A stretch of 64,000 nt of DNA, from NCBI GenBank assembly GCA_017305635.1, contig JAFKKF010000010.1, forward strand, positions 62,001 to 126,000, written 5' to 3'. The first letter of the stretch is position 1. The number at the start of each line of letters is the position of its first letter. Position numbers and translations under genes: made by a program. This document shows, piece by piece, positions 1 through 64,000 of the stretch. Below the pieces are notes generated by a model that had not been told where the DNA came from, made no database searches, and saw only the letters and a list, made by a program, of their open reading frames with translations. This DNA comes from Hyphomicrobiales bacterium. GTDB taxonomy: Bacteria; Pseudomonadota; Alphaproteobacteria; Rhizobiales; Kaistiaceae.

Positions 1-541
1 TCAGGATCACGATCGCGAGCGGCATGACGTAGTGGTCGAGCGCGGGCGCGGCGACTTCGAGGCCCTCCACGGCGGAGAGCACCGAGATCGCCGGGGTGAT
101 CACCGCATCGCCGTAGAAGAAGGCGGCGGCGATGACGCCGAGCAGCATGATGATGTTGCGCGGCTTGCCGAGCGCGCGCTGGGTCAGCGCCATGAGGGCG
201 ATGGTGCCGCCCTCGCCGTTATTGTCGGCGCGGACGAGGATCAGCACGTATTTCAGCGTGACGATGATGATAAGCGACCAGAGGATCAGCGACAGCACGC
301 CGAAGACCGCCGGCTCGGTCGCCAGCGGGCTGTGGCCGTTGGCGGCCAGCGTCGCCTCGCGGAAGGCGTAAAGCGGGCTGGTCCCGATGTCGCCATAGAC
401 GACGCCGATCGAACCGACCACGAGAGACCACATGCTGGTCTTGGGAGGGCCGTGGCCATTGCCATTGGAGTGGCCGTGACCGTTGCCGTTCCCGTTGGCT
501 GCCGCCGTTCCCTCGTTCTGGGTCGGCATCGGGTGCGCCAT
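1..541 (-). CDS. kup: Kup potassium transporter, 5' part (cut by window edge)
   Basis: Low-affinity K+/H+ symporter of the Kup/HAK/KUP family in the inner membrane. About 180 N-terminal residues are visible. After a Asn/Gly/His-rich cytoplasmic head comes the diagnostic first-helix motif [17 protein letters not shown], then a segment with [10 protein letters not shown] and [13 protein letters not shown], all typical of Kup. The first ATG is at 541 and a second in-frame ATG is at 529; either could start the protein. The C-terminal two thirds lie outside the window. The gene diverges from the phasin gene; the 388-base gap between them holds the phasin control region. Confidence 0.92.
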
Positions 542-799
542 TATGGAACCTGATTGTTGCACCGCAATAACTCGATGGGCGTGGCTTCTATCATCCGACC
601 GCCGCCAAGTCACGCCTTGACAATCGCGCCGGATGCCGCCGCTGTGGACGCGCCGGACGCGTGATCCTGTCACGCCGGCAAGACCTGAAAGCATCAGGCC
701 TGAGGCCGGTTCCCGTGCCACGACGTGCGGCGGATCGCGGCCTGGCGCCATGATATAGGGCGGCCCCGGCGCCATCGCTGCATGGCCACGCGACCCCGC

Positions 800-839
800 G
801 CGTTGTGCGTCGCAAAATTAATGTTGCAACGCACAACGC
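800..839. promoter_or_regulatory. Palindromic operator upstream of phasin gene
   Basis: Arms 800-814 and 825-839 are inverted copies with a single mismatch over 15 bases (arm GCGTTGTGCGTCGCA), separated by an AT-rich 10-base spacer. The right arm overlaps the -35 element of the phasin promoter, the expected position for a repressor. In PHA-storing alphaproteobacteria the regulator PhaR (AniA) binds TGC-rich dyads at phasin promoters and is released by PHA granules. Assignment to PhaR here is inference; no phaR gene is in the window. Confidence 0.65.
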
Positions 840-852
840 CTTGCCTTATATG
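824..852 (+). promoter_or_regulatory. Sigma-70-type promoter of the phasin gene
   Basis: TTGCAA at 824-829 and TATATG at 847-852 are separated by 17 bases, a good match to a housekeeping promoter. It lies about 80 bases before the phasin start codon and its -35 box is inside the palindrome at 800-839. Confidence 0.6.
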
Positions 853-929
853 CTTTTCGTACAAGCTGGTCGGATGGCTCGCGGCAAGGGTCGCGGTCCG
901 ACGGCTTACGTCAAAGGAACCGCCCCGAA

Positions 930-1409
930 ATGGCAACGCAGACCAAGACTGCCAAGAATGGCAAGCCTGCCATCCCCGCCTTCGATGCCTTCAACTTCCA
1001 GGTCCCGTCCATGGACGTGCCGGCCTCCTTCCGCGAATTCGCCGAGAAGGGCCTCGTCCAGGCGCGCGACACCTATGCCAAGTTCAAGAACGCGGCCGAG
1101 AGCGCCGGCAGCGCGGTCGAGGATACCTTCGAGACCGCCCGCGAGGGTGCCTTCACCCTCGGCGTCAAGGCGATCGACGCGGTGAAGACCAACAGCGACG
1201 CTTCCTTCGCCCTCGCCAAGGACCTCTTCGGCGCCAAGACCTTCGCCGAGGTCATCGAGCTCCAGACCGCCTTCGCCCGCAAGCAGTTCGACGCGATGCA
1301 GGCCCAGGTGAAGGAGTTCCAGGAGCTCGCCCAGAAGTACGTCACCGAGACCGCCAAGCCGGTCACGGCGCAGGTCGAGAAGACCTTCAAGGAATTCAAG
1401 GCCGCCTAA
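930..1409 (+). CDS. Phasin family protein
   Basis: Phasin (Phasin_2-type), a small amphipathic helical protein that coats polyhydroxyalkanoate granules. It has 159 residues, the usual phasin size, with no signal peptide and a Lys/Ala-rich head. Almost the whole chain is predicted helix rich in Ala, Lys, Glu and Phe, for example the stretch around AFARKQFDAMQAQVKEFQEL. The ATG at 930 follows an AAAGGAA ribosome site. The gene has its own promoter with an overlapping palindrome and ends in a strong terminator, so it is a single-gene unit. PHA synthase (phaC) is at the far end of this window, which supports a storage role. The exact subfamily is not decided. Confidence 0.9.
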   Translation: MATQTKTAKNGKPAIPAFDAFNFQVPSMDVPASFREFAEKGLVQARDTYAKFKNAAESAGSAVEDTFETAREGAFTLGVKAIDAVKTNSDASFALAKDLFGAKTFAEVIELQTAFARKQFDAMQAQVKEFQELAQKYVTETAKPVTAQVEKTFKEFKAA

Positions 1410-1430
1410 GGCGCGTCTTTCTTCCAGGGA

Positions 1431-1467
1431 ACGGCCCGGACCCGCAAGGTCCGGGCCGTTTCTTTTT
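1431..1467 (+). terminator. Rho-independent terminator after phasin
   Basis: ACGGCCCGGAC at 1431-1441 pairs perfectly with GTCCGGGCCGT at 1449-1459 across a 7-base loop and is followed by TTCTTTTT. This is a textbook intrinsic terminator 22 bases after the phasin stop codon. Confidence 0.93.
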
Positions 1468-1539
1468 GGCCCCGGCGCCGTGCTAGGGTCTTGAACGGCG
1501 CCGGCAATGACTCTAGGTTCCGCGCCGCCAACTGCCCGT

Positions 1540-1615
1540 GCAGCCGTAGCTCAGTTGGTAGAGCACCGGATTGTGGATCCGGTTGTCGTTGGTTCGATCC
1601 CAACCGGCTGTACCA
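1540..1615 (+). tRNA. tRNA-His (GTG)
   Basis: Complete cloverleaf: acceptor 1540-1546 with 1605-1611, D arm 1549-1564, anticodon stem CCGGA/TCCGG around loop TTGTGGA with anticodon GTG at 1573-1575, T arm 1588-1604 with loop TTCGATC, and encoded CCA at 1613-1615. The discriminator base is A (1612) and the base before position 1 is T, so the gene encodes neither G-1 nor C73, the normal identity pair of bacterial tRNA-His. A branch of alphaproteobacteria is known to share this departure. Confidence 0.95.
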
Positions 1616-1654
1616 TTTCCCCCGACGCCTTCCTCATCGCCAGCGTCATCATCG

Positions 1655-2947
1655 CTACCGGCTCGCCACCGTCGCCCGGGTATCGTCGAACCAAACGTCG
1701 ATGGCGCGGTCGATCTCGGGCTGGATGCGCCCCTTCCAGGTCGCGATGGAGGCATCGAGCGCCGCCGAATTGTCGGCGATGAAGTCGTCGCGCTCCATGT
1801 AGTCGCGGAAGCGCGACAGGCCCCAGTCGAGCGCCGCGCCGGCAAGCGCGCCGATCGCCGTGCCGACGCCCGGCGAGAAGGAGCCCGCCGCGGCGCCTCC
1901 GAGGGTCATTTCCGAGGTCGTCATGACCTGCGCGGTGGCGCGGGCGAAGAACGGGATGACGACGCGCTCGATCATCGAGCCGAGAACGGCGCTGCCGCCG
2001 ATGATCGCGGCCGAGCCGATCGGCTCGAGATAGCGGTCCTCGGCCGAATAGCGCGGCGCCTTCCACTTGCTGGCGTCCCAGTCGATCTTCACCGCCACGG
2101 CATTGCCCGGAATCTCCTCGGCATAGCGTGTCTTCTCGGCGAGGAACTTCTGCATGTCGTCGTCGAGGCCGGCGACCGCCGTCAGATACCGGTCATGCGC
2201 CTCCTGCAGGACGCGATTGACGCCGCCGACGATGACCGGGTCGCGCAGCCCCGGCTTCAGGACGATGTCCTCGTAGTGGCGGAGCAGGTAGGCCTCGACC
2301 GCCTGCCGGGCCGCATCGGTGATCTGCGTCTGGCTGAACGACAGCCGCACCGCCTCCTGCGCCGCGCCGGCGAGGGCCTCGTACATGAAGCGCCAGGAGC
2401 GGCCCCATGCGTAGAACCAGTCGGCATAGGCGGAGAGGTCCGCCTGGCGCGTCGCGAAAGCCTGCGTGAAGACCGCGTCGAGGCCGCTCGCGGCGCTCGC
2501 ATGGGCCTGCGTCCGCGCCTCGTCGAGGCGGAGCAGCGTGCGGTTGATGAAGGCGCCGGCCTCGTCCTTCGAGGCGATGACGCGGACGAGCTTGCCGTCG
2601 ATCAGGCGCAGGACGAACTCGGCCTCGCCGTCCTGGACCACACGCTTCACCGGCACGGCCGCTGCGGTCGCATCCGCCGGCACCGGCGTCTCGTGGAGCG
2701 CGCGACGCGCTTCGCTCGCCGAATAGATGTTCCAGATGGCGACCGCCGGGATGCCCACGACGAGGAGCGCAACGGCGACGCCGATCGGCGCCAGAAGCGG
2801 TGCCAGCATGCCGCGCTTGCGGATCACCTGGCGCACCACGCGCGGTGCGGCACGGCTCTGGCGCACCCGCCACGGCCAGCGTGCCGCGGGCACCGCCGCG
2901 GGCTGCGCGAGCGTTCCGGATGAAGTAGCGGGTACGGGCAGGCTCAT
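1655..2947 (-). CDS. Membrane-anchored protein of unknown function
   Basis: I do not recognise the family. The product is about 430 residues: a short Pro/Arg-rich cytoplasmic head, one clear membrane helix near residues 49-72, then a long mainly helical soluble part with many Ala and Arg and few Cys. Near the C-terminus are two Gly/Ala-rich hydrophobic stretches (around PIGSAAIIGGSAVLG and VGTAIGALAGAALDW) that resemble membrane-inserting glycine-zipper segments. ATG 2947 was chosen because GGAG sits at a suitable distance; ATG 2968 is an in-frame alternative. It lies between tRNA-His and the DTW-domain gene on the same strand as the latter, with no obvious functional partner. Confidence 0.75.
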   Translation of the reverse strand: MSLPVPATSSGTLAQPAAVPAARWPWRVRQSRAAPRVVRQVIRKRGMLAPLLAPIGVAVALLVVGIPAVAIWNIYSASEARRALHETPVPADATAAAVPVKRVVQDGEAEFVLRLIDGKLVRVIASKDEAGAFINRTLLRLDEARTQAHASAASGLDAVFTQAFATRQADLSAYADWFYAWGRSWRFMYEALAGAAQEAVRLSFSQTQITDAARQAVEAYLLRHYEDIVLKPGLRDPVIVGGVNRVLQEAHDRYLTAVAGLDDDMQKFLAEKTRYAEEIPGNAVAVKIDWDASKWKAPRYSAEDRYLEPIGSAAIIGGSAVLGSMIERVVIPFFARATAQVMTTSEMTLGGAAAGSFSPGVGTAIGALAGAALDWGLSRFRDYMERDDFIADNSAALDASIATWKGRIQPEIDRAIDVWFDDTRATVASR

Positions 2948-3009
2948 GGCGGCGGTCTCCAGCGCCATGCCCCCTGCTGGATATTTGCGTCTTTCTCGCG
3001 GCGGGACGC

Positions 3010-3792
3010 CTACTCGCCTTCGTCGGCCGCCGTCTCGCCGGCGTCCGGCTCCGAGCCGGCATCGCCCGCGCGCGCCGCCTTCCGCCGGTCGGCGACCTCC
3101 GACCGGTAGCGGTAGAGCATGCGCGCGAATATATCGTCGAGCGCCGCCTCGATCTCCGGCCGCCCCTCGATGCGCGCCAGCGCAAAGCCGGCCGATTCGA
3201 TGGTCGACAGCCCCTCCTTCCGCGGCTCGTTGCGCAGCTTCCCGTAGAGCGAGGGCTTGGCCGGATTGAGGATCAGGCGCCGGGCCTTGAGGACCCACGG
3301 ATTGCGCCACCAGAGCGTCTTCGCCTGGCTCCAGGTGCCGTCGAGGACGATGATGCCTTCCAGCCCCGCCAGCGTCTTGCCCTGATCGCCGATGGTCTCG
3401 CCCTTGCGCCCGACCAGCGTCACCTCGCGCTTCTTCGCTCCCTCGTTCTCCTCGCTGCCGCCGAGGTAGAGGATCGCCCAGCGCGAGGGGTCGGCCGGGC
3501 GGCCGAGCGCCTTGGCGAGGCTCGGCCAGGAGAGGCCGACGCGGGAGGTCGCCTTCGCCAGCGCCACCGCCGCCAGCCGCGCCGTGCCGAGGAGCTTGTC
3601 CTGCTCCTGCGGGTGCTGGAGGATCAGCACCTCGACCTCGTTGTCGACCTTCTCGACCGTGTCGCAGATGCAGAGCGCCAGCGGCTTGCCGCAGCGCGGG
3701 CAGGTCTCGTCCTCGGCGAACAGCTTCGCCGCCTCGACGGCAGGATTGGGCTGGTTGGCGTTCCGTCCGCGCCGGTGGAACGGACGGCGCAC
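3010..3792 (-). CDS. DTW-domain tRNA-uridine aminocarboxypropyltransferase
   Basis: DTW-domain protein of the TapT/YfiP family, which transfers the 3-amino-3-carboxypropyl group from S-adenosylmethionine to uridine in tRNA (acp3U). Visible features are a zinc-binding Cys set near residues 31, 34, 41 and 43 (CPRCGKPLALCIC) and the family motif DGTW near residue 151, followed by SQAKTLWWRNPWV. There is no ATG close to the first conserved block. GTG at 3792, preceded by GAAGAAG, gives 260 residues, which fits the family. The C-terminal tail is acidic and probably disordered. The upstream gene on the same strand ends 32 bases before this start. The exact modified position is not readable from sequence. 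Confidence 0.85.
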   Translation of the reverse strand: MRRPFHRRGRNANQPNPAVEAAKLFAEDETCPRCGKPLALCICDTVEKVDNEVEVLILQHPQEQDKLLGTARLAAVALAKATSRVGLSWPSLAKALGRPADPSRWAILYLGGSEENEGAKKREVTLVGRKGETIGDQGKTLAGLEGIIVLDGTWSQAKTLWWRNPWVLKARRLILNPAKPSLYGKLRNEPRKEGLSTIESAGFALARIEGRPEIEAALDDIFARMLYRYRSEVADRRKAARAGDAGSEPDAGETAADEGE

Positions 3793-3824
3793 GCCGGACT
3801 TCTTCGCCGGTGGCGGCCGCGGGC

Positions 3825-4751
3825 TCAGAGCGCGTAGCCGTTCTGCTGGAGGAAGAGCTTCAGCCGGTCGGGAAACTTCATGACCACGCGCTGCGCCTTC
3901 GGGCAGGAATCGATGTCGGCGCCGCTGGTGCAGACCTCCTCGCCCTCGTCGGTCTTCAGGTCCCAATGCTCCGTGAGATCGCGGAACGCCGCCGCGCCCT
4001 CCCCGAGGATCGCCTTCTCCGCCACCCAGCCGGCGAGGTAGCCCGGCGACTTCCACTTGTCGCCCGGATCGATGCTGTCCTCCATTTCCTTCAGCCAGTC
4101 GCGATGCGCCTTCTCAAAGCGCGGGTCGCGGGTCACCTCCTCGACCTTGCCGGCGCGCACGGCGTAGATGACGAGGGGCGCCGCGCTGCAGGCGTAGCAG
4201 TCGAACTGGTAGAGGAAGCGGTTGTCGACCGTCGATATCTCGGCATTGCCGTCGCCGTCGAGGTCGTCCAGGTAGTTGCCGTCGCCATCGAAATCGCCGA
4301 CGTCGACCTTCACCCATTGGTCGCCCACCTGCTCGGCGACGGCGACGTGGCTGCAGCAATGCGCCCCGCCGGAATAGCTGGAGAAATAGACCTCCGGCAG
4401 GCTGTTGCCGGGGTCCATCGGCGCGATGCTGGCATCGGCGGCCGGGAATTCCATGCCCGACACCACGCCCGGCACCTCGATCGCCGGCTGGCCCCCGACG
4501 AGCACGTGCAGGACCGGCGTATCGAATTCCTTGTCGATCTCCGGACGCCGTTCCATGGTCACCGTCGCGGTCACGTCGCCGACGGTCACGGAGGCGCTGG
4601 TCGCGCCCTCCTCGAACTCGGTCGTCGGATATTTCGGCTTGTCCTCGCCGCTGCCGTCGTCCTCGGCGAGTGCCGGCATCGCGGCGAGCCCGAGGAATGC
4701 CGCCGCGACCAGCAGGCGGAGGGCCGGAGTCATGCGGTGGTCCACGTTCAT
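3825..4751 (-). CDS. Secreted protein with FG-GAP-like Ca-binding repeat
   Basis: The function is unknown. The 308-residue product has an N-terminal signal peptide ending near ALA-ED, so it should be exported. Midway is a double Asp-rich loop, DFDGDGNYLDDLDGDGNAEI, like the calcium-binding loops of FG-GAP/dockerin-type proteins. Several Cys occur in close sets (HCCSHV, DCYACS and two near the C-terminus), suggesting disulfides in the periplasm. ATG 4751 was taken as start; ATG 4733 is also possible and would still leave a full signal peptide. It is followed closely by the DTW gene on the same strand. Confidence 0.75.
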   Translation of the reverse strand: MNVDHRMTPALRLLVAAAFLGLAAMPALAEDDGSGEDKPKYPTTEFEEGATSASVTVGDVTATVTMERRPEIDKEFDTPVLHVLVGGQPAIEVPGVVSGMEFPAADASIAPMDPGNSLPEVYFSSYSGGAHCCSHVAVAEQVGDQWVKVDVGDFDGDGNYLDDLDGDGNAEISTVDNRFLYQFDCYACSAAPLVIYAVRAGKVEEVTRDPRFEKAHRDWLKEMEDSIDPGDKWKSPGYLAGWVAEKAILGEGAAAFRDLTEHWDLKTDEGEEVCTSGADIDSCPKAQRVVMKFPDRLKLFLQQNGYAL

Positions 4752-4871
4752 CCCCTTGTCCGATTCCCTGCCGAGCCTATCGTCTCGCCGGCCATTCCGG
4801 AAACCCGAACTGTCGCCTGCCTGGGCCTGATCTGCTAGGCTTTCCGGCAATCGGCACCGACGAGGGAAGAC

Positions 4872-5249
4872 ATGGCAAATCTGAAGGAATTCAAGACCAT
4901 AAGGCTCAATCTCGCGCGGTCCAAGGATTTCCCGCAGGGCAGCGACCGCCACGGCTACACCCTCGTCGCCCCCCTCGATGCGGAGGGCCATCTCGATCCG
5001 GTCGCCTGGAAGAAGCACCGCGAGCTCTGCCGCGTCGTCCGCTTCTGGGGCCCGGACGAGGAGGATGTCGGCCATCTCGTCCACCGGCCGGGCGGCTCCT
5101 GGGCCTTCACCTATGACGTGAAGGGCGACGAGGACGACGAGTCCGGCTTCAAGCTCCAGAACCACCTGTTCCGCCTCAACGAATACGTCTCCATCCGCGA
5201 CGACGACGAGACCCACACCTTCCGCGTCGTCGAGGTGAACGACCTCTGA
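4872..5249 (+). CDS. Conserved hypothetical protein, 125 aa
   Basis: Small soluble acidic protein with no signal peptide or membrane segment. I do not know its function. A GAGGGAAGAC ribosome site precedes ATG 4872. The sequence contains a Trp/Gly-rich middle (RFWGPDEEDVGHLVHRPGGSW) and an ordered C-terminal half ending RVVEVNDL. Its stop codon overlaps the start of the next gene by one base (TGATG), so the two are translationally coupled. Confidence 0.8.
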   Translation: MANLKEFKTIRLNLARSKDFPQGSDRHGYTLVAPLDAEGHLDPVAWKKHRELCRVVRFWGPDEEDVGHLVHRPGGSWAFTYDVKGDEDDESGFKLQNHLFRLNEYVSIRDDDETHTFRVVEVNDL

Positions 5250-5851
5250 TGCCGCCCGGCGCACGGATCGACCGCCGGCGCCGCGAAACCCTCGACCTAG
5301 AAGCGCTGACCTTCACGCCGGTCACGGCCGCGACCTGGCCGCGCTTCGAGGCGTTCTTCAGCGGGCCCGGCGCGCCGAAGCATTGCTGGTGCATGGTCTG
5401 GCGGAGGACCAGCGAGGAGGCGAAGCTCCAGGATGGCGCCGACCGCAAGCGCATGATGAAGGCGCGCGTCGAGGCCGGCACGCCGGTCGGGCTGCTCGCT
5501 TCCATCGGCGAGCAGACGGTCGGCTGGGTCTCCATCGGGCCGCGCGAGAGCCACCGCAACCTCGGCGGCCCGCCGGCCGAAGAGGGCGAGCGCATCTGGT
5601 CGCTCGCCTGCTTCTACGTGCCCCGGCGCTTCCGCGGCCAGGCGCTCGTCCGCCGCCTGATCGTCGGCGCCGTGGACCATGCCCGCAGCGCCGGCGCGAC
5701 GCTGGTCGAGGCCTATCCGGTCGACGAGGATGCCCCGAGCTACCGCTTCATGGGCTTCGTCGGCACCTTCCTCGATGCCGGCTTCCATCCCGCCGGTCGC
5801 GCCGGGGTCCGGCGCCACGTCATGCGGCTTCCGGTCGCCGGAAAGCTGTGA
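5249..5851 (+). CDS. GNAT family N-acetyltransferase
   Basis: A 200-residue acetyl-CoA-dependent acetyltransferase of the GNAT fold. The core strand and acetyl-CoA-binding helix are visible as WSLACFYVPRRFRGQALVRRL (residues about 110-130), where the RxxGxG/A loop is represented by RRFRGQA; a second conserved region VEAYPVDEDAPSYRFMG follows. The N-terminal motif HCWCMVWRR contains two Cys and is shared by a GNAT subgroup. The substrate is unknown. It overlaps the preceding gene by one base, so both are probably one transcript. Confidence 0.85.
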   Translation: MPPGARIDRRRRETLDLEALTFTPVTAATWPRFEAFFSGPGAPKHCWCMVWRRTSEEAKLQDGADRKRMMKARVEAGTPVGLLASIGEQTVGWVSIGPRESHRNLGGPPAEEGERIWSLACFYVPRRFRGQALVRRLIVGAVDHARSAGATLVEAYPVDEDAPSYRFMGFVGTFLDAGFHPAGRAGVRRHVMRLPVAGKL

Positions 5852-5979
5852 CCGGCATCACTTGTCCGGCCTTTGAACCGCTCTCAAATCATGCGCCTTG
5901 CTTGACAGTTGCGGGCAATCCTGCGATCCGCCCCGCATCAGCAGCGGGGCACGGCTTTCGGCCGCAAGGAGACTGAACC

Positions 5980-6231
5980 ATGCGCGTGTTCTTCGGGATC
6001 ATCCTCGGCATCATCATCACCCTGGGAGGCGCCTATCTCCACGACATGGGCATTCCCGAGACCCCTGCCGCCGTCCCGCCCGCGGTGCCGACCGATCCGG
6101 CGCAGCCCGCCCCGCCGGTCCCGCCGGCCGACCTGACCCAGCGCCGCATCGTCAACTGGGACGTCGTATGGGCGCTGGAGGATCAGGGCGAGACCTTCGT
6201 CAAGGAACAGTGGAACAAGATCTTCCACTGA
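5980..6231 (+). CDS. Small single-pass membrane protein
   Basis: An 83-residue protein with an excellent ribosome site (AAGGAG at proper spacing before ATG 5980). Residues 4-21 form one hydrophobic helix (FFGIILGIIITLGGAYL), followed by a Pro/Ala-rich linker and a compact polar tail with Trp residues ending WNKIF. Family and function are not recognised; the layout suggests a membrane-anchored periplasmic or accessory peptide. Confidence 0.75.
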   Translation: MRVFFGIILGIIITLGGAYLHDMGIPETPAAVPPAVPTDPAQPAPPVPPADLTQRRIVNWDVVWALEDQGETFVKEQWNKIFH

Positions 6232-6264
6232 CGTCATCGGCATTCCGGCGGCCCTCGCGGCCGC

Positions 6265-7446
6265 CTATTGCCCGCAGGGCGTGGTGACCGGGGCGTTGGC
6301 GAAGCGGCCCGCCATCCAGGCGACCGTCTGCGCGGCGCTCCGCTTCGCCACGGGCACGTGGGACACCCGCGGATAGCGGATGAAGACGACGCGCGTGCCG
6401 CGCTTGCAGAGCGCGGCCACGTAGGCATCGGTCACCGGCGGGTCTACCACGGTATCATCCAGCCCCTGAGCGATCAGGACGGGCGCGCCGGCGCGCTCGC
6501 GCCCCGGACTGTTCTCGCGGATGAAATCCTGCCAGGGCTTCACCGTCGCCGGGTTGCCGGTCAGGAACGCCTCGCCGAGCGGCTTCTGCGCCTCCATCTC
6601 GGCGAGCTTGCCGAAGACGCTCTGGATGCAGAAGGCGGCGATCTTGTTCACCGCCGGCGCCTGCTTCGGCAGGATCATCGAGTTGCGCGGCGCCTGATAC
6701 ACGTCGGACCAGGCCGAGAGCGCCATGGCGGTCAGGATCTTGCCGGCTATGGTCGAGAGATCGCTCTCGAAGAGCTTGCCGAGGTCGGTGGCCGGCGCCG
6801 CCGCGGCGATGCCCATGAGCTGCAGGTCCGGCGCATAGCGGCCCGCCATCTCGCCGGTGAAGAGCGCCGCGTGACCGCCCTGCGAATGGCCCCAGACGAT
6901 GAAGCGCTTGCCCGCGCCGACGCCCGGGACCGCACCGGCGGCCCGCACGGAATCGAGGACTGCCCGGCCCTCGCTCATGCCGACGATGTAGGGGTGGCGC
7001 GTGGCGGTGCCGAGGCCCGGATAGTCGGTCGCCGCGACGACATAGCCGCGGCTCAGCATCCATTGCAGCGCGGGGATTTCGGAATAGCCGGTGTTGAAAA
7101 GCGACGGCGCGCATTGGCGTGCGATGCCGGTCGTCGGATGCGCCCAGGCGACGACCGGGCGGCCGCCTGCAGGCGGTGCGCCGGGCGGCCGGATGATCAC
7201 CGCGGACACCGCGATCGGCTCGCCGCGCAGGCCGGTCGAGCGGTAGAGGACGCGAAAGGCGATCCCGCCCGCCGGCGACGGGTCCATCACCTGGTAGCGG
7301 ATGACGCTGCCGGGCGCCCCGGCCAGCTCCCGCGGCGTGGCGTCATAGAAGTTCGCGGCGGCCGCCGCCGTCGCTCCGAGCGCGGCGGCGAAGACCGCGG
7401 CGAGACACCTGTCCGCAATGGCGCGGAGCATGACGGCAGGGCACAT
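6265..7446 (-). CDS. Secretory lipase family alpha/beta hydrolase (paralogue 2)
   Basis: Exported esterase/lipase of the secretory lipase (LIP) family. The 393-residue product has a signal peptide (cleavage near AAAAANF), the nucleophile elbow GHSQG at about 186-190 with Ser188, and later the acid (QGLDDTVVDP) and histidine (SHVPVA) regions of the catalytic triad. ATG 7446 was chosen because AGGAGG lies 8 bases upstream; a longer frame would overlap the upstream gene. The upstream gene on the same strand is a close paralogue ending 13 bases earlier, so the two are a tandem duplication in one operon. The natural ester substrate is not known. Confidence 0.87.
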   Translation of the reverse strand: MCPAVMLRAIADRCLAAVFAAALGATAAAAANFYDATPRELAGAPGSVIRYQVMDPSPAGGIAFRVLYRSTGLRGEPIAVSAVIIRPPGAPPAGGRPVVAWAHPTTGIARQCAPSLFNTGYSEIPALQWMLSRGYVVAATDYPGLGTATRHPYIVGMSEGRAVLDSVRAAGAVPGVGAGKRFIVWGHSQGGHAALFTGEMAGRYAPDLQLMGIAAAAPATDLGKLFESDLSTIAGKILTAMALSAWSDVYQAPRNSMILPKQAPAVNKIAAFCIQSVFGKLAEMEAQKPLGEAFLTGNPATVKPWQDFIRENSPGRERAGAPVLIAQGLDDTVVDPPVTDAYVAALCKRGTRVVFIRYPRVSHVPVAKRSAAQTVAWMAGRFANAPVTTPCGQ

Positions 7447-7459
7447 CCTTCCCGCCTCC

Positions 7460-8635
7460 TCAGCGCCGGCAGTCATTGGGCGCCGCATTGCCGGCGAAGC
7501 GCTCGGCGATCCACTCGACCGATTGCGGCGCCGAGCGTTCGGGGATGGTCGGGTGGCCGACGTCCGGAACCTTCAGGAAGCGCACGGTGGTGTCGCGGGC
7601 GCAGAGGATAGTGACGAACTCCTCCGTCACCGATGGGTGGACGATCTTGTCGGCGAGCCCCTGGGCGATGAAAACCGGCACGCGGATCGGCTCCTGCCCG
7701 GGCACGTTGGCAGCCGTCACGTCCGCCCAGGGCGGCTGCTTCGCCGGATCGATCTTGAGGAACTTGTGCTTCAGGGGACGCTGGCTCTCGAGATCCTCGA
7801 GATCGCCGACGATCGAGTCGATGCACGTCTCGCCGATCCGCTCGACCTCGGGAATGGCCGGCGCGTCGACCGCCTCGGCCAGCGGGAAGCCGTAGAGCTT
7901 GTTCCAGGCATAGAGGGTCATGGCGGTCAGCACCTTGCCTGCCGCGGAGGTCAGGTCGTCGTCGAAGAGCTGGCCGAGCTCGGTGGCCGGTGCCGCTGCC
8001 ACCACGCCGAGAAGGCGGAGGTCGGGCGCGTAGCGCTCCGCCAGCTGCCCGGTGAAGAGCGCCGCCTGCCCGCCCTGTGAATGGCCCCAGACGATGAAGC
8101 GGTTGCTCGCGCCGATGTCGCGGATGCCCGCGAGGGCGCGCACGGAATCGAGGACGGCATGGGCCTCGCTCGCCCCGATCAGGTAGGGATGCGGGCCGGC
8201 AGTGCCGAGGCCGGGATAGTCGGTGGCGACCACCGCGTAGCCATGCCCGAGCAGATCGGCAAGGCCCGGGATCTCGGCATAGCCGTCCTCGCGGAGCGAG
8301 GGCGCGCAGGGCCGGACCACGCCGCTGGTCGCGTGCGCCCAGGCAACCACGTCGCGCCCGCCGGCCGGCGTCTCCCCCTCGGGCCGGATGGCGATGGCGG
8401 AGACCGCCACCGGATGCCCTTCCGGATCCGTCGAGCGGTAGAGAAGCCGGAACACGGTCGCGCCGGCAGGAGCGAGGTTCCTCACCTCGAAGCGGATGAT
8501 GCTCCCCGGCGCGCCCGGCAGTTCGGCCGGAGTCACATCATAGAAATCGGCCGTCGCCGGCAGCGCCGTGAGCCCGACCAGGCCCGCCGCAAAAAATGTC
8601 GCTCTCGCGCCGTTCCACGCCGAACCCGGTACCAT
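7460..8635 (-). CDS. Secretory lipase family alpha/beta hydrolase (paralogue 1)
   Basis: First gene of a two-gene operon with its paralogue. The 391-residue product has a signal peptide ending near ATADF, the motif GHSQG at about 184-188 (Ser186), and matching later triad regions (QGLADKIVHP and VGHPTIPE). The two mature proteins align along their full length, sharing FYD.TP.EL.GAPGS.IR near the start and ATDYPGLGTA in the middle. ATG 8635 follows a G-rich ribosome site; earlier Met codons would put residues before the signal peptide. It diverges from the DUF1344 cluster, sharing a 138-base control region. Confidence 0.87.
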   Translation of the reverse strand: MVPGSAWNGARATFFAAGLVGLTALPATADFYDVTPAELPGAPGSIIRFEVRNLAPAGATVFRLLYRSTDPEGHPVAVSAIAIRPEGETPAGGRDVVAWAHATSGVVRPCAPSLREDGYAEIPGLADLLGHGYAVVATDYPGLGTAGPHPYLIGASEAHAVLDSVRALAGIRDIGASNRFIVWGHSQGGQAALFTGQLAERYAPDLRLLGVVAAAPATELGQLFDDDLTSAAGKVLTAMTLYAWNKLYGFPLAEAVDAPAIPEVERIGETCIDSIVGDLEDLESQRPLKHKFLKIDPAKQPPWADVTAANVPGQEPIRVPVFIAQGLADKIVHPSVTEEFVTILCARDTTVRFLKVPDVGHPTIPERSAPQSVEWIAERFAGNAAPNDCRR

Positions 8636-8706
8636 CTTCCCCGCCCTGCCCCAGTTCACGCGCCACACGCCTCCCAGCCCGTCACAAAAATGCCTCCCGA
8701 CGCGAA

Positions 8707-8731
8707 GGAACCGCATCCGCCCCGTTCCGTT
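8707..8731 (+). promoter_or_regulatory. EcfG-type general-stress promoter (candidate)
   Basis: GGAAC at 8707-8711 is followed, after 16 bases, by CGTTG at 8728-8732. GGAAC-N16/17-CGTT is the promoter consensus of sigma EcfG, the general-stress sigma factor of alphaproteobacteria. It lies about 42 bases before the first DUF1344 gene, a proper distance. No experimental support is available here. Confidence 0.55.
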
Positions 8732-8773
8732 GGACGGTCATCGAGGGCGGCATCGAAAGACAGGAGCGATGAT

Positions 8774-9055
8774 ATGCGGAAACTGATGATCGCGGCCAGT
8801 GCTGCCGCCCTGCTCGGCTTCGTTTCGGCGGCGAGCGCCGCGGAGGTGACCGGGATGGTGTCGGCCGTCGACAGCGCCAATCACACGATCACCCTCGACA
8901 GCGGCCAGACCTTCGAGGTCGCCAATGCCAAGAGCAGCGACGACCAGAAGGCCACCGACGCCGCGTCCAGCTTCAAGGCCGGCGACAAGGTTACAATTGT
9001 CTATGACGAGATCGGCGGGAAGCTGACCGCCACGCAGATTTCCCCCGCGATGTAG
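8774..9055 (+). CDS. DUF1344 secreted small protein (copy 1)
   Basis: A 93-residue exported protein of the DUF1344 family, of unknown role and common in Rhizobiales. The signal peptide ends near SAASAAEV; the mature part is a small beta-rich domain with the family pattern VTG.V..VD..NHTITLDSGQTF. The start ATG 8774 follows CAGGAG at good spacing. It is the first of three tandem copies; this copy has a longer loop (SSDDQKATDAASS) than the others. A candidate EcfG promoter lies upstream and an intrinsic terminator follows, so it can be transcribed alone. Confidence 0.85.
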   Translation: MRKLMIAASAAALLGFVSAASAAEVTGMVSAVDSANHTITLDSGQTFEVANAKSSDDQKATDAASSFKAGDKVTIVYDEIGGKLTATQISPAM

Positions 9056-9080
9056 AGCGTTGCGCCGAGGCACGAACCGA

Positions 9081-9113
9081 GAGGCAGTCGCCTGTTGCGG
9101 CTGCCTCTTTTCG
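9081..9113 (+). terminator. Intrinsic terminator after DUF1344 copy 1
   Basis: GAGGCAG at 9081-9087 pairs with CTGCCTC at 9101-9107, with an extra inner CGC/GCG stem, followed by TTTTCGTTT. It lies 26 bases after the stop codon. Confidence 0.85.
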
Positions 9114-9243
9114 TTTGCCGGAGAAGCTCCTGCGACAAAGCTGCGCTCACGCCTTCGTGTGCGACAGGAAGCGGAAAACGGCCGCGTTGCATCCGCGACC
9201 GGGCGATGAACCCGGCACACGACCCAAGACACGGAGATCGAAA

Positions 9244-9507
9244 ATGAAGACGTTCCTCATCTCGGCGAGTGTCCTCGCGCTGCTCGGTAGCCTGACGGCG
9301 GCGAACGCGGCGGAAGTCACCGGACGGATCAAGCTGATCGACGACGTCGATCACATGGTCACGCTGACCAACGGGAAGCAGTTCACCTACATCGCCGATC
9401 CGGGCGAGCCGGATGTGGTCAGCCCGCTCGACGGCTTCCATGTCGGCGAGAAGGTCCGCATCACCCACGAAGGCGGCTCGGCTTCCGGCATCACCGCGCT
9501 GGACTGA
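9244..9507 (+). CDS. DUF1344 secreted small protein (copy 2)
   Basis: An 87-residue DUF1344 protein with signal peptide MKTFLISASVLALLGS... cleaved near ANAAEV. The mature part follows the same pattern as its neighbours (VTGRIKLIDDVDHMVTLTNGKQF) and ends with HVGEKVRITHEGG. It lies downstream of the copy-1 terminator and 70 bases before copy 3, so copies 2 and 3 may share a transcript. The function is unknown. Confidence 0.83.
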   Translation: MKTFLISASVLALLGSLTAANAAEVTGRIKLIDDVDHMVTLTNGKQFTYIADPGEPDVVSPLDGFHVGEKVRITHEGGSASGITALD

Positions 9508-9577
9508 AGACCGCGGGATCGCGGCTTCCTTCCCTGCCTTCGTGGCCGGAAGGAAATCCCTGCCCAGGAATACCGAC

Positions 9578-9838
9578 ATGAAGACGACTGTCATCGCGGC
9601 GGCTGCCGTCGCGTTCGCGACGAGTCTGTCCGCTGCAAGCGCAGAGGAGATCGTCGGCCGCATCGGAGCGCTCGACGATACCGGCCATCGGATCACGCTC
9701 ACCGATGGACGGACATACACGCTCGCGGCCATTCCCGGAGCACCCTACTTCGCCGGCTTCGACCCCGATCTGCGCGTCGGCGAGAAGGTACGGCTCTTCG
9801 AGAATGGCGGCGTCGTCACCGGCTTCTATCCCGAGTAG
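9578..9838 (+). CDS. DUF1344 secreted small protein (copy 3)
   Basis: An 86-residue DUF1344 protein. The signal peptide is cleaved near AASAEEI; the mature domain has the pattern IVGRIGALDDTGHRITLTDGRTY and ends RVGEKVRLFENGGVVTGFYPE, closest to copy 2. The ribosome site CAGGAA precedes ATG 9578. It is the third member of the tandem array; divergence between copies implies an old duplication. Confidence 0.83.
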   Translation: MKTTVIAAAAVAFATSLSAASAEEIVGRIGALDDTGHRITLTDGRTYTLAAIPGAPYFAGFDPDLRVGEKVRLFENGGVVTGFYPE

Positions 9839-9902
9839 CCGGCGCAGATCATGGTGGCGGGAGGCACGCGCAGGCGCGCCCCCCGCGCCACCTTCCGGTC
9901 CT

Positions 9903-10061
9903 TCACGACCGCGGCTCCATGGGAATGCGGTGGACGCGGCCCCAGGCGTCGCGCGCGAAGCCGAGGTCGCGGAGCAGGTATTCGGGCATTCCGTCCGACA
10001 GCCGCTGGAGCCTCCGCTGCCGCCTTATCTCGGCGAGGCGGTAGAAGATATCGCCATACAT
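9903..10061 (-). CDS. DUF1127 small protein
   Basis: A 52-residue protein of the DUF1127 (YjiS-like) family. It shows the family core RLSDGMPEYLLRDLGFARD after an Arg-rich helix RLAEIRRQRRLQRL. Small DUF1127 proteins of alphaproteobacteria have been linked to RNA turnover and to phosphate or carbon metabolism; the role of this one is unknown. GGAGG lies 8 bases before ATG 10061, which decides the start against the longer open frame. Confidence 0.85.
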   Translation of the reverse strand: MYGDIFYRLAEIRRQRRLQRLSDGMPEYLLRDLGFARDAWGRVHRIPMEPRS

Positions 10062-10244
10062 TTCTCTTTCCTCCACGAAAGGCGAAGCGTCGCTCGCGGG
10101 CGCCGTAGCCCTGGTCGCGAACGCATCCGCTCTTCTTGATTCCCCGCGCGGACGAAGCCCCGTCGGGGAGGCGCCGGAATAGAGGATGGAGTTGGCCCGG
10201 TCAGTGACCGGGTTCACAAGGCCTCGCCGGCCGCTGGAGGTCGC

Positions 10245-11402
10245 TCAGAGCGCGGCGCGCACCGCTTCGATCACGCGGTCGGCCTCGCCGTCGGTGAGGT
10301 CGGGATGAACCGGCAGGCTCAGCACCTCGTTGGCGAGGCGCTCGGAGGCGGGCAAGGCGCGGGCATTGTAGCCCTTGAAGGCAGGGTGCTGGTGGAGCGC
10401 CAGGCGATAGAAGAGCCCGGTGCCGATGCGCTCCCCATCGAGCTTCGCCTTCAGCCCGTCGCGGCCGGGCACGCGGATGGTGTAGAGCGCATAGGCGCTC
10501 TCCATCCCGTCCGGGATCGCCTGCTGCTCGACGACGCCCTTCAGCCCTTCCGCATAGCGCGCGGCGATCTCGCGCCGACGGCGGAGCTCGGCGTCGAACA
10601 CGTCGAGCTTCACGAGGAGGATCGCCGCCTGGATCGTGTCGAGGCGCCCGGTCAGGCCGAGGCGCTCGGCGGCATCGCCCGAGCCGGTGCGCCCGTGCGA
10701 GCGGATGGCGCGCACCGCTTCCGCGAGCGCCGCGCTCTCGGTCAGGATGGCGCCGCCATCGCCGTAGCAGCCGAGCGGCTTGGTCGGATAGAAGCTGGTC
10801 GCCGAGATCGCCGCGAGCGAGCCGACCCGGCGGTTGCCCGAGACGCCGCCGAAGCTCTGCGCGGCATCGGCGAGGATCTCGAGATTGTTCTTCGCCGCGA
10901 TCGCGCCGATGGCGGCATAGTCGGCCGGCAGGCCGTAGAGGTCGACCGGCATGATCGCGCGCGGCACCAGCTTGCCCTCGCGCTTCACCTCGGCGATGGC
11001 GCGCTCGAGGTCTGCCGGATCCATGTTGCAGGTCTCCTCGACCACGTCGACGAAGACCGGCGTCGCGCCGACCGAGACCACCGAGGCGGCGCTGGCCGCA
11101 AAGGTGAAGGCCGGCACGAAGACGGCGTCCCCCGCCTTCACGTTCATCGCCATCAGCGCGATCATCAGCGCGTCGCGCCCGCTCGAAACGGCGATGCAGT
11201 GCTGCGCGCCGGCATAGGCGGCGAGGCGCTTCTCGAGGAGTTCCACTTCCGGCCCGAGGATGAACTGGCCATGGGTCAGCACCGTGTCGATGCCTGCCTT
11301 GATGCGGCCTTCCAGGCGCGCGCGCTGGCGGAGGAGGTCGAAGAGCGCGATCGGCCCCTCATCGGCAACGGCAAGGGCAGCAGCGGCACGCGCGATCGTC
11401 AT
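10245..11402 (-). CDS. DegT/DnrJ/EryC1 sugar aminotransferase, GnnB/WbpE-like
   Basis: PLP-dependent sugar-nucleotide aminotransferase, 385 residues. The family signature near residues 45-60 (HGQFILGPEVELLEKRLA) and the PLP lysine K208 in SFYPTKPLGCYGDGG are present, with the conserved acid D179 in ADAAQSFGG. It starts at ATG 11402 inside the stop of the upstream oxidoreductase (TGATG), so the pair is coupled. Such a pair makes either UDP-GlcNAc3N (GnnA/GnnB, for amide-linked acyl chains on lipid A) or a 2,3-diamino-uronate (WbpB/WbpE). Rhizobiales often have diamino-glucose lipid A and no other O-antigen genes are nearby, so GnnB is preferred; this is inference. Confidence 0.8.
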   Translation of the reverse strand: MTIARAAAALAVADEGPIALFDLLRQRARLEGRIKAGIDTVLTHGQFILGPEVELLEKRLAAYAGAQHCIAVSSGRDALMIALMAMNVKAGDAVFVPAFTFAASAASVVSVGATPVFVDVVEETCNMDPADLERAIAEVKREGKLVPRAIMPVDLYGLPADYAAIGAIAAKNNLEILADAAQSFGGVSGNRRVGSLAAISATSFYPTKPLGCYGDGGAILTESAALAEAVRAIRSHGRTGSGDAAERLGLTGRLDTIQAAILLVKLDVFDAELRRRREIAARYAEGLKGVVEQQAIPDGMESAYALYTIRVPGRDGLKAKLDGERIGTGLFYRLALHQHPAFKGYNARALPASERLANEVLSLPVHPDLTDGEADRVIEAVRAAL

Positions 11403-12349
11403 CAGTCCGTCTCCATCGGCAAGGCCTGTGCCGCCGGCCCGGTGGGCACGGCGGCGATGATCATCTCGGCGACCGCGACGGCATCGCGGCCGGCGCGTCC
11501 GTCGACCAGCGGCGGCATGCCATCGCGCACGCTCGCGAGGAACGCGGCGATCTCGGCCGCGAGATTGTCGGCCGGCGCGATGGCGATTTCCTCGCTTGTC
11601 CCGCCGGCGGTGAAGGTCAGTCCCGGCCCGCCGAGGTCGGCAAGGTATTCGCCGCGCTCGTCCGTGACGCGGAGCGTCCGCTTCGGCGCTTCGGCGAGCC
11701 GCGTGGTCGAAAGCCGCGCCACGGTGCCGTCGGCGAAGCGGAGCGTCGCATCGACGGCGTCGTTGAAGGCCGTGCGCACCGCTATGCCCTGCGCCTCCAC
11801 CGCGACCACCGGCTGGCGGACCAGCGCCAGAACGAGGTCGATGTCGTGGATCATCAGGTCGAGGACCACGTCGACGTCGGTCGAGCGCCCGTTCCACGGC
11901 GAATGCCGGATCGCCTCGATCGCGCGCACCTTGCCGGCGCGGCCGGCCAGCTCACGGAAGGCCGGCGAGAAGCGCTCGATATGCCCGACCTGCAGGATGG
12001 TCCCGGCCTTTTCCGCCTGCTTCGCGAGCGCTGCGGCGCCGGCGGCCGTATCCGCGAGCGGCTTCTCCACGAAGAGGTGGATGCCGGCGGCGATCAGGTC
12101 CGTCGCGATCGCCTGGTGGAGGCTTCCCGGCGCGCAGACCGATACCGCATCGACCTTGCCGACGAGGGCACGATGGTCGGACAGCGCCTCGGCGCCGTGC
12201 TTAGCGGCCGCCGCTCCCGCCCGCACCGGATCGGCATCGACCACCGCGACGAGGTTCGCCATCGGATTGCCGGCATAGTGCCGGGCATGGTGGGATCCGA
12301 AGACCCCGAGCCCGATCACGCCCACGCGAATCCTGTTTCCCGTCGTCAC
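11402..12349 (-). CDS. Gfo/Idh/MocA oxidoreductase, GnnA-like
   Basis: NAD(P)-dependent sugar-nucleotide dehydrogenase of 315 residues. The N-terminal Rossmann fold has GVIGLGVFGSHHARHY (residues about 10-25) and the family's catalytic-site motif EKP at 95-97. In the GnnA/GnnB pathway the enzyme oxidises C3 of UDP-GlcNAc before the aminotransferase acts; length and pairing fit this. It is the first gene of a two-gene operon with its partner overlapping by one base. An alternative is a WlbA/WbpB-type enzyme acting on UDP-GlcNAc uronate. Confidence 0.8.
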   Translation of the reverse strand: MTTGNRIRVGVIGLGVFGSHHARHYAGNPMANLVAVVDADPVRAGAAAAKHGAEALSDHRALVGKVDAVSVCAPGSLHQAIATDLIAAGIHLFVEKPLADTAAGAAALAKQAEKAGTILQVGHIERFSPAFRELAGRAGKVRAIEAIRHSPWNGRSTDVDVVLDLMIHDIDLVLALVRQPVVAVEAQGIAVRTAFNDAVDATLRFADGTVARLSTTRLAEAPKRTLRVTDERGEYLADLGGPGLTFTAGGTSEEIAIAPADNLAAEIAAFLASVRDGMPPLVDGRAGRDAVAVAEMIIAAVPTGPAAQALPMETD

Positions 12350-12465
12350 CGGCCGAAATCCGCCCTCGTCTTGAACCGCGCCTGAATTAACTGATTTGCC
12401 GGGGACCGGCCGAATAACAATTCGCTGCAGTGCGATACATGCGGCGAGCCGGGCCCCGGAAACGC

Positions 12466-12491
12466 GATCGGCGGCCCGAGGGCCGCCGATC
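12466..12491 (-). terminator. Hairpin downstream of tRNA-Leu
   Basis: GATCGGCGGCC (12466-12476) and GGCCGCCGATC (12481-12491) form a perfect 11-base stem with a 4-base loop, 25 bases after the tRNA-Leu 3' end in its direction of transcription. Only three T follow soon after on that strand, so it may be a weak terminator or processing signal. Confidence 0.6.
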
Positions 12492-12516
12492 AGTGGTGCA
12501 CTGAAGCACCGGAAAG

Positions 12517-12601
12517 TGGTGCGGTCGAGAAGACTCGAACTTCCACGGGTTGCCCCACAGCGACCTCAACGCTGCGCGTCTACCAGTTCCGCCACGACCG
12601 C
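12517..12601 (-). tRNA. tRNA-Leu (GAG)
   Basis: An 85-base class II tRNA read on the minus strand. The acceptor begins GCGGTCG, the D arm contains GAACTGGTAGACGC, the anticodon stem CAGCG/CGCTG encloses TTGAGGT with anticodon GAG, there is a long variable arm, T loop TTCGAGT, and an encoded CCA at the 3' end (12519-12517). Confidence 0.95.
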
Positions 12602-12658
12602 GAAGGTGGCTGCATGTAGCAAATCGATTGCAGCGACACAAGGCGGCGCTAAACCATT

Positions 12659-12907
12659 CTATTCCTTGCCAAAAGCCTTGCGGAGCTCGACCTTGGCCCG
12701 CTCCGGCACGGCGCGGCGGCGCTCCGACAGATTCCGTCCGGCACGGTTGAGGTAGAAGGCCAGCATGGACATGGCCGAGCGATAGGGCGAGCTCTTCCGC
12801 CGCCCGCTCTCCTCCGCCGAGCGTTTCAGCGAGAGCGCGATGTCGCGGGGCTGGTCCTTCGCGAACACCGATTTCTCGAGATCGAGCGCATTGCTGTCGG
12901 CCGTCAC
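12659..12907 (-). CDS. DUF3175 small protein, possibly frameshifted at its N-terminus
   Basis: DUF3175-type protein, function unknown. The body matches the family well: ALDLEKSVFAKDQPRDIALSLKRSAE, then RRKSSPYRSAMSMLAFYLNRAGRNL. As read, it starts with GTG at 12907 without a clear ribosome site, 82 residues. Upstream in the same frame the bases translate ARWSGEV, which fits the usual family start, but there is no start codon before a stop. A Met-Ala-Thr-Ala-Lys-Lys start lies at ATG 12951 in another frame. A single-base shift near 12925 would join them, so the gene may be frameshifted or the sequence may have an error. Confidence 0.75.
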   Translation of the reverse strand: MTADSNALDLEKSVFAKDQPRDIALSLKRSAEESGRRKSSPYRSAMSMLAFYLNRAGRNLSERRRAVPERAKVELRKAFGKE

Positions 12908-12952
12908 CTCGCCGGACCAGCGTGCGGACCGGCCTTCTTCGCGGTGGCCATG

Positions 12953-13102
12953 TCAGTGCCGCTTGAAATACTGGACCTCGCGCTCGTGCTTCTCGGCGGC
13001 GGCGCGGTCCTTGAAGGTGCCGAGGTTGCGGCGCTTGCCGGTCTTCGGGTCGAGCTTGCGCGAATAGAGGCGGTATTCGCCCGTCTTCAGCTTGCGGATC
13101 AT
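12953..13102 (-). CDS. Small conserved basic protein, 49 aa
   Basis: Very basic 49-residue protein ([16 protein letters not shown] start, YFKRH end). Similar short proteins are common in Rhizobiales; the role is unknown. ATG 13102 is preceded by AAGGAAC at good distance, while the longer open frame upstream has no ribosome site. It is followed by the DUF3175 gene on the same strand; the stop TGA at 12953-12955 nearly touches the possible ATG 12951. GGAAC at 13174-13178 (minus strand), with GGTT after 16 bases, weakly resembles an EcfG promoter. Confidence 0.75.
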
Positions 13103-13178
13103 GGCGCGTTCCTTATGTTCTGCGACGGCGGCGCGGATAGCCGCCGTCAACGAAACCATCGGACAGGGGCAAGGTTCC

Positions 13179-13907
13179 GTGAGCGCAGTCGCCAGCATCC
13201 CGCCGGACGAAAGGTCGCGGGATTCGGCCTGGCGCGGGCCGATGCTCTCGTCCGACGGCGGTCCGGTCGCCTGGCAGGTCGCCGGCGCGCCGGTCGACTA
13301 TCCGGAAGCCGTCGCGGCCATGGAGGCGCGCGTCGCAGCCATCGTCGCCGGCGAGGCGCCCGAGCTCGCCTGGCTGGTCGAGCATCCGCCGCTCTACACC
13401 GCCGGCACCAGCGCCAACCCCGCCGACCTGCTGATGCCCGACCGCCTGCCCGTCTATCCCGCCGGCCGCGGCGGCGAATACACCTATCACGGCCCCGGCC
13501 AGCGCGTGGCCTATCTCATGCTCGACCTCAACCGGCGCGCGCCCGACATCCGCCGCTTCGTCGCCTCGCTCGAGGAATGGATCATCCGCACCCTCGCCCG
13601 CTTCAACGTGAAGGGCGAGCGCCGCGAGGGCCGGGTCGGCATCTGGGTGGCGCGTCCCGACAAGGACCTCGGCCAGGAAGACAAGATCGCGGCGATCGGC
13701 ATCCGCATCCGCCGCTGGGTCACCTTCCACGGCATCGCGCTGAACGTCGACCCCGACCTCGAGCACTTCGCCGGCATCGTGCCCTGCGGCATCCGCGGCC
13801 ACGGTGTCACCAGCCTCGCCGACCTCGGCATCACCGCCTCCATGGCCGAGGTCGACATGGCGCTCCGCGCGTCATTCGAGGAAGTGTTCGGCGGGACGGC
13901 GGCCTAG
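13179..13907 (+). CDS. lipB: Octanoyl-[ACP]:protein octanoyltransferase LipB
   Basis: Transfers octanoyl groups from acyl-carrier protein to lipoyl domains, the first step of lipoate synthesis. With start GTG 13179 it has 242 residues. Conserved blocks are [32 protein letters not shown], the catalytic lysine K169 in [11 protein letters not shown] and the catalytic cysteine C203 in [15 protein letters not shown]. The start is not certain: GTG 13179 has a weak AAGG upstream, and ATG 13242 would give 221 residues but a short N-terminus. The stop TAG shares the tetranucleotide CTAG with the convergent cupin gene. Confidence 0.93.
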
Positions 13908-14938
13908 CCCCTACCCTGCGGGTTCACGCGGGGAACGATGAGCGGGTCCGCCCAGGTCTTCGGAAAGGCCGGCAGCTGCGCCGTCGTGACGCCGAAGGTC
14001 GCTGCCAGCACCGGGTCGGCGAAGGCCGTGGTCGAATCGCGGAAGCCGATGTCGCCGGGCATCGGCTGGTCGAAGAAGATCAGGAAGCGGATTTCGTCGC
14101 CGCCAAGCACCTCGATGTGGTGCGGATAGGCGCGCGGGATGAAATAGACGTCGCCCGGCGCGAGGTCCCAGGTGTCGGTCGAGGCGTCCGGGTTGAGGAT
14201 CGTCATGCGCGCCCTGCCGGCGGCGACGTAGCCCATCTCCGCCGTCTCCGGATGCCAGTGCGGCTCGCGCATCCCGTCCGGCGTGACGGTGAGCGAATAC
14301 ATGGCGATGTCTTTCAGCGCCGGCCAGAACTGCGAGCGCGCGAGCTTCGCCGATCCGTAGCCGAGGTTGATCGGCGCCGATTCGCCCTCGATGTCGAAGC
14401 GGTGCGGATTGCCCTCGTCGGCCGTCGGCGGCACGACCGGCGGGCCCTTCCGCCCGACGAGATAGGCGCCCTCGGTGGTGCGCGGGAACGCCGCGAAGGC
14501 GCTCGCCGGCAGGCCATAGGCGTTGCCGAGCACCGCATCGGTCATCGCCCCGAAGGCGCCCTGCAGGGCGAAGTCCTCCGGCTGCTCGTGGCGGAAGCCG
14601 ATGATGAACTCGGCCTCGCTCTCGCCGATGTTCTCGATGGCGTGGAGCGCGCCGCTCTCGGCGACGAACATCTGCCCCGCCGTCACGCGGAAGGCGGAGA
14701 AGGTGCTGCCATTGCCGACGATCGAGACCAGCACCTCGCCGCGCACGCAATAGCTGAGCTCGGTCGCATTGGCGTGCCAGTGCGGGGCGCGGAGCGACCC
14801 CGGGGCGAGCACCAGCCGCTTGATCGACAAGCCCTTCAGGATGGGCAGCTCGCGCACGCTCACCCGCGTCACCGCGCCAAGCGCCGACGCGTGCTGCGAA
14901 TAGCCGCCCGTCAGGGACGTGTAGTGCTTGCCGTTCAT
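13904..14938 (-). CDS. Bicupin, oxalate decarboxylase-like protein
   Basis: A 344-residue cytosolic protein with two cupin barrels. Each has a metal site of the type HxH-x4-[11 protein letters not shown] near residue 52 and [10 protein letters not shown] in the second half, as in manganese oxalate decarboxylases and related bicupins. There is no signal peptide. Function as an oxalate decarboxylase is possible but unproven, since many bicupins act on other small acids. No formyl-CoA or oxalate genes are nearby. It overlaps the lipB stop tail to tail. Confidence 0.82.
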
Positions 14939-15027
14939 CGGCCCCTCGCCTTGTCTCGGGATGCGGAAGCCATCCTAGCAGGCGCGCGGCGACCGCCTCC
15001 AGAGCTCTGCCGCCGGTCGGAGACGCC

Positions 15028-15082
15028 TCAGAAGCGGACTTTCACGCCGGCACGGCCGCTGACGTCGCTGCCGCCGTCGAAG
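15028..15082 (-). pseudogene. Possible 3' remnant of an outer-membrane beta-barrel gene
   Basis: Directly after the acyP stop, another frame on the same strand reads SFDGGSDVSGRAGVKVRF and then stop. A terminal ...GRAGVKVRF ending in Phe is typical of autotransporter and other outer-membrane barrel C-termini in Rhizobiales. Only this tail remains, since upstream in that frame is acyP. The call rests on 18 residues and is tentative; it may be chance. Confidence 0.35.
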
Positions 15083-15363
15083 CTATTCCGTCGGCAGCTC
15101 GGCGAAGCCTTCCAGCGCCGGGCCATCCCAGGCGGAGACGGCGACGTCCTCGACGCGCGCCATGCGCGGTCCCTGCCGGCATTCCGCGACGATCGCCGCC
15201 ACCACCTGCTCGTCACCGACGAAGACGGCCTCGACGGTGCCGTCCCGCCTGTTGCGCACCCAGCCGCTGACGCCGTGCACCTCGGCACGCCCCGTCACCC
15301 AGGCGCGATAGCCGACGCCTTGCACGCGGCCGGTGACGACGATCCGCACCGAATGGTCCGCCA

Positions 15364-15364
<1 letters not shown>
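15083..15364 (-). CDS. acyP: Acylphosphatase
   Basis: Small enzyme (93 residues) hydrolysing acylphosphates such as acetyl phosphate. Both family signatures are present: GRVQGVGYR at 12-20, where R20 binds the phosphate, and GWVRNRRDGTVEA at 34-46, where N38 positions the water. Its ATG overlaps the pccA stop (TGATG), so it is translated as the second cistron after pccA. The acyP-pccA coupling may relate to acyl-CoA/acyl-phosphate metabolism; this is inference. Confidence 0.93.
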
Positions 15365-17349
<1,985 letters not shown>

Positions 17350-17459
17350 CTGCCGGCGGTCCCCCTGGTGCGACCCGTTGCTTCTTTTGTTCTTCGGCCG
17401 GGCCACGATGCCCTTCTCCCCCTTTTGCCCATAGCCGCGCCCGGCATCAAGGGCGGCGC

Positions 17460-18734
17460 TCAACCGGCAAGGAGCGGGCGGACCACCAGCATGGCGAGCG
17501 CGCCGACGACGAGCGCCGCCGTGGTCGCCGCGACATAGAGCCGCCCGAAGCGCCAGCCACCCACCGATACGGCGAGGACCGACTTCGACAGCGAATTGAC
17601 GGCGAGCGCGACGAGGATGGCCCATGCCGCCTCGTCCGCCTCGGCGGAGGGAAGCTGCGTCATGGAGAGGGTCACGCTGTCGACATCGGCAAGCCCGGCA
17701 ATGGCGGCGAGCACCACCGCGCCGGCCGCGCCGAAATAGGCGTCGAAGGCCTTGGTCAGGACGAGGATCGCCGCGATTAGCGCCCCGAAGAAAAGCACGG
17801 CGCCGAGGTCGAGCGGGTTGGAGAAGGCGGCGTCGCCCGCGCCCTCCTCGACCGGGGCGGGTCGCCAGGGCGGGTCGAGGAACAGGGCGGCAGCCGCCGT
17901 CACCACGAAGGCCGCCGCGAGCGGGGCAAGGAGCGGCGGCAGCAAAGCCGGGCCGAATATGGCCACGATCAGCCCGACGCGCACGAACATCACCGCCGAA
18001 GCCGCGAGCGCGCCCGAGAGGAGGCTTCCCGATTGCGCCGGGGCGACCCGCGCGCGGCGCACGAAATCGAGCGTCGTCGCCGTCGACGACACCACCCCGC
18101 CGGCAATGCCCGCGATCAGCGTGCCGTAGCGCCGGCCGATCAGCCGCACCGCCACGTAGCCCATGAAGGACACGCCGGCGATGACCGTGGTCATGATCCA
18201 GATCGAGCGCGGGTTGAGCGCGCCATAGGGTCCCATCGCCCGGTCGGGCAGCACCGGCAGGGCGATGACGCTCATCGCCAGCAGGGTCAGCGCCGCGCGC
18301 AGTTCCGGCCAGGTCAGGGCCTTGAGCAGGGCCGTCAGCCAGTTCTTGGCGGCGAGCAGGATGGCAACCGCGACCGCCGCGGCGGCCGCCGTCGGTTTGT
18401 TGCCGAGCACCGAATAGGCGCCGAGGGCAAAGGTCAGGAGTGCGGCGACCAGCGTGGTGGCGCCATAGGTGCCCTCGCGGGCCGTCTCCCGCCAGCGGAA
18501 CAGCGTCAGCGCCCCCGCGGTCGCGAGGAAGGCCGCGGCGAGCGGCACAGGTCCGAGCGGGGTCGCGAGCAGGCCCCAGACCCCGCCCGACAGCCCGACC
18601 AGCGCGAAGGTGCGCAGGCCCGCCGTGCTGCCCCCGTCGCCCTGGTCGCGCTCCCGCCAGCCCCGCTCGATCCCGATCAGGAAGCCGATGCCAAGGGCCA
18701 GCGACAGCCGTGTCAGGATCTCCGTCTCGTCCAA
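17460..18734 (-). CDS. MgtC/SapB family membrane protein with DUF4010
   Basis: Polytopic inner-membrane protein, 424 residues, with roughly a dozen hydrophobic helices. The N-terminal part has the MgtC/SapB motif LALGIGFLIGIERGWRER and GLRTFALVGLSGG; the C-terminal half is the DUF4010 membrane domain. MgtC proteins influence Mg2+ or phosphate homeostasis and virulence, but the function of these long fusions is unknown. The start is TTG 18734, supported by a strong GGGGGAGGAGAGG ribosome site and by the missing ATG before the first helix. It diverges from the GntR regulator. Confidence 0.85.
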   Translation of the reverse strand: MDETEILTRLSLALGIGFLIGIERGWRERDQGDGGSTAGLRTFALVGLSGGVWGLLATPLGPVPLAAAFLATAGALTLFRWRETAREGTYGATTLVAALLTFALGAYSVLGNKPTAAAAAVAVAILLAAKNWLTALLKALTWPELRAALTLLAMSVIALPVLPDRAMGPYGALNPRSIWIMTTVIAGVSFMGYVAVRLIGRRYGTLIAGIAGGVVSSTATTLDFVRRARVAPAQSGSLLSGALAASAVMFVRVGLIVAIFGPALLPPLLAPLAAAFVVTAAAALFLDPPWRPAPVEEGAGDAAFSNPLDLGAVLFFGALIAAILVLTKAFDAYFGAAGAVVLAAIAGLADVDSVTLSMTQLPSAEADEAAWAILVALAVNSLSKSVLAVSVGGWRFGRLYVAATTAALVVGALAMLVVRPLLAG

Positions 18735-18796
18735 GCCTCTCCTCCCCCGATCGGCCCAGCAGAGGCGAGCATGACAACAAATGCAACGGGTCGCTC

Positions 18797-18826
18797 TTGA
18801 CAGACCCCCGTTATCATCTGATCAAC
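18797..18826 (+). promoter_or_regulatory. Promoter/operator region before gntR-type gene (candidate)
   Basis: TTGACA at 18797-18802 is a perfect -35 box. Just after it, 18810-18826 holds an imperfect dyad centred on ATCA-TC-TGAT with outer GTT/AAC, the size expected for a dimeric FadR-type GntR protein. A clear -10 box at the right distance is not visible, so promoter assignment is weak. Confidence 0.35.
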
Positions 18827-18857
18827 TAGCCAATATAGTAAGAAAAACCGCCTGAAG

Positions 18858-19595
18858 ATGGCGGCGGAGGAAACGTTGGCGCTTCAGGCATCCCCGCAGC
18901 CGCTGGCCCATTCGGCCGCGGAGCAGATCGGACGCCGCATCGTCGCCGGCGACTGGAAGCCGGGCAGCGTGCTTCCCAATCTCGACCGGCTTGCGGCGCA
19001 ATATTCCGTCTCGCGCCTCTCCATCCGCGAGGCGATGAAGGTGCTCATCGGCAAGGGGCTGGTCGAATCGCGCCCACGCCGCGGCACCATCGTGCGCCCG
19101 CGCGCCGAATGGAGCCGGCTCGATCCGGACATCCTCGTCTGGCAGCTCGCCGAGGTGCCGAGCGCCGCCTTCGTGCGCAGCGTCTTCGAGGCGCGCATGA
19201 TCATCGAGCCGGAGGCCGCGGCCCTCGTCGCCCAGCGCGCCACGGAGGAAGTGCTCGGCGAGATCGAGCGCGCCTTCACCGCCATGGCCGAGACCGATCC
19301 GCGGTCGCCCGAGTCGATCAAGGCCGACGTCGCCTTCCACACCGCCATCCTGACCGGGACCGGCAACGAGTTCATCGCCGCCTTCGCGCCGGTCATCGCC
19401 ACCTCCCTCACCGTCACCTTCGGCGTCCAGCGGGTCGTGCGCGCCGATCAGTCGCATTTCGTGCCCAACCACCGCGCCATCTTCGATGCGATAAAGCGCG
19501 GCGATGCCGACGGAGCGCGCGCCGCCTTCCGTTCCCTGCTCAAGCAGGCCGAGACCGATGCCATAGAAGGCATCATGAAGAAGGGAAAGAAATAG
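18858..19595 (+). CDS. GntR/FadR-family transcriptional regulator
   Basis: DNA-binding regulator with an N-terminal winged helix (AEQIGRRIVAGDWKPGSVLPNLDRLAAQYSVSRLSIREAMKVLI, residues about 20-65) and a C-terminal all-helical FCD ligand domain with the metal-binding pattern (FEARMIIEPEAA, DVAFHTAI, HFVPNHRAIFDAI). Effector molecules of this class are usually sugar acids or carboxylates. ATG 18858 gives 245 residues; TTG 18876 with GGAGG five bases before it is a strong alternative (239 residues). It heads the sugar ABC operon and probably controls it. Confidence 0.88.
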   Translation: MAAEETLALQASPQPLAHSAAEQIGRRIVAGDWKPGSVLPNLDRLAAQYSVSRLSIREAMKVLIGKGLVESRPRRGTIVRPRAEWSRLDPDILVWQLAEVPSAAFVRSVFEARMIIEPEAAALVAQRATEEVLGEIERAFTAMAETDPRSPESIKADVAFHTAILTGTGNEFIAAFAPVIATSLTVTFGVQRVVRADQSHFVPNHRAIFDAIKRGDADGARAAFRSLLKQAETDAIEGIMKKGKK

Positions 19596-19669
19596 CGCGG
19601 TCCGGGAGCGGGGCCGACTGGCCGAGGCCGCCGGCCCATGCGATGCGCGGCGCGAGGAGGAGAGGAACG

Positions 19670-20464
<795 letters not shown>

Positions 20465-20466
20465 CC

Positions 20467-21576
20467 ATGGCGCGGCCGCAGAACCCCTCCGTCTTCCAGC
20501 GCGTCGAGGCGATGCCGATCATCACGGTCTTCGTGCTGCTCCTCGTCCTGTTCATGTACCTGTCGCCGGAAGTGTTCCTGCGGCCCTACCAGTACACGAC
20601 GTTCCTCTCGATGCTGCCGCCGATCGTGCTCATCGCCGTCGGCCTCACCTTCATCATCGGCGCCGGCGAGATCGACCTCTGCTTCCCTGCGATCATCGGC
20701 TTCTCGGGCTTCGTTTTCGCCTTCATCTTCCAGGCGGGTCCGCAGGCGCTGGTGGCGGAGCTCGGCCTGTCGGCCGAAAGCTGGTGGGCCTCGCCCGGCG
20801 CGGCCGAGCTGATCCGCTGGACCGCGCTCCCCGCCGCGCTCCTTGCCGGCATCGTCATCGGCTTCATCAACGGCGTGCTCGTCGCCAAGATCGGCATCCC
20901 GTCCTTCATCGCCACGCTCGGCACGCAGTTCTTCTGGTACGGCATGGCGACAGTGCTCTCGGGCGGCCGCTCCTACGCGCTCCGCGGCGCCGAGGAGAGC
21001 TCGGTCTGGGCGGTGCTGGTCGGCCGGCCCTTTGCTTCCTCCAGCATCGACTGGGTGACCCAGATCCCGATCCAGGCCTTCTGGACGCTGATCATCGTCG
21101 TGGTCATGTGGTTCATCCTCAACCGTCACCGCTTCGGCGAGCACGCCCTGTTCATCGGCGATTCCAACGCGGTGGCACGGGTCGTCGGCATCGATGTCGA
21201 TCGCGAGAAGATCAAGCTCTTCACCCTGATGGGCTTCCTCGCGGCCATCGCCGCCGTCTTCCTCACACTCGAGAACAAGAACTATTTCGGCAACCAGGGC
21301 CAGGGCTACCTGCTCATCTGCATCGCCTCGGTGCTGATCGGCGGCACCTCCATCTTCGGCGGGCGCGCGACCATCATCGGCACGGTCTTCGGCGCCTTCA
21401 TCATCGCGATGGTCGAGCCCGGCCTCGTCGCCGCCGGCCTCACCGGTGCCTGGGTCAACACCGCCCGCGGCCTGATCTTCCTCATCGCCATCGTCTTCTA
21501 CCTCTATGTCGACGAGCCGCAGCGGCGGTCGGCCTTCTTCACCCGCCTGGTCGGGAACAGAGCTTTCGGCCGGTAG
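20467..21576 (+). CDS. Sugar ABC transporter permease (RbsC-like)
   Basis: Inner-membrane permease of 369 residues with about 9-10 hydrophobic helices, belonging to the ribose/xylose/fructose (BPD_transp_2) group. Typical motifs are TFIIGAGEIDLCFPAIIGFSG near residue 63, the segment NGVLVAKIGIPSFIATLGT, and GGTSIFGGRATIIGTVFGA near 295. It is translationally linked to the ATPase gene (2-base gap) and followed, after a strong hairpin, by the substrate-binding protein gene. Confidence 0.9.
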   Translation: MARPQNPSVFQRVEAMPIITVFVLLLVLFMYLSPEVFLRPYQYTTFLSMLPPIVLIAVGLTFIIGAGEIDLCFPAIIGFSGFVFAFIFQAGPQALVAELGLSAESWWASPGAAELIRWTALPAALLAGIVIGFINGVLVAKIGIPSFIATLGTQFFWYGMATVLSGGRSYALRGAEESSVWAVLVGRPFASSSIDWVTQIPIQAFWTLIIVVVMWFILNRHRFGEHALFIGDSNAVARVVGIDVDREKIKLFTLMGFLAAIAAVFLTLENKNYFGNQGQGYLLICIASVLIGGTSIFGGRATIIGTVFGAFIIAMVEPGLVAAGLTGAWVNTARGLIFLIAIVFYLYVDEPQRRSAFFTRLVGNRAFGR

Positions 21577-21595
21577 CTGCCCGGCCGACTGAATG

Positions 21596-21627
21596 GGCGC
21601 CGAACCCGCAGACGAGCGGGCGGCGCC
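21596..21627 (+). promoter_or_regulatory. Stable hairpin before the sugar-binding protein gene
   Basis: GGCGCCG (21596-21602) pairs with CGGCGCC (21621-21627) and inner CCCGC (21605-21609) with GCGGG (21616-21620), with a 6-base loop. It lies 24 bases before the binding-protein start codon. In ABC operons such intercistronic hairpins protect or separate the abundant binding-protein message. It lacks a T-tract, so termination is unlikely. Confidence 0.6.
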
Positions 21628-21650
21628 GGCAAAAACGAAGGGAGAGAGAA

Positions 21651-22640
21651 ATGCTCACGAAGAAACTGCTTCTCGGCGCCGCCGCGGCGGGCGCCCTCGT
21701 CGCGGCAGTCGCGACCGCGCAGGCCGAGGACCCGATCGGCAAGGGCCTCGTCATGTACATGCAGATGGGCGGCCAGTCGGGCGACGGCGCGACGCTTGCC
21801 CGCGAGACCGGCGCCAAGCAGGCGGCCGCGGCGCTCGGCGTCGAGCTGAAGGCCCAGTACTCGGCCTGGGACCCTGCGACCATGATCAACCAGTTCAAGG
21901 ATGCGGTGGCGGCGAAGCCGAACTGCATCGAGATCATGGGCCATCCGGGCTCGACCGCCTTCCATGACCTCGTCAAGTCCGCGGTCGACCAGGGCATCGT
22001 CGTCACCTCCGGCAACTCGCCGCTCAGCGACCTGCAGAAGGAGTTCGGGCCCAAGGGCTTCGGCTATGCCGGCGTCGACCTCTATGCCGGCGGCGCGCTG
22101 ACCGCCGAAGCGATGATCGCCAAGGGCCTGAAGTCGGGCGACGAAGCCGTCGTCTACGGCGTGTTCGACCAGGCCGAGCGCGGCCAGTCCGAGAAGGGCC
22201 TCGCCGATACGCTCGAGAAGGCCGGCCTCAAGGTCGACCGCCTCCAGGTCAGCCAGGAGGTGAATTCCGACACCACCCTCGCCGTGCCGGTGCTCACCGC
22301 CTACATCCAGGCGCACCCCAACCTGAAGGCGATCGGCAGCCAGCATGGCGGCATCACCGGCGAGCTTCCGGAGATCCTGAAGAAGGCGGGCAAGAAGCCG
22401 GGCGACATCATCGTCGGCGGCATCGACCTCGCGCCGGCGACCGTCGACGGCCTGAAGTCGGGCTATATCAGCGCGACCCTCGACCAGCTCCTCTACCTGC
22501 AGGGCTTCATGCCGGTCTTCCAGTGCGTGATGACGGCCAAGTACAAGATGCCCGGCATCTCGATCAACACCGGCGCCGGCACCGACTCGCCCGAGTCGAT
22601 CGGTGACATCACCGGCCTCATCGACGCGGGCATCCGCTAG
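21651..22640 (+). CDS. Sugar ABC transporter substrate-binding protein
   Basis: Periplasmic binding protein of 329 residues, type I fold (Peripla_BP_4). The signal peptide is cleaved after TAQA. The mature part starts with a first strand KGLVMYMQMGGQSGDGATLARETGAKQAA and has the hinge/ligand region GGIDLAPATVDGLKSGYI typical of pentose/hexose-binding proteins. GGGAGAGAG precedes ATG 21651. It is the last gene of the gntR-ATPase-permease-binding protein cluster. Its TAG stop overlaps the convergent TIR-TPR gene within CTAG. Confidence 0.9.
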   Translation: MLTKKLLLGAAAAGALVAAVATAQAEDPIGKGLVMYMQMGGQSGDGATLARETGAKQAAAALGVELKAQYSAWDPATMINQFKDAVAAKPNCIEIMGHPGSTAFHDLVKSAVDQGIVVTSGNSPLSDLQKEFGPKGFGYAGVDLYAGGALTAEAMIAKGLKSGDEAVVYGVFDQAERGQSEKGLADTLEKAGLKVDRLQVSQEVNSDTTLAVPVLTAYIQAHPNLKAIGSQHGGITGELPEILKKAGKKPGDIIVGGIDLAPATVDGLKSGYISATLDQLLYLQGFMPVFQCVMTAKYKMPGISINTGAGTDSPESIGDITGLIDAGIR

Positions 22641-25393
22641 TCGGACCTGCCCGACGATCCCGGTTCCGAAACCATGACGCCGGCGGCACCCTCCGCCGGC
22701 GCTTCCGCCTCGGAGTCCAGCTCGTCCTCGAGCTTCTCAAGAATCTTGTTCAGGTCGGCGAGGGTTGCCCGTGCCGTCTGCAGCCAAGTGCGGTCGGCCG
22801 CATTGAGCGGGCTCTTGGCGTCGATCTCGGTCAACCCGTCGATCACCTCGCTCAGGAGGTTGCCCCGCTCGAAGGTGTTGCCGAGAAGGGCCTGCAGCTT
22901 CCACTCGGCATTGATCATCTCACGAAGCCGCGTCAGGCTGGTGGTGTCGGTCAGGTCGCGCCTCAAGTCGATCGCTTCGCGATAGGCCGCGATCGCCCCA
23001 TCCGTGTCGCCCAGCCGACGCTTCCGAGCGGCAATCTTCTCAAGGTTCAACGCCAGATCGCGGCGAAGACTTTCCTTGGCGGGCGCCTTCGCGACGATAT
23101 CGCGCCGGATCGTGAGGCTCGCCTCGTATTGCTTCAGCGCGCCGGCATCGTCGCCCTTCGCCACCAGCACGTCCGCGATGTCGGCGTGGGCGGCGGCGAC
23201 CAGCCCCGCCTTCTCGACATTGGTCGCGTCCAGCGCCAACAGCTTCTCCCGCAGGGGCAGCGCTTCGGCGAAGGCCTGCTCCGCCGCCCCATAGTCCTGC
23301 TCGCGCAGGGCGAGGCTGCCTACGCGCTGCAAGCTTGTCGCGAGCCCCGCCGCCACGGATTCGCCGCTTGCATCGAGCGCACGATAGATGGCGAGAGCCT
23401 CCGCGTAGGAGCTGCGGACGCGACCGAACCCGTCCTCGATCCCGTCGTCCACGAGGCTCCACACGCCATAGCCGAGGGCGAGCAGGCCGTCGGCGAGTTG
23501 CGCGCGATACTTGCCGGCGCCGTCCGATGCCTCGACCAGCGCGCGGCGCCACTTGACGGCCTCCGTGAAGTCACCGACGGCAGCGCTATCCTCTCCGATG
23601 CCCAACCGTCGATATCCCTTGTCGATCAGGGTATCGGCGACATTCTCCTGCCAGAGCAACTTCGGGGAATCATCGCGTGCCAGGCCGCGGAAGATCGCTT
23701 CCGCCTCCTCCAGCCGCGCAAGCGAGCGTTCCGCATTGCCGCGCTGCCAATCGACGTTGGAGAGCTGGCGGAGCGTCGCGGCGAGGCCGTTCCGCCAGTC
23801 GGCATTGCCCGGATCGACCGCTACCAGATGCCGGCGGAGCGACTCCGCCTCGTCCAGGGCGGCAGCGGCTCCTGTCAGGTCGCCTACCGGCATGGCGTGC
23901 GTGGCGATCTCCGTCAGCACGAAGGCGACATTGTCCTCCGCCCGCGCATTGCCCTTGTCCTCGGCATAGAGCGCCCGCCGCAGCGCCAGCGCCTCGCCGA
24001 AGGCGGCATTCGCCCGCAGGCGGTCGGGTTCGGCCTGGCCGATATTGGTCAGCGTCCAGGCGAGGTCGTTGCGCGGCCCCGGCTTGCCCGGCTGCGCCGC
24101 GATCAGGCCGCGCCACAGCGTTGCCGACTGGGCGAGCAGCGCCAGCCCGCCCTTGGCGTCGCCGCCCGTGACGAGCTGGTTGGCCTTGCTGCGCAGGTCC
24201 CAGGCCTGCCGGCTCTGCCAGTCGAGGCTTTTCGGGTCCGCCGCGACGAGCTTCGCCAGGATCGCCAGGCTCTCGTCATAAGCGGCGATGGCGCCCTTCA
24301 GGTCGCCGGCCTGCCCGCGTGCATAGGCAACCCGCGACAGGCTTTCCGAGACCGCCGCCGCCCGTTCCGGATCGTCGCTGCCCGCGGCGAGCGCACGGCG
24401 GATGGCAAGGCTCTCGCCATAGGCGGCGAGCGCCCCGGCATTGCCGCCCTTGGCGATGTACGTATCGCCGATCTGGACCAGCGTCGTCGCGCGTGAGGCG
24501 CGTAGCGCCGCATCGGCCGGGGCGATGGCGTAGAGACGGTCGAGCGCGGCCTGCGTCGTCGTCAGGATCTTCTGCACGCTCTCGACGCGCATGCCCTGCA
24601 CGTCGCGGAGGTCGTGGACGATGTCGGCGACGATCTTGTCGACCGTCTCCCGCGCAATGCCGAAGTTGCGCGTCGCCTCCTTCGCCCGCTCGACGGCGAT
24701 CCAGGCGCCCGCCGCCGCGCCGACGGCGAGCACAGCCACCACGCCCGCCGCACCATAGGCGACGCGCAGGTTTCGCCGTTGCTGGCGGAGCTCGGCGGAA
24801 TAGAGGTCGGCTTTCTCGACGCCCTTGATCGTCGCCGCGAGATCGAGCGCGGCATGGAGGAAGGCCTGGTCCGACTTGGTCGCCCGCGCCGGCTCGGCGC
24901 GGAACGCGCGGAGGTCCACCCAGAGCGGCTCCTCGCGGAACCTGCCCCGCAGCGACGGCGGCAGTGGCGTCGCCTCCCCCCAGGCGAAGTCGCCAGCCGC
25001 GGTGTCCCAGGCAAGGTCCCCGCCGGTCAGCCCGATCAACAGGCGGCCGATGCCCGCACCGGCGACGAAATGGGCCACCTCGCGATCGACCCAGATCGAC
25101 TTCGCCGCCTCCGGCGATGCGAGCAGGATCAGGTACCGCGAAGCGTCCAATTTGCCGGCTATCGATTCCCACAGTCCCGGCGCCGCCGAGAGGCTCGCCG
25201 CGTCGAGGAAGACGTTGAGGTTGCGCAGCTTCCACCACGGCTTGCCGATGGTCTGGATGACCGATCGCAGCGCTCCGGCAATCGCCTTGTCGCCCCGCTG
25301 GCTGTAGGAAATGAAGGCGTCGTACGCGCCCGCCCGTGTCGCCGCCGGAACCCCGGTTCCGCGGCCGTCCATCCCGATTGCGGCCTCAGCCAC
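22637..25393 (-). CDS. TIR domain - membrane helix - TPR protein
   Basis: A 918-residue protein. An N-terminal TIR domain (about 22-165) begins YDAFISYSQRGDK; WVDRE places a Glu (E105) where TIR NADases have their catalytic Glu. One membrane helix (about 212-233) follows. Then comes the motif IARETVD-x9-LRDVxGMRxESV (247-273), shared with the upstream TIR protein, and a long series of TPR-like repeats rich in Ala/Leu/Arg to near the C-terminus. The start is GTG 25393, or ATG 25372. The gene is 127 bases downstream of the TIR-STAND gene on the same strand. NADase activity and a defence or signalling role are inference. Confidence 0.85.
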   Translation of the reverse strand: MAEAAIGMDGRGTGVPAATRAGAYDAFISYSQRGDKAIAGALRSVIQTIGKPWWKLRNLNVFLDAASLSAAPGLWESIAGKLDASRYLILLASPEAAKSIWVDREVAHFVAGAGIGRLLIGLTGGDLAWDTAAGDFAWGEATPLPPSLRGRFREEPLWVDLRAFRAEPARATKSDQAFLHAALDLAATIKGVEKADLYSAELRQQRRNLRVAYGAAGVVAVLAVGAAAGAWIAVERAKEATRNFGIARETVDKIVADIVHDLRDVQGMRVESVQKILTTTQAALDRLYAIAPADAALRASRATTLVQIGDTYIAKGGNAGALAAYGESLAIRRALAAGSDDPERAAAVSESLSRVAYARGQAGDLKGAIAAYDESLAILAKLVAADPKSLDWQSRQAWDLRSKANQLVTGGDAKGGLALLAQSATLWRGLIAAQPGKPGPRNDLAWTLTNIGQAEPDRLRANAAFGEALALRRALYAEDKGNARAEDNVAFVLTEIATHAMPVGDLTGAAAALDEAESLRRHLVAVDPGNADWRNGLAATLRQLSNVDWQRGNAERSLARLEEAEAIFRGLARDDSPKLLWQENVADTLIDKGYRRLGIGEDSAAVGDFTEAVKWRRALVEASDGAGKYRAQLADGLLALGYGVWSLVDDGIEDGFGRVRSSYAEALAIYRALDASGESVAAGLATSLQRVGSLALREQDYGAAEQAFAEALPLREKLLALDATNVEKAGLVAAAHADIADVLVAKGDDAGALKQYEASLTIRRDIVAKAPAKESLRRDLALNLEKIAARKRRLGDTDGAIAAYREAIDLRRDLTDTTSLTRLREMINAEWKLQALLGNTFERGNLLSEVIDGLTEIDAKSPLNAADRTWLQTARATLADLNKILEKLEDELDSEAEAPAEGAAGVMVSEPGSSGRSD

Positions 25394-25458
25394 GTTCCGC
25401 CCAGTTCATCCGGCGCCCCTGCCCCACGTTCCGCCCAGTTCATCCGGCGCCCCTGCCC
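25391..25458. repeat. 34-bp tandem duplication in the TIR-TPR leader
   Basis: Two perfect, adjacent copies of a 34-base unit, 25391-25424 and 25425-25458, directly before and overlapping the GTG start of the TIR-TPR gene. Since 34 is not a multiple of three, copy-number change would shift any reading frame across it. Each copy contains a short ATG-AAC-TGG open frame on the minus strand. Confidence 0.9.
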
Positions 25459-25520
25459 GGGGCCAATGTCGCACGAATCCGGCGCGGTGTTGACCGTCGC
25501 GCGGCGGATTTCCGGCGCGC

Positions 25521-28500
25521 CTATTGCGCGGGGGCCGTAGGCGTCCGCGTTGCGGGCTGCTCCTCGGGCGGCGTCTGGTGGGCGGGCTCGGGCGTCGGCG
25601 CCTCCATCTCCTTCTTCAGCTTCTCGAGGAGGCCTTTCATCACGTTCATCGGCAGCGGAAGCTGGCCGGCATCGGAGAGCTTCTTGATCATCGCCAGCGC
25701 TTCGTCGATCAGGGCGCCCTTGCGCGCCAGGTCATCGTTCTCGCTGATCGCCACCTGGGTCAGGCAGAGGATCAGGTCGGTCTGGGTGGTGATGTTCTGC
25801 GGGTCGATCCCGTAGAGGCGGCGGGCGATCTTCAGCCCTTCCTCGAACAGCGCCTTGCCGCCGGCGAAGTCCGCCGTCTGGACCTTGGCATTGGCGACCT
25901 TGTTGGTCGCCACCATCAGGTCGCGCTGCCAGTCGCGATTGTCGGGATCGATGTCGGCGAGGCGCTTCGAGATAACCAGCTCCTCGTCATAGACGGCGAC
26001 GGCGCCCTGCTTGTCGCCGAGGTTCATCTTGGCGTCGCCGATACGCTCGAGGCAGATCGAGAGGCCGCGCTGCCAGAGGGCATTGTGATGGTCGGCCTCG
26101 GCGAGCTTCCGCGAAATCACCAGCTGTGCCTCATAGGTCTTCAGCGCGCCGGCATGGTCGCCCTTGGCCTCCTCTGCATCGCCGACCTTCTCGTGCGCGA
26201 TGGCGAGGTCCGCCTGCCAGTCCTTGTTGTCCGGGTCGCTTGCCGAGACGCCGGCCATCACGGTCAGCGCCTCCTGGAACGAGGCGAGCGCGTCGTCGGA
26301 CTTGCCGGCGGCAAGCTGTGAATCGCCCACCTTCTGCAGCGCGATCACGAGGTCGCGGCGGCTCTGGGTATTGCCGGTGTCCTTGGCGAGGATCGCGCGG
26401 GCGAGCGTCAGCGCCTCGTCGAAGGTCTTCCGCGACTGCTTCTCGTCGCCGAGCCGGCTCTCGCTCTCGCCATAGGCAAAGAGGCTCATCAGCAGGTCAC
26501 GATGCCGTTCGGGCGGCGCATCCGCCGCAGCCGCGAGCCGGCGCGCAATGTCCAGCGCCTCGCGATAGGCATCGACCGCGCCTGCCGTGTCGGCCATCGC
26601 CATCTTCGCGTCGCCGACCTTGACCAGCGTGAACCAGACGTCGGGCTGGGAGTCGACCCCGTCCGGCTGCCGCGCCGCGATCTTGCGGGCGACGTCGAGC
26701 GCCTCGGCATAGAGCGCCAGCGCCTCCTTGACCTTGCCGGCGCGGAGCTGGAAGTCGCCGTAGCGGGTCAGCATCACGCAGAGGTCGCGATCCTGCTCGC
26801 CCTTGCCGCCGTCGAGGCCTACCAGCCGGCGGCGAAGCGCCAGCGCCGTCTCATAGATGGACCCGGCCGAGGCGGTGTCGCCGGTGCGGAGATAGATGTC
26901 GCCGAAGAGGGTCAGCATGGCAGCGCGCGTCCGCTGCACGCTGATGTCGTCGGGCGCCGCCTCGGCGAGCTTGTCCACGGCCGCCTGCACGCGGGTCAGG
27001 ATGGTGCGCACGCTTTCGAGCCGCATGCCCTCGACGTCGCGCAGGCCCTGCGCCACGTCGAGGACGACGCTGTCGACGGTCTCGCGGGCGATGGTGAGGT
27101 TCTTGGTTGCCCGGTCGGCTTCGGCATTGGCGCGCGCCGCTTCGGCCGTGGCGCGGGCCGCCTCGGCATTGGCCCGGTCTGCCTCCTGCGTGGCGCGGAT
27201 CGCCTCGTCGCTCGCGCGCCGTTCCGCCTGGAAGGCGAAGACGCCGGCGCCGATGGCGACCAGCGCGACGAGCCCGAGGAGGACGGCCGCGATGCGCGTG
27301 CGCCGCTGCACGCGCTGCGCCGCGTCGCGCTCGGTCTCGGCCTGGCGGAGCTTCGCCTGTTCGAGCTCGCGGCGCTGTTCCTCCTCCTGCCTGCGGCGTG
27401 CCTCCTCGGCGGCGTCGGAGGCGCGGATGAAGTCGGCCTCGTCGCGGTTGAAGCGGGCCGGATGCTCGATCAGCCATTGCCGCGCCCGGCGGAGCAGGAT
27501 GCCGGCTATCAGCCCCTTGTCCTTGTCGGCCTCGGGCAGGCCCTGCCAGTCGGCGAGCGCCTTTTCGAGCCGGTTGCGGCCGATGAGGAATTCCTTCTCC
27601 TCGTTCAGCCAGCCGATGAGCAGCGGCCACACGCGGAACAGCGCCTCATGCGCCACCTCCACCTCGCGTCCGCCGCGCCGGTCGCGGATCACCAGGAGCC
27701 GCGCCGCCGGCCCGGCAAGCGCCGCGATCAGGCGCCGCGCATCGTCGGGAATGCTCTCCCAGGCCGCCGCCTGGCGGACGAAGCCGCCCTCGTCATTGAC
27801 CCTGACCAGCCCCGGCACGAAGGCCTCGCGCAGCGCCTTCAGCTCCGCCTCGCTCGGCCCCAGGTCGGCGAGCACGCGGCCCGCCGTGTCGCGCACGATC
27901 GTCTCGAGCGGCGAGAGCCCCGCCGCGGCGTCGCGCAGCCGCTCGTATTGCGCCAGCGTCATGTGGCGGTCGGCGCCGATCTCGTCGTAGAGCCGGCGGA
28001 GCGCGAAGGCGACCAGCGGCAGCGCGTCGGTGGTGCGCGCATCCGCCGTCATGCGGAGCACCAGCTCTTCCTCGACGTCGACGCCGGCGACCCGCGCCGG
28101 CCCGCGGATGATCTCGCCGATGCGCTCGACCGGCATCGGCCGCAGCGAGAATTCCTCGAACTCGGTCGAGAGCCCGTTCGCGCGCTGGAGGTCGCCGAGA
28201 TGGTCGGAGCGCATGGTCGCGGCAATGACGAAGGGCAGGCCCGGCTTCAGCATCCGGCTGAGCAGCGCCACGAACTGCGCCCCGCGCTCGGGCGAGGCGC
28301 GGGTGAAGGCCTCCTCGAACTGGTCGATGGCGATCAGGATCGCGGCATGGTGCGCGTCATGGGCATTGGCGAGGGCGACCGCCAGCTCCTCCGGATCGGC
28401 ATCGACCAGTTGCGACGAGGTGCGGTCGACGCCCGCCTGCCGGAGGCTGCGGGCGAGCCCCATGAAGGGGTCCTCCTCCGGCCGGAAGCAGGAGAGCACG

Positions 28501-29147
28501 ATCCAGTCGCGCTTGACGCGCCTCAGGCGCGGGATGACGCCGGCGCGCAGCAGCGAGGACTTGCCGGTGCCGGATTCGCCGAGCACGGCGACGAAGCGGC
28601 GGCCGCCCTCGATGCGCCGGCTCTCGAGCCGCTGGATCAGCCGACGGATGTCGTCGTCACGGCCGAAATAGATCGCCGCGTCATCCTCGTCGAAGGCGAA
28701 GAAGCCGGGATAGGGAGCCCTCCCCGCCGGAAAGTCGAAGCCGCCCTGGCTCTGCAGCGCGACCTCGGTCAGCTCCTGCGCCAGAAGCTCGAGCCCGCCC
28801 GCCTCGTCACGCCAGAGCTTGATCTTCTGCAGGTCGTCGCCGACGTACTGGTCGCCGTCCGGCGAGATGATGACCGGGAAGATCGCCTTGCCGCGCGAGC
28901 GGGCCTGCGCGAACTCGGCGAAGCACCACTTCGAGTCGAACCAGTTCTTGGTCAGGATCAGGATGACGGCCTGCGCGTGCTCCAGCTCCTCGTAGAGCGT
29001 CTGCTCCCAGCGCGCTCCCGGCGGGATGCCCTGGTGCTTGTCTATGTCGAGGAATCCCTGCTCGAAGCCCTGCGCCCGGAGCCAGGCGAAGATCTTCCGC
29101 GCCGCATCGTTGTCGCGGCTCGAATGGGAAATGAAAACGCGCGCCAT
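25521..29147 (-). CDS. TIR - STAND ATPase - membrane helix - TPR protein
   Basis: A 1208-residue multidomain protein. TIR domain 1-130, starting VFISHSSRDND, with putative catalytic E78 in WCFAEF. STAND NTPase (nSTAND1-like) about 146-560: entry motif PYPGFFAFDEDDAAIYFGR, Walker A GESGTGKSS at 190-198, Walker B ILIAIDQFEE at 270-279. Charged coiled coil 575-615, membrane helix 619-639, Ala-rich AEAxRA repeats 640-682, the shared IARETVD motif at 687, then about eight TPR-like units of roughly 50 residues with WQxDL and KVGDxxxAxG patterns. AATAGGAA precedes ATG 29147. Probably a ligand-sensing signalling or immune ATPase; the function is unproven. Confidence 0.87.
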   Translation of the reverse strand: MARVFISHSSRDNDAARKIFAWLRAQGFEQGFLDIDKHQGIPPGARWEQTLYEELEHAQAVILILTKNWFDSKWCFAEFAQARSRGKAIFPVIISPDGDQYVGDDLQKIKLWRDEAGGLELLAQELTEVALQSQGGFDFPAGRAPYPGFFAFDEDDAAIYFGRDDDIRRLIQRLESRRIEGGRRFVAVLGESGTGKSSLLRAGVIPRLRRVKRDWIVLSCFRPEEDPFMGLARSLRQAGVDRTSSQLVDADPEELAVALANAHDAHHAAILIAIDQFEEAFTRASPERGAQFVALLSRMLKPGLPFVIAATMRSDHLGDLQRANGLSTEFEEFSLRPMPVERIGEIIRGPARVAGVDVEEELVLRMTADARTTDALPLVAFALRRLYDEIGADRHMTLAQYERLRDAAAGLSPLETIVRDTAGRVLADLGPSEAELKALREAFVPGLVRVNDEGGFVRQAAAWESIPDDARRLIAALAGPAARLLVIRDRRGGREVEVAHEALFRVWPLLIGWLNEEKEFLIGRNRLEKALADWQGLPEADKDKGLIAGILLRRARQWLIEHPARFNRDEADFIRASDAAEEARRRQEEEQRRELEQAKLRQAETERDAAQRVQRRTRIAAVLLGLVALVAIGAGVFAFQAERRASDEAIRATQEADRANAEAARATAEAARANAEADRATKNLTIARETVDSVVLDVAQGLRDVEGMRLESVRTILTRVQAAVDKLAEAAPDDISVQRTRAAMLTLFGDIYLRTGDTASAGSIYETALALRRRLVGLDGGKGEQDRDLCVMLTRYGDFQLRAGKVKEALALYAEALDVARKIAARQPDGVDSQPDVWFTLVKVGDAKMAMADTAGAVDAYREALDIARRLAAAADAPPERHRDLLMSLFAYGESESRLGDEKQSRKTFDEALTLARAILAKDTGNTQSRRDLVIALQKVGDSQLAAGKSDDALASFQEALTVMAGVSASDPDNKDWQADLAIAHEKVGDAEEAKGDHAGALKTYEAQLVISRKLAEADHHNALWQRGLSICLERIGDAKMNLGDKQGAVAVYDEELVISKRLADIDPDNRDWQRDLMVATNKVANAKVQTADFAGGKALFEEGLKIARRLYGIDPQNITTQTDLILCLTQVAISENDDLARKGALIDEALAMIKKLSDAGQLPLPMNVMKGLLEKLKKEMEAPTPEPAHQTPPEEQPATRTPTAPAQ

Positions 29148-29293
29148 CGCGTTCCTATTATCGGGCGCGCCCGACGGCGCAAGAGACTTGCGTCACATTG
29201 CGGGAGTCGACGTCCTTTGGGTGCTTGCCCGCACTATGCACCGCTGCCCGGAACGACTAGCCTCGGCGCGGGGAATGCCTGCGGGAGGGACGG

Positions 29294-29866
29294 ATGAAAT
29301 ACCTGTTGCCAGGAATTGCGCTTCTCGCCGGCCTGTCTTCGGCTTCGGCCGAGCCGATCTGCTCGACGCTCGGCACCCTGATCGAGCAGGGTTCCACCGG
29401 TTGGGACGGCCTTCGCGGAGAGTCGATCCCGCTCGCCGAGGACGAGATCGGCAGCGTCAACGGAAAGTGGCATGCGCCGTCCGTGGGAACGATCGGCTCC
29501 TGCACCATCGTGGAGGAGCCCGCCCTCTTCTCGTATAGCTGCTTCCAGAGCGCCGCCGACGGGCAGGACCTTCTTGCCGCTACGCGTGACGTCGCCCGCA
29601 AGCTCCTCGGAATCTGTCTCGAGGAGTCGGATTGGCAGTACGAGGAGAAGGATTTCTCGGACGCCGCAGGCAAGAGATCGACCTACGCCTTCTGGACGCA
29701 GGATAGGAAGTTGCTGATCGGCTTCAGCTGGGTTCCGCCGGCTGGCGATGCCTCGCCGGCCTCGGCGGGGTTCGAGATGCGCGCTTACCGGGACGACGGC
29801 ACCGAGCCCGAGGAAACGGAAGTCGAGCCTCCCGAAGTCAGCGCGCCTGCCCGCCCGGCTCCGTGA
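29294..29866 (+). CDS. Secreted protein of unknown function
   Basis: A 190-residue protein with a signal peptide (MKYLLPGIALLAGLSSASA, cleaved before EPIC). The mature part has four or more Cys, Trp-rich segments (GSTGWDGLRGES, ESDWQYEEKDF, YAFWTQDRKL) and a Pro/Glu-rich tail. The family is not recognised. GGGAGGGACGG precedes ATG 29294. It diverges from the TIR-STAND gene with 146 bases between them, so it may be part of the same accessory region, but nothing links them functionally. Confidence 0.78.
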   Translation: MKYLLPGIALLAGLSSASAEPICSTLGTLIEQGSTGWDGLRGESIPLAEDEIGSVNGKWHAPSVGTIGSCTIVEEPALFSYSCFQSAADGQDLLAATRDVARKLLGICLEESDWQYEEKDFSDAAGKRSTYAFWTQDRKLLIGFSWVPPAGDASPASAGFEMRAYRDDGTEPEETEVEPPEVSAPARPAP

Positions 29867-29877
29867 GCGCGAGCATC

Positions 29878-29900
29878 CCTGCGCCCCTCCGGGGCGCAGG
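29878..29900. terminator. Bidirectional hairpin between convergent genes
   Basis: CCTGCGCCCC (29878-29887) pairs perfectly with GGGGCGCAGG (29891-29900) over a 3-base loop. It sits between the stop codons of the secreted protein gene and the DsrE-like gene. No T-tract follows on either strand, so its efficiency is uncertain. Confidence 0.55.
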
Positions 29901-29906
29901 AGCAGC

Positions 29907-30404
29907 CTAAGGCTGGATCTGGACGTAGCCCTGCTGCACCAGTTCGACGATGCGGAAATTGGCGCCGCTATTGACCTGCACACCGGCGAGCAGGTCGGCA
30001 TTGCCCCAGCCCTTTTCCTTCGCCGTCTGGCCGCAGAGCTCGAAACGGACGCCTGCCTTCTGCAGCTTCTCGATCTCGGCGCGGTAGGGATTGCCCGTCC
30101 GGGTCTTGCGAACCCGGTCATAGGCCTTGTCGCCGAGGATCATGTAGCCGGCCGGGCCGTGGAACACGGCGACGATCCGCCAGTCGGTCCTGTCCGCGGC
30201 AAAGCGCTCGGTCATCAGGCGCATGTATAGGAGCCCGAAGGGCTCCTTCCCGTCGAAGGCGAGGTGGTCCATGTTCATGACCACGTCGGCCTTCTTGAGG
30301 ACGACCGGCACGTCGATGGTGAGCCCTGCCGGTTCCGCGGCGCGGGCGAGGCCGGGCGCGGCGACGACGGACAGCGCAAGTGCAAGCGCGAACAGGGTCT
30401 TCAT
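29907..30404 (-). CDS. Periplasmic DsrE-like protein
   Basis: A 165-residue protein with a signal peptide (cleaved near ARAAEP) and a DsrE/DsrF-like alpha/beta domain. The conserved Cys region is RFELCGQTAKEKGW, resembling the sulfur-binding cysteine of DsrE-type proteins, followed by the C-terminal VNSGANFRIVELVQQGYVQIQP. No other sulfur-oxidation (dsr/sox) gene is nearby, so a specific sulfur-trafficking role cannot be claimed. Confidence 0.8.
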   Translation of the reverse strand: MKTLFALALALSVVAAPGLARAAEPAGLTIDVPVVLKKADVVMNMDHLAFDGKEPFGLLYMRLMTERFAADRTDWRIVAVFHGPAGYMILGDKAYDRVRKTRTGNPYRAEIEKLQKAGVRFELCGQTAKEKGWGNADLLAGVQVNSGANFRIVELVQQGYVQIQP

Positions 30405-30597
30405 CGGCGGCGTCTCCAGGTGCGGATCGGTCAGGCAGCGCGCTCGACCAGCGAGGTCGGCGCGCTCGTCATCGTGCCCCGAATCGCGAATCCTTTTTGC
30501 TCTCCCTCCTCTATCGCGGAAAGGCTAAGGAACGTTTGAGGGTCCGGGCGTCTCCCGCACCGGCCGGTAGCGATCCGCCCCGTTTCGCAAGGCTTTC

Positions 30598-31104
30598 ATG
30601 CCCGTCTCATACCCTGTTCCGAACTGGCGCGCGCTCCGTGCCGAAGACCTGCCCGCCCTCTCCAGAGTGGCGGAAATCGTGCATCCCGGCTTCCCGGAGG
30701 ACGACGCGGTCTTCGCCGAGAGGCTCGCGCTCGCACCCGACTGGTGCCTGGCACTGGCGAGCGAAAATCTCCTTATGGGCTATGTACTTAGCCACCCCTG
30801 GCACGATGGCGCGCCACCCAGGCTCAACAGCCTCATCGGCGCCCTGCCCTCGCCGCCCTCGGCCGCCTACATCCACGACCTCGCCCTCCTGCCGGAGACG
30901 CGTGGCGGCGGACACGGCCAGACCATCGTCAACCGCCTGATTTCACAGGCAAAATCGCGGGGACTGGCGGCCATGGCATTGGTTGCCGTATCCGGCTCCG
31001 TGCCCTTCTGGGAACGGCAGGGATTCCGCGCTCTCCCACCCGATCCGATCCTTGCCAGCTACGGCCCGGACGCGCGTCTCATGCGCCTCGCTCTTGCTTG
31101 CTAG
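30598..31104 (+). CDS. GNAT family N-acetyltransferase
   Basis: A 168-residue acetyltransferase. The acetyl-CoA-binding motif is [25 protein letters not shown] (about residues 90-116) with the RGGGHG loop, and the C-terminal block is [13 protein letters not shown]. The substrate is unknown. It is tail to tail with pccB, overlapping its stop region by four bases. Confidence 0.87.
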
Positions 31105-32633
31105 AGCGGGATATTGTCGTGCTTTTTCCAGGGGTTGGCTAGCTGCTTGGACCTCAGCAGCCTGAGCGCGCGCGCGATCCGCCGTCGCGTCGAATGGGGC
31201 ATGATCACCTCGTCGACATAGCCACGCTCCGCGGCCACGAAAGGCGACATGAACCGCGCTTCATATTCCTTTGTTCTTTCAGCGATTTTTGCCGGGTCGC
31301 CGGCTTCCTTGCGGTAGATGATCTCGACCGCGCCCTTCGCCCCCATCACCGCGATCTGCGCGGTCGGCCAGGCGTAATTGATGTCTCCTCTCAAGTGCTT
31401 GGACGCCATGACGTCATAGGCGCCGCCGAAGGCTTTCCGCGTTATCACCGTGACCTTCGGCACCGTCGCCTCGGCATAGGCGAAGAGGAGCTTCGCGCCG
31501 TGCTTGATCAGTCCGCCATATTCCTGCGCGGTGCCGGGCAGGAATCCAGGCACGTCGACGAAGGTCACGATCGGAATCGAGAAGCAATCGCAGAACCTTA
31601 CGAAGCGCGCCGCCTTCCGCGAGGCATCCGAGTCGAGGACTCCGGCGAGCACCATGGGCTGGTTGGCGACGAAGCCGACCGTCCGCCCTTCGACGCGGCC
31701 GAACCCGGTGACGATGTTCCGCGCGAAGGCCGCGCCGATCTCGAAGAAGTCACCCTCGTCGGCGACCTTCTCGATCAACTCCTTGATGTCGTAGGGCTTG
31801 TTGGCGCTGTCGGGCACCAGCCGGTCGAGGGACGGCTCCTCGCGGTCGAGCGGATCGGAGGTCGGGATTTCCGGCGCCTCGCCGCGATTATTGGCCGGCA
31901 GGAAGTCGATTAGCCGGCGCATCTCGGTCAGCGCCTCGATGTCGTTCTCGTAGGCGCCATCGGCGATCGAGGAGCGCGTCGTGTGGATGCTGGCGCCGCC
32001 CAGCTGCTCCGGCGTAACCGTCTCGTTCGTAACGGTTTTCACGACATCCGGGCCGGTCACGAACATGTAGCTGGTATCGCGCACCATGAAGATGAAGTCG
32101 GTCATCGCCGGCGAATAGACATCGCCGCCGGCGCAAGGGCCCATGATCACCGAGATCTGCGGGATGACGCCGGAGGCCAGCACGTTCCGCTGGAAGACCT
32201 CGGCATAGCCGCCGAGCGCCGCGACGCCTTCCTGGATGCGCGCGCCGCCGGCATCGTAGAGGCCGATGATCGGCGCGCCGTTCTTCAGCGCCATGTCCTG
32301 CAGCTTCTGGATCTTCTCGGCGTGAGCCTCGGAGAGCGATCCGCCGAAGACCGTGAAATCCTTGGCGAAAACGAAGACGGGCCGTCCGTTGACGGTGCCC
32401 CAGCCGGTCACCACACCGTCGCCGGCGATGCGGTTCTCGGCCATGCCGAAGTCGCTCGAGCGATGCTCTACGAACATGCCGAACTCCTCGAACGATCCTT
32501 CGTCGAGAAGCACCTCGATGCGCTCGCGCGCGGTCAGCTTGCCGAGCTTGTGCTGGGCCGCGACCCGCTTCTCCCCACCGCCGGCCCTCGCCTTCGCCCT
32601 ACGCGCCTCGAGTTCCTGCAGAATGTCCTTCAT
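31101..32633 (-). CDS. pccB: Propionyl-CoA carboxylase carboxyltransferase subunit
   Basis: Beta subunit (510 residues) that moves CO2 from biotin to propionyl-CoA. It contains the paired crotonase-like halves of carboxyltransferases: [20 protein letters not shown] and [19 protein letters not shown] in the N half, [21 protein letters not shown], and the acyl-CoA-binding [40 protein letters not shown] and [11 protein letters not shown] in the C half. It partners with PccA at 15364-17349 on the same strand, an unusually distant arrangement. It diverges from the DUF4260 gene across 51 bases. Confidence 0.93.
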
Positions 32634-32684
32634 GATCAGAGCCCCATGCCGCTACGGTTTCAGCCATAGCACAGGAGAAGGTTC

Positions 32685-33086
32685 ATGGCGGAGAGCTCGA
32701 CCGGTGGTGCCGCGACGGGCGGAGTACGACTGCTTCTCAGGCTTGAGGGCTTCGCGCTGTTCGCTGCGGCCATCGGAGCCTATGTCACCCTCGACGGGAG
32801 ATGGTGGCTGCTGGCCATCCTGATCCTCGCGCCCGACCTCGCCTTCCTCGGCTATCTCGCCGGCAACCGCCTCGGCGCGGCTGCGTATAATGCGGCACAT
32901 TCGACGATCGGGCCGCTGGCACTTGGGTGCGTCGCGCTCGCGGCTCATTGGCCGACGGTGCTCTCCATCGCCTTGATCTGGGCTGCCCATGTCGGCATCG
33001 ACCGTGCCCTTGGCTACGGCCTCAAATATGCCGACGGCTTCGGCAATACCCATCTCGGCCGCATCGGGCGGCAGGCGCTCAGCTAA
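32685..33086 (+). CDS. DUF4260 membrane protein
   Basis: A 133-residue polytopic membrane protein with about four hydrophobic helices. The family pattern is clear: LLRLEGFALFAAAIGAY, LILAPDLAFLGYLAGNRLGAAAYNAAH and the C-terminal HVGIDRALGYGLKY. The function of DUF4260 is unknown. Its TAA stop overlaps the convergent atp12 stop (CTAA). Confidence 0.85.
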   Translation: MAESSTGGAATGGVRLLLRLEGFALFAAAIGAYVTLDGRWWLLAILILAPDLAFLGYLAGNRLGAAAYNAAHSTIGPLALGCVALAAHWPTVLSIALIWAAHVGIDRALGYGLKYADGFGNTHLGRIGRQALS

Positions 33087-33838
33087 CCGCCGCCCTTAAG
33101 GACCAGCGCCGCCGCATCGAATTCGGCGCGGCGGGCCGCACGGCGCTGCATGGCCATGTCGTCCTCGCCCCAGTGGCGGGCCTGCCAGTCCTCGTCGACA
33201 TGGGCGGCGGCCCAGGCTTCGTCGGCCGTCAGTCGGCCGCGGGCGAGCGCGAGCGCAATGATTGCCGAGCCGGTCAGCGTCGTCACCACATGGAGCGCCG
33301 CAAGCTCCAGCGAATCCAATGGCTTGACCGCTTCGGCGATGGCCGCGAGAGCACCCTCGTCCTGGCGGACATGGGTGATCCCGCCGGCGAGGATGAAGCG
33401 GGCGCCGAGGGCCTCGCGGGCCCAGGCAAGGAGGGGATTCCAGGCGGCGTCCTCGGCCGAAACCAGCGATTCCGGACCATCGGCGCGGTAGAGAATCGCA
33501 TCGGTCCCGGCATAGGCGACGATGTCGGCGCGCACCGCGTCCATCTCGGCCGCGACCCGGTCGATCGCCGAATTGACGAGCTTCGTCAAAGGCATGGCGC
33601 CCGGATCGATGCGCTCGCCGACGGCGTTCCACTCGGCCGCGATGGCTTCGGCCACCGCTTTGTCCTTCACGGCCAGGGGCTTGCGTGCCGGTGTCCGGGC
33701 TCCACGGCCATCGAGCTTGAGAGCGAAGCCGCCCTCGCCCACCGGCTCCGCCGTGGCTAAGGCATAGAAACGCTTGGGCAATTCCGGCCGGGCGAGACGT
33801 TGCGCGGTGCTGACCGGATCGGGTTCCTCGCCGGTCAT
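33083..33838 (-). CDS. ATP12-family F1-ATPase assembly chaperone
   Basis: A 251-residue homologue of mitochondrial Atp12, which holds the F1 alpha subunit before assembly. Conserved stretches are FYALATAEPVGEGGFALKLDGRGARTPARKPLAV, EWNAVGERIDPGAMPLTKLVNSAIDRV and the C-terminal SLELAALHVVTTLTGSAIIALAL with WQARHWGED. Its start ATG overlaps the stop of the pseudouridine synthase gene (ATGA), so the two are coupled; this order is common in Rhizobiales. Confidence 0.9.
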   Translation of the reverse strand: MTGEEPDPVSTAQRLARPELPKRFYALATAEPVGEGGFALKLDGRGARTPARKPLAVKDKAVAEAIAAEWNAVGERIDPGAMPLTKLVNSAIDRVAAEMDAVRADIVAYAGTDAILYRADGPESLVSAEDAAWNPLLAWAREALGARFILAGGITHVRQDEGALAAIAEAVKPLDSLELAALHVVTTLTGSAIIALALARGRLTADEAWAAAHVDEDWQARHWGEDDMAMQRRAARRAEFDAAALVLKGGG

Positions 33839-34917
33839 TCGTCGCTCCCGTCATCGGAAACGTCGCCGAGATCGGGGTCGAAACCGAGGAGGTTCCACGA
33901 CTGCTGCATATGCGGCGGCAGGGGTGCGGACACGTCGAGATGCCCCCCGGACGGGTGCGGAATCACGATGCGACGGGCGTGGAGATGGAGCTTGTTCTGC
34001 ATCCCGCCGGGAAAGTCCCAATTCTCGTCGGCGGAGAAATATTTCGGGTCGCCGATGATCGGGTGGCCGATATGGGCGGCGTGGGCGCGGAGCTGGTGCG
34101 TGCGGCCGGTGACCGGGCGCATCGAGAGCCACGCGAGCCGCTGCCCGGCATTCTCGACGACCGAGTAGAGCGAGACCGCGTGGCTCGCCTCGTCGTCGCC
34201 GTGGCGGGCGACGCGCATGCGCTCGGCCGCCTCCTCGCGCGCCAGCCAGGTGGAGATGCGACCCTGGCGCGGCTTCGGCACGCCCTTCACCAGCGCCCAG
34301 TAGATCTTCTTGGTGGAGCGCTGGCGAAAGGCTTCCGCCAGCTTCTGCGCGGCAAGGCGGGTGCGCGCGACGACGAGGACGCCGGACGTGTCGCGGTCGA
34401 GGCGGTGGACGAGGCGCGGCTTCTGGCCCTTCCGGTCGGTCAGCGCCTCGAGCATGCCGTCGACATGCTTGGTGAGACCCGAGCCGCCCTGCACGGCAAG
34501 CCCGGCCGGCTTGTTGAAGACGAAGACCTGGTCGTCCTCGTGGAGGAGGTACGAGCGCAGGATGTCGGCGTCGGACTGGCGTCCGCCGGCGCGCGGAGCC
34601 GCGGGAGCACGGGCGCCGCTTGCGGCGGGAGCGCCCCCCTTTCCGGTGCGCGGCGCCCTGCCCTCGGCATCTCTCGCGGGTTCCGCACTGGCCGGGGCCT
34701 TCGCCTCGCCGGCGCCGAGCGGCGGCACGCGCACGGACTGGCCGGGCTCGAGGCGCGTATTGGTCTTCACCCGTCCGCCATCCACCCGCACCTGTCCGGA
34801 GCGGATCAGCTTCTGCAGGTGGCCGAAGCCGAGATCGGGATAGTGGACGTGGAACCAGCGGTCGAGGCGCATACCCGCCTCGTCGGATTCCACCTGCCGG
34901 GTTTCAACGCTTGCCAT
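33835..34917 (-). CDS. RluA/RluC-family pseudouridine synthase
   Basis: Converts uridine to pseudouridine in rRNA, probably 23S. The 360-residue protein has an N-terminal S4 RNA-binding domain (DRWFHVHYPDLGFGHLQKLIRSGQVRVDGGRV), an Ala/Pro-rich linker, then the catalytic domain with HRLDRDTSG, in which the Asp of LDRDT is catalytic, and RPVTGRTHQLRAHAAHIGHPIIGDPKY. The C-terminal tail is acidic. It most resembles RluC, but the exact target cannot be read from sequence. It is followed by atp12 with a 4-base overlap. Confidence 0.9.
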   Translation of the reverse strand: MASVETRQVESDEAGMRLDRWFHVHYPDLGFGHLQKLIRSGQVRVDGGRVKTNTRLEPGQSVRVPPLGAGEAKAPASAEPARDAEGRAPRTGKGGAPAASGARAPAAPRAGGRQSDADILRSYLLHEDDQVFVFNKPAGLAVQGGSGLTKHVDGMLEALTDRKGQKPRLVHRLDRDTSGVLVVARTRLAAQKLAEAFRQRSTKKIYWALVKGVPKPRQGRISTWLAREEAAERMRVARHGDDEASHAVSLYSVVENAGQRLAWLSMRPVTGRTHQLRAHAAHIGHPIIGDPKYFSADENWDFPGGMQNKLHLHARRIVIPHPSGGHLDVSAPLPPHMQQSWNLLGFDPDLGDVSDDGSDE

Positions 34918-34947
34918 GCCGGGCCTTTCTCGGTCCGCGTCATATCA

Positions 34948-35331
34948 TCAGGCCAGGGACCTGACGAGCCAGAGCCCGGCAAGAATGCCGACGAGCGCGA
35001 GGACCACGGAGCCGATCACGTAGGCGGCCGCCTGCCCGGTCGCGCCACGCTCCCAGAGCAGCGCCGCATCGAGCGAGAAGGTGGAGAAGGTGGTGTAGCC
35101 GCCGAGGATGCCGGTGGTCGCAAAGAGGCGGACATGCTGCGACCAGCCGCCGCCGGCCTTGAAGGCGAAGAAGGCGACGAGCACGCCCATGAGGAACGAG
35201 CCGGTGACGTTGATGATCGCGGTCGACCACGGAAAGCTGGTCCCGGCGATGCGTGCGACGCCGAGATTGATGAGATGGCGGATCGTGGCGCCGATACCGC
35301 CGCCCACGAAGACGAGAATGACCTGGTTCAT
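34948..35331 (-). CDS. crcB: Fluoride channel FluC (CrcB)
   Basis: A 127-residue inner-membrane protein with four helices, exporting fluoride as an antiparallel dimer. Hallmarks are GGGIGATIRHLI at the start, NVTGSFLMG in helix 2, and TTGILGGYTTFSTFSLD in helix 3 with the phenylalanine pair of the ion path. A fluoride riboswitch precedes the gene on the same strand (35440-35490), which strongly supports the assignment and predicts induction by fluoride. Confidence 0.96.
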   Translation of the reverse strand: MNQVILVFVGGGIGATIRHLINLGVARIAGTSFPWSTAIINVTGSFLMGVLVAFFAFKAGGGWSQHVRLFATTGILGGYTTFSTFSLDAALLWERGATGQAAAYVIGSVVLALVGILAGLWLVRSLA

Positions 35332-35439
35332 GATTCACCCGTTGGCGGGAGGGAGGGGGCCCGCTATTGCTCGCGTCCGTCTGATCGGGCTGCGCCCGCC
35401 GCGGCGGGTTCCGGACATGATCCCACCGCGATGCCGCAC

Positions 35440-35490
35440 GGTAGGAGTCATCGGCCTGGCGTGGCGGTTGAAGGGAGACCCCATTCCCTG
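35440..35490 (-). promoter_or_regulatory. Fluoride riboswitch (crcB motif)
   Basis: Read on the minus strand, the region has P1 GGGA (35488-35485) closing with TCCC (35476-35473) around ATGGGGTC, then CAACCGCC, a short stem GCC/GGC, and the conserved end GATGACTCCTACC. GGGGTC can pair with GACTCC to form the pseudoknot. This order, spacing and the terminal GATG-N-C-N-CCTAC match the known fluoride aptamer. It lies about 110 bases before the crcB start, leaving room for an expression platform containing a CCCGCCGCGGCGGG palindrome. Confidence 0.9.
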
Positions 35491-35530
35491 CCGGCCAATA
35501 TAGGGGCGGGCGGCGGGCGGCGGAAGCGCT

Positions 35531-36007
35531 TCAGGCGGCTTCGGCACGCTCGGGGGCGAGCGAGAGGATCTTCTGCACGTAGTCGTCGGGGAAGCCGAGC
35601 GCCGCGCCGCAGCGCGCAATGTGGCTGAGGTACTCGCGGGAGGGCTCGCCGGTATAGGCCATGGGGCTCGCGACGTAAGTGAAGGCTGCGGCGCGGCCGC
35701 CTTCCAGATAGTGCACCTGCACGTCGATCCGGTTGTAGGGATTGCCCGCGCGATCGGAGGCGACGAAATAGCCCTCGCAGGCGTCGAGGCGCTTCAGATC
35801 CGACTCCGCGACCTCATAGAGGGCGCCCCAGATGGCCTCGTCGACCGCTTCCTCGATGCTTGCCAGCGCCGACTGGCGGATGAAGGAATAGCGTGGGAAC
35901 GAGAGGCGGTAGCCGTCGAGCCTGGCGACGCCGACCTGCCGCGCGCCGCGGCAGCGCAGGCGCATCTGCTGAGCATCGACGTTGCCGCCATAGGCGAAGT
36001 AGATCAT
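35531..36007 (-). CDS. Gamma-glutamylcyclotransferase-like protein
   Basis: A 158-residue GGCT/AIG2-like protein. It begins IYFAYGGNVDAQQMRLRC, the substrate-loop motif YFAYGSN of the family, and has the putative catalytic Glu in LDACEGYF; WGALYEVAESDLKRLD is the typical middle strand. Members cleave gamma-glutamyl peptides to 5-oxoproline, but the substrate of this one is unknown. ATG 36007 puts the motif at the very start as usual; ATG 36043 would add 12 residues. Confidence 0.85.
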   Translation of the reverse strand: MIYFAYGGNVDAQQMRLRCRGARQVGVARLDGYRLSFPRYSFIRQSALASIEEAVDEAIWGALYEVAESDLKRLDACEGYFVASDRAGNPYNRIDVQVHYLEGGRAAAFTYVASPMAYTGEPSREYLSHIARCGAALGFPDDYVQKILSLAPERAEAA

Positions 36008-36179
36008 CGTCCGTACACTCGAAACCCGCCCCGTTTTCCCCATCTATGCGAGTCGCCGCCTTCGCTCACGCGCGAAGATTTCTTGCGATTTTCATGATTT
36101 GGGGAACGGAAAGCCGCGCGATTCGAGCGGTTCCGGTCGTGTCAGGCCCGGCCATGACGGCAGAGGACGCGGAATCGCC

Positions 36180-37310
36180 TCAGAGCCCGAACCAGCGCGC
36201 GCGGCGGCTCGACCCGAACAATTGCTTCTCGGCGCGCAGCGCCGTGGACGGCTCCTGGAAGGTGCCGGTCGGCTTCGGGCCTGAGAAGAAATCGACGTCG
36301 ACGCGCGCGATGCGGCCGGCGCCGAACTCGATGTAGCAGGAGCCGGCGCCGCCATAGGTCGCTGTGGAGGTCTCCGCGCGCTGCGCGGCGATGATGGCGG
36401 CGGCAACCGTGCGCGCCGCACCCTCCGCGAAGACACCGGCCTTGGGCGTGCCGGTATTGGCGAGGTCGCCGCAGGCGAAGACGCCGGGGAAACGGGTCGC
36501 GAGCGTGCGCGGATCGACCTTCACCCAACCCTCCTCGGTCATTCCGCTTTCGCGGACGACCGCCGGCGCATGGTGCTTCGGCACGCCGAGGAAGAGCTCG
36601 TAGGGCAATTCGCTGCCGTCATCGAGAATGGCGACGCGGCGGCCGCCATCAAGCGAGGCCACGCGGCGGCCGGGCACGAAGCGGATGCGACGTTCCGCGA
36701 AGGCGGCGACCAGCGCCGCCGAGGTGTCGGGCGAGGGCGGGACCGGCGTGCCGAAGGGCATTACCAGTGTGATCTCGGAAGCGTCGCGGATGCCGCGGCC
36801 GACGAAATAGTCGTGCAGCATGAGCGCCGCCTCGCTCGGCGCCGGCGGGCATTTGAAGGGCGCGCCGCAGACGCCGACGATGGCACGGCCGCCCGCGAAG
36901 GCTGGCAGGAGGTCGCGCAGCTTCGTCGCGCCGGGCACCGAGTAGAACTCGTTGCCGGCCTCGACGAGCCCCGGAGTCGCGGCGAAGTCATATTCGGCGC
37001 CGAGGGCGACGACGAGGAAATCGGCCTCGTGGATGCCACGGTCGGTGGTGACGCGGCGCGCCACCGGGTCGATCGCCGTGACCGTCTCACGCAGGAACGT
37101 CACGCCGGGCTTGGCGAACTTCGCATAAGGCAGGCGCACAGCCTCGGGTGTTGCATGGCCGAACATCACGTCGAGCTTGGCGAAGCCGAAGATGAAGGCC
37201 TCGCCGCTATCGACCAGGGTGACGTTGGCGTCCTCGCCGAACGTCTCCGAGAGCGTGGTGGCAAGTTCCAGGCCGGCAAAGCCGGCGCCGAGGATCAGGG
37301 TCTTCTTCAT
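36180..37310 (-). CDS. FAD-dependent oxidoreductase, SQR/FCSD-like
   Basis: A 376-residue flavoprotein of the two-dinucleotide-binding-fold type. FAD motif LILGAGFAGLELA near the start, FLVVALGAEYDF in the middle, and a C-terminal FAD motif GVFACGDLANTGTPKAGVFAEGAA. It resembles sulfide:quinone reductases and flavocytochrome-c sulfide dehydrogenases, including VCGAPFKCPPAPSEAALML, which carries two Cys in a place where SQRs have one of their redox Cys. A third SQR Cys is not evident, so actual sulfide oxidation is uncertain. Confidence 0.83.
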   Translation of the reverse strand: MKKTLILGAGFAGLELATTLSETFGEDANVTLVDSGEAFIFGFAKLDVMFGHATPEAVRLPYAKFAKPGVTFLRETVTAIDPVARRVTTDRGIHEADFLVVALGAEYDFAATPGLVEAGNEFYSVPGATKLRDLLPAFAGGRAIVGVCGAPFKCPPAPSEAALMLHDYFVGRGIRDASEITLVMPFGTPVPPSPDTSAALVAAFAERRIRFVPGRRVASLDGGRRVAILDDGSELPYELFLGVPKHHAPAVVRESGMTEEGWVKVDPRTLATRFPGVFACGDLANTGTPKAGVFAEGAARTVAAAIIAAQRAETSTATYGGAGSCYIEFGAGRIARVDVDFFSGPKPTGTFQEPSTALRAEKQLFGSSRRARWFGL

Positions 37311-37404
37311 GGGCGCGGAATGTCGAGGGGGCCGGCCGGGGAGTCAAGGTCGGGGCGGTGCGTCACGGGGTTCAGGGGAGCGCGGGTGCGCGCGGCGCCC
37401 GTGA

Positions 37405-37462
37405 CGCGCCCCCTCCACCATCCTTCGGATGGTCCCCCTCCCCCCGTAAACGGGGAAGGATC
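37405..37462. repeat. Two-hairpin palindromic element, copy 1
   Basis: An interspersed element ending on the rarA stop codon. On the minus strand, hairpin one is CTTCCCCGT / ACGGGGGGAG and hairpin two CCATCC-GAA-GGATGG, followed by GGAGGGGGCGCG. Copy 2 at 40426-40481 has the same layout with compensating changes in hairpin two. It probably acts as a terminator or mRNA-end structure. Confidence 0.75.
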
Positions 37463-38768
37463 ACCCGCCCCGCTCGCGCCTCAGCTTCGCCCAATAGTCG
37501 AGGCGCTTGCGGATCTCGCGCTCGAAGCCGCGGTCGGGCGGGTCGTAGAAGGTCTGCCGGCCGAGCTGCTCGGGGAAATAGTCCTGCCCGGAAAAGGCAT
37601 CCGGCTGGTCGTGGTCGTAGCGATAGCCCTCGCCGTAGCCCTCGCCCTTCATCAGCTTGGTCGGCGCGTTGAGGATGGTCTTCGGCGGGAGCAGCGAGCC
37701 GCCCTGCTTCGCGACCGACGTCGCCGCCTTGAAGGCGGTATAGACCGCGTTCGATTTGGGCGCGGTGGCGAGATAGACGGCGGCCTGCGCCAGCGCCAGC
37801 TCGCCTTCGGGGGAGCCGAGATATTCGTAGGCATCCTTGGCGGCGATCGCGATGGGGAGCGCCTGCGGGTCGGCGAGGCCGATGTCTTCCACCGCCATGC
37901 GCACCAGCCGGCGGCCGAGATAGAGCGGCTGCTCGCCGGCATCGAGCATGCGGGCGAGATAGTAGAGCGCCGCGTCGGGGTCCGACCCGCGCACCGACTT
38001 GTGCAGCGCGGAGATGAGGTTGTAGTGGCCGTCCTGGCCCTTGTCGTAGATCGGCGCGCGGCGCTGGACGACCTCGAGGAGGCCGGCGGCGTCGAAGGTT
38101 TCGCCGGGACGGGCGGCACGCCAGACCTCTTCGGCGAGCGTCAACGCGGCGCGCCCGTCGCGGTCGGCGAGGCCGACAAGCGTGGCGCGCGCATTTTCGT
38201 CGAGCGGCAGCGGCCTGCCCTCGACCTCCTCGGCGCGGGCGAGGAGCTTGCCGATCGCCTCCTCGCCGAGGGGCTGGAAGGTAAGCACCCGGGCGCGCGA
38301 GAGAAGCGCGGCGTTCAGCTCGAAGGACGGGTTCTCCGTGGTCGCGCCGACCAGCGTGATGGTGCCGTCCTCCATGACCGGCAGGAAGGAATCCTGCTGG
38401 GCGCGGTTGAAGCGGTGGATCTCATCGACGAAGAGGAGCGTGCCCCTGCCCGTTTGGCGGCGGGCGCGGGCATTCTCGAAGACCTTCTTCAGGTCCGCGA
38501 CGCCGGTGAAAATCGCCGAAACCTGGTCGAAATGGAGGTCGGTCTCGCGGGCGAGCAGGCGCGCCACCGTCGTCTTGCCGGTGCCCGGCGGCCCCCAGAA
38601 GATCATCGAGCCGAGCGTGCCGGTGGCGAGCATGCGGCCGATCGGACCGTCGGGGCCGAGGAGGTGATCCTGCCCGACGACGTCGGCGAGCTTCTCGGGC
38701 CTCAGCCGGTCGGCGAGCGGGCGCGGCGCGGCCTTCTCCAGCCCGGCCGCCTCGAACAGCGAGGTCAT
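37461..38768 (-). CDS. rarA: Replication-associated recombination protein A
   Basis: AAA+ ATPase of the RarA/MgsA/WRNIP1 family acting at stalled replication forks, 435 residues. It has the N-terminal LADRLRPEKLADVVGQDHLLGPDGPI, Walker A GPPGTGKT at about 59-66, Walker B LLFVDEIHRFN, sensor GATTENPSFE, and the family C-terminal tetramerisation domain with ALHKSVRGSDPDAALYYLARML and LVRMAVEDIGLADP. It is preceded on the same strand by the HtrA protease gene, so the two may be cotranscribed. Confidence 0.95.
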   Translation of the reverse strand: MTSLFEAAGLEKAAPRPLADRLRPEKLADVVGQDHLLGPDGPIGRMLATGTLGSMIFWGPPGTGKTTVARLLARETDLHFDQVSAIFTGVADLKKVFENARARRQTGRGTLLFVDEIHRFNRAQQDSFLPVMEDGTITLVGATTENPSFELNAALLSRARVLTFQPLGEEAIGKLLARAEEVEGRPLPLDENARATLVGLADRDGRAALTLAEEVWRAARPGETFDAAGLLEVVQRRAPIYDKGQDGHYNLISALHKSVRGSDPDAALYYLARMLDAGEQPLYLGRRLVRMAVEDIGLADPQALPIAIAAKDAYEYLGSPEGELALAQAAVYLATAPKSNAVYTAFKAATSVAKQGGSLLPPKTILNAPTKLMKGEGYGEGYRYDHDQPDAFSGQDYFPEQLGRQTFYDPPDRGFEREIRKRLDYWAKLRRERGG

Positions 38769-38870
38769 GAACGCTCCTGACGCTCAACCGCGACGGCCGA
38801 GCTTGTCCCTGGCCATCGACGGATTTCCTGCTCCTGTATTGGCGTCGGAAACGGGAAAAACAAGACGTGG

Positions 38871-38893
38871 ATGACCGACACAAGGCCGGTCAT
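38871..38893. repeat. Short palindromic intergenic unit
   Basis: ATGACCG (38871-38877) and CGGTCAT (38887-38893) form a 7-base inverted repeat between htrA and rarA. Related text (GTC-AGG-CCCGGCCATGACGG) occurs near 36138-36160, suggesting a degenerate family of small palindromic units. Confidence 0.45.
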
Positions 38894-38921
38894 GACGCGT
38901 TGGGACCGGGCTGCGCCGTCC

Positions 38922-40331
38922 CTACCCCCGAAAGCGGGAGCGCAGGATGCGGCCGTTGCGCTCGACGGTGAGGTCCCAGTAGCGGGCGGCGCCGGCCGTG
39001 GCGGCGGAAACCTCGGCGGTCGAGGCGACCTTGCGGCCGTTGATCGCGAGGATGACGTCGCCCCTGGCGACGCCCGCCTGGTCGGCGAGCGATCCGTCCG
39101 CGACATCGCTCACGATGACGCCCATGGGGTTGCCCCGATAGGCGAGTTCCTCGGCAACCGCCGGCGACAGGTTCACGATGGTCGCGCCGGCAAGCGGCGA
39201 GTTGCCGTTGAGCGCCACCTCGTCGCGCGGCGTCGTCTCCGGCGCGGTCTCCAGGGCAAGCGTCGCGACGTAAGGCTTGCCACCGCGCGTGAGGCCGAGC
39301 TTCACCGTGGTGCCGATGCCCCTGGTGGCGAGGCGATAGTTGAGGCTGGTCGGGTCGTCCACCGCGACGCCATCGACGGAGGTGACGAGGTCGCCGGTCT
39401 TCAGCCCGGCGCGGGCGCCCGGGCTGTCCGGCGCGACGTCGGCGACGAGCGCGCCGCGCGCATCGTCGACGCCGAGGCCCTCGGCAATGTCGCTGGTCAC
39501 CGGCTGGAAGGTCGCGCCTACCCAGGGCAGCCGCACCCGCGTCCCGGACTTGGCGGATTCGGCGACGACCTTGACCATGTTGGCGGGAATGGCGAAGCCG
39601 ATGCCGTTGGAGCCGCCTGCCGGCGACAGGATGGCGGTGTTGATGCCGACCAGGCGACCATCCATGTCGATCAGCGCGCCGCCGGAATTGCCCGGATTGA
39701 TGGAGGCGTCGGTCTGGATGAAGAACTGGTAGTCGGAGGCCCCCACCTGGGTGCGGGCGAGCGCCGAGACGATGCCGCTGGTCACCGTCTGGCCGACGCC
39801 GAAGGGATCGCCGATGGCGAGCACCAGGTCGCCGATCTCGAGGGCGTCGGAATCGGCGAAGTCCATGGTCGGGAACGGACCCTTGGCGTTGCGGAGCTTG
39901 AGGATGGCGAGGTCGGTGCGCTCGTCCTTCAGCACGACGTCGCAGTCGAACTCGCGGCGGTCGTTGAGGGCGACCTTGATCTCGTCGGCATTGGCGATGA
40001 CGTGGTTGTTGGTGACGATGATGCCGGCGGCGTCGATGATCACGCCCGATCCGAGGGAGCGCTGGACGCGCTGCTGCGGGACGCCGAGGTCGCGCCCGCC
40101 GAAGAACTGGCGGAAGAAGGGATCGGCGAAGAAGGGCGAGGCGCTCGTCTGGACGGTGCGCGAGGCGTAGACGTTGACCACTGCCGGCGCGACGCGCTTG
40201 ACGATCGGGGCGTAGGAGAGCCGCACCTCGCCGGCCGATTTCGGCACCTGCTTGTCGTCGGCGAGCGACGACGTCGCCGCGCCGGCGGCGAGCGCCAGGA
40301 TGAGGATTGCGCGAAAGCCCCAAGTCCGCAT
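38922..40331 (-). CDS. HtrA/DegQ-type periplasmic serine protease
   Basis: A 469-residue protease/chaperone of the cell envelope. Signal peptide MRTWGFRAILILALAAGAATSSLA. Trypsin-like domain with the catalytic triad H110 (TNNHVI), D140 (RTDLAIL) and S216 (GNSGGAL). Two PDZ domains follow (about 270-360 and 380-465), containing ARAGLKTGDLV and ADQAGVARGDVI. This is the DegP/DegQ layout; the exact orthologue is not decided. ATG 40331 starts directly at the signal peptide. It is transcribed toward rarA. Confidence 0.93.
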   Translation of the reverse strand: MRTWGFRAILILALAAGAATSSLADDKQVPKSAGEVRLSYAPIVKRVAPAVVNVYASRTVQTSASPFFADPFFRQFFGGRDLGVPQQRVQRSLGSGVIIDAAGIIVTNNHVIANADEIKVALNDRREFDCDVVLKDERTDLAILKLRNAKGPFPTMDFADSDALEIGDLVLAIGDPFGVGQTVTSGIVSALARTQVGASDYQFFIQTDASINPGNSGGALIDMDGRLVGINTAILSPAGGSNGIGFAIPANMVKVVAESAKSGTRVRLPWVGATFQPVTSDIAEGLGVDDARGALVADVAPDSPGARAGLKTGDLVTSVDGVAVDDPTSLNYRLATRGIGTTVKLGLTRGGKPYVATLALETAPETTPRDEVALNGNSPLAGATIVNLSPAVAEELAYRGNPMGVIVSDVADGSLADQAGVARGDVILAINGRKVASTAEVSAATAGAARYWDLTVERNGRILRSRFRG

Positions 40332-40425
40332 GCGTCCATCTCCGCAAGGAGTCGCCCGGAGCCGGAATCTACAGAAATTGCGGCAGGGAAGTGACGGGGA
40401 ATTCGGTCGCAGGAAGGGCGACCTT

Positions 40426-40481
40426 CGCGCCCCCTCCACCGCCTTCGGCGGTTCCCCTCCCCCGCGTTGCAGGGGAGGATC
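40426..40481. repeat. Two-hairpin palindromic element, copy 2
   Basis: Second copy of the element seen at 37405-37462, located 14 bases after the aapP stop. On the minus strand it reads hairpin one CCTCCCC / GGGGGAGG, hairpin two CCGCC-GAA-GGCGG, then GGAGGGGGCGCG. Hairpin two differs from copy 1 (CCATCC/GGATGG) in both arms, so pairing is kept while sequence changes. Confidence 0.75.
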
Positions 40482-40494
40482 CGCGGCGACCCGG

Positions 40495-41283
<789 letters not shown>

Positions 41284-41298
41284 CTTGCAGCCTCGTTC

Positions 41299-42810
41299 CT
41301 AGCGGCGCCGGTGGCCGGTGTTCAGGCGGTTTTCAGTATAGATCGAATAGCGGGACATGCCGAAGCAGAACATCCAGAAGACGACGGCGGCAAAGACGTA
41401 GCCGGTCGCCGGCGTCTTCGACGAGGTCCAGTTGGCGTCGTTGAAGCCCTGCTGGACCGTCCCGAGCAGGTCGAGGATGCCGACGATGAGGACGAGGCTC
41501 GTGTCCTTGAACAGGCTGATGAAGGAATTGACGATCCCCGGGATCACGATCTTCAGTGCCTGGGGCAGGACGACGAGGCGCATCATCGGGCCGAACTTGA
41601 GGCCCATGGCGGCGGCCGCCTCGTATTGCCCGCGCGGTATGGCCTGGAGGCCGCCGCGCACCACCTCGGCGATATAGGCGGAGGTGAAGAGCGCGACGCC
41701 GATGAGGGCGCGGAGCAGCTTGTCGAAGGTGACGCCCGGCGGCAGGAAGACCGGGAGCATGACGCTCGCCATGAAGAGCACGGTGATGAGCGGCACGCCG
41801 CGCCAGAACTCGATGAACACGACCGAGAGGAACCGGACCACCGGCATCTTCGAGCGCCGGCCGAGGGCGAGAAGGATGCCGAGGGGCAGCGAGGTGACCA
41901 TGCCGATGATGGCGACGACGAGGGTGACGAGCAGGCCGCCCCAGAGCTGGGTCTCCACCGGCCTCAGGCCGAAATCGATGGTGAGCGCGAAAAAGACCAG
42001 TTCGAGGACGCCGGCGCCGATCCACAGCGCTCCGACCCGCCCTGCCCCGGGCTCGCCGGGCGTGCGCAAGATGGCGACGAGCCCGGCGATCAGCGCCGCC
42101 GAGCCGGCGACGAGGATGACGAGGCGGGCATTGACCAGGCCGCCGCGGCCGACGTCGCCGGCGAAATAGCCGACCGTGTCGCGCCCGTCGCCATAGGCGA
42201 AGGCGACCACGGCGGCGGCGATCGCGAGCAGCGTCACGATGCCGGCGAGCCCGCGCTCGCGCACGTCGGTCGTCATGGCGACGACGAGACCGGAAAGGAG
42301 CGCCGCGACGACGAGGAGGCCGAAGAGCCAGTCGAAGGAGATGTCGAAATGGCCGCCGGTCAGGAGGACCACGGCGGCGACCGGGAAGACGCCGAGGAGG
42401 AAGATCGCGTTCAGGCGCTTGAACGGGATGCTCGGGATCGCCATGGGCACGATGCCGGCGACGAAGAGGATGCCGGTCAGGTTGACCCGCCAGCGCTCGT
42501 CGATCGGGTAGCGGCCATATATGAACTGGGCGAACTTGGCATTCACATAGGCCCAGCAGGCGCCGACCCCCTCGGGCAGGCAGACCTCGCGGTCCGGCCC
42601 GGTCCACACCGCGTCGACGAAGGCCCAGCGCACGATCGGCGGGATCACCCAGGCGAGGAAGAGGATCGCGATGATGGTGACGATCGAATTGCCGACCGAG
42701 GAGAAGAGGTTCTGGCGGAACCAGGCGAACGCGCCGATCTCGCTCCGCGGTGCCGGGAGGATCGGCTCCTCCTCCCGCTGGACGTAGGCGAGCTCGGCCG
42801 CGGTCGCCAT
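41299..42810 (-). CDS. aapM: General amino-acid ABC transporter permease AapM, with extra membrane block
   Basis: Inner-membrane permease, 503 residues. The C-terminal half has the transport core with the EAA loop [23 protein letters not shown] and [15 protein letters not shown]; the N-terminal part has [20 protein letters not shown] and an AapM-type loop with [15 protein letters not shown]. Between about residues 110 and 280 lies a long hydrophobic stretch with several extra helices. AapM proteins are usually near 385 residues, so this copy has an insertion of roughly 120 residues. ATG 42810 lies directly after the aapQ stop, so the two genes are adjacent and coupled. Confidence 0.9.
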
Positions 42811-42812
42811 GC

Positions 42813-44102
42813 TCAGCGCTCCCTCAGCGCGACGCGGCGGTTGAAGATGTTCATGGCGAGCGACGTCGTCAGGCTGATGGCGAGATAGACCAGCATGGTC
42901 ATGAAGATGATCTCGACGGCCTGGCCGGTCTGGTTCAGCGTCGTGCCGGAGAAGACCGAGACGAGGTCGGGATAGCCGACGGCGACCGCGAGCGATGAGT
43001 TCTTGGTGAGGTTGAGGTACTGGCTGGTCAGCGGCGGGATGATGACGCGGAGCGCCTGCGGGATGATCACGCGGCGCAACGCCACGCCACGGCGGAGGCC
43101 GAGGGCATAGGCCGCCTCCGTCTGCCCCCACGGCACGGCAAGGATGCCGGCGCGCACGATCTCGCCGATATAGGCGGCCGTGTAGAGCGTGAGCCCGAGG
43201 AGGAGCGCCATGAATTCCGGCTTGATGGCGACGCCGCCGACGAAGTTGAAGCCCTTCAGCACCGGCGCGTCGAAGGTCAGGGGCGAACCGGTCAGGAGGA
43301 AGATTGCGAGCGGCACGAGGACGATCAACGCGAGACCGGTGCGGAAGGTCGGGAACTGCGCGCCGGTGCGCCGCTGGCGGGTATGCGCCCAGAGGGCGAT
43401 CGCCGCCGTTGCGATGACGGCGAGGCCGAGCGCAATCCAGGTCGCCGTGAAGTCGGGACCGGGCACCGGCACGGGCAGCAGGAGGCCGCGATTGTTGAGG
43501 GCGACGGTCGGCATGTGGAAGGTGAGCGGCGACGGACCGGTCGTCACCCCGACCTTGTCGAGAAGCCAGCGGAACGGCGAGAGCGGGTCGACGTCGCCCT
43601 GCAGGATGAAGCCCTGCTTCGGATTGGGCAGCACCGAGAGTACCGCCTTGTACCAGAACAGGAGCTGGAGCAGGACCGGGATGTTGCGGATGACCTCGAC
43701 GTAGACGGTCGCCAGCTTAGCCACGAGCCAGTTCCGCGACAGTCGGGCAATGCCGAGGATCAGCCCGATGATGGTCGCGAAGACGATGCCGAGGACGGCG
43801 ATGAGGAGCGTGTTGAGGAAGCCGACGAGGAGCGCGCGGCCATAGGTCGAATCCTGCGTGTAGCGGATGAGGGTCTGGCCGATGTCGAAGCCGGACCGCT
43901 CCCACAGGAAATCGAAGCCCGAAGCGATGTTGAGGCGGCGGAGGTTGACGATCGTGTTGTGCGCGATCCACCACACGAAGGCGATGAGCGCGGCCGCCAG
44001 CAGGAGCTGGATGATGATCGAGCGGAAGAGCGGGTCGTTGAGGATCGAGCCACGCGGGGCGCGGCCTGTCCCAGTTCCGATCGCCACGCCGTCAGCGGCC
44101 AT
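42813..44102 (-). CDS. aapQ: General amino-acid ABC transporter permease AapQ
   Basis: Permease of 429 residues pairing with AapM. It has several hydrophobic helices, the N-terminal [19 protein letters not shown] typical of AapQ, the core start [32 protein letters not shown], and the EAA loop [23 protein letters not shown]. Slightly longer than the usual 400 residues. It is separated from aapJ by 65 bases holding a hairpin and lies 2 bases from aapM. Confidence 0.94.
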
Positions 44103-44130
44103 CCCGTCCCCTCGCCTCGATCCTGAAAGG

Positions 44131-44157
44131 TCGGGGCGGACCGGCGGCCCGCCCCAG
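44131..44157 (-). promoter_or_regulatory. Intercistronic hairpin between aapJ and aapQ
   Basis: GGGGCGG (44133-44139) pairs with CCGCCCC (44149-44155) across 9 bases, right after the aapJ stop. Such structures lower readthrough into permease genes and stabilise the upstream binding-protein mRNA; no T-tract follows. Confidence 0.55.
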
Positions 44158-44167
44158 CCTCAAGCGA

Positions 44168-45238
44168 TCAGCGGATCGGCGGGGCGTACTGGATGCCGCC
44201 CTTGGACCAGAGGGCATTGAGGCCCCGGGCGATCTGCAGCTTGGAGCCGGCGCCGATGTTGCGGTCGAAGATCTCGCCGTAATTGCCCATCTGCTTGATC
44301 ACGTTGAAGGCCCAGTCATTGCCGAGGCCGATGCTCTGGCCGAAGGTGCCGTCGACGCCGAGCAGGCGGGCGGCATCGGGCGAGCCCTTGGCCTTGTAGG
44401 ACGGATCCTTGGCGAGCTGCGCCTGGTCGTCCAGGGCGGTCGCCTTCATCTGCTCGACGTTCTCCTTGGTGATGCCGAGCTCCTCGGCATTGACGAGGGC
44501 GAAGCCGACCCATTTGACGAGGCCGAACCATTCGTCGTCGCCCTGGCGCACGACCGGGCCGAGCGGCTCCTTGGAGATGATCTCCGGAAGGACGATGTGG
44601 TCGTCCGGCTTCTGCAGCGCGAGGCGGGTGGCGTAGAGGCCGGAAGCGTCGGTGGTCAGCGCGTCGCAGCGGCCGGCGTCGTAGGCGTTGTTGACGTCGG
44701 TGTTGTTCTCGAAGGCGACCAGCGTGTAGTCCATCTTGTTCGCCTTGAAATAGTCGGCGAGGTTGAGCTCGGTGGTCGTGCCGGTCTGCACGCAGACGGT
44801 GGCGCCGTTCAGCTCCAGCGCCGAGGAGATGTTCTGCGACTTGCGCACCATGAAGCCCTGGCCGTCATAGTAGTTCACGCCGGTGAACATGATGCCCATC
44901 TGGGTGTCGCGCGACATGGTCCAGGTCGAGTTGCGCGCCAGCATGTCGATTTCGCCGGACTGCAGCGCCGTGAAGCGCTCCTTGGCGTTGAGCGGGGTGT
45001 ACTTCACCTTGCTCGGATCGTTGAAGACGGCGGACGCGACGGCCTTGCAGTAGTCGACGTCGAAGCCCTGGTACTCGCCGGCGTCGTTGGTCGCGGCGAA
45101 GCCGATCAGCGAGGGGTTCACGCCGCAGCGGATGAAGCCGTTCTTCTTGACGAGGTCGAGGGTCGGGCCGGCCATGGCGGCGCCGGCGGTCAGGCACAGG
45201 GCAGCGCCTGCGGCGATCGTTACGAGATATTTCTTCAT
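44168..45238 (-). CDS. aapJ: General L-amino acid-binding protein AapJ
   Basis: Periplasmic binding protein, 356 residues. Signal peptide cleaved near GAAMAGPT. The mature part begins TLDLVKKNGFIRCGVNPSLIGFA and contains the polar-amino-acid-binding motif GEYQGFDVDYCKAVASAVF, DMLARNSTWTMSRD and CVQTGTTTELNLADYF. It is the first gene of the aap operon and diverges from metC across a 220-base control region. Confidence 0.95.
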   Translation of the reverse strand: MKKYLVTIAAGAALCLTAGAAMAGPTLDLVKKNGFIRCGVNPSLIGFAATNDAGEYQGFDVDYCKAVASAVFNDPSKVKYTPLNAKERFTALQSGEIDMLARNSTWTMSRDTQMGIMFTGVNYYDGQGFMVRKSQNISSALELNGATVCVQTGTTTELNLADYFKANKMDYTLVAFENNTDVNNAYDAGRCDALTTDASGLYATRLALQKPDDHIVLPEIISKEPLGPVVRQGDDEWFGLVKWVGFALVNAEELGITKENVEQMKATALDDQAQLAKDPSYKAKGSPDAARLLGVDGTFGQSIGLGNDWAFNVIKQMGNYGEIFDRNIGAGSKLQIARGLNALWSKGGIQYAPPIR

Positions 45239-45355
45239 GGCGTCAAACCTCTCGTTTCTTGCTCTAGCGTGTACTTGAACACGAGGTGCGAAAAACCGGC
45301 CGCGACGTTCGCCGCGCGCGCTTCCCCACAACCTCCCGGCCCCCCGTAGCGCCGG

Positions 45356-45384
45356 TTGACCCTGTCATCACATGGCATTATGGC
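45356..45384 (+). promoter_or_regulatory. Candidate metC promoter
   Basis: TTGACC at 45356-45361 and TATGGC at 45379-45384 are 17 bases apart, a moderate sigma-70 match, about 75 bases before the metC start. No SAM or other methionine riboswitch could be recognised in the 220-base gap. Confidence 0.4.
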
Positions 45385-45458
45385 GGATCGGTCAAGGCCG
45401 GTTGTGTAATCGCCAAAATGATCGGCACGATGCCCAAGAAGAAGACGCAAGTTCATCG

Positions 45459-46640
45459 ATGAAGAAGTCCGACAAGGACGAAGCGCGCTGGAAGCCGGCG
45501 ACGCGGCTGGTACGCGGCGGCCGCGGCCGCGATCTCACCGGGCCTTTCGTCAATCCGCCGGTGGTGCACGCCTCGACGGTGCTGTTCGACAGCGTCGACG
45601 AGATGATCGCGCGCAAGAGCCGCTATCTCTACGGCCGCTGGGGCACGCCGACGCTGGAGGCAATGGAGCAGGCGGTCAGCGACCTCGAAGGCGCGGCCGG
45701 AACCATCCTCTCGCCCTCCGGCCTGGCCGCGATCTCGACGGCACTCCTCTCCTGCCTTTCGGCCGGCGACCACCTGCTCATGGTCGACTGCGCCTATTAC
45801 CCGACGCGCAACCTGGCCGGGACCGTGCTGAAGCGCTTCGGGGTCGAGACCACCTATTTCGACCCGGCGATCGGTGGCCGCATCCGCGAGCACTTCACGT
45901 CGCGGACGCGGGCGGTCTACCTGGAAGTGCCGGGATCGCTCACCTTCGAGATGCAGGACCTGCCGGCCATCGCCGACGCGGCCCACGAGGGCGGCGCCAC
46001 CGTGCTCACCGACAATACCTGGGCGACGCCGCTCTACTACAAGCCGCTGAAGCTCGGCGCGGACATCGTCGTCCATGCCGGCACCAAGTATTTCGGCGGC
46101 CATTCCGACATCATGCTCGGCACCGCCTCGGCGACTGCCGCCACCTGGCCGAACCTCGTCCAGACGCACCGCACCCTCGGCCTCACGGTCGGGCCGGACG
46201 ATGCGTTCCTCGGGCTCCGGGGCTTGCGCACGCTCGGCATCCGGCTCGAACGCCAGATGGCCTCGGCGCTCAAGGTCGCCGCGTGGCTCGCCGACCGGCC
46301 CGAGGTCGGGCGGGTGCTCCACCCTGCCCTCCCCGAGGATCCCGGCCACGCGCTGTGGAAGCGCGACATGACCGGGGCGAGCGGCCTCTTCGCCTTCACC
46401 CTCGCCGCCTGGGGAGACGACGAGGCGAAGCGCCTGATCGACGGGCTGGAGCTGTTCGGCATCGGCGCGTCATGGGGCGGCTATGAGAGCCTCGCGACGC
46501 TGGCGAGCAAAGGATTGACGCGCACGGTCCATCCATGGCCGGCGGGGCGGCCCCTCATCCGCGTCCACATCGGGCTGGAAGATCCCGACGACCTGATCGC
46601 CGACCTCGCGGCGAGCTTCGAGCGGGTCGCCGCCGGCTGA
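45459..46640 (+). CDS. metC: Cystathionine beta-lyase
   Basis: PLP enzyme (393 residues) splitting cystathionine to homocysteine in methionine synthesis. Family features are TRLVRGGRGRDLTGPFVNPPVVHASTVLF, YGRWGTPTLEAMEQAV, SPSGLAAIST, and the PLP lysine K210 in HAGTKYFGGHSDIMLG; GIRLERQMASALKVAAWL follows. It starts at ATG 45459; a longer open frame upstream has no ribosome site. homoserine dehydrogenase, which feeds the same pathway, is elsewhere in the window. Confidence 0.92.
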   Translation: MKKSDKDEARWKPATRLVRGGRGRDLTGPFVNPPVVHASTVLFDSVDEMIARKSRYLYGRWGTPTLEAMEQAVSDLEGAAGTILSPSGLAAISTALLSCLSAGDHLLMVDCAYYPTRNLAGTVLKRFGVETTYFDPAIGGRIREHFTSRTRAVYLEVPGSLTFEMQDLPAIADAAHEGGATVLTDNTWATPLYYKPLKLGADIVVHAGTKYFGGHSDIMLGTASATAATWPNLVQTHRTLGLTVGPDDAFLGLRGLRTLGIRLERQMASALKVAAWLADRPEVGRVLHPALPEDPGHALWKRDMTGASGLFAFTLAAWGDDEAKRLIDGLELFGIGASWGGYESLATLASKGLTRTVHPWPAGRPLIRVHIGLEDPDDLIADLAASFERVAAG

Positions 46641-46648
46641 ATACCGGC

Positions 46649-47644
46649 TCAGCTCTCGCCTGAGTTCATGACGACGAAGTCCTTGCCGGTGCGCGTATCC
46701 GGCGTCATCGGCAGGTCGGTGGTGACCATCACCATGCCCGGCGCCATGTGGTTGCGCATGAAGGCGAGCACGCTGTCGTCGGCGTGGATGCGGCGGATCA
46801 TGGCATCCGGATCGGCGACCAGCTTGGCGCCCTCCTCGCCATAGGCGACGGCGTGCCAGGCGAGGCCCTTCGCCTCCCCGTCGATCTTCGACAGGATGAA
46901 CACGGTCGAGCCGATCGGCGCGCCGCCGTCGATGGTCGCCGCACCCTGCACGGCGATCTCACCGTTGACGAGGACGTCGACGCGCTTGTCGGCTGAGGAG
47001 ATGACCACCGACACGTGCTGCGAGTCATTGCCCGACGGCGGGTCCATCTCCTTCGCGACGATCCCGCTGAACTCGCTCTCGGCATATTGCCCGAGCACCA
47101 GGCCCGGATGGGTGACCGCCTGCGGCTCGCCGTTGGAGCCTGCGATGATCACCGGCGTGCCGACCTGGGTGATGGTGTAGAGCTCGGACGAGAAGGCCAT
47201 GGGCAGGTGGACGCAGCCATGCGAGCTCGGATAGCCCGGCAACCCGCCGGCATGGAGCGCGACGCCGTCCCAGGTCAGCCGCTCCATGTTGGGCATGGAG
47301 GCCTCGTCATAGGTGCTCGAATGATGCGTGCGCGCCTTTTCGAGGATGGTGAAGACGCCGGTCGGCGTCGGCTTGGTCGGCCGGCCGCTGGAGACGGTCG
47401 AGACGGCGATGCGGATGCCGTTGCGGTAGACATGGAGGAGCTGCGTCGGCAGCGAGACGATGATCGCCACCGGCCCGTCGGGCGAGCGCTCCGGATGCCA
47501 GGTGAACTGGCCGGGCCTCAGGCGTGCGATCTCCTCCAGGAACTCGTCGGCGAGGGCCGCGCGGCGGCCGAGCGCCAGCAGGCCGGCCCCGCCGGCAAGG
47601 GCGCTCATGACAAGGCGGCGCGTCGGCTGGGAGGGGGCGGTCAT
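46649..47644 (-). CDS. L,D-transpeptidase (YkuD domain)
   Basis: A 331-residue exported cell-wall enzyme making 3-3 peptidoglycan cross-links or attaching proteins. The YkuD catalytic site is HAGGLPGYPSSHGCVHLP with nucleophile C144 and H142. The N-terminus TRRLVMSALAGGAGLLALG carries a double arginine before the hydrophobic core, which may be a Tat signal. Downstream of the catalytic domain about 150 residues of unknown role remain. It diverges from the lipid kinase gene with 124 bases between. Confidence 0.9.
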   Translation of the reverse strand: MTAPSQPTRRLVMSALAGGAGLLALGRRAALADEFLEEIARLRPGQFTWHPERSPDGPVAIIVSLPTQLLHVYRNGIRIAVSTVSSGRPTKPTPTGVFTILEKARTHHSSTYDEASMPNMERLTWDGVALHAGGLPGYPSSHGCVHLPMAFSSELYTITQVGTPVIIAGSNGEPQAVTHPGLVLGQYAESEFSGIVAKEMDPPSGNDSQHVSVVISSADKRVDVLVNGEIAVQGAATIDGGAPIGSTVFILSKIDGEAKGLAWHAVAYGEEGAKLVADPDAMIRRIHADDSVLAFMRNHMAPGMVMVTTDLPMTPDTRTGKDFVVMNSGES

Positions 47645-47768
47645 GCGGGTTCTCTCCTGAACGGACTCGCCCCCGGATAGCAGAAGAAGGCCGCGTTGCA
47701 AGCCGGCCGGCGATCACGGAACGTTCAGGACGGGCGTGCATTCTAGGTCCGTGGCGAGGGCATCCGGC

Positions 47769-48710
47769 ATGGCGGAAGAAGAATCGCACGGGCGCGCGCG
47801 GCGCCGGCGCGTGCTCGCCATCGTCAATGCCGGGGCCGGAACGGTGGTCGTGGGCGGACGGGCGATCGAGGAGGCAATCGCCGAGATCGGCGCCAATAGC
47901 GGCCTCGTCATCACGGTCGAGCCGGTCGACGGCGATTCGATCGAGCGGGCTGCCCGACGTGGGCTCGAGGCGGCACGCGACGGCCGGTTCGACGTCATCG
48001 CGGTCGGCGGCGGCGACGGCACCATCCGTGCGGCCGCGACCCTATTTGCCGATACCGGCGTGCCTCTCGCCATCCTGCCGCTCGGCACGCTCAATCATTT
48101 CGCCAGGGACGTCGGCATCCCGGGCGACCTCGCCGCGGCCGTCGGCCTGATCGCGACGGGAGAGGTCCGCGCCGTCGATGCCGGCGAAGTCAACGGCCTT
48201 CTCTTCATCAACAATTCCTCGATCGGCATCTATCCCTACATGGCTGCCGACCGCGAGCGGCGACGGGCGCGGACCGGCCAGTCCAAATGGAGCGCCATGG
48301 TGCTCGCCGCCATCCGGGTGGCGCGACGCTTTCCGCACCGGCGGCTTTCCGTGCGGACGGGCGGGCGCGAGAAACCCTACCGCACCGCCTGCCTCTTCGT
48401 CGGCAACAACGAATACGACATGAAGTTCGCGTCGCTGGGACGTCGGCACCTCGACGGCGGCAGGCTGCATGTCTACGTCACCAGGCCGGTGACGCCCCTC
48501 GCCTTCCTCTGGTTCGCGCTCAAGGCGGGACTGGGGCTTCGCCTGCCGGAGCTCGATCGCTGGCAGGTGGAATCGGCGGAGATCACGACCGCGACCAGCC
48601 GGCTACCTGTGGCGCTCGACGGGGAGGTCGAGATGCTGTCGCCGCCGCTTCACTACCGCACCCGCCCGGGTGCGCTCCGCATCATCGTGCCGGAGGGCAC
48701 GTGGACCTAG
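47769..48710 (+). CDS. Diacylglycerol/lipid kinase family protein
   Basis: A 313-residue kinase of the DAGK catalytic (DgkB/YegS-like) family. The ATP motif GGGDGTIRAAA is at 80-90, with the following PLGTLNHFARDVGIP and NNSSIGIYPYM conserved. The N-terminal VNAGAGT strand is also typical. The lipid substrate (diacylglycerol, sphingosine-like or other) is unknown. ATG 47769 was chosen; GTG 47736 would add 11 residues with no better ribosome site. Confidence 0.88.
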   Translation: MAEEESHGRARRRRVLAIVNAGAGTVVVGGRAIEEAIAEIGANSGLVITVEPVDGDSIERAARRGLEAARDGRFDVIAVGGGDGTIRAAATLFADTGVPLAILPLGTLNHFARDVGIPGDLAAAVGLIATGEVRAVDAGEVNGLLFINNSSIGIYPYMAADRERRRARTGQSKWSAMVLAAIRVARRFPHRRLSVRTGGREKPYRTACLFVGNNEYDMKFASLGRRHLDGGRLHVYVTRPVTPLAFLWFALKAGLGLRLPELDRWQVESAEITTATSRLPVALDGEVEMLSPPLHYRTRPGALRIIVPEGTWT

Positions 48711-48723
48711 GTTTCGCGCGCGG

Positions 48724-48942
48724 CTACCGCTTGCCCTTGGCGGGCCTGGCAGGTGCCGGCTTGCCCGCGTCGAGCGCCTCGCGGGCCAGCCGCGCGGCCT
48801 TGAGACGCGCGGTCTTCGCCCGTTCCGCCGCGGCTTCCGTATCCATGATCAGCCGCGCAGCGCGAGTAGTCGCATCGCCCTTGGCCTCCATGCGGGAGGG
48901 CTGGGGCTTGAAGAGCTTGGCATCGGGGTTGCGCGGCATCAT
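48724..48942 (-). CDS. Small basic protein, 72 aa
   Basis: A 72-residue Ala/Arg/Lys-rich protein, predicted helical, ending in a Pro/Ala/Lys tail. No family is recognised. AAAGGAG precedes ATG 48942 at good spacing, which supports a real gene. It lies directly behind the cspA terminator on the same strand. Confidence 0.65.
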   Translation of the reverse strand: MMPRNPDAKLFKPQPSRMEAKGDATTRAARLIMDTEAAAERAKTARLKAARLAREALDAGKPAPARPAKGKR

Positions 48943-48954
48943 CGTCTCCTTTGA

Positions 48955-48983
48955 AAATAAAAAGGCCGGGTTTCCCCGGCCTT
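48955..48983 (-). terminator. Intrinsic terminator of cspA-like gene
   Basis: On the minus strand GGCCGGG (48981-48975) pairs with CCCGGCC (48970-48964) over GAAA and is followed by TTTTTATTTTC. It sits 72 bases after the cold-shock gene stop; its T-tract runs into the leader of the next small gene. Confidence 0.92.
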
Positions 48984-49054
48984 CCTCGAGACGCCTCTAT
49001 TCGGTCAGTGCCAGTACATCCGTGGTCAAGGACCGGAAGCGTCTCCGCCGAAGG

Positions 49055-49264
49055 TCAGGCGGCGCGCAGGTTGTCGGCGGCATTCTTGCCGCTGCGCTTG
49101 TCGCGCACCACATCGAAAGTGACCTTCTGGCCTTCCGTGAGGGTGCTCAGGCCCGAACGCTCGACGGCCGAGATATGGACGAAAACGTCCGGCTGGCCGT
49201 TGCCCTGCTCGATGAAGCCGAAGCCCTTGGCGGCATTGAAGAACTTGACAGTTCCAGTATTCAC
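49055..49264 (-). CDS. Cold-shock protein, CspA family
   Basis: A 69-residue single cold-shock domain RNA/DNA chaperone. RNP1-like KGFGFIEQ and RNP2-like VFVHISAVE are intact. It starts at GTG 49264, giving the usual [14 protein letters not shown] beginning, with AAAGGAATC as ribosome site; the longer frame upstream is untranslated leader. The long 5' region may be cold-regulated as in other csp mRNAs, but no specific box was verified. It is followed by an intrinsic terminator. Confidence 0.94.
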
Positions 49265-49553
49265 GACGATTCCTTTCAAATCGACAGTGTTGTTGACGTC
49301 CGACGACATGCCGGGCGCCATGTTCATCGAAATTGAGAGGGGAAAATCGTCGAAGCGCGACGGCGCCGGAACAAAGTTCGTCAGCAAGTTCGATGTGGCA
49401 AATATAGCGACGGATTGTGTCTTGAACAAGGAGGCGGTGCTTAATTCTTTTCTGTCAACCGGTTACCCGCCTTTTGAATGCAGGAGGGTCCGGCAGGACC
49501 GTCCTTGAAGGGCCAGGCGGCAGCGTGTAATCCAAGGCCGCATTGACCCGGAC

Positions 49554-49630
49554 CGGGGCGTAGCTCAGCCTGGTAGAGCTTTCGGTTTGGGACCGAAAGG
49601 TCGCGTGTTCGAATCACGCCGCCCCGACCA
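49554..49630 (+). tRNA. tRNA-Pro (TGG)
   Basis: A 77-base tRNA: acceptor CGGGGCG/CGCCCCG, D arm with GCTCAGCCTGGTAGAGC, anticodon stem TTCGG/CCGAA around TTTGGGA with anticodon TGG at 49588-49590, T arm GCGTG-TTCGAAT-CACGC, and an encoded ACCA end. Confidence 0.96.
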
Positions 49631-49672
49631 GTATTGCGACGCCGTTCGAGAAGCCGATTGAAAGGTGGACAG

Positions 49673-49978
49673 GTGCTAGCCCGTATCTTCAAGCCCGCAC
49701 AGAATGCCATGCAGTCCGGCAAGGCGGCGACGACGAGGTGGGTGCTGGAATACGAGCCCGAGATTCCCCTGAAGGTGGACCCGCTGATGGGCTACACTTC
49801 CTCGGCCGACATGAGACAGCAGGTCCATCTCGAATTCGAGACCAAGACCGAGGCGATCGCCTATGCCGAGCGGAACGGGATTCCCTACCGGGTCCTGCCG
49901 GACAACGAGCGCACGCCGAAGAAGGTCTCCTATTCCGACAACTTCCGGTTCGGCCGTCCGCAGCCCTGGACGCACTGA
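49673..49978 (+). CDS. NADH:quinone oxidoreductase subunit NDUFS4-like
   Basis: A 101-residue homologue of the mitochondrial complex I accessory subunit NDUFS4 (AQDQ/18 kDa), typical of alphaproteobacteria. Conserved parts are ARIFKPAQNAMQSGKAATTRWVLEYEP, PLMGYTSSADMRQQVHLEFETKTEAIAYAERNGIPY and the C-terminal SYSDNFRFGRPQPWTH. GTG 49673 follows AAAGGTGGACAG. The gene is packed between tRNA-Pro (42 bases before) and tRNA-Arg (17 bases after), so all three are probably one transcript. Confidence 0.92.
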   Translation: MLARIFKPAQNAMQSGKAATTRWVLEYEPEIPLKVDPLMGYTSSADMRQQVHLEFETKTEAIAYAERNGIPYRVLPDNERTPKKVSYSDNFRFGRPQPWTH

Positions 49979-49995
49979 TCCGTTCCGCCGGTCCC

Positions 49996-50071
49996 GGCCC
50001 CGTAGCTCAGCGGATAGAGCAGTAGCCTTCTAAGCTATTGGTCGCAGGTTCGATTCCTGCCGGGGTCACCA
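49996..50071 (+). tRNA. tRNA-Arg (TCT)
   Basis: A 76-base tRNA: acceptor GGCCCCG/CGGGGTC (one G-U pair), D arm GCTCAGCGGATAGAGC, anticodon loop CTTCTAA with anticodon TCT, T arm GCAGG-TTCGATT-CCTGC, discriminator A and encoded CCA. Confidence 0.95.
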
Positions 50072-50191
50072 ACGGTACGGCGTGGATGGGCCGCGAGAGC
50101 CAAGATATCGCGTGCCGGAGATTTTTTGCCGCTCCCTTTCCCCGCCGCGATTTTGCTAGATTCGCCGGGCAATGGGAGGCGAACCGGGGAA

Positions 50192-50548
50192 ATGTCGATG
50201 AAGCCAGCCGCCATATGTCTTGCCGCGCTCGTGCTCATAGGCGGCGCTGCGAGCGCCGAGGCACGGCAGGTCTATTGCTACTCGACCGTCATGCCTTCCG
50301 GCGACAAGCTGACCCGGGCCCTGACGCCGGCGACGGTCTATGTGAGCCCCGTCTTCCAGTCGGAAGACGACGTCTATCTCCTCCAGGTGATGTTCCAGCA
50401 GACCGTGCCGGCCGGCGGGCTCGCCTCCTGCGTCACCGACGAGGACGAGCCGGACATTGCCAAGGACTGGCAGGACTTCATCGACAGCGCCAAGGCGGAC
50501 GGCTCGAAGATCGAGATGAAGCCGGCGCCGCCCGAATACAGCCAGTAG
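50192..50548 (+). CDS. Secreted protein of unknown function, 118 aa
   Basis: Signal peptide MSMKPAAICLAALVLIGGAASAEA, then a 95-residue mature part with two Cys (VYCYST and ASCVTDEDEPD) and a Trp/Asp-rich C-terminus. The family is not recognised. CCGGGGAA precedes ATG 50192; a second ATG is at 50198. Probably periplasmic. Confidence 0.75.
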   Translation: MSMKPAAICLAALVLIGGAASAEARQVYCYSTVMPSGDKLTRALTPATVYVSPVFQSEDDVYLLQVMFQQTVPAGGLASCVTDEDEPDIAKDWQDFIDSAKADGSKIEMKPAPPEYSQ

Positions 50549-50552
50549 AGGC

Positions 50553-50927
50553 TCAGAGCCCGTCGCTGCCGATGCGGCGATGGAAGATGACCCAGCCGAG
50601 GCCCGCCCCGAAGAAGGCGCCGGCGCTCGATATGATGAAATCGAAGACCGCCGGATCGCGCCCGGGCGAGAAGTTCTGCAGGATTTCCATCACGCCGGAA
50701 TAGCCTGCGAGCAGCGCCGTCGCCGGCCAGAGGAGCCGCCGCGGCAGGACCACGGCGAGGATGAAGCCGGTACCGGAATAGGCGATGAAGTGCTCCACCG
50801 GCCCCGGCAGGCCGGTTCGTTCCTGCCAACTGCCGGGGATCAGCGAGAGCGCCGTGATCAGGATCACGCAGGTGGCAATCAGGGCGCGGCCGGCCCGGCT
50901 CGAATGGAGGCGCGTGATCAACGACAT
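50553..50927 (-). CDS. VanZ-like membrane protein
   Basis: A 124-residue membrane protein with four hydrophobic helices and the VanZ-family pattern: LSLIPGSW after helix 1, EHFIAYSGTGFIL, and GVMEILQNFSPGRDPAVFDFIISSAGAFFG, where the conserved E and D of the family are present. Function unknown; VanZ homologues affect teicoplanin or membrane stress resistance in some bacteria. Confidence 0.82.
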   Translation of the reverse strand: MSLITRLHSSRAGRALIATCVILITALSLIPGSWQERTGLPGPVEHFIAYSGTGFILAVVLPRRLLWPATALLAGYSGVMEILQNFSPGRDPAVFDFIISSAGAFFGAGLGWVIFHRRIGSDGL

Positions 50928-51174
50928 GGCGCGAGCATAGCGCCGCCGGGTTGACGGGAGGGAAACGCCTGGACCACGCCTCCCTTCGATTCGGCCCGCG
51001 ACGGCAACCGATGGGGGCCCGCCGCATGCGAGGCGAGGTCGCTTGATTTCGCCGTCCCCGCCGCCTAAGTCCTGGTGGCAGCCTGCGCCAGCCGCGGCAT
51101 TCCTCGTCGAGTGGACGACCTCTCGGCTCTTTCCCCTTCCGTGGACGACCACGCCGAACGCTGGAGTGCATTCG

Positions 51175-51429
51175 ATGTACTACACGCTCATGGCCGGGCT
51201 AGGCCTCGTCGGCTCGGCTCTCGTGATCATTGCGTTTTTCGCCAACCAGCAGGGCTGGCTGTCGGCTTCCGATCCGCGCTACTCGGTGGTCAACCTCGCG
51301 GGCGCGCTGCTCATCCTCATCTCGCTCTATGCCGAGTGGAACCTGCCGTCCGCCGTGATCGAATCGTTCTGGGCGGCGATCAGCCTCTACGGCCTGTGGC
51401 GCGCGCGACGGAAGCGCGGCACCGCCTAG
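51175..51429 (+). CDS. Small membrane protein, CBU_0592-like
   Basis: An 84-residue protein with three hydrophobic helices (LMAGLGLVGSALVIIAFFA, SVVNLAGALLILISLY, AVIESFWAAISLYGLWRA). It follows the pattern of the CBU_0592-like small membrane family: aromatic start, conserved ...YSVVNLAGA... and ...IESFW...L.G..... GGAG nine bases before ATG 51175 supports this start against the longer open frame. Function unknown. Confidence 0.75.
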   Translation: MYYTLMAGLGLVGSALVIIAFFANQQGWLSASDPRYSVVNLAGALLILISLYAEWNLPSAVIESFWAAISLYGLWRARRKRGTA

Positions 51430-51489
51430 CGGCGGGCATCCGGCTTGTGCCGGTTGTGGCCTTTCACGGCGCCGATATACTCCGCCGCC

Positions 51490-52506
51490 ATGGCCTCACC
51501 CGAAGCGCCTGCCCAGGCTGCCGACCCGCAATTGCCGGCGCCGCGCCGGGCGTTCCGGCTACTCGGGCTGGCGGGCCTCGCGGCGGCCGGCGCAGCGGTG
51601 CTTGCCGCCGCCTTGTGGTTCTGGCCGCAGGAAACCGCCGGTCCGGCGCCCGGTATCGGCAATGATCCGGGCCTCGTGACCAAGGTCGAGTCGCTCTACA
51701 ACGACATCTACGTCTACCGCCAGGATGACGGCGACTACCTCCTCTCCTTCGGCGCGAAGCGGCTCCGCTACATCGAATCGATCATCGACCCGAAGGACGA
51801 GTTGGCGCTTCCGGTTGCCTATACCCAGTCGATGACGACGGGCCTCGCCTATGCGGGCGAGCTGAAGAAGGCGATGATCATCGGCCTCGGCGGCGGACGG
51901 ACCGCCTGGTACCACCACAAGTCGGTGCCCGGCATGAAGATGACCGCGGTCGAGCTCGATCCCGCCGTCGTCGATATCGCGGGCGAATATTTCAAGGTGC
52001 GGCCGGAGCCGGGCTTCGACATCGTGGTCGAGGACGGTCGCGTGTTCCTCACCCGCTCGCAGGACAGGTACGACATCATCCTCGTCGACGCCTATCGCGG
52101 GCCCTTCGTGCCTTTCCACCTGCTGACCAGCGAGTTCTACCGGCTGGTGGCGGAGCACCTCGCGCCGGGCGGCGTCGCGGTGCAGAACGTCGAGCCCTCG
52201 ACCATGCTCTTCGACCCGGCGGTGGCGACCATCCGGTCGGCCTTCGATCACGTCGTCTTCGTCGCCGGCGAGGGCAACATCGTGATCCTCGCCTATAACG
52301 GGCCGGAGAAGGACGAGGCCGCGCTGAAGCAGGCGGCCGCCGCGCGGCAGGCCCAGTACCATTTCCGCTATGACCTGACGCAGCTCCTCAACCGCCGCTT
52401 CACGCCGCGCTACAACGCCAGGGCGGCGCCGCTCACCGACGATTTCGCGCCGGTCGAGTACCTGAAGGCGATCGCGCGGCACAACGAGAAGCAGGCGGAG
52501 GAATGA
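51490..52506 (+). CDS. Spermidine synthase-like protein with N-terminal membrane helix
   Basis: A 338-residue methyltransferase-fold protein of the polyamine aminopropyltransferase family. After a short head, one membrane helix (about 23-47) anchors it. The SAM-type fold shows MIIGLGGGRTAW, AVELDPAVVDIA, VEDGRVFLTRS and DIILVDAYRG. Whether it makes spermidine is doubtful, since many membrane-linked members have unknown roles. Its stop overlaps the next gene, a polytopic membrane protein (ATGA), which looks like the detached membrane half of the common fused form. Confidence 0.85.
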   Translation: MASPEAPAQAADPQLPAPRRAFRLLGLAGLAAAGAAVLAAALWFWPQETAGPAPGIGNDPGLVTKVESLYNDIYVYRQDDGDYLLSFGAKRLRYIESIIDPKDELALPVAYTQSMTTGLAYAGELKKAMIIGLGGGRTAWYHHKSVPGMKMTAVELDPAVVDIAGEYFKVRPEPGFDIVVEDGRVFLTRSQDRYDIILVDAYRGPFVPFHLLTSEFYRLVAEHLAPGGVAVQNVEPSTMLFDPAVATIRSAFDHVVFVAGEGNIVILAYNGPEKDEAALKQAAAARQAQYHFRYDLTQLLNRRFTPRYNARAAPLTDDFAPVEYLKAIARHNEKQAEE

Positions 52507-53147
52507 GCGACGAGCCCCCTGCCCTTCCCGCCCCGCCGCGGCGCGCCGGCACGGCGGTCGCGCTCCTCGTCGTCTTCGACGCGGCCACCCTCGGCTTCGT
52601 CACCCTCGGCTTCGAGATGGTGGCGAGCCGCATCCTGACGCCCCTCTTCGGCAGCGGCATCTACACCTGGGCGACGATCATCTCGATCGTCGTCGCCGGC
52701 CTGATGGCGGGCTACTTCCTCGGCGGCTTCCTCGCCGACCGCTTCCCCGGCTTCGGCTTCGCGGCGCTGATCAAGCTGCTCGCCGCGGCCTGGCTCGTCC
52801 TCGTCTTCGCGCTCACCGCCGGCTCGCTCGAGGCGATGATCGGCGGCATCGACGACGAGACGACGGCGCTGTTCGCGAGCGGCATCGTCATCTGCTTCCC
52901 GCCGCTGGTGGTGCTCGGCATGTACTCACCGCTCTCGGTGCGCCTCCTGCTCCGCGACCCGGCGGCGGCCGGCAAGGTCTCGGGCGGGCTCTTCGCCGTC
53001 TCCTCGCTCGGCAACATCGTCGGCATCATCGTGACGACGTTCGTGCTCATCCCGGCGGTCGGGACGCGCGGCATAACCCTTGGATTCGCGACGTTCCTGG
53101 CGCTCTCGGCGCTGCTGTCGCTGGGCGCACGGCTCTACCGGCGGTAG
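52503..53147 (+). CDS. Polytopic membrane partner of spermidine synthase-like protein
   Basis: A 214-residue protein with about six hydrophobic helices. Its pattern FVTLGFEMVASRILTPLFGSGIYTWATIISIVVAGLMAGYFLGGFLADRFP is that of the N-terminal membrane half of fused membrane/spermidine-synthase proteins. Here it is a separate gene placed after the soluble half, overlapping it by four bases. The function is unknown; the two products probably form one complex. Confidence 0.83.
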   Translation: MSDEPPALPAPPRRAGTAVALLVVFDAATLGFVTLGFEMVASRILTPLFGSGIYTWATIISIVVAGLMAGYFLGGFLADRFPGFGFAALIKLLAAAWLVLVFALTAGSLEAMIGGIDDETTALFASGIVICFPPLVVLGMYSPLSVRLLLRDPAAAGKVSGGLFAVSSLGNIVGIIVTTFVLIPAVGTRGITLGFATFLALSALLSLGARLYRR

Positions 53148-53183
53148 CCAGCTCCGCCGGGCAGCGCGAGGAAAAACAGGAGA

Positions 53184-53762
53184 TCAGTGCGAGGTGGGCC
53201 CGCCGCCACCGCCGTCGGGACGGATCTCGGCCGCCATCAGGCCCTTCGGCCCGTCGCCGAAGCGCACCAGCACCGTCTGCCCCGGGCGCAGCTCGGTGAT
53301 GCCGTAGCGGCGCAGCGTCTCCATATGGACGAAGATGTCCTCGGTGCCGTCGCCACGCGTGAGGAAGCCATAGCCGCGCACGCGGTTGAACCACTTGACC
53401 AGCGCACGCTCGAGGCCGCTGGTCGGCGTCACCGTGGTGTGGGTGCGCGCCGGCGCCGTCTGCGGCGGGCGCACGGCGGTCGACTCGTCCATGGAGAGCA
53501 CGCGGAAGGCCTGCATGCCTTTCGGCCGGTCGAGCACCTCGACCACCACGCGGGCGCCCTCATAAGCGGTCTGGAAGCCGTCGCGGCGAAGGCAGGTCAC
53601 GTGCAGGAGGATGTCGGACGCGCCGTTGTCAGGGATGATGAAACCATATCCCTTGGATGCGTCGAACCATTTGATGATGCCCGTGACCTCGATGAGGCCG
53701 ACGGGGGTTTCCTCGCCCGGCGTGGCGCCGAGAGGGAGGTCAGGAGAAGCCTTCGCCCCCAT
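53184..53762 (-). CDS. Double cold-shock-domain protein
   Basis: A 192-residue protein with two cold-shock domains, about 26-95 ([27 protein letters not shown]) and 117-185 ([28 protein letters not shown]), joined by a Pro/Thr-rich linker. Two-domain CSPs of this type are an alphaproteobacterial speciality and bind RNA, often in stationary phase or stress. The second cold-shock gene of this window is 4 kb away. Confidence 0.92.
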
Positions 53763-53978
53763 GTGTCGGTCGTGCCCCTAGTTCAGTGCCGCATCACCGG
53801 CGCGGCCAAACGCCGATTCCTTGACGAAGCATAGGCATCACATCCGGGACGCGCCAGTGCAAAAAGGCAACGGTGATTCGGTTGCGTAACGCGGGCCGCC
53901 GCCGGTGCCCGGCGATTGCCTTTGACGCCGGAGCCCCTATTCTCCGCTTCCCATTCTCAAAAGTACGGGCATCACCCA

Positions 53979-54398
53979 ATGCGATATCTCCACACTATGG
54001 TGCGGGTCACCGACCTCGACCAGTCGCTCCGCTTCTACCGCGATCTTCTCGGCCTGAAGGAAGTGCGCCGCATGGAGAATGAGAAGGGCCGCTACACGCT
54101 GATCTTCCTTGCTCCCGCCGGGCAGGAAGAGACCCCGATCGAGCTCACCTACAACTGGGATCCGGAGGTCTATACCGGCGGGCGCAATTTCGGCCACCTC
54201 GCCTACGAGGTCGACGACATCTATGCCTTCTGCGAGCGGCTGCAGAAGGAGGGGGTGACTATCAACCGCCCGCCGCGCGACGGCCACATGGCCTTCATCC
54301 GCTCGCCCGACAATATCTCGATCGAGATCCTGCAGAAGGGCGGCGCCCTGAAGCCGGCCGAGCCGTGGCTCTCCATGGCCAATACCGGCCAGTGGTAG
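53979..54398 (+). CDS. gloA: Lactoylglutathione lyase (glyoxalase I)
   Basis: Converts the methylglyoxal-glutathione adduct to lactoylglutathione. A 139-residue single-module enzyme with the metal ligands H5 (RYLHTM), E55 (PIELTYNW), H73 (FGHLAYEV) and E116 (SIEIL), plus TVY-type RVTDLDQSLRFYRDLLGL. ATG 53979 puts H5 at the expected place. Followed by a hairpin and tRNA-Glu. Confidence 0.95.
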   Translation: MRYLHTMVRVTDLDQSLRFYRDLLGLKEVRRMENEKGRYTLIFLAPAGQEETPIELTYNWDPEVYTGGRNFGHLAYEVDDIYAFCERLQKEGVTINRPPRDGHMAFIRSPDNISIEILQKGGALKPAEPWLSMANTGQW

Positions 54399-54440
54399 GC
54401 TGCCAGCGGCAGGCCGAAGGACTGGCTTGTGAGGATCGCC

Positions 54441-54461
54441 GGCCGCCTCTATAAGGCGGCC
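54441..54461 (+). terminator. Hairpin between gloA and tRNA-Glu
   Basis: GGCCGCCT (54441-54448) and AGGCGGCC (54454-54461) form a perfect 8-base stem over a 5-base loop. No T-tract follows, so it may be a weak terminator or boundary between gloA and the tRNA. Confidence 0.5.
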
Positions 54462-54466
54462 GAGCG

Positions 54467-54541
54467 GCGCCCTTCGTCTATCGGTTAGGACGGCAGCCTT
54501 TCACGTTGCAAAGACGGGTTCGATTCCCGTAGGGCGCGCCA
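54467..54541 (+). tRNA. tRNA-Glu (TTC)
   Basis: A 75-base tRNA: acceptor GCGCCCT/AGGGCGC, D arm GTCTATCGGTTAGGAC, anticodon stem GCAGC/GTTGC around CTTTCAC with anticodon TTC, T arm ACGGG-TTCGATT-CCCGT, discriminator G and encoded CCA. Confidence 0.96.
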
Positions 54542-54560
54542 CTCTCCGCTTCCCGTTATC

Positions 54561-56396
54561 CTATGGACTCGTCGGCACGGCCGCGTCGATGACGCGGAGC
54601 GACGGCGTGCGCCGGCCCTGCCACTGGTCGACCGAGAGGATGCCGGCAATGTGGCGGATTTCGCCGCGCGCCGCGGCTAGCGCCCGGCCGAGCTCGCTGT
54701 CGGCGCCACGAAAGAGGACCGCCTTGAGGCTCGTCCCGTCCGGTCCGGCGAGGGCCATGCGGAGATGGGCGTTGCCGACCACCTCGGCATAGGCGATGCG
54801 GTGGGCCGGCAGCGCGACGAGCGGATCGGCATGGCCGGCGCCGAAGGGCCCTGCCCGCTCGATCAGGTCGATGAGCTCGACGGTCGCGCCGCGCGCCGAG
54901 AGCGCCGCATCGACCGGCAGGCCCTCGGCCTCGCGGCTGGCATGGACGCCGGCGTGCAGCGTCTCCTCGAGATAGGCGCGAAAATCGCCGAGCCGGTCAT
55001 GGGCGATGGTGAGGCCTGCCGCCATGGCATGACCACCGCCCTTGATCAGGATCCCGCGTTCGACCGCCTCGCGCACGGCATGGCCGAGGTCGATGCCGGC
55101 GATGGAGCGGCCGGAGCCGGCACCCGTGCCGTTCGGGTTGAAGGCGACGGCGATGGCCGGGCGGCCGTAGCGCTCCTTGAGGCGCGCGGCGATCAGCCCG
55201 ACGACGCCGGGATGCCAGCGGCTGCTGCCGGTGACCAGCACCGCCGGCCCGAAGCCGCCGCGGATCTCGGCCTCGACCTCGGCGCAGGCTTCCTCCAGCA
55301 TCACCGTCTCCATCGCCTGGCGCTCGCGGTTCAGGCGGTCGAGCTCGGCGGCGATCTGTTCGCATTCGGCCGGATCGTCGCTGACGAGCAGCGTTGCGCC
55401 GAGCGCGGCATTGCCGATGCGCCCGCCGGCATTGATGCGCGGGCCGAAGACGAAGCCGAGGTGGTAGGGCTGGACCGGCCCGCCGAGGCGCGCGACATCG
55501 GCGAGCGCGGCGAGGCCGCGATTGCCGCGTCGGGCAAGCGCCAGCAGGCCCTTGGAGACGAAAGCGCGGTTCAACCCGACAAGCGGGACCACGTCGCAGA
55601 CCGTGCCGAGCGCCACGAGGTCGAGCCAGGCGAGGAGCTGCGGCTCGGGCCGCGCCTCGCCGTACCAGCCGCGATTGCGCAGCTCGCGGTTGACGGCGAC
55701 AACGGCGAGGAAGGTCACGCCGACCGCAGCGAGGTAGCCGAGGCCGGAGAGATCGTCATGGCGATTGGGGTTCACCACCACATTGGCTTTTGGCAGCTCG
55801 ATGCCGACCTGGTGATGGTCGATGACGACGACGTCCATGCCGAGCTCGCGGGCGACGGCGATCGCCTCGTGGCTGGTCGAGCCGCAATCGAGGGTTACGA
55901 GGAGCTTCGCGCCTTGTCCGGCAAGCTTGCGGATCGCGTCCGGATTGGGCCCGTAGCCCTCGAAGATGCGGTCGGGGATGTAAATGGCCGCGTCGCGGCC
56001 CTGCGCGCGCAGGAAGCGGGCGAAAAGCGCCGACGAGCTGGCGCCGTCGACGTCATAGTCGCCGAAGAGCGCGATCGGCTCGTCGGCGATGATCGCGGTG
56101 GCAATGCGCGCCGCGGCCGCATCCATCTCGGTGATGCTCGACGGATCGGGCATCAGCGTCTTCACCGACGGCTCGAGGAAGGCCGCCGCGTCGTCCGGCG
56201 CCACGCCGCGGCCTGCCAGGATGCGGGCGACGATGTCCGGCACCTCGTGGCGCTGGGCGATGGCCAGCGCCGCCTGCGTGCCGGCGGCGTCCAGACGGTC
56301 GATCCAGCGACGCCCGGTCAGCGAACGCTCCACGCCGAGGAAGGCGCGCGCCGGCAGGTCCGGCTCGAACAGGCGATTCGCGACGGCCGTATTCAT
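54561..56396 (-). CDS. recJ: Single-stranded-DNA exonuclease RecJ
   Basis: A 611-residue 5'-3' ssDNA exonuclease for recombination and repair. The DHH domain has FGDYDVDGASSSAL (about 112-125), LDCGS and VVIDHHQVG (DHH at 193-195); the DHHA1 domain has SRWHPGVVGLIAARLKERYGRPA, SGRSI and GGHAMAAG; a C-terminal OB-type domain follows. Length fits RecJ. In many Rhizobiales recJ follows glpX; here a plus-strand gene intervenes. Confidence 0.96.
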   Translation of the reverse strand: MNTAVANRLFEPDLPARAFLGVERSLTGRRWIDRLDAAGTQAALAIAQRHEVPDIVARILAGRGVAPDDAAAFLEPSVKTLMPDPSSITEMDAAAARIATAIIADEPIALFGDYDVDGASSSALFARFLRAQGRDAAIYIPDRIFEGYGPNPDAIRKLAGQGAKLLVTLDCGSTSHEAIAVARELGMDVVVIDHHQVGIELPKANVVVNPNRHDDLSGLGYLAAVGVTFLAVVAVNRELRNRGWYGEARPEPQLLAWLDLVALGTVCDVVPLVGLNRAFVSKGLLALARRGNRGLAALADVARLGGPVQPYHLGFVFGPRINAGGRIGNAALGATLLVSDDPAECEQIAAELDRLNRERQAMETVMLEEACAEVEAEIRGGFGPAVLVTGSSRWHPGVVGLIAARLKERYGRPAIAVAFNPNGTGAGSGRSIAGIDLGHAVREAVERGILIKGGGHAMAAGLTIAHDRLGDFRAYLEETLHAGVHASREAEGLPVDAALSARGATVELIDLIERAGPFGAGHADPLVALPAHRIAYAEVVGNAHLRMALAGPDGTSLKAVLFRGADSELGRALAAARGEIRHIAGILSVDQWQGRRTPSLRVIDAAVPTSP

Positions 56397-56529
56397 CGCG
56401 GTTTCTTAGCCCGCGAGCGTGGCCGGCGCCACGGCGGCAAGCGCCCGCCTGCGACATGCTGCCACATTCGTGGGCAATGGACCGCCCGAGGGGGCCGGCA
56501 ATAGCCTTTGTCTTTTGGGAGAATTCTCG

Positions 56530-57240
56530 ATGATCATCCTCGACCGTCGCCGCTTCCTCGGTACCATGGCCGCCGTCGCGGGCGCTTCCACCCTCGCCGC
56601 GATCCGCCCCGCCTCGGCCGCCGATGCGCCGGTCGGCTTCCCGGAGGCGAGCAGCAACCCGCTTCGCTGGCCTTTCGTGATGGGCCTCCTCGTCGCCGGC
56701 GATGCGGCCGCGCGCGAGGCCGAGATCGCCGCGCTCCGCGACAAGACCTCCTACCGGCGGAAGCTCGCCTACGCCTCTTCCGACCGGAAGAAGGAGGCCT
56801 TCGCGGAGGCCCTGATCGCCTGGTTCGCGACCGGCAAGGACGTCCGCTTCGCCGGGCTCATCGTGGTCGACCCGGATGCCAAGTGGCCGAACGAGGATGC
56901 CGCCCGCGACAAGGTCATGGCGAGCCTCTGCACGCAGCTGATCGAGACGGCGGGCGCGCCGAAGGGCCTCGTCCTCAACATACCGGACAAGCGGAAGACG
57001 CCGCGCGACCGCACCCTGCGCGCGCTGGTGCCGGTGCCCGCCGATGGGGCTCCGCCGGACATGCCCAATCTCGACCAGGCGGCGCGGTTCCTCACCGGCT
57101 GCCTCTATGGCGAAGCAGCCGCCGCCAGCCAGGCGCTGAAGGTGAAGCTCACCGGCACGCTCAAATCGGCCCTGAAGGTCGAGGCGCTCTCCGCGGCGAA
57201 CCTCGCCGGCAAGTTCACCGTCGCGGCGGTATCGCTCTGA
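56530..57240 (+). CDS. Tat-exported protein of unknown function
   Basis: A 236-residue protein with a twin-arginine signal (DRRRFLGTMAAVAGASTLAAIRPASAAD), so it is probably exported folded. The mature part is helical with no clear cofactor motif; the family is not recognised. GGGAGAATTCTCG precedes ATG 56530. It is a single plus-strand gene inserted between glpX and recJ, both on the minus strand. Confidence 0.8.
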   Translation: MIILDRRRFLGTMAAVAGASTLAAIRPASAADAPVGFPEASSNPLRWPFVMGLLVAGDAAAREAEIAALRDKTSYRRKLAYASSDRKKEAFAEALIAWFATGKDVRFAGLIVVDPDAKWPNEDAARDKVMASLCTQLIETAGAPKGLVLNIPDKRKTPRDRTLRALVPVPADGAPPDMPNLDQAARFLTGCLYGEAAAASQALKVKLTGTLKSALKVEALSAANLAGKFTVAAVSL

Positions 57241-57242
57241 GC

Positions 57243-57295
57243 CCCGCAAAAGAAATAGCCGGGCGACGGACCAGCATAGCTGGAGCACGCCCGGC
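57243..57295 (-). terminator. Nested hairpin downstream of glpX
   Basis: GCCGGGC (57258-57264) pairs with GCCCGGC (57289-57295), and inside it CCAGC (57271-57275) pairs with GCTGG (57279-57283). On the minus strand the stem is followed by TATTTCTTTTGCG, so it can end transcripts coming from glpX; for the plus-strand gene that stops at 57240 it forms the 3' boundary. Confidence 0.6.
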
Positions 57296-57392
57296 AGGCG
57301 GTCAGATTTGCGCGGGGGCCGCCGGGTGTCAAGCAGCCTCATTCATTCTCATCGCCGTCAGCCCGGACAAGCCGCGAAGCGGCACGATCCGG

Positions 57393-57417
57393 GATCCATG
57401 CCATGACGGCATGGATC
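57393..57417. repeat. Palindromic intergenic unit
   Basis: GATCCATGCC (57393-57402) and GGCATGGATC (57408-57417) form a perfect 10-base inverted repeat with a 5-base loop, next to a second small dyad GGGTCAAGCCC. Such units are common between genes in Rhizobiales genomes. The remainder of the 57241-57525 gap shows no gene. Confidence 0.7.
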
Positions 57418-57525
57418 GCCGGGTCAAGCCCGGCGACGACGGAAAGGTCGGGGTTCATCGGGAAGACCGAGAGGGACAACGCCCTGCAAGCGCGCCCTCC
57501 ACTTCGCGTCCCCGAAGAGGAACCG

Positions 57526-58524
57526 CTACCCGTCGAACTTATCCGGGTCCTGGTGCAGCGCGCGGATCCAGCGCACCGTGCCCGAGGAGGAGCGCATGAC
57601 CAGCGTGTGGGTGGTGATGCCGTTCCTGGCGAAGCGCACGCCCGACAGGAGATTGCCGTCAGTGACGCCGGTGGCGGCGAAGAGCACGTCACCCTTGGCC
57701 ATGTCGGTCTTGTCGAGCTTGCGGCGGAAATCGGTCACGCCCATGCGGCGGGCGCGCTGCTTCGCCTCGTCGGAATCGGTGACGAGGCGGCCCTGCATCT
57801 GGCCGCCGATGCAGGAGAGCGCGGCGGCCGCAAGCACGCCCTCGGGCGCGCCGCCGGTGCCGAGATAGATGTCGATGCCGCTCCGCTCCGGATCGGTCGT
57901 GTCGATGACGCCCGCCACGTCGCCGTCGCCGATCAGGCGGATGGCGGCGCCGGTAGCGCGGATCTCCTCGATGATCCTGGCGTGGCGCGGGCGCTCCAGC
58001 ACGCAGGCGGCGATCTCGCCGACCGGCACGCCCTTGGCGTCGGCCAGCGCGTGGAGGTTCTCGGCGACCGACTTGTCGAGATCGACGACGCCTTTCGGAT
58101 AGCCGGGGCCGACGGCGATCTTCTCCATGTAGACGTCGGGCGCGTTGAGAAGGCCGCCCTTCTCCGCGATCGCGACGACCGCGAGCGCGTTGGGAAGGTT
58201 CTTGGCGCAGATCGTGGTGCCCTCCAGCGGGTCGAGGGCGATGTCGACCCGCGGACCATTGCGGGTGCCGACCTCCTCGCCGATGTAGAGCATCGGGGCC
58301 TCGTCGCGCTCGCCCTCGCCGATCACCACCGTGCCGTCGATCTGGAGCTTGTTCAGCTCGCGGCGCATGGCATCGACGGCGGCCTGGTCGGCAGCCTTCT
58401 CGTCGCCGCGGCCGCGCAGCCGGGCGGCGGCCACCGCGGCGCGCTCGGTGACGCGGGCGAGTTCCAGCGCGAGCACGCGGTCGAGTGCCGGCTCGTGGCG
58501 GGCGAAACGGGGTTGGTCGTTCAC
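57526..58524 (-). CDS. glpX: Class II fructose-1,6-bisphosphatase
   Basis: Gluconeogenic phosphatase of 332 residues. Metal/phosphate motifs are GEGERDEAPMLYIGEEVG, DIALDPLEGTT and GTGGAPEGVLAAAAL. It is the GlpX type, common in organisms that grow on organic acids. It lies 24 bases downstream of hom on the same strand and 283 bases before a plus-strand Tat gene. Confidence 0.95.
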   Translation of the reverse strand: MNDQPRFARHEPALDRVLALELARVTERAAVAAARLRGRGDEKAADQAAVDAMRRELNKLQIDGTVVIGEGERDEAPMLYIGEEVGTRNGPRVDIALDPLEGTTICAKNLPNALAVVAIAEKGGLLNAPDVYMEKIAVGPGYPKGVVDLDKSVAENLHALADAKGVPVGEIAACVLERPRHARIIEEIRATGAAIRLIGDGDVAGVIDTTDPERSGIDIYLGTGGAPEGVLAAAALSCIGGQMQGRLVTDSDEAKQRARRMGVTDFRRKLDKTDMAKGDVLFAATGVTDGNLLSGVRFARNGITTHTLVMRSSSGTVRWIRALHQDPDKFDG

Positions 58525-58548
58525 GGGGGGGCCTCCTCGGACTTCTCG

Positions 58549-59874
58549 TCAGCCGAACTGCTCGATCCGGATCATCTGGGGGTCGCCGGCGACATGGCCG
58601 TCGGCCTTGATCGCCTCCAGCGCCTCGCGGATCGCCGTCTCGGTCGTCTCGTAGGTGATCATGATGACCGGCTGCGGCTCCGCCATGACCGGATGGCCGG
58701 GCGCGTTGGCGCGCGGCGCGCGGCGCCGCTGCACGATCGATTCCAGCGAGATCGCCTTGTCGGCCATGCGCCGGGCGATGGCCGCGAAGGCGCCGGGCCG
58801 GTCATAGACCGCGAGGCGGATGTAGTAGCCGCCCTCATGCGCCCGGATTTCCGCCTGGCGATAGGGCTCGAGGTGCGAGGCGGGGCGGCCGAAGGTGCCG
58901 ACCCGGTCGCCGCGGGCAATGTCGGCAATGTCGCTCATCACCGACGAGGCGGTCGCCGCACCGCCGGCGCCGGCGCCGGAAAGCACGAGCTGGCCGGCGA
59001 AATCGGCATCGACCGCGACAGCGTTGGTGACGCCGTCGATGCGCGCGATGGCCGAGGACTTCGGCACCATGGTCGGGTGGACGCGCTGCTCGATGCCGGA
59101 TTCGGTGCGGCTCGCCACGCCGAGGAGCTTGATGCGGTAGCCGAGCTCGTCGGCGGCCTCGAAGTCGGCCGGCGTGATGCGCGAAATGCCCTCGACGTAG
59201 ATCGCGTCGGCATCGACCTCGGTGCCGAAGGCGATGGCGGTGAGCAGCGAGAGCTTGTGGGCGGCGTCGAAGCCCTCGACGTCGAAGGTCGGATCGGCCT
59301 CCGCATAGCCGAGCTTCTGGGCGGCCGCGAGGCATTCGGCGAAGGAAAGGTCCTCCTCCTGCATCCGGGTCAGGATGTAGTTGCAGGTGCCGTTGAGGAT
59401 GCCATAGACGCGGTTGATCGTGTTGCCGGCGAGCGCCTCGCGCAGCGTCTTGATGACCGGGATGCCGCCGGCCACCGCGGCCTCAAAATTGAGGCTGACG
59501 CCCTTCCCTTCCGCGGCCCGCGCGAGCGCGACGCCGTGCCGCGACAGAAGCGCCTTGTTGGCGGTGACCACGTGCTTGCCGGCATCGATCGCGGCGCGCA
59601 CGGATTCGTTGGCCGGACCCTCGGCGCCACCGATCAGCTCGACGAAGACGTCATTGCCCGGGTCGCGGGCGAGCGCCACCGGGTCATCGAACCAACGGGC
59701 GGCGGAAAGGTCGACCGGCCGCGTCTTCGCCCGGTCGCGGGCAGCGATACCGGAAATGGCGATCGGCCGGCCGGTGCGGATGGCGAGTTCGTTGCCGTGG
59801 CGCTGGATCAGCCCGGCGAGCGCGGAACCGACCGTGCCGAGGCCGGCGAGGCCGATCCTGAGCGGCGCATTCAT
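58549..59874 (-). CDS. hom: Homoserine dehydrogenase
   Basis: Reduces aspartate semialdehyde to homoserine, precursor of threonine and methionine. A 441-residue protein with NAD(P) motif RIGLAGLGTVGSAL near the start, central VTANKALLSRHG, catalytic GGIPVIKTLREALAGN and NGTCNYILTRM, and a C-terminal ACT regulatory domain (about 360-435, GGYYIRLAVYDRPGAFAAIARRM). It is followed by glpX on the same transcript and preceded by an aminotransferase gene. Confidence 0.96.
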   Translation of the reverse strand: MNAPLRIGLAGLGTVGSALAGLIQRHGNELAIRTGRPIAISGIAARDRAKTRPVDLSAARWFDDPVALARDPGNDVFVELIGGAEGPANESVRAAIDAGKHVVTANKALLSRHGVALARAAEGKGVSLNFEAAVAGGIPVIKTLREALAGNTINRVYGILNGTCNYILTRMQEEDLSFAECLAAAQKLGYAEADPTFDVEGFDAAHKLSLLTAIAFGTEVDADAIYVEGISRITPADFEAADELGYRIKLLGVASRTESGIEQRVHPTMVPKSSAIARIDGVTNAVAVDADFAGQLVLSGAGAGGAATASSVMSDIADIARGDRVGTFGRPASHLEPYRQAEIRAHEGGYYIRLAVYDRPGAFAAIARRMADKAISLESIVQRRRAPRANAPGHPVMAEPQPVIMITYETTETAIREALEAIKADGHVAGDPQMIRIEQFG

Positions 59875-60000
59875 GAGAGAATCCCCGGCAAATGCTTCAT
59901 CGGCCAGACGTCCTCTTCCGGAAAACGTCCAGCGCGCCAAGGGCATACACGCGAATGCCCCCGGCGTCATCCCCCGAGGGGACGGCAGGAAATGCGAAAG

Positions 60001-61218
60001 CTAACGGGCGGCTGCGATCGGGATGACGTTATGCAGCGTATTGTCCGCGCCTTCGAGGAAGCGGCGGAGGCTGCGAGCGGCCTGGCGGATGCGCTGCTCG
60101 TTCTCGACCAGGGCGATGCGCACGTAGGAATCGCCGTGCTCGCCGAAGCCGATGCCGGGGGCGACCGCCATGTCGGCCTTCTCGATGAGGAGCTTGGCGA
60201 ACTCCACCGAGCCGAGGGAGCGGAACCTTTCCGGGATCGGCGCCCAGGCGAACATCGAGGCGGTCGGCGCCGGGATCGGCCAGCCGGCCCGGGTGAAGGT
60301 CTCCACCATCACATCGCGGCGGCGCTTGTAGGTCTGGCGCATCTCCTCGATGCAGTCCTGCGGGCCGTTCAGGGCCGCCGTCGCGGCGACCTGGATCGGC
60401 GTGAAGGCGCCGTAGTCGAGATACGACTTGACCCGGCCGAGCGCGGCGATCAGCCGCTCGTTGCCGACCGCGAAGCCGACGCGCCAGCCGGCCATGGAGA
60501 AGGTCTTCGACATGGAGGTGAACTCGACCGCCACCTCCATGGCGCCGGGAACCTGGAGGATCGAGGGCGGCGGGTTGCCGTCGAAATAGACCTCCGAATA
60601 GGCGAGGTCGGAGAGGACGATCAGGTCGTTCCGGCGGGCGAACGAGACGAGGTCGCGGTAGAAGTCGAGGTCCGCGACATGGGCCGTCGGATTCGACGGA
60701 TAGCAGACCACCACCGCGAGCGGCTTCGGGATCGAGTGCATGACGGCCCGCTCGAGGGCGCGGAAATAGTCGGCGTCCGGCGCCGCGGGCAGCGAGCGGA
60801 TGACGCCGCCGGCCATGAGGAAGCCGAAGGCGTGGATCGGGTAGCTGGGGTTCGGGCAGAGGATGACGTCGCCCGGCGCCGTGATCGCCTGCGCCATGTT
60901 GGCGAAGCCTTCCTTCGAGCCGATGGTGACGATCACCTGGCTGTTCGGGTCGAGCTTCACGCCGAAGCGGCGGTCGTAGTAGGCGGCCTGGGCCTTGCGG
61001 AGGCCGTTGATGCCGCGCGAGGCGGAATAGCCGTGGGTGTCCGGGCGCTGCGCGGTCTCGGCGAGCTTCTGGATGATGTGCGGCGGCGTCGGCAGGTCCG
61101 GGTTGCCCATGCCGAGGTCCACGATGTCGGCGCCGGCGGCACGAGCGCTAGCCTTCAGCCGGTTGACCTGCTCGAAGACATAGGGCGGCAGGCGCCGCAC
61201 GCTGTGGAACTCGCTCAT
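60001..61218 (-). CDS. Class I aminotransferase (AlaC/DapL-like)
   Basis: PLP-dependent aminotransferase of 405 residues. It has VDLGMGNPDLPTP, YPSNPTAHVADLDFYRDLV and the PLP lysine K238 in SMSKTFSMAGWRVGFAVGN. It belongs to the group that includes glutamate-pyruvate aminotransferase AlaC and LL-diaminopimelate aminotransferase-like proteins. Neighbourhood with hom suggests amino-acid biosynthesis, but the exact substrate is not certain. It heads the aminotransferase-hom-glpX group. Confidence 0.9.
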   Translation of the reverse strand: MSEFHSVRRLPPYVFEQVNRLKASARAAGADIVDLGMGNPDLPTPPHIIQKLAETAQRPDTHGYSASRGINGLRKAQAAYYDRRFGVKLDPNSQVIVTIGSKEGFANMAQAITAPGDVILCPNPSYPIHAFGFLMAGGVIRSLPAAPDADYFRALERAVMHSIPKPLAVVVCYPSNPTAHVADLDFYRDLVSFARRNDLIVLSDLAYSEVYFDGNPPPSILQVPGAMEVAVEFTSMSKTFSMAGWRVGFAVGNERLIAALGRVKSYLDYGAFTPIQVAATAALNGPQDCIEEMRQTYKRRRDVMVETFTRAGWPIPAPTASMFAWAPIPERFRSLGSVEFAKLLIEKADMAVAPGIGFGEHGDSYVRIALVENEQRIRQAARSLRRFLEGADNTLHNVIPIAAAR

Positions 61219-61297
61219 GTTTCCCGTCCCGTTTCCTCTGGGTAGAAGGGCCGGGTGATTGCACCCCTGCCCCGTGAAGTCAAAGCGATCGGCCGGC

Positions 61298-61900
61298 TCA
61301 GTTTGTCGGCGCCGGACAGCCGGCCACGCCGGCGGCGATCTGGTCGGCGGTGCACTTCTTCGCCGGTGCCTTCTGCGGGGCGACGCCCTGGCGGTTCTTC
61401 AGCGCTTCCAGCTCCGAAATGACGCGGGCGCGCTCCTCCGGCGTGAGCAGCTTGCCGGTCGGCTCGGGCGGCGGCGCGTTGATGTTGGGGAAGCCGTCGT
61501 CGCGCACCGTCTTGACTACCGGCGCCGGCACCTTCTCCGGCTCGCCGGGCAAGGGCTGCGGCTCCGCGGCAAAGGCTGCTGGCGCGACGGAAGGCTCGGG
61601 CGCCGCGGGAGCCGCCTTGGCGACCTTGGCCGGCACTGCCGGCTTCTTCGTCCTGACGGGCGCCGCCGGCGCGTCCGACGCAGCGTTGATCGTCCCGACA
61701 TTGACCGGATTGGCGTCGGCGGTAGCTGGCGCCGGGGCTGCCGCCGGACCGGGATCGATCGGCGAGCCGCTCGCGGAGGCGACCGGCTTGGCGAAATCGC
61801 CGCCGCCGGCGGTATGCGAGCAGGCGCCAAGGCCGAGGCCAAGGGCGGCCATAAGCGCGAACGGCGCCAGCCGGCGGGTCAGCGAAGCGGTCGTGGACAT
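61298..61900 (-). CDS. Lipoprotein of unknown function
   Basis: A 200-residue Ala/Pro-rich protein with a lipobox (LGLGLGAC-SHT, Cys27) after a signal peptide, so it is probably a membrane lipoprotein. The middle is low-complexity (many Ala, Pro, Lys), and the C-terminal part LTPEERARVISELEALKNRQG plus a CTADQIAAGVAGC pair is the only ordered-looking segment. Not assigned to a family. It diverges from phaC with 86 bases between. Confidence 0.8.
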   Translation of the reverse strand: MSTTASLTRRLAPFALMAALGLGLGACSHTAGGGDFAKPVASASGSPIDPGPAAAPAPATADANPVNVGTINAASDAPAAPVRTKKPAVPAKVAKAAPAAPEPSVAPAAFAAEPQPLPGEPEKVPAPVVKTVRDDGFPNINAPPPEPTGKLLTPEERARVISELEALKNRQGVAPQKAPAKKCTADQIAAGVAGCPAPTN

Positions 61901-61986
61901 GGGGTGATCATCGTCGCGCTGCAAGGTGATCAAAACGTTAAGGACCGCTCTGTATTCCTGTATTCCAAGGACGTTAGGCCCATATT

Positions 61987-63840
61987 ATGACGAAAACCGG
62001 GTCGGATCAGCCGGCCCTGGGGCGGAGCAGGATGGCCGAGGAAAAGAGCCCGTCGGACGGCACTTTCGGGACCAGCGATCCCGAGGCCCTGGCGCGCAAC
62101 CTCGCGCGAGTCGTCGAGGAAGCCGGCAAGGCCGCTTCCGCCTATCTGAAGCCGCGGGAGGAAGGCAAGGCGACGCTCGATTTCAGCGAGCCCATCGCCG
62201 ACATGGTCAAGACCGTGTCCAAGGTGGTCGAATACTGGATGGGCGAGCCGGAGCGCACGGTCGAGGCCGAGCGGCGGCTGTGGGCCGGCTATCTCGACCT
62301 CTGGGCGAGCTCGCTGAAGCGCATGATGGGCGAGCCGGCGAAGCCCGCGATCGAGCCCGACCCGCGCGACAAGCGCTTCGCCGACCGGGAATGGTCGGAG
62401 AACCAGTTCTTCGATTTCCTGAAGCAGGTCTACCTGATCACCAGCCGCTGGGCCTCCGAGATGGTCGACGAGGCCGGCGGGCTCGACGAGCACACGCGCC
62501 ACAAGGCGGGCTTCTACGTCAAGCAGATCGCCAATGCGGTGGCGCCATCCAACTTCGTCCTGACCAACCCGGAAGTGCTCCGCGAGACCGTCGCCTCCAA
62601 TGCCGAGAACCTCGTCCGCGGCATGCACATGCTCGCCGAGGATATCAAGGCCGGCCACGGCGACCTCAAGATCCGCCAGTCGAGCGGCGACACGTTCGAG
62701 CTCGGCAGAAACCTCGCGACGACGCCCGGCCAGGTGATCTTCGAGAACACGCTCTGCCAGGTGATCCAGTACGAGGCGACGACCAAGGACGTGCTCAAGC
62801 GTCCCCTCCTCATCGTGCCGCCGTGGATCAACAAGTTCTACATCCTCGACCTGACGGCGGAGAAGAGCTTCATCCGCTGGTGCGTCGAGCAGGGCCAGAC
62901 CGTCTTCGTCATCTCCTGGGTCAATCCCGACAAGCGGCAGGCGAAGAAGAGCTTCGAGCACTACATGCGCGAAGGCGTCCTGAAGGCGCTCGAGGTGGCA
63001 CTGAAGGTGACTGGCGCGGACGGCGCCAATGCCGTCGGCTACTGCGTCGGCGGGACGCTCCTCTCGGTCACGCTCGCCTGGATGGCGGCGAAGGGCGACG
63101 AGCGCATCAAGTCGGCGACTTTGTTCGCGACCCAGGTCGATTTCACCCATGCCGGCGACCTGAAGGTCTTCGTCGACGAGGAGCAGATCGCCGATATCGA
63201 ATACCAGATGAAGATGACCGGCTACCTGGAGGGCGGCAAGATGTCGACCGCCTTCAACATGCTGCGGCCGAACGACCTGATCTGGCCCTATGTCATCACC
63301 AATTACTTCAAGGGCCAGAAGCCCTCGGCCTTCGACCTCCTCTACTGGAACGCCGACGCGACGCGCATGCCCGCGGCGAACCACTCCTTCTACCTGCGCA
63401 ACTGCTACCTCGATAACCGCCTGTCGGGGGGCACGATGGAGGTCGCCGGCGAGACGCTCGATCTGGCCAAGTCGAAGGTGCCGATCTACAACCTCGCCAC
63501 CCGCGAGGACCACATCGCCCCGCCGCGTTCGGTCTTCTACGGCTCATCCTTCTTCGGCGGGCCCGTGACCTTCGTGCTCACCGGCTCCGGCCACATAGCC
63601 GGGGTCATCAACCCGCCGGCGCGCAACAAGTATCAGTACTGGACAGGCCCGAAGCCGGAAGGCGACGGCTATGACGAATGGCTGAAGGTCGCCGTCGAAC
63701 ACCCCGGCTCGTGGTGGCCGCACTGGCAGAAGTGGATCGAGACGCTGGACGGCACGCGCGTCAAGGCGCGCAAGATCGGCGCGGGGAAGCTCAAGGCGAT
63801 CGAGCCGGCGCCGGGCAGCTACGTGCGGGTGCGGTCGTAG
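61987..63840 (+). CDS. phaC: Class I polyhydroxyalkanoate synthase
   Basis: Polymerises 3-hydroxyacyl-CoA into storage polyester. A 617-residue class I enzyme with the lipase-like box GYCVGG, nucleophile C353, and later the catalytic Asp (REDHIAPP) and His ([12 protein letters not shown]). N-terminal domain and length fit class I synthases. ATG 61987 was used; ATG 62032 is in frame with a good GGAG nearby and would remove 15 residues. Upstream, TGTATTCC is repeated in tandem at 61951-61966. The phasin at 930-1409 is a likely partner. Confidence 0.95.
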
Positions 63841-63858
63841 CGGCCGCGCTTCGCGCCC

Positions 63859-64000
63859 TCAGGCCGGAACATAGGTCAGCCTGACCACATCGGCGTCGAT
63901 CCGGTCGCTCGCGACGAGGCGGAGCCGAGGCCGGGCGGCGGCGAAGAACGGCTTGCCGGCGCCGAGCACCACCGGGTGGACGTAGAGACGGTATTCGTCG
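63859..64000 (-). CDS. DHFR/RibD C-terminal-like protein, 3' end (cut by window edge)
   Basis: Forty-six C-terminal residues are visible: DEYRLYVHPVVLGAGKPFF, then RLRLVASDRIDADVVRLTY and stop. This matches the end of dihydrofolate reductase-like RibD_C proteins, a family of NADPH reductases usually of unknown substrate. The N-terminal two thirds lie outside the window. It is convergent with phaC, 18 bases away. Confidence 0.8.
   Translation of the reverse strand, partial: DEYRLYVHPVVLGAGKPFFAAARPRLRLVASDRIDADVVRLTYVPA

Follow-up and report, generated by a model that had tools for sequence, protein, structure and literature searches.

A membrane-anchored TIR-STAND-TPR protein of putative immune function and its optional TIR-TPR neighbor in a Kaistiaceae genome

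In this work, we analyzed a window of 64,000 nucleotides from a Hyphomicrobiales bacterium of the family Kaistiaceae (assembly GCA_017305635.1, contig JAFKKF010000010.1, positions 62,001 to 126,000) and found two adjacent genes that each encode a TIR domain, a single predicted transmembrane helix, and a TPR array (Table 1). The first, gene A, also encodes an nSTAND1 NTPase; the second, gene B, does not. Gene A encodes a known kind of immune protein in a membrane-anchored form, and the additions are the membrane anchor and the neighboring gene B. The reading that we favor, tentatively, is that of a membrane-anchored TIR-NLR, probably immune, with B as an optional TIR co-effector. An earlier note on this DNA had described the same two architectures, and the open reading frames (ORFs) and Pfam agree with it.

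Table 1. Positions in the window of the two genes, their domains, and the borders of the slot that contains them.
Feature	Position	Strand	Basis or remark
rbsB-like sugar-binding protein gene, convergent to B	21651..22640	+	Conserved left border of slot, outside system
Gene B, TIR-TM-TPR, 918 aa, without NTPase	22637..25393	-	Start GTG; ORF list, Pfam
B TPR solenoid, residues 295-896	22706..24511	-	AlphaFold model, fold search
B juxtamembrane helix pair, residues 237-288	24530..24685	-	
B single predicted transmembrane helix, residues 216-234	24692..24748	-	Mean Kyte-Doolittle 2.19
B-type TIR domain of B, residues 24-190	24824..25324	-	Pfam, AlphaFold model
B WVDRE glutamate E105	25079-25081	-	
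Perfect 34-bp direct duplication in A-B gap	25390..25458	.	Overlaps B start codon
Gene A, TIR-nSTAND1-TM-coiled coil-TPR, 1208 aa	25521..29147	-	Start ATG; ORF list, Pfam, codon-based gene calling
A juxtamembrane helices and TPR array, residues 683-1180	25608..27101	-	Pfam, AlphaFold model
A post-membrane coiled-coil linker, whole heptads, residues 640-682	27102..27230	-	21-bp tandem repeats in DNA
A single predicted transmembrane helix, residues 619-637	27237..27293	-	Mean Kyte-Doolittle 2.72
A nSTAND1 NTPase, residues 145-536	27540..28715	-	Pfam PF20703, E 2.4e-82
A TIR domain, residues 4-115	28803..29138	-	Pfam TIR_2, E 2.7e-20
A WCFAE glutamate E78	28914-28916	-	
pccB-like carboxyltransferase gene	31101..32633	-	Conserved right border of slot, outside system

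The nSTAND1 domain of A exceeds the curated cut-off of PF20703 (278 bits vs. 27.1) and contains the Walker A motif GESGTGKSS (residues 190-198) and a Walker B motif, DQ-E (residues 275-279); the Walker core residues are invariant across orthologs (n = 10-12). Six TPR_12 stretches were identified in A by Pfam, and the array reaches about residue 1180. An AlphaFold model of residues 1-800 (mean pLDDT 81) agrees with this domain layout. For B, Pfam detected ThsB_TIR (E 4.7e-6) and TIR_2 (E 1.3e-5) at residues 27-111, plus TPRs, and the AlphaFold model (mean pLDDT 79) has TPR hairpins in a long array. Whole-protein sequence matches to A or B were not found among solved structures. The fold searches returned AAA+/ORC-type ATPases and SAMD9 for the STAND domain of A and nothing other than generic TPR solenoids for B; no specific function was gained from these matches. 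The ORFs antisense to A and B are very long, up to 931 aa (e.g., 26502-29297 on the plus strand). Codon-based gene calling chose exactly the frames of A and B over them, and the antisense ORFs, rejected by codon score, are by-products of high G+C codon bias.

The NADase activity of TIR domains requires a conserved glutamate (PMC10937652), and the earlier note had placed E78 of A and E105 of B in the corresponding WxxxE-type position. We built a profile for each TIR type, A and B, and compared it with PDB sequences, which bore out the placement of both residues. The A-type profile matched Cat1, tir-1, and SARM1, in which the glutamate of this motif aligns with E78. AbTIR (8g83 and 7uwg) was among the best matches of the B-type profile, and its W-x-x-x-E motif falls on W101-E105. 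The WxxxE glutamate of the bacterial TIR of 7uxr was also aligned in these comparisons, and a TPR protein with a TIR domain, PDB 9m0n, was among the A-type matches. E78 does not vary among 15 A-type TIRs. Ten B-type TIRs, which range from alphaproteobacteria to Streptomyces, keep E105; one of them (182 aa, from Rhizobium beringeri) has a three-residue gap just before this position. The alignment and conservation of these glutamates support, short of proof, a predicted NADase activity of both TIR domains.

A single strong hydrophobic helix per protein is kept in every A and B ortholog read. In the model of A, a long helix (residues 568-630) enters the membrane, and the heptads that follow (QAERRAS/DEAIRAT/QEADRAN/AEAARAT/AEAARAN/AEADRAT) are an almost pure repeat, encoded by 21-bp tandem repeats. 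Among the A orthologs, the membrane helix is at residue 619 and the juxtamembrane motif starts at residue 676, 676, 683, 711, or 739; the differences in linker length (0, 7, 35, and 63 residues) are all whole heptads. Among the B orthologs, 12 or 19 residues separate the W that closes the membrane helix from the juxtamembrane motif, a difference of one heptad. Judged from these sequences, the heptad-multiple length changes in both linkers fit a putative coiled coil in which register is kept; slippage of the 21-bp repeats alone, without selection, could also give changes of this size. The order of coiled coil, membrane helix, and coiled coil suggests that a signal may be relayed along the helix.

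The juxtamembrane module had been described as the same in both proteins, a view consistent with the 42% identity between the modules of A and B in the window; between A-type and B-type orthologs, the identity is 36-66%. An exchange of this module between A and B was hinted at by the pairwise identities. The tree is compatible with one origin, so exchange is not claimed. The A of G009 lacks the module, which counts against our favored reading. For the orientation in the membrane, lysine and arginine residues on the N side of the helix and on the other side number five vs. three in A and four vs. four in B; nearly all orthologs have more on the N side, with a small excess. This charge bias weakly points to TIR and STAND domains inside and TPRs outside. 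Periplasmic STAND-associated sensors have been proposed earlier for other proteins (PMC10907252).

Among characterized systems, the TIR-NLR of P4-like satellites is a single-chain TIR-STAND-TPR protein that protects E. coli from phages (Rousset et al., 2022; PMC9122126). Gene A encodes the same order in one chain, namely, an N-terminal TIR, a central STAND NTPase with Walker motifs, and a C-terminal TPR sensor, and the assignment of A to an immune-type family gains from this likeness in layout. In the accessible part of that report, neither the membrane helix and heptad coiled coil of A nor a second TIR-TPR gene, such as the B that adjoins A, is described for the E. coli protein. STAND conflict proteins have variable N-terminal effectors that include TIR (Kaur et al., 2020, 2021; PMC7159879, PMC8195603), and the NTPase of A is an nSTAND1. 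The EAD principle is that an adaptor domain is common to neighboring genes (PMC7159879, PMC8195603). A and B may resemble this principle in that a stalk-TPR module, i.e., a membrane stalk with TPRs, is common to the ATPase-bearing A and the ATPase-less B. They differ from it in that both neighbors carry a TIR and that no EAD or other known adaptor domain was recognized. Animal Toll-like receptors also have a repeat sensor and a TIR separated by one membrane helix, which is a functional analogy only. Their chain order is opposite to that of A and B, in which the TIR is N-terminal, and their repeats are LRRs rather than TPRs. A and B differ further in having bacterial TIR types with the NADase glutamate and, in A, an ATPase, and orthology is not claimed.

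The earlier note could match the arrangement to no named system, and our searches agree with this: PADLOC and NCBIfam gave weak TIR matches only and no system-level hit, no match to an AVAST (Avs) family was found at E up to 0.01 in PADLOC-DB, and nothing relevant was found in the open literature on TIR-TPR, TIR-STAND, type III Thoeris, and PDB 9m0n. Thoeris has TIR proteins of bacterial defense in common with A and B, and both TIRs match Thoeris profiles weakly, namely, ThsB_TIR in Pfam and ThcB4 (NF058526) in NCBIfam, for which A scores 48.3 bits and B 16.7 bits against a cut-off of 220. A Thoeris-like messenger system, in which a cyclic ADP-ribose signal produced by one TIR triggers a response of the other protein, is nevertheless very improbable. 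Unlike Thoeris, this locus has no ThsA-type or other messenger-gated effector (SIR2-SLOG, macro-TM, or caspase) in A, B, or their neighbors; the profile cut-offs are not reached, and both proteins end in TPRs.

B lies downstream of A on the same strand after a gap of 127 bp. No promoter-like or terminator-like site was found in this gap, so judged from the sequence, A and B are possibly co-transcribed. The rbsB-like gene is convergent to B, and the stops of the two overlap by 4 bp. The neighbors of the pair include sugar transporter genes, a DsrE protein, an exported protein, a GNAT-like ORF, and pccB; upstream of A are an exported-looking protein without a Pfam match (29294-29866, plus strand) and an exported-looking DsrE-family protein (29907-30404, minus strand). 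No known defense genes are located beside A and B in the window, which also counts against our favored reading.

The interval from rbsB to pccB is a variable slot that has A and B, A, B, or neither, depending on the relative. In our family sample of 28 genomes (G000-G027), A orthologs were found in the window genome, G009, G012 (a Bauldia metagenome-assembled genome), G015, and G017 (two copies), and B orthologs in the window genome, G004, G009 (two copies), and G012. Both genes are present in three genomes, only A in two (G015 and G017), and only B in one (G004). The two are adjacent in two of the six genomes with either gene (the window genome and G012) and apart in G009. Next to rbsB, the slot has A together with a 184-aa membrane protein in G015 and B in G009. 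In G002, G004, and G017, rbsB and pccB are nearby with no A or B between them; A or B is located elsewhere in G004, G009, and G017. In G012, the order is A, the 184-aa protein, and B, which ends at a contig edge, and rbsB is also at a contig edge. The co-occurrence of A and B has a Fisher P of 0.011 across the family and 1.0 within the two genera that have A or B, and thus the family-level co-occurrence reflects ancestry as much as function.

With A alone, B alone, or the two apart among relatives, the claim of a fixed, obligatory two-component system falls. Rare joint occurrence, which the earlier note had named as grounds for refutation, is thus seen in part. However, TIR genes that adjoin B-type TIR genes are found again at unrelated loci. 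The 184-aa membrane protein, which has no Pfam match (L069:2090-2641 in G012, between A and B; L070:6010-6561 in G015, right after A; 84% identical), was considered as a third component and rejected. The window genome lacks this protein, and sister-genus genomes without A or B have distant members of it, so it is at most accessory.

The B-type TIR has the signature YDAFISYS...KPW...VFxD...LW...WVxxE and is rare. In the order-wide sample, it was found at E 1e-15 in seven of 397 genomes, six of them close, and in the class and phylum samples, the window genome was the only close match. Phage-borne copies of this TIR type were looked for in the phage collection, and none were found. About a dozen B-type genes were read, and at four unrelated loci, two of which are on plasmids, the adjoining gene carries a TIR. 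The window and G012 count as one locus. G063 has TIR-nSTAND1-TM-WD40 followed by TIR-TM-TPR and then by a TPR-S/guanylate cyclase gene (L077:786-2867). Plasmid pCMU01 of Methylorubrum extorquens CM4 has TIR-TM-WD40 followed, 96 bp apart, by B-type TIR-TM-WD40 (WP_041929394.1 and WP_012606285.1); this pair differs from A and B in having WD40 repeats rather than TPRs and in that the first protein has no STAND domain. Plasmid pRlX4 of R. beringeri has TIR-like-WD40, the 182-aa B-type TIR, and TIR-WD40. Four adjacencies in about eleven independent cases, against an expectation near 0.0014 per gene, give a P of about 1e-9, or 2e-4 with 20-fold clustering, although this estimate is rough because the sample is small and partly plasmid-borne and TIR genes are clustered in defense regions. 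The recurrence above the chance estimate keeps a facultative partnership of A and B plausible, and this recurring neighbor pattern deserves a systematic survey.

Other B-type genes are solitary, namely, those of G004, G009, G601, and two Streptomyces plasmids. NUDIX hydrolase genes are located within 3 kb of the solitary B-type TIR-WD40 genes on the two Streptomyces plasmids (L119:4595-5164 and L121:11233-11772); ADP-ribose is a possible substrate of NUDIX enzymes. The B-type gene of G613 has, at a distance of 4 kb, a DUF4062-nSTAND1-TM-TPR gene that encodes this same juxtamembrane module; this neighborhood (L150:2382-14260) also has a trypsin-like gene, and the DUF4062-nSTAND1-TPR gene is divergent. 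G005 and G010 have nSTAND1-TPR proteins with an N terminus that resembles that of the G613 protein, for which alone Pfam matched DUF4062.

These patterns bear on how far A and B work together. It is quite possible that they are two independent TIR effector systems located side by side in a variable, defense-type slot, with A complete as a TIR-NLR and B complete as a TIR-TM-TPR receptor, both drawn from a common pool of modules without cooperation. Either gene is found alone in some members of the family, including in this slot; A-type genes usually stand alone, with an adjacent TIR gene only in the window and G012 among the close A-type loci read, and the looser B-like TIR-TM-TPR genes are mostly solitary. 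The adjacency of TIR and B-type TIR genes in unrelated loci, well above the chance estimate, argues against full independence. The setting beside a sugar ABC transporter raises another reading, that of a non-immune sensory or regulatory receptor pair that responds to, e.g., envelope or nutrient state, which we consider improbable. The location of A or B next to rbs-like genes in three genomes (the window genome, G009, and G015) and the predicted extracytoplasmic TPRs are in its favor, but the transporter is kept without adjacent A or B in G002, G004, and G017, A or B is located elsewhere in three genomes, and the patchy occurrence is unlike that of a housekeeping regulator.

For the favored reading of a membrane-anchored TIR-NLR with an optional co-effector, we infer the topology, the oligomerization, the NADase activity of A and B, the contact between them, the phage trigger, and the role in phage defense. 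The TIR and nSTAND1 ATPase of A would reside in the cytoplasm, and the helix would cross the inner membrane and continue as a coiled coil that carries the TPR array, which would most likely be periplasmic. Binding of a trigger by these TPRs would be relayed via the coiled coil, upon which the STAND domain would exchange nucleotide and oligomerize. The clustered TIRs may then consume NAD+ through E78, leading to cell arrest or death. B, with a second TIR type on a similar predicted membrane stalk and TPR array but no ATPase, would probably be drawn into the A assembly or be triggered in parallel, and may add TIR activity through E105.

Among antiviral STAND proteins, those characterized with TPRs at the C terminus bind phage proteins within the cell. 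With its sensor array across the membrane, a TIR-NLR would instead watch the envelope for, e.g., phage adsorption, DNA injection, or lysis proteins. A stronger form of partnership, which we regard as rather unlikely, is a heteromeric membrane receptor made of A and B, with two TIR types, coiled-coil stalks, and repeat sensors in the periplasm; the STAND partner would gate the assembly, and the ATPase-less partner would help. If true, bacteria would have an equivalent of the NLR pairs of plants or of Toll-like receptor heterodimers, and plasmids would carry this design with WD40 sensors. The recurring combination of a TIR with a rare second TIR type raises the question of whether paired sensor/helper TIR receptors, as in plant NLR pairs, exist in bacteria. 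The slots with only A, only B, both, or neither in one family provide natural comparisons.

Two further loci with related proteins were observed. Plasmid pRL31b3 of Rhizobium leguminosarum (L194:516-10099) has a relative of A (52% over TIR-STAND), with a CHAT-domain gene upstream and a small gene that matches no known family downstream. The window genome has a second TIR/STAND locus (G000:C6; L116:1-8320), in which only 1 bp separates a 505-aa TIR gene from the nSTAND1 gene that comes after it, whose product has at least 2267 aa, and similar split TIR and nSTAND1 pairs were found in G066 and G139 (L056 and L057). Together with A, this locus means that both strong nSTAND1 genes of the window genome are tied to TIR.

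Follow-up and report, generated by a model that had tools for sequence, protein, structure and literature searches.

A fluoride riboswitch with a predicted competing hairpin in the crcB/fluC leader of a Hyphomicrobiales bacterium

The 5' leader of the crcB/fluC gene in the window (the whole stretch of 64,000 nucleotides that was analysed) contains an aptamer of the fluoride family, which very probably acts as a riboswitch that turns this exporter gene on when fluoride is present. The whole window was scanned against 4227 Rfam families, and the Fluoride family RF01734 matched positions 35435-35497 of the minus strand with 44.7 bits over model positions 1-64, its full length, the gathering score of this family being 34 bits. 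The match is far beyond chance because its E value is 4e-09 for the whole window and 4227 families, and a local scan gives the same match. An initial annotation of this DNA had read a fluoride riboswitch in front of crcB/fluC by eye and proposed the covariance model as a check; the reading is confirmed by a score above rather than below the threshold, by crcB lying 103 nt downstream and by the same aptamer in 10 related crcB leaders. The span it gave, 35440-35490, falls within the match, which extends slightly further at both ends. The over-threshold Rfam matches in the window number six: four tRNAs, RF01734 and one ar35 alphaproteobacterial small RNA (48955-49063, minus strand, 56.6 bits).

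The leader reads TGGCCGGCAGGGAATGGGGTCTCCCTTCAACCGCCACGCCAGGCCGATGACTCCTACCGTGCG on the minus strand from 35497 to 35435, and all the parts named in the initial annotation are present in it. The 5' strand of P1 (GGGA, 35485-35488) pairs with the 3' strand placed by the covariance model (TCCC, 35473-35476), and the P1 loop holds the 5' strand of the pseudoknot (GGGGTC, 35477-35482), whose partner GACTCC lies at 35444-35449; these two strands form six standard pairs, including one G-U. The conserved joint and the 5' strand of the second stem make up CAACCGCC (35463-35470), within which GCC pairs with GGC at 35454-35456, and the terminal GATGACTCCTACC, read directly from the sequence, occupies 35440-35452. 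With 7 nested and 6 pseudoknot pairs, every one of them standard, P1, the second stem and the pseudoknot can all form. The same helices are supported in alignment A1, which comprises 33 aptamers (32 distinct) and leaves out L011, L015 and the insert-bearing L040-L043, L045, L046 and L049. P1 is 100% paired across the 32 distinct aptamers, and the named helices taken together reach 98.1% pairing. Both partners have changed in 6 of the 13 pairs, a count that none of 500 shuffles attains; for the pseudoknot, 96.4% of cells are paired and three of the six pairs have changed on both sides. The model R1 scores the window aptamer (L002) at 61.7 bits, L002 itself being among its 33 training rows. The description of the motif as unusually well resolved was overstated, given that relatives reach 61.4 bits and that position 38 is off consensus here.

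The gene downstream, crcB/fluC (34948-35331, minus strand), encodes a fluoride exporter of 127 aa that matches Pfam PF02537 (91.6 bits, cut-off 32.9), NCBIfam NF010794 (165.3 bits, cut-off 125) and TIGR00494 (83.5 bits, cut-off 80.45). It is single-copy in the source genome, and fluoride control is now assigned to this only crcB. With 103 nt between its 3' end and the crcB ATG, the aptamer is part of the 5' leader that precedes this fluoride-resistance gene; a probable Shine-Dalgarno (SD) sequence, GGGTGA, lies within those 103 nt at 35335-35340. A possible -10 box, TATATT (35497-35502, minus strand), was noted by eye, as were CCTAAT or CATAAT after TTGCA at the same place in relatives; a consensus scan found no promoter, a point against the main explanation. 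Upstream, also on the minus strand, an AIG2/gamma-glutamylcyclotransferase-like gene (35531-36043) ends 199 nt before the crcB ATG. On the other side, an RluA-family pseudouridine synthase gene (33835-34917, minus strand) begins 30 nt after crcB, and its end is overlapped by an ATP12 chaperone-like gene (33083-33838, minus strand), so that the three genes form a tight row over 33083-35331. Since the ATP12-like gene follows the synthase gene in many loci of the family, the fluoride switch may stand at the head of an operon containing housekeeping genes. The pairing of crcB with the RluA-family synthase is independent of the switch, as it occurs with or without the aptamer.

We assigned the numbered core positions of the aptamer from spacing and take them to be those of the structure papers, an assignment that agrees with the numbers in the accessible part of PMC10687018. 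In the alignment of 65 aptamers, which come from 61 loci and leave out the over-threshold match G397:C45 and the below-threshold matches of the order scan, A6, G8, A40, U41 and U48 are identical in all 65, and position 38 is occupied by U in 61 aptamers and by C in 4. The window aptamer matches the consensus at A6, U7, A40, U41 and U48 and is among the four with C, its base equivalent to U38 lying at 35453 on the minus strand. In the portions of PMC10687018 and PMC11586693 consulted, U38 forms a reversed Watson-Crick pair with A6 (A10 in PMC10687018) and A40-U48 is the linchpin pair, and the corresponding portion of PMC8004769 describes the tertiary contacts of the Bacillus cereus aptamer in its own numbering; these portions of the three papers mention no effect of C38. 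A C at this position should weaken the reversed A-U pair, and it counts against the main explanation. U38 was treated as strongly preferred rather than absolute, and hence not as a condition of RF01734 membership. The natural replacement means that the strictness of the need for the reversed A-U pair could be measured. The other C38 aptamers are L013:1501-1575, L071:1001-1061 and L058:538-600, and of these L013 precedes crcB.

Directly after the aptamer core, the minus strand can form a competing hairpin, whose 5' strand TCCTACCGTG (35437-35446) overlaps the 3' strand of the pseudoknot and makes ten pairs with CGCGGTGGGA (35421-35430) at -16.0 kcal/mol. The 33-nt stretch containing it has a folding energy of -17 kcal/mol (z -3.86), a stability equalled by none of 200 shuffles. 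The hairpin excludes the bound fold because it consumes three of the six bases of the pseudoknot 3' strand together with the linchpin U. It is possible in the same columns and register in all 11 crcB-linked leaders, where 83.5% of the cells of its 11 pairs are paired and 4 of the 11 pairs have changed on both sides, a count reached by 6 of 500 shuffles; column pair 13-40, for example, exchanges A-U for G-C. The paired fraction of its inner 8 pairs is not above that of shuffles (157 of 500), partly because these columns hardly vary. Its retention in register across the 11 leaders suggests how the switch flips, and it agrees with the part of PMC13273304 consulted, in which terminating fluoride riboswitches are reported to have aptamer and platform folds that exclude each other. 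The far strand has an alternative partner, as CCCGCCGCG (35400-35408, minus strand) can pair with CGCGGTGGG (35422-35430) at a predicted -17.9 kcal/mol, and CCCGCCGCG could capture CGCGGTGGG once the aptamer is locked.

With fluoride and Mg2+ present, the aptamer would close the pseudoknot between 35477-35482 and 35444-35449; in the absence of fluoride, part of the pseudoknot 3' strand would be drawn into the hairpin 35437-35446 x 35421-35430, excluding the aptamer fold. The far strand of the hairpin would otherwise be free to pair with 35400-35408, and this alternative pairing could relay the choice in the direction of the ribosome-binding site, with translational control as the most likely outcome. 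Fluoride binding, the direction of control and the translational readout are what we infer from these elements. The claim that the riboswitch explains how the gene is controlled holds for the aptamer and its placement before crcB, and exceeds the evidence on the fluoride response and the control route.

Regarding this route, no intrinsic terminator was found in a scan of 34900-35700, which makes translational control the likelier readout, supported by predicted folding only under some settings. With the locked state imposed by constraints (the two stems held and the pseudoknot strands kept unpaired), opening the crcB start region is predicted to cost 7.0 instead of 10.2 kcal/mol, and 1 of 100 platform shuffles gives as large a gain. 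Six settings, that is, choices of footprint and transcript end with 150 shuffles each, were applied to the window: in two of them the gain lies beyond nearly all shuffles (1/150 and 0/150), and in the other four it is reached by 53, 27, 30 and 126 of 150. The test of SD release was carried out over 11 leaders with 100 platform shuffles each, and in the 10 related leaders the gain is equalled by between 3 and 85 of the 100 shuffles, with no consistent signal; SD release is therefore not a shared signal. Given these mixed results over the 11 leaders and the six window settings, it was rejected as a general mechanism and retained only as the likelier route. A capture of the SD-AUG region by the P1 loop was also rejected, as it is absent from the window and the locked-fold gain is mostly within shuffles in the relatives. 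In 4 of the 10 leaders of the related genus g8 (L007, L008, L012 and L013), ATGGRGTCTCC could form an 11-pair helix with the SD-AUG region, and in L010 the P1 loop could form a 9-pair one; among these five leaders the locked-aptamer gain exceeds shuffles only in L008 (3/100), the shuffles reaching it in 85/100 for L007, 83/100 for L012, 81/100 for L013 and 43/100 for L010.

The aptamer might instead act by ending transcription: when fluoride is lacking, RNA polymerase would be stopped before crcB either by the hairpin or by Rho, working on the untranslated, C-rich leader. Some fluoride riboswitches do end transcription: in the transcription assay described in the consulted part of PMC13273304, 323 of the 1901 tested proved functional. 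The crcB leader is indeed long and C-rich; this reading is nevertheless unlikely, as the terminator scan was empty and the hairpin at 35421-35446 lacks a U-run, the sequence after it being AUCAUGUCC.

It is far less probable that the aptamer is a decaying relic whose fluoride sensing has been lost. The C38 seen in only 4 of 65 aptamers and the relatives that have the AIG2-crcB gene order without an aptamer speak for decay, but no other numbered core position and no pseudoknot pair is disrupted, the score is above the RF01734 threshold, C38 recurs in three other aptamers, one of them in a crcB leader (L013), and the competing hairpin has been kept through the exchange at column pair 13-40. As for a functionless chance resemblance, nothing was found in its favour, and it is already refuted in practice by the match, with its E value over the window and the whole library, by the family distribution, with crcB directly downstream and 10 related genomes that also have this aptamer before crcB, and by the pseudoknot covariation. 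A fluoride riboswitch that turns crcB on remains the preferred reading.

The distribution of the aptamer among relatives is patchy. All 28 genomes of the family have crcB, and an over-threshold aptamer was found in 11 of them, namely the window's genome and ten genomes of g8, in each of which crcB lies 93-103 nt downstream of the aptamer. Genome G006 (locus L015) has a sub-threshold match that is unlinked to crcB, and at the level of the order an over-threshold match was present in 48 of 397 sampled genomes. In the 17 genomes of the family that lack an aptamer at crcB, no divergent aptamer was detected with Rfam at E up to 1 (17 loci), and model R1, also at E up to 1, detected none near the crcB genes examined or the Prim-Pol relatives described below, over 31 loci (19 family crcB, 7 crcB of named genomes and 5 Prim-Pol relatives). 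These negatives cover crcB copies with a locus, the crcB of G011 (L087) lying at a contig end with its leader outside the data. Seven relatives (L079, L080, L084, L090, L098, L102 and L104) have AIG2 directly upstream on the same strand, with an AIG2-crcB gap of -4 to 45 nt (up to 60 nt if later crcB starts are used instead of the first plausible one) versus 199 nt in the window, and neither Rfam nor R1 scans found an aptamer in relatives with this gene order. These relatives pack crcB against AIG2 and leave no room for a switch, from which it follows that the leader carrying the aptamer was either inserted or kept from an ancestor. Common descent with the g8 leaders is favoured by the register that their hairpins have in common with the one in the window.

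The leader is an ordinary case of a well-known riboswitch class, with small lineage-specific details. It shares with the RF01734 crcB motif the full-length match, P1, the second stem, a joint of the CAACCGCC type, the six-pair pseudoknot and crcB downstream, and differs from it in the C at the U38 position and in an anti-aptamer hairpin without a terminator. As in the transcriptional crcB riboswitch of B. cereus, described in the consulted parts of PMC10687018 and PMC13273304, the platform competes with the aptamer fold; in contrast to it, no intrinsic terminator was found in the window leader. Translational fluoride riboswitches are also known; those of Pseudomonas syringae and Burkholderia pseudomallei serve as translational controls in the accessible text of PMC13273304, and at the level of the readout they resemble the present one in a likely translational route and the lack of a termination signal. 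In open-licence full text, nothing was found on this specific leader, and its new details are C38, the in-register competing hairpin, the lack of a terminator and the aptamer-free AIG2-crcB relatives.

The source genome contains a second RF01734 match (G000:C23:256328-256388, equal to L004:6329-6389, minus strand, 50.7 bits), which lies on the same contig, 159 kb from the crcB aptamer, has U at position 38 and has no crcB nearby. The first long gene past it, 214 nt downstream, encodes a primase-polymerase-like (Prim-Pol-like) protein of 218 aa (PF09250, 51.7 bits) and is followed by a glycosyltransferase gene. We know of no role of Prim-Pol genes in the fluoride response. The protein is rare in the class: among 289 sampled genomes, 13 have a match, the source genome being one of them. 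No aptamer was found near five loci of Prim-Pol relatives (R1, E up to 1), and the sole match at 12 further loci is weak (8.4 bits, E 0.48), so fluoride control of Prim-Pol was rejected as a recurring arrangement. The second aptamer could be an orphan or a relic. A two-tier fluoride response, with the C38 crcB aptamer as a sensor of shifted affinity and the U38 aptamer controlling the stand-alone Prim-Pol-like gene, is conceivable and highly doubtful.

Elsewhere in the same order, genome G173 carries seven fluoride riboswitches within 20 kb (G173:C22:157565-176872; L058, L060 and L066) and an eighth elsewhere in its genome. One of them (L066) precedes an enolase gene, as seen among 18 proteins chosen for scanning from 65, and this arrangement suggests a fluoride-resistance island.
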